Positions 1-32,285 of a stretch of DNA of 32,285 nt are shown piece by piece. Position 1 is the first letter of the stretch. Each line of letters begins with the position of its first letter. The DNA is from Tepidiphilus sp. J10 (GTDB taxonomy: Bacteria > Pseudomonadota > Gammaproteobacteria > Burkholderiales > Thiobacillaceae). The stretch covers positions 1 through 32,285 of the forward strand of contig CAMDHJ010000024.1 in NCBI GenBank assembly GCA_945897865.1, read 5' to 3'. Below the pieces are notes generated by a model. The model saw nothing but the letters and a program-made list of their open reading frames with translations. It had not been told where the DNA came from and made no database searches. The translations under genes and the position numbers were made by a program.

Positions 1-80
1 CGGGGTTTTTTTATGGCTCAGTTCGCGTTAAGTGGTGATGGGAGAGTTCCCCCTTTGGAAAAGGGGGTAGGGGGGTATCC

Positions 81-267
81 TAAATCCGGCAGTTGTTCAC
101 CTTGTAGGAGCGTCCGCTTGCGGCGCGAGCGTTGAGGGATCGGCCCGCAAGCGGAGCCTCCTACAACGTTTTTCACCTCACCCGACAGGTGAATGGGGAA
201 ATCGGCCTCTCGCCAGTATCCAGGCGGCTTCTCGGAGTAAATTCCGTGCTCAACTGAGGTTTCCAGG
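81..267. repeat. Copy 1 of a ~187-bp interspersed palindromic repeat (GTAGGAGCG family)
   Basis: Near-identical to 31871-32058; hairpin GTAGGAG..CCGCTTGCGG / CCGCAAGCGG..CTCCTAC at 104-164; first ~60 nt also present at 22993-23055. Confidence 0.85.
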
Positions 268-411
268 GTTATGGGACATCCGCGTAAGGCACCGCCGTCA
301 AAATCCCCCTCAATCCCCCTTTTCAAAGGGGGAAGTCCTCTCGGAGGCTGCTGCGCATTGGTCATCCCAACCTAACAAGAATTGAGCTTTTTTATTCCGG
401 CGCAACTGACT

Positions 412-1116
412 TCAGATCGGATGCGTCAGCCGCCTGCGCTCACGTTCCATGTCACGCAGGCCCTGGAAGCTGACGGGGATGCGGGTTTCCATTTTCTGAC
501 GCAGGGCGAGCAGTAATTCGGCGGTGGCGACGGCATCGGCCAGGGCGCTGTGGCGGGCATAGTTGCCGATGCCGAAGTGCGTCATCCAGTGATCCAGCGA
601 GCGGCAGCGGCGTGCCAGTTCGGGGAATAGCGCGGGGGCGACGTAGGCGAGATCAGCCCAGGGGTGTTTCAGCTTGAAGCCGAGGTATTCGCGGATCGCG
701 CGGCCGATCATGGTCTGGTCGAATTCGACATGGAAGGCAATCAGCGGATCGCGTCCGAGGAATTCCAGAAAAGTCAGCAGGGCGTCGATCGGCGGTACGC
801 CTTCCGATTGGGCGGTGCCGCCGATGCCGTGGATCAGGATGTTTTGCTTGTCGCTGACCCTTTGTTGCAGCAGGACGATTTCCAGGCTGTCGCGAAGCGC
901 GATTTTGCCGTTGACCACGGCGACCGCGCCGATGGCGATCAGGCGATCCTTGTTGACATTGAGGCCGCTGGTTTCAACATCGACCACGACATAGCGGCTG
1001 GCGTCGATCGGCGACCTGAGTTCGACCTCGGGCAAGGCTTGCCAGCGCGCCAACTTTTGCGCCTGGGCGTCGCTGAGTTCAGGTTTGGCGCCAAAAATCC
1101 ATTTGAGCAGTTGCAT
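412..1116 (-). CDS. 3'-5' exonuclease, DEDDh / DnaQ epsilon-like
   Basis: VVVDVETSGLN (ExoI), AFHVEFD (ExoII), HSALADAVATAELL (ExoIII) motifs in the 234-aa translation. Confidence 0.85.
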   Translation of the reverse strand: MQLLKWIFGAKPELSDAQAQKLARWQALPEVELRSPIDASRYVVVDVETSGLNVNKDRLIAIGAVAVVNGKIALRDSLEIVLLQQRVSDKQNILIHGIGGTAQSEGVPPIDALLTFLEFLGRDPLIAFHVEFDQTMIGRAIREYLGFKLKHPWADLAYVAPALFPELARRCRSLDHWMTHFGIGNYARHSALADAVATAELLLALRQKMETRIPVSFQGLRDMERERRRLTHPI

Positions 1117-1118
1117 GC

Positions 1119-3032
1119 TCAGACCTGGTAATCCAGCGCCAGCTTGGTTTGCAGCTTGCGTGCCTGGCGGAAGGCTTCGCGCAGGATGCGGCTATCGAGC
1201 GCGTTCAGCGTATCCGGATCGACCTTGTTGGTGAGTTTCTCGCCGGCTTGGCATTGCGAGTGATGCAGCCGCAACCTGAGCAATTGGATGTAAAGGAAGG
1301 CATCGCAATAGGCGTCGATATCCTGTGTTGGCATACGCAGCTTCTCGCCGAAATCACGCAGGCGTTGCAGCGTGTTGGTGGCGCTGACGCTGTGCGCCAG
1401 GCTGAAGATACGCGCCGCATCGACAAACGGGGTGATGCCGTTCATCTTCAGGTCGATCATGCCGTCGCTGGTGACAAAGTCGCGCACGATGCCGAGCGGC
1501 GGCTTGTTGCGCAGGGCATTGACAGCCAGTTGGTGCAGGAAACGGGTGTTCTTGGCTGCGGTTTCAGCCAGCCATGCGCGCAATTCCTCGGCCATGCGAG
1601 CGGCGCCGAACATCGGCCGGAAGTCGAAGAAAATGGTGGAGTGCAGCAGGTCCATCGGCGCGCCGTGGTAAATCCATTTGTCGAAGGTGTTTTTCCACTC
1701 CGACAGTGACAAACACCACTTCGGGTTGGACGCCATGACTTCACCGCCGCACAGCGGGAAACCGCATTCGGCCAGGGCCAGGTTGATGCGTTTCGCGAAC
1801 GGCAGCATGACGGCGCGGATCGCCTCGGCATCGTGTCCTTCCGGTACGCTGAACAGAATGCCATTGTCCTGGTCGGTATTCAGCGTCTGTTCCAGGCGGC
1901 CTTCCGAGCCCAGCGCCAGCCAGCAGAATTCGACCGCGCGCGCGGCAGCATCCACCTCCAGTTCCATTTCAATGATGCGGGTGGTCAGCAGGTCGTTCAG
2001 CGTCGAGATGATCTGGGTCAGCTGTTCCGCCGTGATGCCCTGCGCCAGCATGTTGTGCGCTAACTGGCGGATGTCTTCGGCGGCATGTTTCAGCGTGTCG
2101 AGATCGGCGGCTTTGCGGATGATGCCGCTCAACTGGCGCAGGCCGACGCGTTGCAGCGTGAACAAATCCTTTTCCGACAGCAGGCCGATCAGCTTGCCTT
2201 GCTCCTCCACCAGAATATGGCGGAAACCGTGCCTGGCCATGACCAGCGCCGCTTCATAGGCGAGCGCGTGCGGCGGCAGGGTGATCGGGTCTGGGCTCAT
2301 CACCGCCGAGAAGGGTGTGTTCAGATCCAGATTCGGCAACGTGACCCGGCTCAACACATCATGCAGCGTGAAGATGCCGAGCGGCCGTTGTTGCGGGTCT
2401 ACCGCCACCATCGAACCGATGCCCAGGCTGTTCATGGTTTCCAGCACCTGCCGCATCGGCGTTTCCGGCGTGCAGCTGACGGGCGCGCGCCGCACGATGG
2501 CGGAAAGCGGGCTGGTCATGGATTGCTGTTCGGATGACGATTTGGTGTATTGCGCCTGAATCACCTGCTTCGATTGCTCAAGCAGATTGGCCAGGCGACG
2601 CGTGCAGAAATCGTGGAAGTGGGCGCTTCTATGCAGTAATTGGTGAAAATCGCTGGTCGCGAGTTCGTAACAGAAGGTGTCGATGCCAGCCTTGTAGGTG
2701 CTGTTCACCGGCCGTTTTGAAAGCAGGGCGCCGAGTGGAAAGCATTCGCCTTCATGCAATTCCAGCCAGGCGGCGTCGTCCTGCGCACGCACCACATCCT
2801 GTTCGCCGTGAATTTCGCCCTGTTTGATGATGAAAAAAGTCGCCACTTCACCACTATCCGGCGATAGCACGGTCTCGCCCTTGTTGTAGTAACCCAGTTT
2901 CAGGCGCTCGGCCATCCAGGCCAGATGCTCGCGATCCATGTTGTCGAACGGTGCAAATCGTGACAGATGATCAACGGTGGCGAGAATCAGTGAGTTGGGG
3001 ACGGCATGCGGAGCGGAGTTGGTGATCGACAT
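1119..3032 (-). CDS. cNMP-binding/CBS-domain putative nucleotidyltransferase (DUF294)
   Basis: N-terminal cyclic-nucleotide-binding-like region, two CBS repeats, nucleotidyltransferase motif WLALGSEGRLEQTLNTDQDNG. Start trimmed to MSITNS; the ORF extends to 3104. Confidence 0.85.
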   Translation of the reverse strand: MSITNSAPHAVPNSLILATVDHLSRFAPFDNMDREHLAWMAERLKLGYYNKGETVLSPDSGEVATFFIIKQGEIHGEQDVVRAQDDAAWLELHEGECFPLGALLSKRPVNSTYKAGIDTFCYELATSDFHQLLHRSAHFHDFCTRRLANLLEQSKQVIQAQYTKSSSEQQSMTSPLSAIVRRAPVSCTPETPMRQVLETMNSLGIGSMVAVDPQQRPLGIFTLHDVLSRVTLPNLDLNTPFSAVMSPDPITLPPHALAYEAALVMARHGFRHILVEEQGKLIGLLSEKDLFTLQRVGLRQLSGIIRKAADLDTLKHAAEDIRQLAHNMLAQGITAEQLTQIISTLNDLLTTRIIEMELEVDAAARAVEFCWLALGSEGRLEQTLNTDQDNGILFSVPEGHDAEAIRAVMLPFAKRINLALAECGFPLCGGEVMASNPKWCLSLSEWKNTFDKWIYHGAPMDLLHSTIFFDFRPMFGAARMAEELRAWLAETAAKNTRFLHQLAVNALRNKPPLGIVRDFVTSDGMIDLKMNGITPFVDAARIFSLAHSVSATNTLQRLRDFGEKLRMPTQDIDAYCDAFLYIQLLRLRLHHSQCQAGEKLTNKVDPDTLNALDSRILREAFRQARKLQTKLALDYQV

Positions 3033-3212
3033 GGCAGAGAGGCGATGGTCAAAACAACAGCTTATTGGAAACCCGACGCGGCTGAAACCAAGAAGCGACT
3101 GCAAACCAGGATATTCCCGCGCTTGGGCTGCGCTTTTTCATTTCAGGCAGGCGGCAAGTTAAACTCGGCGCTTTGATTTTCCCCATCACCCCGCTCCGGG
3201 AAGGGCTTCGTC

Positions 3213-3659
3213 ATGAATCTACCTAAGTTGCTTCGCCTGCTGCCGCTGGCGCTGGTTTTGCCGCTGGCCGGGTGTTTGCAGGATACGGCGTCCTATCAGT
3301 TTCCCGAGAAGGATCACGCCATTTCTCTGGTGCGCAACCAGCCCTGGTTCTGGCTTGATACGGTGGCGTTGGAAGTGATCGCAATCCGTTTGCCGGACTG
3401 CCATGACGGCATCCGTGTCGAAGGTGTGCCGCGTAACGGTGCTCTGCCGCTCTACCAGGCGCCGGATGACTATCCGGAGCCGATTTTCATTCTGCGTACC
3501 GGCAAACGTTATTTCGCGATCAGCACCGAGTCGTGTCGGGTGCAGAAATTCGAAACTGCACCGGCTGATCTGGGGGAAATGATGGGGCAATTCAAGGAAA
3601 AAAATGGCAAGTTCCAGTTTGTTGCTGGTGCCCAAGAGCAGTCAGCCCAAAGCCAATAA
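3213..3659 (+). CDS. Putative lipoprotein
   Basis: Signal peptide with lipobox LAGC; 148 aa; SD-like GGGAAGGG upstream. Confidence 0.7.
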   Translation: MNLPKLLRLLPLALVLPLAGCLQDTASYQFPEKDHAISLVRNQPWFWLDTVALEVIAIRLPDCHDGIRVEGVPRNGALPLYQAPDDYPEPIFILRTGKRYFAISTESCRVQKFETAPADLGEMMGQFKEKNGKFQFVAGAQEQSAQSQ

Positions 3660-3709
3660 GCAATAAGCAATAAGCAATAGCCAAATATCAAAAAAAAGGA
3701 ACAAGTCTC

Positions 3710-5191
3710 ATGCGGTACGCTGATCTGCGCGACTTCATCACCCAACTTGAGGCGCGCGGCGAACTCAAGCGCATTCGTGCGGTGGTGGACCCGAATCTGG
3801 AAATGACTGAAATAGGCGACCGCGTGCTGCGTGCCGGCGGTCCGGCGCTGTTGTTCGAGAAGCCGAAAGGACATTCGATTCCTGTACTGGCCAACCTGTT
3901 CGGTACCGTCAAGCGTGTTGCCCTCGGCATGGGTGAGGAAGACCCGGCGCGATTGCGTGAGATCGGCAAGCTGCTGGCCTTTCTGAAGGAACCCGAGCCG
4001 CCGCGTGGCCTGAAGGATGCCTGGGACAAATGGCCGGTGTTGAAGCAAGTGCTCAACATGTCGCCTTCGGTGGTGCGTTCGCCGGCGTGTCAGGACATCG
4101 TCTGGGAAGGCAAGGATGTCGATCTGTCGCGCTTGCCGATTCAGACTTGCTGGCCGGGTGATATCGGCCCGTTGTTGACCTGGGGGCTGGTGGTAACGCA
4201 AGGACCGCAAGGTTTGCCGACCTCGAAACCACGCCAAAACCTGGGCATCTACCGGCAACAAGTGATTGGACCCAACAAGCTGATCATGCGCTGGTTGGCG
4301 CATCGCGGCGGCGCGCTTGATCTGCGCGATTTCCAACTCGCCTTTCCCGGACAGCCGTTCCCGGTGGCTGTCGCCATCGGTGCCGACCCGGCAACGATAC
4401 TGGGCGCAGTCACGCCGGTGCCGGATTCGTTATCGGAATACCAGTTTGCCGGCTTGTTGCGCGGCGCCAAGACGGAAGTGGCCAAAACGCTGGGTTCCAG
4501 TCTGCAGGTGCCGGCCAAGGCCGAAATCGTGCTGGAAGGTGTGATTCATCCCGGCGAGACCGCGCTGGAAGGGCCGTTTGGCGATCACACCGGCTATTAC
4601 AACGAGCAGGACCATTTCCCGGTGTTCACCGTTGAGCGCATCACGATGCGGCGCGATCCGATTTATCACTCGACTTACACCGGCAAGCCACCGGATGAAC
4701 CTGCGATTCTTGGCGTGGCGTTGAACGAGGTCTTTGTGCCGCTGCTGCAAAAGCAGTTTCCCGAGATCACCGACTTCTATCTGCCGCCGGAAGGTTGCAG
4801 CTACCGCATGGCAGTGGTCAGCATGAAGAAGCAATATCCCGGCCACGCCAAGCGCGTGATGTTCGGCGTCTGGAGTTTTCTGCGCCAGTTCATGTACACC
4901 AAGTTCATTCTGGTGACCGACGATGACGTGAATGTGCGCGACTGGAACGAGGTGATGTGGGCTTTGACCACGCGCGTTGACCCCGCGCGCGACACCTTGC
5001 TGGTGGAAAATACACCGATCGATTACCTCGATTTCGCCAGCCCCGTCTCCGGCCTGGGCAGCAAGATGGGAATCGATGCGACCAACAAATGGCCGGGTGA
5101 AACGACGCGCGAATGGGGCACGCCGATTGTCATGAGTGAAGACATCAAGCGGCGCATTGACGCGATCTGGCCAGAACTCGGATTAGGCTGA
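3710..5191 (+). CDS. ubiD: UbiD family decarboxylase (4-hydroxy-3-polyprenylbenzoate decarboxylase)
   Basis: 493 aa with typical UbiD sequence ([34 protein letters not shown]). Confidence 0.93.
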
Positions 5192-5205
5192 ACAGGGGGA
5201 ATGAG

Positions 5206-6237
5206 ATGTTGAATGCAAATAATCTGGCCCAATTGATCCCGCTGTCGGAGCTTTCCGGTGATGCATTGAACCAGGCAGCGAATCTTGCCGCAGAGATCAG
5301 CCTGACGCCCGAACAAGTACTTTTTCGCAAAGGGACGGCGGATATACACAGTTTTTATCTGCTAGATGGCGAAGTTGCGCTCGATTCTGAAGATGGCAGC
5401 CAGCCGCTGCGTGTCAAAGCCGGAGGAGATACAGCCCGGCATCCGCTCTCACGTCTGAAACCTCGCACCTATACCTGTGTCGCCCGGACCCCCTGCAAGC
5501 TGGTGGCATTTCCCGATGATGCGCTTGATCACCTGATTGCCCGTGATCAGGCGACTGCATACGAAGTCACCGAGTTTGAGGGCGATGATCCGCAATGGAT
5601 GTTCGATTTGCTGAGCAATCCGGCATTTTCGAAAGTGCCGCCCTGTAATCTGCATACTTTGTTCAACCGCTTTGAAGCTATGCCGGTGGTTGCGGGGCAA
5701 CGGATACTCAAGCAGGGTGAGGTGGGCGACTACTATTATTTGATTCGTTCCGGCTGCGCCCGCGTTACTCGCCAGGTCGGCGACAAGGAAAAAATTCTGG
5801 CTGAACTGCAGGCCGGACAAGGTTTTGGCGAGGAGGCGCTGATCTCCGGCGAACCACGCAATGCCAGCGTGACCATCTTGACGGCGGGTGAACTGATGCG
5901 TTTGCCGGCGGCTGATTTCGACTCGTTGCTGCGTCAACCTCTGGTGAAGACCGTCAGTCTTGCCCAAGGCGCAGAGCTGATCAAACAGGGGGCGCAGTTG
6001 ATTGATGTCCGTCTGGAATCCGAGTTCGGCGAAGGCAGCCTGAAGGGCAGTATCAATCTGCCGCTTTATCTGTTGCGTCTGAAAGCCAACAGCCTTGACC
6101 GCAATCAGACTTATCTGCTGTATTGCCAGAGCGGAAGCCGCAGCAGTACAGCGGCTTTCCTGCTTAGCCAACGCGGTTTCGACGCCCGTGTGCTGCAAGG
6201 CGGGCTCGCCGGTTTGAAAAAACCGGTGTCCAGGTGA
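5206..6237 (+). CDS. Two cyclic-nucleotide-binding domains fused to a C-terminal rhodanese domain
   Basis: Two cNMP-like beta-roll regions (GEVGDYYYLIRSG, GQGFGEEALISGEPRNASV) and rhodanese end LIDVRLESEFGEGSLKGSINLPL...LLYCQSGSRSS. Confidence 0.85.
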   Translation: MLNANNLAQLIPLSELSGDALNQAANLAAEISLTPEQVLFRKGTADIHSFYLLDGEVALDSEDGSQPLRVKAGGDTARHPLSRLKPRTYTCVARTPCKLVAFPDDALDHLIARDQATAYEVTEFEGDDPQWMFDLLSNPAFSKVPPCNLHTLFNRFEAMPVVAGQRILKQGEVGDYYYLIRSGCARVTRQVGDKEKILAELQAGQGFGEEALISGEPRNASVTILTAGELMRLPAADFDSLLRQPLVKTVSLAQGAELIKQGAQLIDVRLESEFGEGSLKGSINLPLYLLRLKANSLDRNQTYLLYCQSGSRSSTAAFLLSQRGFDARVLQGGLAGLKKPVSR

Positions 6238-6324
6238 GCATGAATCACATCGGCTGTTTGTCGGGATGACATCTCGGCTAATAGTTGATTACAATAGTCG
6301 GGTATTCAACTCAGGAGAAAATGC

Positions 6325-6930
6325 ATGTCCAACGAACTGTTAACCGCCGCCGAGGCTGGCGATACAAGCAAGCTGGCCGCACTACTGGCCGCTGGAGCCG
6401 ATGTCCACGCGACCGACGCCGACGGCGCCACTGCTCTGCATCTGGCAGCCAATCACGGTCATCTGGAAACCGTGAAAGCGCTGTTGGCCGCAGGCGCGGA
6501 TGCCAACGCAAAAGATGGCAGAGACTGGACGCCGATCTTCAAATCAGCCTACAACCATGAAAAGGACTGTGGTTATGCCGAGGTTGTGCAAGCTTTGATT
6601 GATGCCGGCGGAGATGTCAACGCACGCATTTATTACGGCCTGACTCCTCTGATGCTGGCCGCCGGCGGTGGCGAAGCAGCGGTTTGCGATGTGCTGCTGA
6701 AAGCGGGCGCGGAAGTGAAGGCAACCAACGATGGCGGTCGTACCGCGCTGGCGATGGTGAAAGAGCGCTTTTTCGTCGATGTCATCAATCTGTTGCATGA
6801 AGCGGAAGGCTACGTCATGGAAACCGGCGATGGCGGCGGACCAGCCGGCGCATGCGGCACGAAGGCGGGACAGAGCGGTCTGACCTCCGATGCCAAGGTG
6901 GTGAACTTCATGAAGCGGCCGATGCACTGA
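6325..6930 (+). CDS. Ankyrin-repeat protein
   Basis: Several ankyrin repeats (GATALHLAANHGHLETVKALLAAGADANAKD etc.); SD AGGAG upstream. Confidence 0.9.
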   Translation: MSNELLTAAEAGDTSKLAALLAAGADVHATDADGATALHLAANHGHLETVKALLAAGADANAKDGRDWTPIFKSAYNHEKDCGYAEVVQALIDAGGDVNARIYYGLTPLMLAAGGGEAAVCDVLLKAGAEVKATNDGGRTALAMVKERFFVDVINLLHEAEGYVMETGDGGGPAGACGTKAGQSGLTSDAKVVNFMKRPMH

Positions 6931-6956
6931 TTCAGGTTCGTGCTGTATCAACAAAC

Positions 6957-6981
6957 AAAAAGGCCGCAATGCGGCCTTTTT
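6957..6981. terminator. Rho-independent terminator (likely bidirectional)
   Basis: AAAAAGGCCGCAATGCGGCCTTTTT between convergent genes. Confidence 0.85.
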
Positions 6982-7062
6982 GTTTACCCACCTTTAACTG
7001 TCAAACATACCATTCAGGCCATTTTCTCAACTCGGCTCCTTACGGTCAGCAATGAAACCGGA

Positions 7063-7719
7063 TTACTTGGCCACCACTTCTCCACCCGCCGCTTTCCAGC
7101 CTTCGATGCCGCCATCGATGTAGCGTGCCTGCAGGCCCTTGGCTTGCAAGGCATCGACGACGCTGTTGGAGACCGCACCACCGCGCACGCAGTACAGCAC
7201 GATGGTTTGATCTTGCGGCAGGCTGTCGGTCCAGTCGACGAGTTGTTCCGGGTTCTTCCAATGGGCGCCGGGCAGCGACTCGTTCGACACGGCGTAATCC
7301 GCTTCGCGTCGAACATCAAGAACATAGACGGTGGATGGATCGATCGCATTGGCCGGCAAGCTGCGTGTCAGTTTGCTGGCGGTGTAGGCGCGGAAGCCGC
7401 CGGCAATTGACAACACCTTGCGGTAGCCCAGTGTTTGCAGGGTATCCGCGCCAATGCCGCCGCGATTGCCGCCGTTGCAATAGCAGATCACGGTGGCGTC
7501 CTTATCCGGCACGGCGGCAAGGATGATGTCGGTCAGGACATCCAGACGCAGATTGATTGCGCCCAGCACATGGCCTTTGACGTGTTCATCCGGTTCACGC
7601 ACATCGATGATGATCGCGCCATGCGCGCGCAGTGCATCGACTTGTTCGGGCGGGGCCAGCGTGATGCGGCTGCGGGCTTCGGCGGCGCGTTGCAGGAATT
7701 CGGGGTCGTGGTGGTCCAT
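7063..7719 (-). CDS. Tandem rhodanese-domain protein
   Basis: IIDVREPDEHVKGHVLGAINL...VICYCNGGNRGG and VLDVRREADYAVSNESLPGAHW...IVLYCVRGGAVS. Confidence 0.88.
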   Translation of the reverse strand: MDHHDPEFLQRAAEARSRITLAPPEQVDALRAHGAIIIDVREPDEHVKGHVLGAINLRLDVLTDIILAAVPDKDATVICYCNGGNRGGIGADTLQTLGYRKVLSIAGGFRAYTASKLTRSLPANAIDPSTVYVLDVRREADYAVSNESLPGAHWKNPEQLVDWTDSLPQDQTIVLYCVRGGAVSNSVVDALQAKGLQARYIDGGIEGWKAAGGEVVAK

Positions 7720-7750
7720 TTGGTTTCCTCGTCGTTGATGTGTTTCAGCT

Positions 7751-9085
7751 CTATGTCAGCGTGGAGGCCAGCGTGTAGGCCAAGCCAACCGCCGCACAGG
7801 CGCCAATGACTTTCATGATATCGATCTTGTATTTCCACAGCGCGATGAAGGCGGCGATCGACATCAGCGCGTAGAACCACTCGAAGCCGCCATCGAAGCC
7901 TTGCGGCCAGAGGACGTGGTAGCCGAAGAACAGCGCCAGGTTGAGGATGACGCCGACCACAGCGGCAGTGATACCGGTCAATGGAGCGGTGAATTTCAGG
8001 TCGCCGTGGGTGGATTCGACCAGCGGGCCGCCGGCCAGGATGAACAGGTAGCCGGGCAGGAAAGTGAAGAAGGTGGCGACGCAAGCGCCGGCGAAACCGG
8101 CCAGCAGCAAGGAATCTGCGCCGAAGATTTCCTTGCTCCAGCCGCCGATGAATCCGACGAAAGCCACCACCATGATCAACGGGCCGGGCGTGGTTTCGCC
8201 CAGTGCCAGACCGTCCATCATCTGCGGGCCGGTCAGCCACTGATAGTGCTCGACGCCGCCCTGATAGACGTAGGGCAACACTGCGTAAGCGCCGCCGAAG
8301 GTGACCAGCGCCGCCTTGGTGAAGAATTCGCCCATGTCCTTAAGTACCGGTACCTCCAGCGTCGCCCAGATTCCCAGCGCCCAGACGGCGATGAACACAA
8401 GCGTCATCCAGATCAAGCGCGACAGTTTGAATCTGGCGTGCTCCGGCGTCGGCGTGTCATCGTCGATCAGCGCCGGGCCGTAGTCCTTGTCCGACGCGCC
8501 ATGGCCGCCACCGAGCGTGAACTTGTCGGGCGCGATCCTGCTGCCGATGAAGCCGAGTACTCCGGCGGTCAGCACGATGATCGGGAAGGGAATGTGCAGC
8601 GCGAAGATGGCGATGAACGACGCCGCTGCGAATCCCCACAGCAGATTGTTCTTCAGCGCGCGCGAGCCGATGCGCCAGGCGGCGAACAAAACGATGGCGA
8701 CCACTGCTGGTTTGATACCGACGAATACGCCCTGCACGAAGGTCAGATCGCCGAAGGCCAGGTAGACGTAGGTCAGCGCCGACAAGATGAACAGCGACGG
8801 CAGCAAGAACAGCGTGCCGGCGATGAGGCCGCCCCAGGTGCGATGCAGCAGCCAGCCGATGTAGATGGCGAGTTGCTGCGCTTCCGCCCCGGGCAGCACC
8901 ATGGCGTAGTTGAGCGCGTGCAGAAAGCGGCGCTCCGAAATCCAGCGGCGTTTTTCCACCAGTTCCTGATGCATCATCGAAATCTGCCCGGCCGGACCAC
9001 CAAAGCTGATGAAGCCGAGTTTCAACCAGTAGAAGAAGGCTTCCCAGAAGCTGGGCTGGGCGGGGCGTTGTTGTTCGTCGGTCAT
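7751..9085 (-). CDS. chrA: Chromate efflux transporter, two-domain ChrA
   Basis: 444 aa; ChrA motifs FWEAFFYWLKLGFISFGGPAGQISMMH, GAEAQQLAIYIGW, TFGGAYAVLPYV. Confidence 0.93.
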   Translation of the reverse strand: MTDEQQRPAQPSFWEAFFYWLKLGFISFGGPAGQISMMHQELVEKRRWISERRFLHALNYAMVLPGAEAQQLAIYIGWLLHRTWGGLIAGTLFLLPSLFILSALTYVYLAFGDLTFVQGVFVGIKPAVVAIVLFAAWRIGSRALKNNLLWGFAAASFIAIFALHIPFPIIVLTAGVLGFIGSRIAPDKFTLGGGHGASDKDYGPALIDDDTPTPEHARFKLSRLIWMTLVFIAVWALGIWATLEVPVLKDMGEFFTKAALVTFGGAYAVLPYVYQGGVEHYQWLTGPQMMDGLALGETTPGPLIMVVAFVGFIGGWSKEIFGADSLLLAGFAGACVATFFTFLPGYLFILAGGPLVESTHGDLKFTAPLTGITAAVVGVILNLALFFGYHVLWPQGFDGGFEWFYALMSIAAFIALWKYKIDIMKVIGACAAVGLAYTLASTLT

Positions 9086-9097
9086 CTACATCTCCAA

Positions 9098-10024
9098 TCA
9101 ATTTGTGCTGAATGCCGCATACAGGTCATCCAGCATTTGCCCGCCTGCAATCAACAACGTGTCGTCTTCGGCTATGCGGGTTTTCAAGCCTTTCAGCATC
9201 GCCTCGAAACCGGCGGCTTCCGGCGCCGTGCCGCCGACATCCAGCGTGTGCACCAGCGCGCCGATCCGTTTCAAGGCGGTGTCGCCTTCCAGGCCAAAAC
9301 TGGCCAGTAGGGTTTCGAACGTGACGCGACGACCGAGGTGACTGAAACGTGCTCCGTCGTAATCGAAACCCAGCGCGTCGGGCGGACACTCCTGCGGCTG
9401 CGCCAGCCAGACAAAGCGGGCATGCGGGTCGATAAAACGGCGGATCAGCCAGGCTGATGCCAGCCGGTCGACCCAGAGATTGTGGCGGGTTGCCCAGAGT
9501 TGGTTCTGGAACAGGTCAGGATCAAGGCGTTCCGGTTCCCCTTCGGCAAAACCCGGTTCGCTGGCCATCTGGCGCTGACGCAATCCGGCTTCCATGCCAT
9601 GCAACCGGCGTTCGGTTTCGGCGCGTTCCGGATTGGGGAAATAGTCGATGCCGATCACGCCATCCAGATGTTTGCGTGCCTGACGCAAGCCGCGTCGCAG
9701 TAGCGCGTCATCGGTCTGAGCGGCCAATTCGGCCAGTTCGGCATTGAGGCCGGCGTAGTCGGCGCTGCGGTCGAAAAACGCCACAAACTGCGCTTCGTAT
9801 TCGACCACCCCGGTAACCTGCAGCAACCAGGCCTGACCACCGGCTTCACTTGCCTCTCGAACCTGTGCCGACAGCGCGGGTGCCAACTCGGGTCGTTCCG
9901 GCAGAAGCCAGACGCCATCTCGCAACGAAGCCGCGCCAAGGGTTTTCATTGCGCGCCAAAGCCGGGTACGCGCAGTCGCGTTATCGCTCGGCAGGGCAAG
10001 AATCAGTGTTATCCAGTTGGTCAT
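9098..10024 (-). CDS. chrB: ChrB-type chromate resistance protein
   Basis: Adjacent upstream of chrA on the same strand; LWVDRLASAWLIRRFIDPHARFVW typical of ChrB C-terminal domain. Confidence 0.88.
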   Translation of the reverse strand: MTNWITLILALPSDNATARTRLWRAMKTLGAASLRDGVWLLPERPELAPALSAQVREASEAGGQAWLLQVTGVVEYEAQFVAFFDRSADYAGLNAELAELAAQTDDALLRRGLRQARKHLDGVIGIDYFPNPERAETERRLHGMEAGLRQRQMASEPGFAEGEPERLDPDLFQNQLWATRHNLWVDRLASAWLIRRFIDPHARFVWLAQPQECPPDALGFDYDGARFSHLGRRVTFETLLASFGLEGDTALKRIGALVHTLDVGGTAPEAAGFEAMLKGLKTRIAEDDTLLIAGGQMLDDLYAAFSTN

Positions 10025-10084
10025 ATGTATAACAATATTTGAAATGACTGCTGCATATTATTATGACTGGATTGGCTATGGACG

Positions 10085-10114
10085 AAAAAAAAGCCCTGCA
10101 TGCAGGGCTTTTTT
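10085..10114. terminator. Rho-independent terminator
   Basis: AAAAAAAAGCCCTGCATGCAGGGCTTTTTT. Confidence 0.85.
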
Positions 10115-10128
10115 CGGTGGCTCACGGG

Positions 10129-10527
10129 CTATTCATGCTCGCCATAAGAGAAACGGATGTGTCCGTAACGAATCGCCAGCACCGCCAGCGTCAACATCAG
10201 GATCGCGGCGGTGACGCCCATGATGCGGTATTCGTCCAGGTTCTTCATGTCCAGCACCAGATAGCGGGCCAGCGCGACGATGGCAATGTAGATCGGGAAG
10301 CGCACCGGCAGGCGCCCGGACTGGAAGTAAAGGCCGACCATGGCGAGGATTTCCAGATACAGGAACATCAACAGCAAATCGCCGAGGGTCACCGTTCCCG
10401 CGTTGATCATAGTGCCGACTTCATGCGCGCCGGCGATGATGGTGGCGATGGTGATGACGGCCAGACCGAGATACTCGATGAAGCCGAGAACGGAAATGGC
10501 GTGATGGGTGAATTGGTTCTGGCGCAT
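10129..10527 (-). CDS. Phosphate-starvation-inducible PsiE family membrane protein
   Basis: 132 aa, multiple TM segments, VLDMKNLDEYRIMGVTAAILMLTLAVLAIRYG. Confidence 0.85.
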   Translation of the reverse strand: MRQNQFTHHAISVLGFIEYLGLAVITIATIIAGAHEVGTMINAGTVTLGDLLLMFLYLEILAMVGLYFQSGRLPVRFPIYIAIVALARYLVLDMKNLDEYRIMGVTAAILMLTLAVLAIRYGHIRFSYGEHE

Positions 10528-10548
10528 GGCTATTCTCTCCGGGGTGGA

Positions 10549-11400
10549 TCAGTTGGGCGTGCGGGCGATGGCGGTTTCCACCAGCGCGAGAAAATCATCC
10601 TGATTTTTCACTTGTGCTACTTCCTGCGAGGTGACGGTATAGCCATGCGGACCGGCAATGGCTTCGTAGCGCGGCACGCGGGAATGGAACAAACGCGGGA
10701 AAACCCAGCGGGTGAAGTCGTTGGGTTCGACCTGGGCGACAAATTCGAGGCCCTTTTCCGCCATGTAAACCGGAAGGTTTTCGGCCAGAAAGGCGGGTCG
10801 GTAATACAACGGTTTGGGGTCGGATTGGGCGCGCCGGATCAGCGTATTTTCTTCATCCTTGGTGGTCACCTTGATGTACAGGATCAGCGTGTGTTCGGCC
10901 AGCAGGTCGATCACTGTGTCGTCTTCCAGTTCGCACAGGCTGCCGCCGACATCGTTGACGAAATGATCGTAGCCGTAGATTTCCTGCGCCTTGCGGATGA
11001 ACTCCGGCACGTCCTTCATGGCGGCGATTTCAGCTTCGCGATACATCGCCTGGCGACGGCTGAATTCCGGCAACGACAAGCCGGCAAAGTCCGGGTCGCC
11101 CAGCTTGCCGACGAAGGAGAGTACCGGACCGAGATCCTGAATCTTGATGTTGTTGCGAATGTCGATCCAGTCGTTGCGTAGCAGCTCGCGCAGGAAGGGC
11201 ACCTGCATCGCCTGCTGCTTGATCAGGTCGAGGATGGGTTCGTCGAGATAGCGTGTGCCGATGCGGTAGTCGCCGGAAAAATGAAACCAGTCGTGGCGGC
11301 GCAGCAGGCTGGAAATGTAGGTCTTGCCGACGCCGGACATGCCGAGCAGGGTGATCTTTTTGTGTTCCCAGGCGCGGAAGGATTCGGGGCTGAATTTCAT
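10549..11400 (-). CDS. P-loop ATPase/kinase-like protein of unknown function
   Basis: Walker A GMSGVGKT near the N-terminus; start set to MKFSPESF (ORF runs to 11547). Confidence 0.75.
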   Translation of the reverse strand: MKFSPESFRAWEHKKITLLGMSGVGKTYISSLLRRHDWFHFSGDYRIGTRYLDEPILDLIKQQAMQVPFLRELLRNDWIDIRNNIKIQDLGPVLSFVGKLGDPDFAGLSLPEFSRRQAMYREAEIAAMKDVPEFIRKAQEIYGYDHFVNDVGGSLCELEDDTVIDLLAEHTLILYIKVTTKDEENTLIRRAQSDPKPLYYRPAFLAENLPVYMAEKGLEFVAQVEPNDFTRWVFPRLFHSRVPRYEAIAGPHGYTVTSQEVAQVKNQDDFLALVETAIARTPN

Positions 11401-11574
11401 CGGATGGAGATTGCATGTCGAGAAGGCTGCAAGTGTGCCCGAGTCTGTGCGAGAACGAAAACACCGCAAGGTGATGCGAGCGGCTTCCACTACGGAATGA
11501 CAGCAGGTGCTCAGGTTTGCGATTCGTAATGCAATCCAAAAATTCATACGTTGCTAATGAGAACAGCTTGCATT

Positions 11575-11589
11575 TGAGAATGACTCGCA
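11575..11589. promoter_or_regulatory. Candidate Fur box
   Basis: TGAGAATGACTCGCA matches 10 of 12 defined positions of TGANAATNATTNTCA, adjacent to a -10-like TATAAG at 11590-11595. Confidence 0.55.
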
Positions 11590-11778
11590 TATAAGATGCG
11601 TCCATGCATCAAGACAACACTATTCCAAAGGGTAATCAGCAAGTACCTGAGACGGAATGCAAGTTGAGTCGAATGAATTGATTGCCTGTTTTGTAACTCC
11701 AGCCAGCCAGCAAACGGTCGATATTCTCGTGCCTGCAAGCCAGCCAGTAACCACGTCCACTTTATTTGGAGTCGTCTC

Positions 11779-13152
11779 ATGCGCATGACCCGCGCCCTGC
11801 CTGTGTTGGCCCTGGTAGCCAGCCTTTCTGCCAGTTCCGCAATGGCCACCGATTTGATGCAGCCGGCGGCGGCCGATGTGACGCAGCTCCTGCAAGCCCT
11901 GCAGGAACGATTGACGCGTTTGGAAGCCCGCAATGCCGAGTTGGAACGTCGCCTGGCTGAACCGGCCAAGCTGCCCGAAGCGGTTGGCGCACGTCTGGAT
12001 GAGGTGGAAAACGAAGTGTTGGCCTTGACCAAGAAGCCGGACCCGCTGGCTAAATTCGACGGGGTAAGCGTTGGCGCCAGCTTGCTGATGGTGGCGCAAC
12101 ACGCCAAGGGTGGTGCGGTTTCCGCTACCGAGTTGAGCACCCGCGCCGATGTAGAAGTTGAACTGCCGGGCGGCTCGATCGGCCAGGCTGACGGCAAGAT
12201 TTTTGCCCATTTCCGCGCCGGTGATGGCGAAGGGCTGGATGGCGCGGCCACGCCGGCTGGGACTTTCGCCACCGCCAATGCCACGGTGTTCATGCCTGAG
12301 GCTCGCCCGGTGCTGATGCAGGCCTGGTATCAACTGGATATTCCGGTCGGCGCCGACAGTGGCAATCTGGGCCGGGTCGAACTGACCGCCGGCAAGATTG
12401 ATCCGTTCGGTTTCTTTGACGGCAACAACATCGCCGACGACGAATCGGAAGGTTTCATGAATCTGGCCTTTGTGCATAACCCGCTGCTCGATGCTGGCGG
12501 CGACATTGGCGTCGGCACGCATGGCGCCAGCCCGGGTCTGCGCGTCGCCTATGTCAGCGACATCAACGGCGGCAACAACATTACCGCTTCTGTCGGTGTG
12601 TTTGGCACGAGCTCCAGCATAAGCGCCGGCGCGGATTACCTGGATACCTTCACCAAACCGCTGACCATCGCGCAACTGGAATATGCCGGCAAAACCATGC
12701 CCGGTCTGGCTGGTGCGTATCGGATCTATGCCTGGAACAACGGGCGGGCGGAAGATCAGATCAACAGCGGCGAGGAAAAGCACTCCGGCTGGGGCATTTC
12801 GCTCGACCAGCAGGTTGCTCCGCATGCCACGTTGTTTGCTCGATATGGCGATTCGACCAAGGGCAATCTGAGTTTCGATAGCGCTTACACGCTGGGCGCG
12901 CAGATTGATGGTGGTGCCTGGGGTCGGGAAGGTGATCGCATCGGCCTTGCCTATGGCGCGTTGTCGACCAGTTCGGAATACCGCATTGCAAATGCCGCTT
13001 CAGGTAGTGAAAAAATCTACGAACTGTTCTATGCCTGGCGGGCCAACGACAGTCTGCAACTCACACCCAGCGTGCAATTCATCGACAACCCATCGGGTAC
13101 CGGGGCGGATGACCTGGCCGTGTGGGGTCTGCGCGCCAAGCTGGCTTACTGA
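11779..13152 (+). CDS. OprB-like outer membrane porin with N-terminal coiled coil
   Basis: Signal peptide, coiled-coil segment, beta-barrel-like repeats, ELTAGKIDPFGFFDGN as in OprB-type porins. Confidence 0.75.
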   Translation: MRMTRALPVLALVASLSASSAMATDLMQPAAADVTQLLQALQERLTRLEARNAELERRLAEPAKLPEAVGARLDEVENEVLALTKKPDPLAKFDGVSVGASLLMVAQHAKGGAVSATELSTRADVEVELPGGSIGQADGKIFAHFRAGDGEGLDGAATPAGTFATANATVFMPEARPVLMQAWYQLDIPVGADSGNLGRVELTAGKIDPFGFFDGNNIADDESEGFMNLAFVHNPLLDAGGDIGVGTHGASPGLRVAYVSDINGGNNITASVGVFGTSSSISAGADYLDTFTKPLTIAQLEYAGKTMPGLAGAYRIYAWNNGRAEDQINSGEEKHSGWGISLDQQVAPHATLFARYGDSTKGNLSFDSAYTLGAQIDGGAWGREGDRIGLAYGALSTSSEYRIANAASGSEKIYELFYAWRANDSLQLTPSVQFIDNPSGTGADDLAVWGLRAKLAY

Positions 13153-13204
13153 TCTGCCGGCAGTTTCTGAGCTGATTCGTTTCTTCCATAGACAGGAGAT
13201 TCAT

Positions 13205-13408
13205 ATGGACAACAACACCGTACTAATTGCCGGTGCGCTCGATCACCTGATGCGCCATACGCTGACCGGTTGCCAGCTTGCAGCGCATCACGCCGCGCAA
13301 TTGCTGGGTGTGCTGTCCGAACAGGCAGACCTGGACAGCGAGACTCGCTGCCTGTGCGACCGCATGTGTGAACATCTGGAAAGTGATCTGGAAGCCGGCC
13401 ATGTGTGA
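13205..13408 (+). CDS. Small Cys/His-containing hypothetical protein (67 aa)
   Basis: ATG after SD ACAGGAG; stop overlaps the next start (ATGTGTGA). Confidence 0.7.
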   Translation: MDNNTVLIAGALDHLMRHTLTGCQLAAHHAAQLLGVLSEQADLDSETRCLCDRMCEHLESDLEAGHV

Positions 13409-14723
13409 TCGTTGCGAAACGCCAGGTTTGTTGGCGGGGTTGTTCGCCAAAGCGGGGGTGGCGGTTGCGGCGTCAAATCCGCTCAGCCAGCCGCCCGCAG
13501 AGGTGGAAACAGCGCCGGCCGGGTTGAAATCGCCACAGGCACGCCGGCGTAAGCTGTGGGAGCTGGAGGAGAAATATCACTGCCCGGTGATCGGCTCCTG
13601 TCTGAATCTGGACGAATTGAAAAAGATTGCCCGCAAGGATGGTTTCAGCGGCAACCACTTCGAGCCGTACCAGCTGCATCTTGAGGCCGTCTCGCTGTCC
13701 TATTCGCGCAACGCTGCTGCCGAGGCGATGCACAAGCTGCTGGAGCGCAAATACGCGCTCATCATCCAGCGTTTCAATCAGGCCAAAACCGATCCAGACG
13801 TGCTTGCCTTGTGGCGGGAATGTCTGGAGCGCGGCGATGTGGCCGGGCCGATGTGGGCGGTTTTGACGCACAAGGCGGCCGGTCCGGAAACACGCAGGGT
13901 GGTGTACGGCGATGTGCACATGCTGTCGCACCAAATCGGCGCCGGTCAGGCCGCCGATTTGCGGAGGCTGCAATGGTTGGAAAAGCAGCGCGGCGAGTTG
14001 ATCGAAGAAACCACGCGCTTAAAGGATGCGCAACGCACGCAGGCCGAACAGCTGGTCGAACTGCGTCAGGCGTTGCAGGCCGAACAAACGCAGTCGGCGC
14101 TGCTAGCGCCCTTGCTGAAACGTGTGCGGGAGCTGGAATCCGGCCAGGCGATGATTGGCATCGGCCGCCAATTGATGTTGGCCGAAACGCAAGCGGCGCG
14201 GGCGCGAGAAGCCGAAATGCGGATTCAAGCGCTGGAAGAAAAGGTTGGCGGGTTGCGGGCCGATAAAGCGCGACTGACGCGGGAACGCGACGAGGTCAGC
14301 CTCGAACGCGATGCGCTGGAACAACTCTGGTCTGCGCAGGAAGTGCCGCCGGTTGCGGCCTGCGACGGCGATTGCGCTGCCTGCCCGAACCCGTTGCGCG
14401 GCCGTTGCGTGCTCTGCGTTGGCGGTCGCACGCCGCTGCTGCCGCAATACCGGGCGCTGGCGGATCGTCTCGGTGTGCGTTTGATTCACCACGACGGCGG
14501 CAAGGAGGAAGCGCTGGCGCGGTTGCCGGACTTGCTCAATGCCTCCGACGCGGTGATCTGCCCGACCGATTGCGTCGGTCATCTGGCGTACTACCAACTC
14601 AAGAAGCATTGCAAGCAGAACGGCAAACCTTGCGTGCTGACGCGCAATTCCGGCGTCGCCGGTTTCGCCGCCGCGTTGACCCGTCTGGCCGAAGGCCGCG
14701 CCGATATCCAGAGCCAGACATGA
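13401..14723 (+). CDS. DUF2325 domain-containing protein with central coiled coil
   Basis: C-terminal VLCVGGRTPLLPQYRALADRLGVRLIHHDGGKEEALARLPDLLNASDAVICPTDCVGHLAYYQLKKHCK; N-terminal MCDRCE. Start trimmed from 13278. Confidence 0.85.
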   Translation: MCDRCETPGLLAGLFAKAGVAVAASNPLSQPPAEVETAPAGLKSPQARRRKLWELEEKYHCPVIGSCLNLDELKKIARKDGFSGNHFEPYQLHLEAVSLSYSRNAAAEAMHKLLERKYALIIQRFNQAKTDPDVLALWRECLERGDVAGPMWAVLTHKAAGPETRRVVYGDVHMLSHQIGAGQAADLRRLQWLEKQRGELIEETTRLKDAQRTQAEQLVELRQALQAEQTQSALLAPLLKRVRELESGQAMIGIGRQLMLAETQAARAREAEMRIQALEEKVGGLRADKARLTRERDEVSLERDALEQLWSAQEVPPVAACDGDCAACPNPLRGRCVLCVGGRTPLLPQYRALADRLGVRLIHHDGGKEEALARLPDLLNASDAVICPTDCVGHLAYYQLKKHCKQNGKPCVLTRNSGVAGFAAALTRLAEGRADIQSQT

Positions 14724-14878
14724 ACGACAACAAGCAGCAGGACAGCGCCGGCAAACCGCCGCCGACTTACCAAAGCCACGAATTGTTTCAGGGCGGCAAA
14801 GTCGTCCTCATCGTGCACCAGGGCCGCGAGTACTGGTTGCGTATCACCAGCGCCGGCAAATTGATTTTGACTGCCTGA
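14720..14878 (+). CDS. hemP: Hemin uptake protein HemP
   Basis: 52 aa, SHELFQGGKVVLIVHQGREYWLRITSAGKLILTA; ATGA overlap with DUF2325 gene. Confidence 0.88.
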   Translation: MNDNKQQDSAGKPPPTYQSHELFQGGKVVLIVHQGREYWLRITSAGKLILTA

Positions 14879-14906
14879 GTTTTTATTTTCGAAACAAGGA
14901 TTCCCC

Positions 14907-16073
14907 ATGAAAAAGCACCTCCTCATTCTCGCCATGGCCACCACCTTCATCAGCCAGCCGGTGCTGTCCGCTGAAATGGAAGCCACCCCGGTGGTCAAAC
15001 ATTACGCCAGCCTGGTCTACGCCAATTATGAAGACGCGTTGAGCACGGCCAAAGCGATGCAGAGCGCGATCAACGCCTTCCTGGCCAGCCCAAACGCGGC
15101 GACCCAGCAAGCCGCGCAACAAGCCTGGCGCGCCGCGCGCGAGTTCTACGGCACCACCGAAGCGTTCCGTTTCTACGCCGGCCCGATCGATGACGACAAC
15201 GGACCGGAAGGCCGTCTGAATGCTTGGCCGATGGACGAATCCTTCGTCGATAAGGTGGTGGGCAATGACAACGCCGGCCTGATCAACGACCGTTCCTTTG
15301 CCATCACCAAGGAATCGGTCGCCGGCCAGAACGAGCGCGACGGCGAAGAAAATATCGCCACCGGCTATCACGCCATCGAATTCCTGCTTTGGGGCCAGGA
15401 CTTGAGTGAGACCGGTCCGGGCAAGCGCGATTTCAACGATTTCGTTGATGGAAAATCGCCGGGTTTACCAAACAACGCCGATCGCCGCCGCCAATACCTC
15501 AGCACGGTCACCGAACTGCTGATCGACGATCTGACCACGCTGGTCAAGGCTTGGCGTCCGGGCAGCAAACTGAATTACCGCGCCCGTTTCGAGACCGAAG
15601 GCAACGAAGCGCTGCGCAAGATGTTCGTCGCCATGGGCTCGCTGTCGCGTGGTGAATTGGCCGGCGAAAGGCTGGAAGTGGCGTTGAACAGCCAGGATCA
15701 GGAAGACGAACATTCCTGCTTCTCCGACAACACCCATCGCGACGCCGTGCTGAACGCCACCGGCATCGAAAACGTCTGGCTCGGTCGCTTCAAACGCGCC
15801 GACGGCTCTCTCCTGCAAGGCCCGTCGCCGCGTGATCTGGTGGCCGCCAAGGACGCCGCGCTGGCAAGCCGCACGAGTGTGCAGATCGCCAATTCGGTGG
15901 CAAAAGCCAGCGCTATCCAGGCACCGTTCGACCGCGAAATCGTCGGCGCCAAAGACGCACCCGGCCGTCAGCGCATCCAGGCCACTGTCAACAGCCTGGT
16001 GCAGCAGAGCAAGGATCTGGTCGCCGCCGCGAATGCGGTAGGCATCACCAAGCTGACGCTGGTGCAGCCTTGA
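14907..16073 (+). CDS. Imelysin family (peptidase M75-like) iron-regulated protein
   Basis: Signal peptide; GYHAIEFLLWGQD carries the GxHxxE motif of imelysins. Confidence 0.9.
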   Translation: MKKHLLILAMATTFISQPVLSAEMEATPVVKHYASLVYANYEDALSTAKAMQSAINAFLASPNAATQQAAQQAWRAAREFYGTTEAFRFYAGPIDDDNGPEGRLNAWPMDESFVDKVVGNDNAGLINDRSFAITKESVAGQNERDGEENIATGYHAIEFLLWGQDLSETGPGKRDFNDFVDGKSPGLPNNADRRRQYLSTVTELLIDDLTTLVKAWRPGSKLNYRARFETEGNEALRKMFVAMGSLSRGELAGERLEVALNSQDQEDEHSCFSDNTHRDAVLNATGIENVWLGRFKRADGSLLQGPSPRDLVAAKDAALASRTSVQIANSVAKASAIQAPFDREIVGAKDAPGRQRIQATVNSLVQQSKDLVAAANAVGITKLTLVQP

Positions 16074-16087
16074 TCAACCTGCGCCGC

Positions 16088-16124
16088 GCGCACCGGCTTA
16101 ACTCGGTGCGCATGGCGCACCCTA
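16088..16124. repeat. GGTGCGC-type palindromic repeat, copy 1
   Basis: GCGCACCGgcttaactCGGTGCGC followed by ATGGCGCACCCTAC; related to 17750-17801. Confidence 0.65.
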
Positions 16125-16172
16125 CCCTCAGCCAGCCAATAGCCTGTTGATAGCCAGCCAAGAGCTAAATCC

Positions 16173-17561
16173 ATGAACCCGAAAATACTTGTCCCACTCG
16201 TCCTGCTTTCCAGCTTCGCCGAGGCCGCCACCGATCCGCTCGGCGAGAAAGTCGGTGGTGACGCCACCGTCTTCGCCACCGGCCGCAATGCCTTTTCGTT
16301 TCCCGCCGCCAATCTGACCGATGCCGAACAAACCCGTTTCGTCATCGGCAACTCGTTCTTCAAGCGCAACTGGGTGCAGGCGCCGGCTTCAACCAAGGCG
16401 CGCGACGGGCTGGGGCCGCATTTCATTGCGCGCTCCTGCGGCGGCTGCCACGTCAATGACGGTCGCGGCGCGCCGCCGCATGACGAGGAACAGGCGGTCG
16501 GCCTGCTGATGCGGCTGTCGCTGCCGGGCGTGGGTGCGCAGGGTGGTGTGATTGCGGAACCGACCTACGGCGACCAGTTCAACAATGCCGCCGTGCAAGG
16601 CGTCAAACCGGAAGGCAAGGTCAACCTTGCCTACAGCGAGCGCAAAGGCGTGTTCGCCGATGGCACGCCGTATTCCTTGCAGCAACCGCATTACAGTTTC
16701 AGCGATCTGGCCTATGGCCCGATGGAAAAAGACGTACTGATCAGCCCGCGCATCGCGCCGCAGATCATCGGCGTCGGCCTGCTGGAGGCGATCGATGTCG
16801 CCGACATCGTCGCCAATGCGCGGCAGCAGGCCGCTGAGAACGGCCCGATCAAAGGCGTCATCAATCATGTCTGGGACGCTCCCGCCGGCAAGATGCTGCC
16901 CGGTCGCTACGGCTGGAAGGCCAACGTGGCGACTATCGCGCATCAAACAGCGGGCGCGTTCAACGGCGATATCGGCATCACTTCCAGCGTCTTTCCGGAC
17001 GAAGCCTGTACCGCTGCGCAGAAGGATTGCCTGGCTTCACCACGAGGTGCGCAGGGAAAAGCACCGGAAATTGACGACAAGACTTTTGGTGACGTGGTGT
17101 TCTACCAGGCCACCTTGGCGCCGCCTGCCCGCCGTGCGCCGAACGATGCGCAGGTTTTACACGGGCAAAAATTGTTTGCCGAGGCGCAATGCAGCACCTG
17201 TCATCGTCCGAGTTACGTCACCACAGCCAGCGTCAATCCGCAATTCAGCAGCCCGGCGCTGAACCGGCAAACGATTCATCCCTACACCGACCTGTTGTTG
17301 CATGACATGGGCGAGGCGCTGGCCGATGGTCGGCCGGACGGACAGGCCAACGGCCGCCAGTGGAAGACGCCGGCGTTGTGGGGTGTCGGTTTGATCCATG
17401 ACGTCAATCGCCACAACCGTCTGCTGCACGACGGCCGCGCCCGTGGCGTGCTGGAAGCCGTGCTCTGGCACGGTGGTGAAGCCGAAGCCAGCCGCGATCG
17501 CGTTTTGAAGATGAGCCAGCCGGAGCGCGAGGCGCTGGTGAAATTTGTGGAGTCTTTGTGA
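16173..17561 (+). CDS. Di-heme oxidoreductase / 'thiol oxidoreductase' (COG3488-like) with two CxxCH motifs
   Basis: SCGGCHVNDGRG and CSTCHRPSYVT; encoded between two imelysin-family genes. Confidence 0.9.
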   Translation: MNPKILVPLVLLSSFAEAATDPLGEKVGGDATVFATGRNAFSFPAANLTDAEQTRFVIGNSFFKRNWVQAPASTKARDGLGPHFIARSCGGCHVNDGRGAPPHDEEQAVGLLMRLSLPGVGAQGGVIAEPTYGDQFNNAAVQGVKPEGKVNLAYSERKGVFADGTPYSLQQPHYSFSDLAYGPMEKDVLISPRIAPQIIGVGLLEAIDVADIVANARQQAAENGPIKGVINHVWDAPAGKMLPGRYGWKANVATIAHQTAGAFNGDIGITSSVFPDEACTAAQKDCLASPRGAQGKAPEIDDKTFGDVVFYQATLAPPARRAPNDAQVLHGQKLFAEAQCSTCHRPSYVTTASVNPQFSSPALNRQTIHPYTDLLLHDMGEALADGRPDGQANGRQWKTPALWGVGLIHDVNRHNRLLHDGRARGVLEAVLWHGGEAEASRDRVLKMSQPEREALVKFVESL

Positions 17562-17581
17562 TGCGCCGGATATCCAGCAAT

Positions 17582-17750
17582 CTAGGAGCCTGTCGGACTT
17601 TGGTCGTCGATAGCGAAAATCGGCCCCGCCGAGTCCGTTTTTTGTCGGATTCGCCGCCGCATGGTTATGCCATGGGGCAAGAAGCCGGCGAAAAAGGGGC
17701 CGGCGCGGTCGATTTTCAGCCGACGATTCCAAAGTCCGACAGGCTCCTAG
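17582..17750. mobile_element. 169-bp palindromic element (MITE/REP-like)
   Basis: Perfect 22-bp terminal inverted repeats CTAGGAGCCTGTCGGACTTTGG / CCAAAGTCCGACAGGCTCCTAG with imperfect complementarity extending inwards. Confidence 0.8.
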
Positions 17751-17801
17751 GGTGCGTCATGCGCACTGATTCAACGCCATGGTGCGCACGGAGCACCCTA
17801 C
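17750..17801. repeat. GGTGCGC-type palindromic repeat, copy 2
   Basis: GGGTGCGTCATGCGCAC...GTGCGCACGGAGCACCCTAC; abuts the 169-bp element. Confidence 0.7.
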
Positions 17802-18757
17802 GCGGGTTGGCGGGCGTTGGCATGTTCATCATCGCCAGCGTGGCCGGCGCGGCCAACCTGAGCGCCGATCTGCACAGCGCCTGGTCCGTCCCGCGTGCCG
17901 CCGAATTCGTCACCGCCAGCGCGCAACTGACACCGGCGATCGAAAACCTTTGCGCCGCATCCGCCGCTACTGCCGAGCCGGCATTGCAAAACGCACGCCA
18001 GCACTGGCTGAACAGCCTGATCGCCTGGGAGCGTTTGTCCGCAGTCAACTTTGGCCCGGTGCTGGAACGGCGCTCGCAACGCCAGATCGATTTCACGCCG
18101 ACGCGGCCGCGAATGATCGAGAAAGCCGTCAAATCCGCACCTGCCAATGCCGCCGACATGGAGTTGATCGGCACGCCGGCGAAGGGTTTTCCGGCACTGG
18201 AATGGCTGCTCTGGGTGAAGCCGATGCAGCCGGCCAGTGCCGAATGTCGATACGCGGTGCAAGTTGCCGCCGAGATTGCACGCGAGGCTACCGCGTTGCA
18301 CGCCGCGCCCGCGCCCAAACTGGATGAGGAAGCCGGCTTGAGCGAATGGGTCAATCAGTGGCTTGGTGGTCTGGAGCGGTTGCGCTGGTCGAATATGGAA
18401 ATGCCGGCGCGGGTGGCAATGACCAGCAATGGCAAGGAAGTGCCCGGCTTCCCGCGCCTGCCCAGCGGCGCCGGCGCGGCAAGCTGGGTGGCGCAGTGGG
18501 ACGCGTTGCAGCGTCTGGCCGTCGGTCCTGTTTCCCTGGCAACGGTGCTGCGTCAGCATGGCAAAAGTGCGATTGCCGATGCCTTTGCGCAAGCCGTCCG
18601 CCAGGTGGATGCCGACCTGCAAGGACTGGCCACGACCGATACGCCGCGTATCCTGGCCGCCGCCAAGCAACTTTCCGCGCTGAAGCGGCAGGTGGAAAAC
18701 GAAGTCGCGCCAGCGCTGGGGGTAAGCATTGGTTTCTCCGACTCGGATGGCGATTGA
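17759..18757 (+). CDS. Second imelysin-family protein (COG3489-like)
   Basis: LIGTPAKGFPALEWLLWV imelysin-like core; in-frame ORF opens at 17558 (GTG) through a repeat. The 17759 ATG gives a plausible signal peptide; 17822 is an alternative. Confidence 0.8.
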   Translation: MRTDSTPWCARSTLRGLAGVGMFIIASVAGAANLSADLHSAWSVPRAAEFVTASAQLTPAIENLCAASAATAEPALQNARQHWLNSLIAWERLSAVNFGPVLERRSQRQIDFTPTRPRMIEKAVKSAPANAADMELIGTPAKGFPALEWLLWVKPMQPASAECRYAVQVAAEIAREATALHAAPAPKLDEEAGLSEWVNQWLGGLERLRWSNMEMPARVAMTSNGKEVPGFPRLPSGAGAASWVAQWDALQRLAVGPVSLATVLRQHGKSAIADAFAQAVRQVDADLQGLATTDTPRILAAAKQLSALKRQVENEVAPALGVSIGFSDSDGD

Positions 18758-18770
18758 ACCCAGGTTGAAC

Positions 18771-19901
18771 ATGCTCGACCGTCGCGCCTTCCTCACCGCC
18801 TGTGCCGCACTGGCCTGTTCTCCGGCACTGGCGAGAGCCACTGCCGGCAACGAAAACAGCGCGGTAAGGCAGAGACTCGCCGCCGCCTGGCAAGGCGAAC
18901 ACGGTTATCAGGTTGGCATTCTGCAAGCGGAGGCAGAGGGCCTGAGCGTGAGGGCAGCGCTGGATGTGCCGACGCGTGCCCACGCCTTGTATCAGGAGCC
19001 TGACGGCACCTTGCTGGCCATAGCGCGGCGGCCGGGCGACTGGCTGTTGCGCTGGGATCAAACCGGCCAGCCGCTGGCCTGGTGCTGGATCGAGCCGCGT
19101 CGCGCGTTTACCGGACATGTGGTGAGCGACGGCAACACGCTTTACATCGCCGAAACCGATCTCGATACCGGCGCCGGCCTGATTGGCGTGCGGGATGCGA
19201 AAACGCTGGAGAAGCGGGCCGAATGGCCGACCCACGGCATCGATCCGCATCAACTGCTGTGGGATGCCCGCCAACCCGGCGCCTTGATCGTTGCCAACGG
19301 CGGCGTGCCGACGCGGCCGGAAACCGGGCGCGCCAAGGTCGATCTGGATCGCATGGATTCCTCGCTGGTCCGCATTGATGCGGCAAGCGGCGAAATGCTG
19401 GGTCAATGGCGGCTGGATGATCGCCGGCTGAGTCTGCGCCATCTGGCCTGGAGCGCCGATCTGCTCGGCATTGCGCTGCAAGCCGAACACGACGATGCCG
19501 GCAGCAAGGCCACCGCCCCGGTGCTGGCGTTGTTCGACGGTGAACGCTTGCGCACCGTCGCCGCGACGCGCGCCTTGTCCGGCTACGGTGGCGATATTGC
19601 TGCATTCGGTGCTGCTGCATTCAGTGGTACTGCATTCGGAGGCTCAGCCGCGATGGGGGGATTCGCCGTCAGTTGCCCGCGTGCACGCGGCATCGCCTTG
19701 TTCGACGCGGGCGCCGGCTGGCGCGGTTTTCTGTCGCTGGACGAAGCCTGTCCGCTGACGGCTACGCCACACGGTCTATTGGCGGGTGGCATGAGGCGCT
19801 CGCTGGTGGTGTCGCCGGAGACCGGCGTTGCGGCAATGGCGATGCCAGAGTTGCGGATGGATAACCACTGGATAGCCTTGGGTCCGGACAGCGCATCCTG
19901 A
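18771..19901 (+). CDS. DUF1513 family protein (COG3490-like), Tat-like signal
   Basis: MLDRRAFLTACAALACSPALARA N-terminus; SWALA-type beta-propeller-like sequence; last gene of the imelysin cluster. Start trimmed from 18729. Confidence 0.85.
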   Translation: MLDRRAFLTACAALACSPALARATAGNENSAVRQRLAAAWQGEHGYQVGILQAEAEGLSVRAALDVPTRAHALYQEPDGTLLAIARRPGDWLLRWDQTGQPLAWCWIEPRRAFTGHVVSDGNTLYIAETDLDTGAGLIGVRDAKTLEKRAEWPTHGIDPHQLLWDARQPGALIVANGGVPTRPETGRAKVDLDRMDSSLVRIDAASGEMLGQWRLDDRRLSLRHLAWSADLLGIALQAEHDDAGSKATAPVLALFDGERLRTVAATRALSGYGGDIAAFGAAAFSGTAFGGSAAMGGFAVSCPRARGIALFDAGAGWRGFLSLDEACPLTATPHGLLAGGMRRSLVVSPETGVAAMAMPELRMDNHWIALGPDSAS

Positions 19902-19947
19902 CGCGCCCGTGTAAATCCAACAGCGCCAGGGCTGCTGATCGCTCTTC

Positions 19948-19974
19948 GCCGACGATTCCAAAGTCCAACAGGCT
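19948..19974. repeat. Solo end fragment of the 17582-17750 palindromic element
   Basis: GCCGACGATTCCAAAGTCCAACAGGCT matches 17719-17745 at 26/27. Confidence 0.7.
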
Positions 19975-20049
19975 GCCAGTGGCGACTAAAGTCTGGCCGA
20001 CTGCTAGAGTTAGAGTGGTTTTGAAACGCTTTCTTCACGATCCGGTTTC

Positions 20050-20190
20050 GTGACCCAAACAGCACTGCAGATGGCAATCGATCCTCGTCCTTCCGCCGTC
20101 GTCATGATCGTGGACGACAACCCGAACAATCTGAAAGTACTGGGCAGCATGCTGAAGCTGGCTCTGCAACATACGTCAGCGGTGAAGTTC
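20050..20190 (+). pseudogene. 5' fragment of a response-regulator receiver domain
   Basis: VVMIVDDNPNNLKVLGSMLK is a typical receiver-domain N-terminus; similarity stops after ~40 codons. Confidence 0.7.
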
Positions 20191-20497
20191 CTTGATGCCG
20201 CGAGTCATCTGCATGCGCTTGTGAGTGATTTCCGCTTGAGGAGCTCATTCGCCTGTTCCCGATTTAACACGATGGCAGCTTCCGCCAACGCTTGCGGCCT
20301 CTGGCGGAGGGCGCCTGCATAAAACCGGCGGTGCAGTTGCGCAGTCAGTCTGCGCGCTGCAAAGTCACGCTTGCTTGCCCTGCTGAGAAAGTTGTCTGGA
20401 GTTTGCTTGGTCAGCATGATGTTTTTGTAAAGAAGAACTATCAGAATCATCGTGTTGCAGCAGGGAGACACCTGTTACAACCTCGGGCAGCAGGGTT

Positions 20498-20512
20498 ATC
20501 TAATAATTAGAT
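20498..20512. promoter_or_regulatory. Palindrome upstream of ahpC (possible redox-regulator site)
   Basis: ATCTAAT-A-ATTAGAT perfect 7-1-7 inverted repeat, followed by TTGATAAATCAA. Confidence 0.4.
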
Positions 20513-20623
20513 TGAGGGTTTTTGATAAATCAATTGGATCAATATTTAGAGTTTGCCTAAAGTGCGCCCCATCGCATGACGTTCACCCCCCCCGCAGTAC
20601 CCAACCTACCCAGGAGATACACG

Positions 20624-21190
20624 ATGCAGTCTTTGATCAACACCCAAGTGCAACCCTTCACCGCCCAGGCTTTCCACAACGGCAAATTTGTCGAAGTGAC
20701 CGAGAAGAGCCTGCATGGCAAGTGGTCCGTGCTGATCTTCATGCCGGCCGCCTTCACCTTCAACTGCCCGACCGAGATCGAAGACGCGGCTGACAACTAC
20801 GCCGAGTTCGAGAAAGCCGGTACTGAGGTGTACATCGTTACCACCGACACCCACTTCTCCCACAAAGTTTGGCATGAGACCTCCGCTGCCGTCGGCAAGG
20901 CCCGTTTCCCGCTGGTTGGCGACCCCACCCATGCGCTGACCAACGCCTTCGGCGTGCACATCGCGGAAGAAGGCCTGGCGCTGCGCGGTACTTTCATCAT
21001 CAATCCGGACGGCGTGATCAAGACCATGGAAGTGCATTCCAACGAGATCGCCCGTGACGTGTCCGAGACCCTGCGCAAGCTGAAAGCCGCTCAGTACACG
21101 GCCGCTCACCCGAACGAAGTCTGCCCGGCCAAGTGGAAGGATGGCGCTGCCACTCTGACCCCGTCTCTGGACCTGGTCGGCAAGATCTAA
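20624..21190 (+). CDS. ahpC: Alkyl hydroperoxide reductase subunit C (peroxiredoxin)
   Basis: 188 aa; FTFNCPTEIEDAA peroxidatic Cys, EVCPAKW resolving Cys; SD AGGAG; followed by ahpF. Confidence 0.95.
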   Translation: MQSLINTQVQPFTAQAFHNGKFVEVTEKSLHGKWSVLIFMPAAFTFNCPTEIEDAADNYAEFEKAGTEVYIVTTDTHFSHKVWHETSAAVGKARFPLVGDPTHALTNAFGVHIAEEGLALRGTFIINPDGVIKTMEVHSNEIARDVSETLRKLKAAQYTAAHPNEVCPAKWKDGAATLTPSLDLVGKI

Positions 21191-21210
21191 GCCGCAGCCT
21201 ATAAATAAAT

Positions 21211-21277
21211 CGTCACCCCGGCATTCGCCGGGGGCCAGGCTGCCAAAACCTGGATTCCGGCTTTCGCCGGAATGACG
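21211..21277. repeat. CGTCA...TGACG palindromic repeat (CCGGCGAAAGCCGGAAT type)
   Basis: CGTCACCCCGGCATTCGCCGGGGG...GGATTCCGGCTTTCGCCGGAATGACG. Confidence 0.8.
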
Positions 21278-21360
21278 TTCACCCCAGTACACAACACCAA
21301 GCCACCTGCATGAATATCCGCAGCAGGCTTCGTATTGCCCACTGATTCAGGAGAACCACC

Positions 21361-22932
21361 ATGCTCGACGCCAACATCAAGACCCAACTCAAGGCTTACC
21401 TCGAAAAACTGGTCGCTCCGATCGAGCTGGTCGCCTCGCTCGACGACAGCGCCAAGTCCGCTGAAATGCGTGGCCTGCTGGAAGACATTGCCAGTGTTTC
21501 TGACAAGGTGTCCCTGCTGGAAAACGGCATCGATGCCCGCAAACCGTCGTTCACCGTCGGCAAGGTTGGCGAGGGTGAAAAGGGCGCCCGCATCGCTTTT
21601 GCCGGCCTGCCGATGGGGCATGAATTCACCTCGCTGATTCTGGCCCTGCTGCAAGCTAGCGGCTACGCGCCGAAGATCACCGACGATCAGGTCGAACAGA
21701 TCAAGTCGCTGACCGGGCAATTCCGCTTCGAGACCTATATCTCGCTGTCCTGTCACAACTGTCCGGATGTGGTGCAGGCGCTGAACACCATGGCGGCGCT
21801 GAATCCCAATATCCGCCATGTGATGATCGACGGCGCCCTCAATCAGGCCGAAGTCGAAGCACGCCAGATCATGGCGGTGCCCAGCGTCTGGCTGAACGGC
21901 GAGCCGTTCGACGACGGGCGCATGTCCCTGGCGGAAATCATCGCCAAGGTCGATACCGGCGCATCCGCTCGCGAAGCCGCCAAGCTGGAGGAAAAAGCAC
22001 CGTTCGATGTGCTGGTGGTCGGCGGCGGTCCGGCGGGTGCTGCGGCGGCAATCTACGCGGCGCGCAAGGGCATCCGCACCGGCATTCTGGCTGAGCGCTT
22101 CGGCGGCCAGGTGATGGACACCATGGCGATCGAGAACCTGATCTCGGTGCCGCAGACCGATGGCCCCAAACTCGGCCGCGCGCTGGAAGAACACGTCAAG
22201 GAATACGACGTCGACATCATGAATCTGCAACGCGTCGAAGCCCTGATTCCGGGCACGGCGGGCGGCCTGCATGAAGTCCGCCTCGCCAACGGCGCGGTGA
22301 TGAAGTCGAAAAGCATCATCCTTGCCACCGGCGCCCGCTGGCGTGAACTCAACGTGCCGGGTGAACAGGAATATCGCGGCAAGGGTGTGGCCTACTGCCC
22401 GCACTGCGACGGTCCGCTGTTTAAAGGCAAGCACGTCGCGGTGGTCGGCGGTGGCAATTCCGGCGTCGAGGCGGCGATCGATCTGGCCGGCATCGTTGGT
22501 CATGTCACGCTGCTCGAATTCGGCGATACGCTGCGTGCCGACGCGGTGTTGCAGAACAAGCTGTACAGCCTGTCCAACGTCACCGTGATCAAGAGCGCGC
22601 AGACCACGGAAGTCACAGGAGCCGGCGGCAAGGTCAACGGGTTGACCTACACCGACCGCACCACAGGTCAGAGTCAGCATGTGGCGCTGGAAGGCGTGTT
22701 CGTGCAGATCGGCCTGCTGCCGAATACCGACTTCCTCAAGGGCGTGATCAACCTGTCGCGCTTCGGCGAGATCGAAATCGATGCCAAGGGCCAGACCAAC
22801 ATCCCCGGCATCCTGGCGGCGGGCGACTGCACCACGGTGCCGTACAAGCAGATCATCATCGCGATGAGCGAAGGCGCCAAAGCCAGTCTGTCGGCGTTCG
22901 ATTACCTGATCCGCAGTTCAGCACCGGCTTGA
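21361..22932 (+). CDS. ahpF: Alkyl hydroperoxide reductase subunit F
   Basis: 523 aa; N-terminal [14 protein letters not shown] motif [32 protein letters not shown]. Confidence 0.95.
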
Positions 22933-22958
22933 GATAGACAGGCTCGCCTGTGTCACTG

Positions 22959-22993
22959 AATCCCTGCAGCCGAACGGCTGCAGGGATTTTTTA
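22959..22993 (+). terminator. Rho-independent terminator after ahpF
   Basis: AATCCCTGCAGCCGAACGGCTGCAGGGATTTTTTAT. Confidence 0.88.
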
Positions 22994-23055
22994 TCCTAAA
23001 TCCGGCAGTTGACTGTGTTGTAGGAGCGTCCGCTTGCGGCGCGAGCGTTGAGGCG
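22993..23055. repeat. Truncated copy 2 of the GTAGGAGCG repeat
   Basis: ATCCTAAATCCGGCAGTT...GTAGGAGCGTCCGCTTGCGGCGCGAGCGTTGAGG as in 77-135. Confidence 0.8.
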
Positions 23056-23063
23056 AGTTGTGC

Positions 23064-23097
23064 GTAGGATGGGCCAAGCGAAGCGGGCCCTTCCTAC
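23064..23097. repeat. GTAGGATGGGCC...GGGCCCTTCCTAC palindromic repeat
   Basis: Hairpin with GTAGG/CCTAC termini. Confidence 0.65.
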
Positions 23098-23161
23098 CCG
23101 GCTGGCCGGATCAATAAGCTGATGGTGAAATGCGCGGTATTCAAAACTCCGGATATAAATC

Positions 23162-25012
23162 ATGAAAAAGAAAGCCGCGCGTAAATCTCCCCCGGTTGTT
23201 GAATCTGCTCAGATCGATGCCTTGTTGCGTCTGGCGCGTGCTGGCAAGGTTGAAGAGGCGCTTGATCGGCTCGATGCCATCAAGGCTAAGCATCCCGATT
23301 TCAAGCCGCTGTATGGCCTGGCCTGGGAAATCGCGGGCATGATCGATGATCCACGCGGGTTAGCTGCGCGGGCCTGGGATTGGACGCGCGCATCGCCGAA
23401 CAGCCAGTCTGCCTGGCAAGCGTTGATTGATGCTGCGGCGCCCGCAGGGTATTACGCGCTGTTTGTGCATGCGCAGGGTCGGCTGAATGGGTTGTTGAAC
23501 GAAGCGGTTGCACTGCCAGAGGACATCGATACCCCGCTGGGGCCTCTGCGTTTCGATGAAGCACTCGCCAACGACAGTGCCCGGCTGCTGATGGCGGTTG
23601 GTCGCTTCGATCAGGCGTTGCTTGAGTTGGATGGTTTTGACAACGTCATGCTGTTGAACAACGCCGCGTTGATTTGTTTCCACCTTGGCGATGTTGCCGG
23701 TGCGCTTCACCGTTTTGAAACCAGCTGGCAACGCAATCCGCGCAATCTGTTTGCACTTGAGCATGTTGTCCGCTTGCGGATATGGAAGAACGGGCGTGAA
23801 GCCGTCGCCACTCTTGCGGAGGTAGTCAAGGCGACACCGGCCGCCCGCGTTGAAGATGCGCTGGGCAAAGTCACCGCGTTGCTGATCCTGCGTGATTGGG
23901 CTGGCGTTGATGCCGCATGGCGCGAATCGGCGGAGGCGGATTTCCTTTCTGGTAAGCATGAAGCCGAAAAGTCGGGGAGGTTTCATCTGATTGGCGGCAT
24001 CGCCGCGCTTAGGCTGGGGGATCTGGACGCCATGCGTCTGCGATTTTCGGCGGCGGCAGACGCTCTACCGGAGCTTCGCCAACTTATCAGTCAGATCGAA
24101 CTCAACATGGCTCACCCAGAACAGAGTGAAGCGCCCGATTTCGAGTTGTATGGCACAGGTGCATGGTTCACGACTGCCTGGTTTGATCGCCTCAAGGTCA
24201 TTTCGAAGCAGGGCGCGAAGCAAAGCGAGAAAGAGGCCGCAGCGCACTACGACGCGCATTTGCAAACCTGTGATGCACATGCCGACTATCTGACGGTGGT
24301 CGCCCAGCTAGGCGGGACGTTTGGGCGTTTTGTGGCGATTTCGATGTTGAAATTGCGTGCCAAGTCCGGTGATGCCGAGGCGAAACAGTGTCTGATCGGA
24401 CTGCTTGCGACGCCGTGTGGTCCGGACAGCGTGCGCTCAGAGCTGCACCGAGATCTGGTCGAAGCGGGGCTGCTACCGTCCGGCGGGCTGGTCACCATGC
24501 TGCTGCAAGGCCAGGTGCGTGAGGTGCGCCACATGGCCATGCAAATCCATGCCGAGCCGACGTCGCTCGATTTGCCGGCGGAATCCCTGGCCCGGATCGA
24601 GCATGTGTCTGCCTTGATGGCACAGGGGAAATACGCGGCTTGCGTCGATATTCTCGTGGACCTGATCGCCGGACATCCGGAGGTGCCGCTGCTGTTCAAC
24701 AATCTGGCGAACATCAAGGAAGCGATGGGACATCCGGAATCGGCCGTCAAAGCCCTGCTGGAACAAGCGTTGCTGATTGACCCGGATTATCTGTTTGCTA
24801 AAGCCGGCTTGGCGCGCATCGCTGCCCGGCAGGGCGATGTCAAACGGGCACAGGCGATGATCGAACCGCTGCTTGGGCGGGATAGCTATCACTATTCCGA
24901 ATGGCGCTCGATCCTGCTGACGCAAGTGGAGATGGCAAAACAGTTGGGGGAAACCGCTGTGGCGCACTCACTCGATCAGCAAATTGCGGCGTTGCAGGAA
25001 CAATTCAGCTGA
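23162..25012 (+). CDS. TPR-containing protein (616 aa)
   Basis: Repeated helix-turn-helix tetratricopeptide-like pattern (LFNNLANIKEAMGHPESAVKALLEQALLIDPDYLFAKAGLARIAARQGDVKRA). Confidence 0.75.
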   Translation: MKKKAARKSPPVVESAQIDALLRLARAGKVEEALDRLDAIKAKHPDFKPLYGLAWEIAGMIDDPRGLAARAWDWTRASPNSQSAWQALIDAAAPAGYYALFVHAQGRLNGLLNEAVALPEDIDTPLGPLRFDEALANDSARLLMAVGRFDQALLELDGFDNVMLLNNAALICFHLGDVAGALHRFETSWQRNPRNLFALEHVVRLRIWKNGREAVATLAEVVKATPAARVEDALGKVTALLILRDWAGVDAAWRESAEADFLSGKHEAEKSGRFHLIGGIAALRLGDLDAMRLRFSAAADALPELRQLISQIELNMAHPEQSEAPDFELYGTGAWFTTAWFDRLKVISKQGAKQSEKEAAAHYDAHLQTCDAHADYLTVVAQLGGTFGRFVAISMLKLRAKSGDAEAKQCLIGLLATPCGPDSVRSELHRDLVEAGLLPSGGLVTMLLQGQVREVRHMAMQIHAEPTSLDLPAESLARIEHVSALMAQGKYAACVDILVDLIAGHPEVPLLFNNLANIKEAMGHPESAVKALLEQALLIDPDYLFAKAGLARIAARQGDVKRAQAMIEPLLGRDSYHYSEWRSILLTQVEMAKQLGETAVAHSLDQQIAALQEQFS

Positions 25013-25120
25013 AACAAGCCGGTCTCGGCCATCCGGCAGAAGCCGGATATCCTCGTGCCCAGCTCCCTGGCTAAACTTGGGAAGACAATTCCGGCAAGCT
25101 AACCATGAAGCCATGAAATC

Positions 25121-25999
25121 ATGAAGACTTTGATCCTCCTCTTCGCAGCCCTGCTTGCCACGCCTCTTCATGCCGACGAACTGTTGCGCGGCGTGGATCG
25201 CCAACCCATCACGCGGGAAGCGCTGCTGGCGGAATTGCGGCAAGCGGAATACGTGTTGCTGGGAGAACGCCATGACAACCCGCAGCATCACGATGCGCGC
25301 GCCGCGTTGCTGCGCGAGTTGCGTGGTGATGTCGTCGTCGAGCATCTGGACCAGGGCATGCGGCTGGATGCCGCTTTGCCGCTGGAACAAGCCCTGAAGG
25401 AGGCCGGCTATTCCTTCAAGGCCTGGCGCTGGCCCATGCAGCAAACCCTGTTCGAAAGCCTACGGCAGTCCGGCAAGACGGTGCTTGGAGGCAACCTGAG
25501 CCGCGCAGATGGCTGGGAAGTGGCGATGCGGGGAACCGCAGCTGTTGTCCCTGCATTGGCTACCCATATCGCCGCCGCCCCGCTGGCGGCATCGGCACAA
25601 TCGCGGCTGGATGCCAGTCTGCTGGCAGGCCACTGCGGGCAACTGGCCGCCGAGCGTCTGCCCAATATGCGCCTTGCCCAACGCGCGCGTGATGCCGCCA
25701 TGGCTCACGCCCTGCTCTCAACGACAAAACCGGTAGCGTTGCTGGCTGGCAACGGCCATGTACGTCTGGATTACGGCGTGCCGAGTCTGCTGCGCGTACT
25801 CGCGCCGGGAGCCAGGGTGTTGACTGTCGGCTTCGTGGAAACCGATGAAGTCCGAAATGTCGCTGCGGACGAGACAGCCTACGACTATCTCTGGGTGACC
25901 CCCACACTTGCCAGGCCCGACCCCTGCGCGAATATGCGCATGCCGAGTAGGGGGCCGGTGGCTGAATTGGGTTCGCCGGCACCTGAGCGGGGACGGTAA
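25121..25999 (+). CDS. ChaN family (DUF399, haem-binding uptake-like) protein
   Basis: EYVLLGERHDNPQHHDARAALLREL...VVVEHLDQG; AGNGHVRLDYGVPSLL near C-terminus; signal peptide. Confidence 0.85.
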   Translation: MKTLILLFAALLATPLHADELLRGVDRQPITREALLAELRQAEYVLLGERHDNPQHHDARAALLRELRGDVVVEHLDQGMRLDAALPLEQALKEAGYSFKAWRWPMQQTLFESLRQSGKTVLGGNLSRADGWEVAMRGTAAVVPALATHIAAAPLAASAQSRLDASLLAGHCGQLAAERLPNMRLAQRARDAAMAHALLSTTKPVALLAGNGHVRLDYGVPSLLRVLAPGARVLTVGFVETDEVRNVAADETAYDYLWVTPTLARPDPCANMRMPSRGPVAELGSPAPERGR

Positions 26000-26017
26000 T
26001 GAGGCCACCAGCCCCAC

Positions 26018-26075
26018 GTAGGTGCGAATTCATTCGCACATCAGCGCGTGATCGTGCGAATAAATTCGCACCTAC
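26018..26075. repeat. GTAGGTGCGAAT...ATTCGCACCTAC palindromic repeat
   Basis: GTAGGTGCGAATTCATTCGCAC / GTGCGAATAAATTCGCACCTAC; a related GTAGGAGCGCCTTCC fragment follows at 26109. Confidence 0.8.
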
Positions 26076-26151
26076 AACGAAGTCAATTGCCGCCAGGTTG
26101 CCAGTTCTGTAGGAGCGCCTTCCAAGGCGCGAATTCCACAAACCTACCGCG

Positions 26152-27234
26152 CTACCCAAGCAACCGTCTATTCACCTCAATCCGGCTCGCAATGCGCTTC
26201 ACGCTGGCTTTTCTGATCGGCAAGCCACCAGCCAGTTGACCAAAAACCGGGCACAGATCCAGCAAGCGCTCGATGGTCGATGCCGCCCAGGCCGTATCCA
26301 CACCACCCTGCTTGGCAAGGCTCAGCAGGTGTTCCCGCGAAATGTCCTTGCCGTGCCCGACGGTATCCATCTGGTGCTCACCTCCGGGCCCTTCGTTGAA
26401 GGACAAGTCATAGCAGGGGGCCAGCTTCCAATCGCCAACGGCATTCAGCCGATAGGAAAAGTTCTTGGTGTGGTCATCCCGGTTATTGAACAAGACATTG
26501 AACACCGCGCGTTCAAATGCCTTGCGAACCTCCCGCTCGTCCCGGGTCAGCATGCGCGTGGCACGCAGAAAGGTTGTGTAGTCGACGGAGGAGGGAAGCC
26601 GGAAGTTGGCGTGCAACAGCCCTGCCAGGGTGTGCACCGGCACGCGCTGACCGGCCTCCCGGTCGAAGCGGGCGATGCCGAAACCGGCGAGCCAGGTATC
26701 CAGATCGAAATAGCGGGTCGCAGGCACGTCCAACCCGCACGCCCGGGCCAGCTCCGCGTAAGCGTGCTCCACCGCACACGCCTCCTCGTGCTCATCCTGC
26801 GCCTGGAACTTCACCAGCCAGGGCGCGCCGTCCGGCAATGTCCCGGTGCTCACCCTACCGGTGCTCGCCACGTAGTTGACCAAGACCTTGGGCGTGGCGC
26901 CGTGCGGAGAGCCTCCCGCGATAGCCAACTCCAGCAAGGCGTCGCCGTCGCGGCCGGCAATCACGCCGCGCACCTCTTGAGCCAATTCAAGGAGCGCCAC
27001 ATCCTCACGCGCAAGCGACATCCTATCGGCGGGCATAAAGGTGAGCGCCCCCATGGCGCGCTGGCCAATAAACGCCAACCGGTCCAGCGGAAACAGGCTG
27101 GCCACGTCCCGCCCCACTTGCCGGAACAGGCGGTCCATCAGCAATAAACCCCAGCCGTCAGGCAGGCAATCCGATAGAAGCCCGGGGAGTCGCAGCAGGT
27201 GATCCGGAAAACCGCCATACGCTGCAGGCCGCAA
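26152..27234 (-). CDS. HipA-like serine/threonine kinase toxin, probably 5'-truncated
   Basis: LSDCLPDGWGLLLMDRLF, NRDDHTKNFSYRLN, WKLAPCYDLSFNEGPGGEHQM. Homologous-looking sequence (LLFEFSPEALTRNLELSPRHLNL) continues upstream of the ORF's ATG to ~27300 without a start. Confidence 0.8.
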   Translation of the reverse strand: MRPAAYGGFPDHLLRLPGLLSDCLPDGWGLLLMDRLFRQVGRDVASLFPLDRLAFIGQRAMGALTFMPADRMSLAREDVALLELAQEVRGVIAGRDGDALLELAIAGGSPHGATPKVLVNYVASTGRVSTGTLPDGAPWLVKFQAQDEHEEACAVEHAYAELARACGLDVPATRYFDLDTWLAGFGIARFDREAGQRVPVHTLAGLLHANFRLPSSVDYTTFLRATRMLTRDEREVRKAFERAVFNVLFNNRDDHTKNFSYRLNAVGDWKLAPCYDLSFNEGPGGEHQMDTVGHGKDISREHLLSLAKQGGVDTAWAASTIERLLDLCPVFGQLAGGLPIRKASVKRIASRIEVNRRLLG

Positions 27235-27431
27235 ATTAAGGTGCCGTGGCGAGAGCTCCAGATTCCGGGTCAGCGCTTCCGGACTGAACTCGAACAGCAG
27301 CGAAAGTAAAGTCCAACATACTGTGCAATGGCGACTTGATCACGTTAATGCGCAAGATAGTGTGTATTTGTGTTGGATGTGGCGAGCCGGTGGGGATAGG
27401 GCTCTACCGCACAGAACACGTTTTCGGGTGC

Positions 27432-27466
27432 TTTGGTCAAGAAACCGTGGTCTGTCCCCTGTTGTT
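27432..27466. repeat. 35-bp direct repeat, copy 1
   Basis: TTTGGTCAAGAAACCGTGGTCTGTCCCCTGTTGTT; 34/35 identical to 28897-28931. Confidence 0.9.
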
Positions 27467-27535
27467 CTGCTTGGCCAGCACCGGGCTGACCAGGGTGATG
27501 CGCAGGGGCGGGGTGAGCAGGGTTTTGCGGTGCAT
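27467..27535 (-). pseudogene. N-terminal fragment resembling a TIGR04348/SenB-type glycosyltransferase
   Basis: MHRKTLLTPPLRITLVSPVLAKQNN with SD AAGGA; ends at the 35-bp repeat. Confidence 0.4.
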
Positions 27536-27553
27536 GGTGGGTTCCTTTTCTTG

Positions 27554-28723
27554 TCAGTTGCTGCCAATCGCTGCATGAATATCTCGCCATCCGTAAATTT
27601 TGATGCCGCTGCGTTCGTAAGTTTCGTCGCCACCGTAGATCAGCCAAGGCGTCAGGGCTTCGTCTTCGGCCATGCGGGTGGCGCGTTGTCCGGCACGGAC
27701 CGTGTCGCTGGTGATGGTTTGCCCGGACTTGATTTCGACCATTTGCAGATGTTCGCCCTGCTCGAAAATCAGGTCTGCTTCGAGGCCGTTGTTGTCGCGC
27801 CAGAAGTAGAGATCAGCAGGCTGGCCCCGGTTGTAACGTGCCTTGATGAATTCGCCAACGACCCAGTTTTCAAACAGCGCGCCTCGCAGTGGGTGCAGGG
27901 TGAGTACGTCTTCGCTGCGGATGCCGAGCAGCCAGCAGGCGAGGCCGGTGTCGAGAAAGTACAGTTTCGGCATTTTCACCAGGCGCTTGCCGAAGTTGCG
28001 GTGGTAAGGCGGCAGGAGGTGGATGAGGTCACTCGATTCGAGCACAGCGAGCCAGCTTTTGGCAGTGTTGGCGGTGATGCCGGCTTCGCTGGCCAGCGCA
28101 GAGACGTTAAGCAGTTGCCCGGTTCGCCCGGCGCAGAGACGCAGGAAGCGCTGGAAGGTCGGCAGGCTCTGGATATTGAGGACTTGCCGGACATCACGCT
28201 CGACATAGGTGGCAATGTAGCTGGCGAACCAGTCGGCAGATTCGACTGGCTGGGTGTACAAGGCCGGGTAGCCCCCTTTGAGCATGAGGCCATCCAGCGA
28301 CAGCGTGCGCGCCGTAACGGCGGGAATTTCGGTGGCGGCAAGCGGCAGCAGGCGCGTCATGCCGACCCGGCCGGCGAGGGATTGGGTGACACCTGCCAGC
28401 AGGCCAAATTGCTGCGAGCCAGTGAGAATGAAGCGGCCGGGCCGGCGGTCGGCATCCACCATGCCTTGCAGGTGCGAGAACAGATCGGGCCAGCGCTGGG
28501 CTTCGTCGAAGACAGCGCCCTGGCTGAAGCGCGCCAGAAAGCCGCGCGGGTCCTCAAAGGCAAAGGCGCGTTCAATGGGGTCTTCCAGGCTGACGTAAGG
28601 CTTGTCGGCAAACAGGGCGCGGGCCAGCGTTGTCTTGCCTGACTGGCGTGGACCAGTCATCGCCAGCACAGGAAAGCTGGCCGCCAAGCGGTGCAGTGTC
28701 AGAGTAATCGAGCGGGTTAGCAT
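27554..28723 (-). CDS. AAA+ ATPase with DUF4143 C-terminal domain (COG1373-like)
   Basis: Walker A GPRQSGKTTLA, Walker B GAVFDEAQRWPDLF, C-terminal FENWVVGEFIKARYNRG...LYFWRDNNGLEADLIFEQG. Confidence 0.92.
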   Translation of the reverse strand: MLTRSITLTLHRLAASFPVLAMTGPRQSGKTTLARALFADKPYVSLEDPIERAFAFEDPRGFLARFSQGAVFDEAQRWPDLFSHLQGMVDADRRPGRFILTGSQQFGLLAGVTQSLAGRVGMTRLLPLAATEIPAVTARTLSLDGLMLKGGYPALYTQPVESADWFASYIATYVERDVRQVLNIQSLPTFQRFLRLCAGRTGQLLNVSALASEAGITANTAKSWLAVLESSDLIHLLPPYHRNFGKRLVKMPKLYFLDTGLACWLLGIRSEDVLTLHPLRGALFENWVVGEFIKARYNRGQPADLYFWRDNNGLEADLIFEQGEHLQMVEIKSGQTITSDTVRAGQRATRMAEDEALTPWLIYGGDETYERSGIKIYGWRDIHAAIGSN

Positions 28724-28761
28724 TTATACAATTAGATCCATTGATTGATCGAATTGTATAA
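28724..28761. promoter_or_regulatory. Inverted repeat/operator at the ATPase start codon
   Basis: TTATACAATTAGATC-N8-GATCGAATTGTATAA (14/15), directly abutting the start codon. Confidence 0.6.
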
Positions 28762-28896
28762 TTTTGCGCTCGGTGTGACTACCCGCCATTTAGGCAGCGC
28801 GAGCGGGTATTTCGAAAACACACAGCACCGTGTGAATGAATAAGACGCTGTAGAAAAATCCCATTCCACACCGACCAAGCCCCCCCAGCCGAATTT

Positions 28897-28931
28897 TTTG
28901 GTCAAGAAACCGTGGTCTGTCCCCTATTGTT
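28897..28931. repeat. 35-bp direct repeat, copy 2
   Basis: TTTGGTCAAGAAACCGTGGTCTGTCCCCTATTGTT. Confidence 0.9.
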
Positions 28932-29009
28932 TCATTGTTCCCACCCGCCGAATCCCACTGCCAGCGATTTGATGTCGGTGGCGCTTAGGGCGAATTTCTT
29001 TGTGCTCAT
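28932..29009 (-). pseudogene. N-terminal fragment of a cassette ORF, possibly DUF2185-like
   Basis: MSTKKFALSATDIKSLAVGFGGWEQ* starting 10 nt after attC2; truncated exactly at the 35-bp repeat. Confidence 0.55.
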
Positions 29010-29018
29010 GTTCTAGAG

Positions 29019-29087
29019 GCCCAACGTGGAGGTCACCGGCGCTGCGCCGCTTTATCGCGCAGCGTCCGGTGGACCGAAAGGTTAGAA
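29019..29087 (-). other. attC recombination site (attC2)
   Basis: Minus strand: TTCTAAC...CCGGaCGCTGCGCgataaagcgGCGCAGCGCCGG...GTTGGGC. Confidence 0.8.
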
Positions 29088-29096
29088 ATCGGATTA

Positions 29097-29678
29097 CTAA
29101 GGATTGGCATCGGCAATACCACCAGCCTCCAGAAGGAGGTATGCAGACGGAAATGCAAATACCTCTGGAGGCAACGAACTGGAAAGCTGCTGTCTCGGCA
29201 CTTTGCGGCTGAGCCTCGCCACTCTTCGGCGTAACGATTTCCACCAAACTTCGGTGCTTGGTGCTGATGCATTGCCGATCACTTTGTAGTGATTCCCTAT
29301 CCATTCAAAGGAAGAGAAGCCGCAGCAACTGCCGTGATCTCTTCCGGTTGTGCGGAGATTCAGCCAAAAGACGCCAGGATGCCCTGCGCCAAAGTAGGGC
29401 GTGTTGGGGTTAGCCCCCGTTCGCTCTTCCGTCCAGCCCAACCAAGGGTCTTGCACCTGCTGAATTGGGTTGCCATGTGCAGCGGGCAGCAGCGGTAAGG
29501 GGCCGCTGGGCACATGCCAGAGGCCGACCCGCTCGGTGCATTTAGCACTAATGGTCCTAACTGCGCGCCACCGCCGAGGACCGTCCGGTACAAGAAACGC
29601 AATTTCTGGATCTTGCGTAAGCAGGTCAAATAGCACTGAAGCGTCGGACTCTGTGAGGTACAAGGGTAGCCAAGGCAT
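29097..29678 (-). CDS. Integron cassette-borne hypothetical protein (193 aa)
   Basis: Long ORF lying between two attC sites, ~10 nt from each; start and stop fit cassette architecture. Confidence 0.8.
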   Translation of the reverse strand: MPWLPLYLTESDASVLFDLLTQDPEIAFLVPDGPRRWRAVRTISAKCTERVGLWHVPSGPLPLLPAAHGNPIQQVQDPWLGWTEERTGANPNTPYFGAGHPGVFWLNLRTTGRDHGSCCGFSSFEWIGNHYKVIGNASAPSTEVWWKSLRRRVARLSRKVPRQQLSSSLPPEVFAFPSAYLLLEAGGIADANP

Positions 29679-29688
29679 CGCAGCAGAT

Positions 29689-29760
29689 TTCTAACGTAAA
29701 GCTAAGGGGCAAGTCAAATGCGAAGCATTTGGCTTGTCCCTTTTGAGCGCCAAGTTAGAT
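29689..29760 (-). other. attC recombination site (attC1)
   Basis: Minus strand: ATCTAAC...AAGGGACAAGCCAAATGC-TTC-GCATTTGACTTGCCCCTT...GTTAGAA. Confidence 0.8.
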
Positions 29761-29769
29761 TGTAATTCG

Positions 29770-30030
29770 TTATTTGCATGTCGCAATATGGCCGCATTTC
29801 TGACATTTGTATTCGCCCTTTTTTGTGTATCCGATCATGTGATACAAGCCAAACGCCACAAAACCACCAACAAGCAAGAAAAATTGAATGCCTTTACTTG
29901 TAAATAAAAACACACTCAAAATCCCAATTACAAATAGACTCACGACGGTGACGCCAATCAGGTCGATGTAATCAATCTTTGGTTTCTCTGCTGGCTCTAC
30001 TGGTGCGCCACAGTTAAGGCAATGATGCAT
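29770..30030 (-). CDS. Cassette-borne small membrane protein with N- and C-terminal zinc-ribbon-like Cys pairs
   Basis: MHHCLNCGAPVEP... two TM segments ...YKCQKCGHIATCK; stop 10 nt before attC1; GTTAGAT core 8 nt before the ATG. Confidence 0.75.
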   Translation of the reverse strand: MHHCLNCGAPVEPAEKPKIDYIDLIGVTVVSLFVIGILSVFLFTSKGIQFFLLVGGFVAFGLYHMIGYTKKGEYKCQKCGHIATCK

Positions 30031-30734
30031 AGATAAAATCTAACGTAATGTCGATCGAAATAATTCGATGTATGTAGACGCAATCCCCCGCCTAAACACC
30101 GCACATCCCTTTGTTTCCATGGTCTTTCCTCCCTCTTCACCATGCGTATTCAAAAGTAAAACACGTCACCCGTGCGTTACCGCCTGTGTTCTGGCGCCGC
30201 CTTCAGATTTGCCTCTAGTGTAAGCAATCCACCCCATTGTTTGCACGGGTAAATCTTGTCCGTCGTCGGGGGCTGTTCGGCATGATTTTTGGTGTCTGCC
30301 GCACCCGGAGTTTTCTCTTCAAATAAGAATGGCTATCATCAATGCCGTCTTCCGTACTTCTGCCGCTTCGCACTGAACCGGCTTCGGAACGACCTCAGCA
30401 GTGTCAGCCAGCCAACGTGTTTTCGATTTTCCGTTGGAGTGGCACAACTTGAATTCCATGTTTAACCCTGCCTGGACGCTGGCCGTCTTCCGATGAGCGC
30501 GGCGTATGGGCACGGTGGCAATTGGCGCGCACTGGGCGGGGTGGCCGCTTTGTGAGTACGGTCACCACCCGTGATGGTTTTGTCTGCCTGTTTGGTCACG
30601 TAGCGTGATGTGAAGAAGGGATCTCCCTCGGTGAACTTGAACAAACGAACCCTCCGGGGGAGTCTCTGGTTGCCAAGCCAAGAGACCCGCTCAAGGGTGC
30701 CATGCCCTCCTGCAAGACCCCAGTATTTTCCGCT

Positions 30735-31040
30735 TACTGCAGCGCGCCGACGAGGAACTGGCGAGCGAGGCCCGTTCATGTGGTTGCACTTGCGTCGGTG
30801 CGCTCCACCGCGCCAACTATCCGAGGAAGCCACGCGCCTGTCTGAGCGAAGTACGCGCTGCCTTCGAGGTGCGCTTCAGCTTCTGCTGCAACCGATGTCG
30901 TCGGCGGACCACCTCGATGTCGGTGCGCTTTCTCGGCCGACGCGTCTACCTGTCCCTGGCGGTGGTGCTGGCCTCTGCCCGGCTTGCCGGGCAGAGGCCA
31001 ACGGCGGCAAGGCTGGCCGACGAGCTGAACATTCCCGCGC
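30735..31040 (+). pseudogene. Fragment of zinc-ribbon/HTH transposon-associated protein
   Basis: Continuous frame LLQRADEELASEARSCGCTCVGALHRANYPRKPRACLSEVRAAFEVRFSFCCNRCRRRTTSMSVRFLGRRVYLSLAVVLASAR...LADELNIPA, then unrelated tail. Confidence 0.5.
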
Positions 31041-31172
31041 CAGGATCAAAAGCAGGATCAAAAGGGGCAGCTTCGAATAATTTTTCATATTCCAAGTACC
31101 GCGCTCCGGGAGATTGCCGCTGTCTTCAATATTGATTAAATTGAATACATCTGATCGCCCCCGGAGCCCGCC

Positions 31173-31433
31173 ATGTCACAACCCACCACCATGACTGTTC
31201 GCTTGAACCCCACGCTCAGTGAGTTTGTGGCCGCCAACGTGCAGCAAGACGGCGCCTACGAGAACGTCAGCGAGTACGTGCGCGACCTGATCCGGCGCGA
31301 CATGGAGCGCAAGGAGCAGCAGGCGTTTGATCGGCTGAAGGCGGAGCTGGCTCAAGCGTTTGCTGCGCCCGAGTCGGCCTATCGCCCTTTGACCGCAGCG
31401 GATGTGATCGCCCGCAATGCTGCAGGCGCCTGA
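31173..31433 (+). CDS. ParD/CopG-type antitoxin
   Basis: MTVRLNPTLSEFVAANVQQDGAYENVSEYVRDLIRRDMERKEQQAFDRLKAEL; upstream of ParE-type toxin gene. Confidence 0.88.
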   Translation: MSQPTTMTVRLNPTLSEFVAANVQQDGAYENVSEYVRDLIRRDMERKEQQAFDRLKAELAQAFAAPESAYRPLTAADVIARNAAGA

Positions 31434-31436
31434 CCG

Positions 31437-31763
31437 ATGCCCGCTGTACGTGTTCAGGAGGCTGCGTCCTGGCGTCTGGACGAGATCTACCGCTACACGC
31501 GTGAACGCTGGGGCGAGGCGCAAGCCAACCACTACATCACCGGGCTGTTCGAAGCGTTTGAGCGTATCGAGACGCATGGGGTGTCGTCCAGTCCGGTGCC
31601 TGCTGAGTTCGGTGTTGATGGCTTCTACTTCCGCTATGAGCGGCACTTCGTGTATTGGCGGCGCTTGTCGAACGGTGACATCGGCATCGTGACCATTCTT
31701 CACGAGCGCATGCATCAGATTGGGCGCTTTCGTGAGGATTTTTTCGGCAAGCCGTCGGCCTAG
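31437..31763 (+). CDS. ParE/RelE-superfamily toxin
   Basis: RLDEIYRYTRERWGEAQANHYITGLFEAFERI...FYFRYERHFVYWRRLSNGDIGIVTILHERMHQIGRF. Confidence 0.88.
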   Translation: MPAVRVQEAASWRLDEIYRYTRERWGEAQANHYITGLFEAFERIETHGVSSSPVPAEFGVDGFYFRYERHFVYWRRLSNGDIGIVTILHERMHQIGRFREDFFGKPSA

Positions 31764-31870
31764 CACCAGGTAGACATCCACGAATCCAGCGGCACCAAGC
31801 GACTCGACATGGCAGCTCGCGGTGCCGTGCTGCAGTGGCGCTTTGTTCCCGCTCTACAAGGCGATAAACA
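31764..31870 (+). pseudogene. C-terminal remnant of a TonB-family protein
   Basis: Frame HQVDIHESSGTKRLDMAARGAVLQWRFVPALQGDK directly after parE stop; truncated at the 31871 repeat. Confidence 0.6.
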
Positions 31871-32058
31871 TAAATCCGGCTGTTGTCCGCGTTGTAGGAG
31901 CGTCCGCTTGTTGGCGCGAGCGTTGAAGGATCGGCCCGCAAGCGGAGCCTCCTACACCTTTTTTCACCTCACCCGACATGTGAATAGAGAAATCGCCCTC
32001 TCGCCCGTATCCAGGCGGCTTCACGGAGAAATCTCTGCGCTCAACTGGGGTTTCCAGG
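31871..32058. repeat. Copy 3 of the ~187-bp GTAGGAGCG palindromic repeat
   Basis: High identity to 81-267 across the full length. Confidence 0.85.
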
Positions 32059-32059
32059 T

Positions 32060-32152
32060 GTGCGCCGGTAAAGACCGGCAAGGAGTAGATGGTGAAAGTC
32101 CATTGCAATGAAGGATTAGCGACCCACATTGGCCCCGAGTGTCACTGCCGGA
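32060..32152 (+). mobile_element. Probable 5' end fragment of a group II intron
   Basis: Starts GTGCGCCGG..CCGG with GUGYG-type boundary, then GGTGAAAGTCCATT; interrupts identity with repeat copy 1. Confidence 0.45.
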
Positions 32153-32285
32153 TGTAATTTGATACAGCATGCCGATTGAAAACTGATACACCGAACGAGG
32201 ACGATCAGGGCTTTTTCGGAGCCTTGATGATCAGTGACGAGGTGTATGTGGAAATCAAAGTTTTGAGAAAGCAGGGACTGAGCCT
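32153..32285 (+). mobile_element. Left end of an IS21-family element including the start of istA
   Basis: TGT-start terminus with reiterated TTGATACA/CTGATACA; ORF from 32227 MISDEVYVEIKVLRKQGLS typical of IstA, running off the window. Confidence 0.7.

Follow-up and report, generated by a model that had tools for sequence, protein, structure and literature searches.

We begin with the question that this locus raises: how does an array of integron cassettes come to stand in a chromosome with no integrase gene beside it? Clusters of attC sites that lack an integron-integrase, called CALINs in the terms of IntegronFinder, are common, and the origins considered for them are the decay of complete integrons, insertion at attG sites and rearrangement. 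The array considered here lies in a 32,285-nucleotide stretch of Tepidiphilus sp. J10 (contig CAMDHJ010000024.1; the window, below, is the whole of this stretch). Judging from sequence comparison, it opens with a conserved attI site. We consider it likely that this integrase-less, attI-headed array goes back to an orphan attI that was copied or moved, together with its leader but without intI, within a betaproteobacterial group.

Organization of the array

The elements of the array are all on the minus strand. The attI site (30038-30073) carries a 31-nt conserved sequence and the core GTTAGAT (30044-30038), with the crossover after G30044. It is followed by cassette 1 (349 bp, 29695-30043), which is bounded by the attI and attC1 crossovers and has an open reading frame for an 86-aa protein (29770-30030) ahead of attC1 (29689-29761). 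Cassette 2 (670 bp, 29025-29694) is bounded by the attC1 and attC2 crossovers, and its open reading frame for a 193-aa protein (29097-29678) precedes attC2 (29019-29088). The crossover Gs are those at 30044 (attI), 29695 (attC1) and 29025 (attC2). Just the start of a third cassette is present (28932-29024), with a truncated open reading frame of 25 aa (29009-28932) that has no match among plasmids. The cores, genes and spacings that a first-pass annotation had placed on the minus strand agree with the sequence and its open reading frames.

The truncated cassette gives way to a repeat that begins at 28931. This is one member of a pair of 35-bp direct repeats (27432-27466 and 28897-28931, 97% identical) that flank an AAA/DUF4143 gene (27554-28723, minus strand), which matches the PADLOC candidate defence family PDC-S01 with E = 4e-105. 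Because the right repeat adjoins the truncated cassette, the repeat-flanked unit (27432-28931) may have cut it off.

The attI site and its copies in related genomes

The same annotation labeled the locus a CALIN, which is correct by definition for a cassette cluster lacking an adjacent integrase, but it missed the conserved attI at the head of the array and listed the outer GTTAGAT simply as a core. The comparison with related genomes, all of them drafts or metagenome assemblies, identifies this core as that of an attI rather than an attC. When window positions 30040-30560 are searched against 117 genomes of the family, related sequence is found in four other genomes. The motif ATACATCNNNTTNNTNNNNTCGACATTACGTT is exact at six loci (the window, G011 C17, G018 C73, G018 C106, G032 C52 and G032 C80) in four genomes of the genus, the host included, and its reversed control gives zero matches even when three mismatches are allowed. 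A seventh copy, G018 C170, carries a 2-bp insertion. In G038, a member of a different genus of the same family, a close version of the motif (TACATCGAATTTTTTATATCGACATTAACGTTAG) directly adjoins an intact intI, and the orphan attIs are closer to this cis attI than to the attIs of the IntIs in their own genomes.

The six exact copies have a mean identity of 85% over the 31 nt up to the core G. Past GTT, the identity is 33% over four positions and 23% (equal to background) over the next 29 nt. Since the similarity breaks at G|TT, different cassettes appear to have been inserted at one attI, as an integrase crossover predicts, and we read this break in homology as indirect evidence for IntI-catalysed recombination at the orphan attI. 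Recognised attCs lie downstream of the site in the window (two), G032 C52 (four), G032 C80 (two), G011 C17 (one) and G018 C170 (two), while models of the local attC types recognise none at G018 C73 or G018 C106. More than one intI-less copy is present in G032 (C52 and C80) and in G018 (C73, C106 and C170).

How far does the site extend beyond these genomes? In a scan of 85,462 species for the exact pattern ATACATCNNNTTNNTNNNNTCGACATTACGTT, which overlooks divergent attI copies, matches are confined to this group (Hydrogenophilales bacterium 28-61-23, Betaproteobacteria bacterium DeMMO4_3, Tepidiphilus sp. J10 and Gallionellaceae bacterium STA_24). The orphan attI is absent from the viral contigs and plasmids scanned. 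A dyad ahead of the core was tried as a universal mark of attI and rejected, as it is found at most intI-linked sites but not at all of them, with a background of about 4%.

The integrase

The absence of an integrase open reading frame from the window, noted at first pass, is borne out. The 2.2 kb upstream of the window attI, at the end of which the contig stops, have no similarity to IntI; the intI-linked attIs of this group sit within a few hundred bp of intI. Compared with a complete integron, then, the window has the attI at the head of the array and lacks the intI adjacent to it.

A search of the host genome for intI, proposed at the same time, does find the gene elsewhere, but in broken form only, as one transposon-split gene and one short fragment. 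The split gene, on contig C113, scores 411 bits to TIGR02249. It is interrupted after ...QELLGH by a transposon that encodes an rve/IS481-like transposase as well as an AAA ATPase, and the segment with what we take, from knowledge of the family, to be the catalytic tyrosine (SDVSTTMIYTHVL) is displaced by 3.4 kb. On contig C105, a 65-residue fragment of intI is followed by its own attI and attCs. Because both recognised host copies are broken, the array in the window is probably static at present; the host genome is 86% complete, so that a further intI may be missing from the assembly. Decay of intI is also seen in G018 (fragments) and G032 (a copy with stops). In G011 the IntI is intact and shares 80% identity with the G038 enzyme; the orphan attI is on a different contig, and the cis attI of this IntI differs from the orphan one.

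The transposon inside the C113 intI (550-3982 of locus L017) encodes the rve transposase, an AAA_22 ATPase and a small HTH/Cys-rich protein. In the window, a remnant of such a transposon occupies 30553-31036 (484 bp, 90.5% identical to L017:3982-3499), and its start coincides with the border of the C113 insertion. Transposons of this type possibly prefer integron regions.

Dispersal of the attI copies

The orphan copies fall into two leader subfamilies, G1 and D. The G1-type leader of the window (30074-30248, minus strand) is common to three other intI-less attI loci, G018 C73, G018 C170 and G032 C52, and about 170-210 bp upstream of attI are shared within the subfamily. The window leader is about 70-73% identical to those of G018 C73 and C170, and is also similar to that of G032 C52 over a shorter stretch. 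The genes that flank the other G1 copies have no similarity to the flanks of the window at a tblastx threshold of E = 1e-10. The D type is found at G018 C106 and G011 C17, which have 115 bp in common with G032 C80. At none of the seven loci is there significant similarity to IntI within 2.5 kb upstream of the orphan copy.

The D type offers a view of how such a segment may change place. In G018, the D site of C106 follows an intact gene that we recognise as a decarboxylase gene. In G011 and on host contig C40, just a 3' fragment of this gene is found, fused into a gene within the interval between what we take to be scpA and dnaE. In eight relatives this interval measures 29-709 bp; it reaches 4.0 kb in G011, and the host has about 6 kb here. 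Given the decarboxylase fragment and the enlarged interval in G011 and the host relative to the eight others, the most likely course is that the intI-less D segment entered scpA-dnaE and brought foreign flanking sequence with it. The host copy has since lost its attI and retains one weak attC (19.2 bits). No common mobile element is recognised at the borders of the orphan attIs.

The neighborhood of the window attI contains several further elements. A ParD/ParE toxin-antitoxin pair (31173-31763, plus strand) lies about 1.1 kb upstream of attI, and in G018 C170 an apparent ParDE-like pair of a different subfamily lies about 1 kb upstream of the orphan attI. The contig ends in a piece of group II intron (32050-32285; Rfam D1D4-6, under the gathering score). 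Its part 32050-32139 corresponds to C113:149-60, and 32140-32285 is identical to the start of C40; the contigs therefore break at this repeat. Dispersed repeats are found at 81-267, 22992-23060 and 31861-32058 of the window and also on host contigs C105 and C40 (83-89% identity).

Explanations for the array

In the explanation that we favor, an orphan attI and its upstream leader would form a unit that has reached several positions in the chromosome, by copying or by relocation, without carrying intI along. An integron integrase whose gene lies elsewhere, or was once present, would act on the orphan copy, and attI x attC recombination at G|TT would have inserted two cassettes and a third one, now truncated. 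We infer both the action of IntI in trans and the way in which the copies spread. A more tentative extension is that of a split integron, in which one IntI serves several dispersed platforms of leader and attI, and the platforms move and outlive the integrase; this may be so, but we would not count on it. If true, cassettes would be captured and expressed at multiple chromosomal sites.

Alternatively, each orphan attI may be the stump of a complete integron that stood in place until its intI was deleted, the attI never having been dispersed. The decay of intI that is so common here (the split and the fragment in the host, the G018 fragments, the stops in G032) fits this reading, as does a box in the D-type leader that is also seen near intI-linked attIs. 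We nevertheless think it rather unlikely, for a detectable remnant of intI is missing from all seven loci, the four G1 copies have the same non-intI sequence upstream in dissimilar surroundings, and the D type appears to have brought a fragment of a foreign gene along into scpA-dnaE.

Could the cassettes have been inserted by IntI at a chance chromosomal site, an attG, that merely holds a GTT core? Such insertions have been documented (Loot et al. 2024, cited in PMC12901181) and likewise place cassettes outside the main integron, and the lack of an adjacent intI would agree with them. An attG, however, is a non-attI target with the minimal core alone, while the target in the window extends beyond that core and resembles a conserved attI, with 31 nt conserved at further loci and next to the G038 intI. 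This origin is therefore very improbable.

The attC sites and the cassette proteins

We come now to the hairpins downstream of the attI. Nine attC sites from host contigs C113 and C105, with no sequence of the window among them, were aligned, and two models were built from them: R1, which uses sequence only, and R2, a covariance model that includes structure. Both models cover local attC types only, so that missing matches in other taxa carry no weight. With R1, attC2 scores 26.5 bits (E = 3.2e-7) and attC1 19.9 bits (E = 3.7e-5); with R2, attC1 scores 44.4 bits (E = 6e-10) and attC2 42.3 bits (E = 2e-9), these E-values being rough because the calibration was short. No further convincing attC is found in the 32-kb window by either model, the next match having E = 0.37. 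The covariance-model check suggested at first pass, run here with models of our own, thus recovers both claimed sites and nothing else convincing.

The bottom strands of attC1 and attC2 both fold into hairpins. The two sequences had been called unrelated, but the host genome contains relatives of each: one attC of host contig C113 shows 91% identity with attC2 across 46 nt, and another has an exact 17-nt block in common with attC1. A strict R-box scan overlooked both sites because the outermost core bases deviate from the consensus, and a relaxed scan recovered attC1. An Rfam search of the window returned no attC, just the group II intron fragment and a chance match. That the hairpins are chance inverted repeats or terminators, with no integron present, is a reading for which one may cite the variability of attC sequences and the mere nine sites behind the models, but two matches at the expected spacing with no other convincing one in 32 kb, together with the identity of attC2 to a C113 attC, make it hardly worth entertaining.

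Neither cassette protein has an obvious function, as database and genome searches bear out. Searches of Pfam, NCBIfam, PADLOC, PDB, plasmids and some 500 related genomes return nothing for the 193-aa protein, and its AlphaFold prediction without an alignment is unusable (pLDDT 35). The 86-aa protein had been described as having zinc-ribbon-like Cys pairs; it does have CxxC pairs around two hydrophobic segments, but zinc-ribbon models score below cut-off. Its single relative in the order is distant (32% identity, in G493), and no attC is recognised beside the gene of this relative.

The leader and its open reading frame

We turn our attention to the sequence ahead of the first cassette. The leader contains a short open reading frame, METKGCAVFRRGIASTYIELFRSTLR* (30040-30120, minus strand; 81 nt, 26 codons), preceded by a Shine-Dalgarno-like GGAGGAAA. 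Its stop codon overlaps the attI core, 9 nt ahead of the ATG of the first cassette. The same layout is found at G018 C73 and at some, but not all, intI-linked attIs; as several intI-linked sites are without such an open reading frame, we reject it as a universal feature. At 17 of 24 sites (71%), the frame that ends at the core stays open for at least 18 codons, and the other frames do so at 33% and 54% of them. Translation of the first cassette may be coupled to this open reading frame.

A sigma-70 scan of the leader gives no consensus promoter-like match above chance. As regards the Pc promoter of a complete integron, the window therefore has a conserved leader, yet no consensus promoter above chance. 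A structured RNA in the G1 leader was considered and rejected, since the fold is weak and has no compensatory pairs. The leader of the orphan attI probably helps to express the first cassette.

At five intI-linked loci (L036, L038, L041, L042 and L044), short open reading frames overlap the attI and extend into the GTT core; the peptides that they encode, ...RRQMSAILR* for example, are reminiscent of ORF11 of class 1 integrons. ORF11 has a translational role. It is part of the attI1 site (PMC9410878). The window resembles attI1 in having a short open reading frame that overlaps attI just ahead of the first cassette, and differs in that its sequence is unrelated, no intI is present and the open reading frame is not universal in the group.

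Comparison with known integrase-less arrays

As in a CALIN, two attCs with their cassettes are present and no intI is seen in the window, which reaches 2.2 kb upstream of the attI. The array differs in that it opens with a conserved attI, copies of which head other arrays in related genomes. Recurrent orphan attIs with different cassettes would offer a further route to CALINs, one that is concrete and can be tested on sequence, and they could explain CALINs at recurrent chromosomal positions. In Xanthomonas, CALINs occupy recurrent loci away from ilvD/intI (PMC12444791), and in both systems cassettes cluster at positions that recur and are separate from intI; the portion of that article available to us reports no attI at these loci, whereas here one is demonstrated by comparison. 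Surveys of CALINs, this suggests, should check for a conserved attI ahead of the first cassette.

Another parallel is that of the Shewanella prophage M16-3, where a CALIN is headed by an attI like that of the complete integron of the same element (PMC9892861). We found no report in the open-access literature of a genome with several orphan attI copies scattered over it. An attI-headed CALIN has been reported once already, and what looks new is the presence of several dispersed intI-less attI sites per chromosome: in the Shewanella case a single CALIN accompanies a complete integron within a single prophage, while the present one, in which no phage context is recognised, comprises several chromosomal copies in several species.
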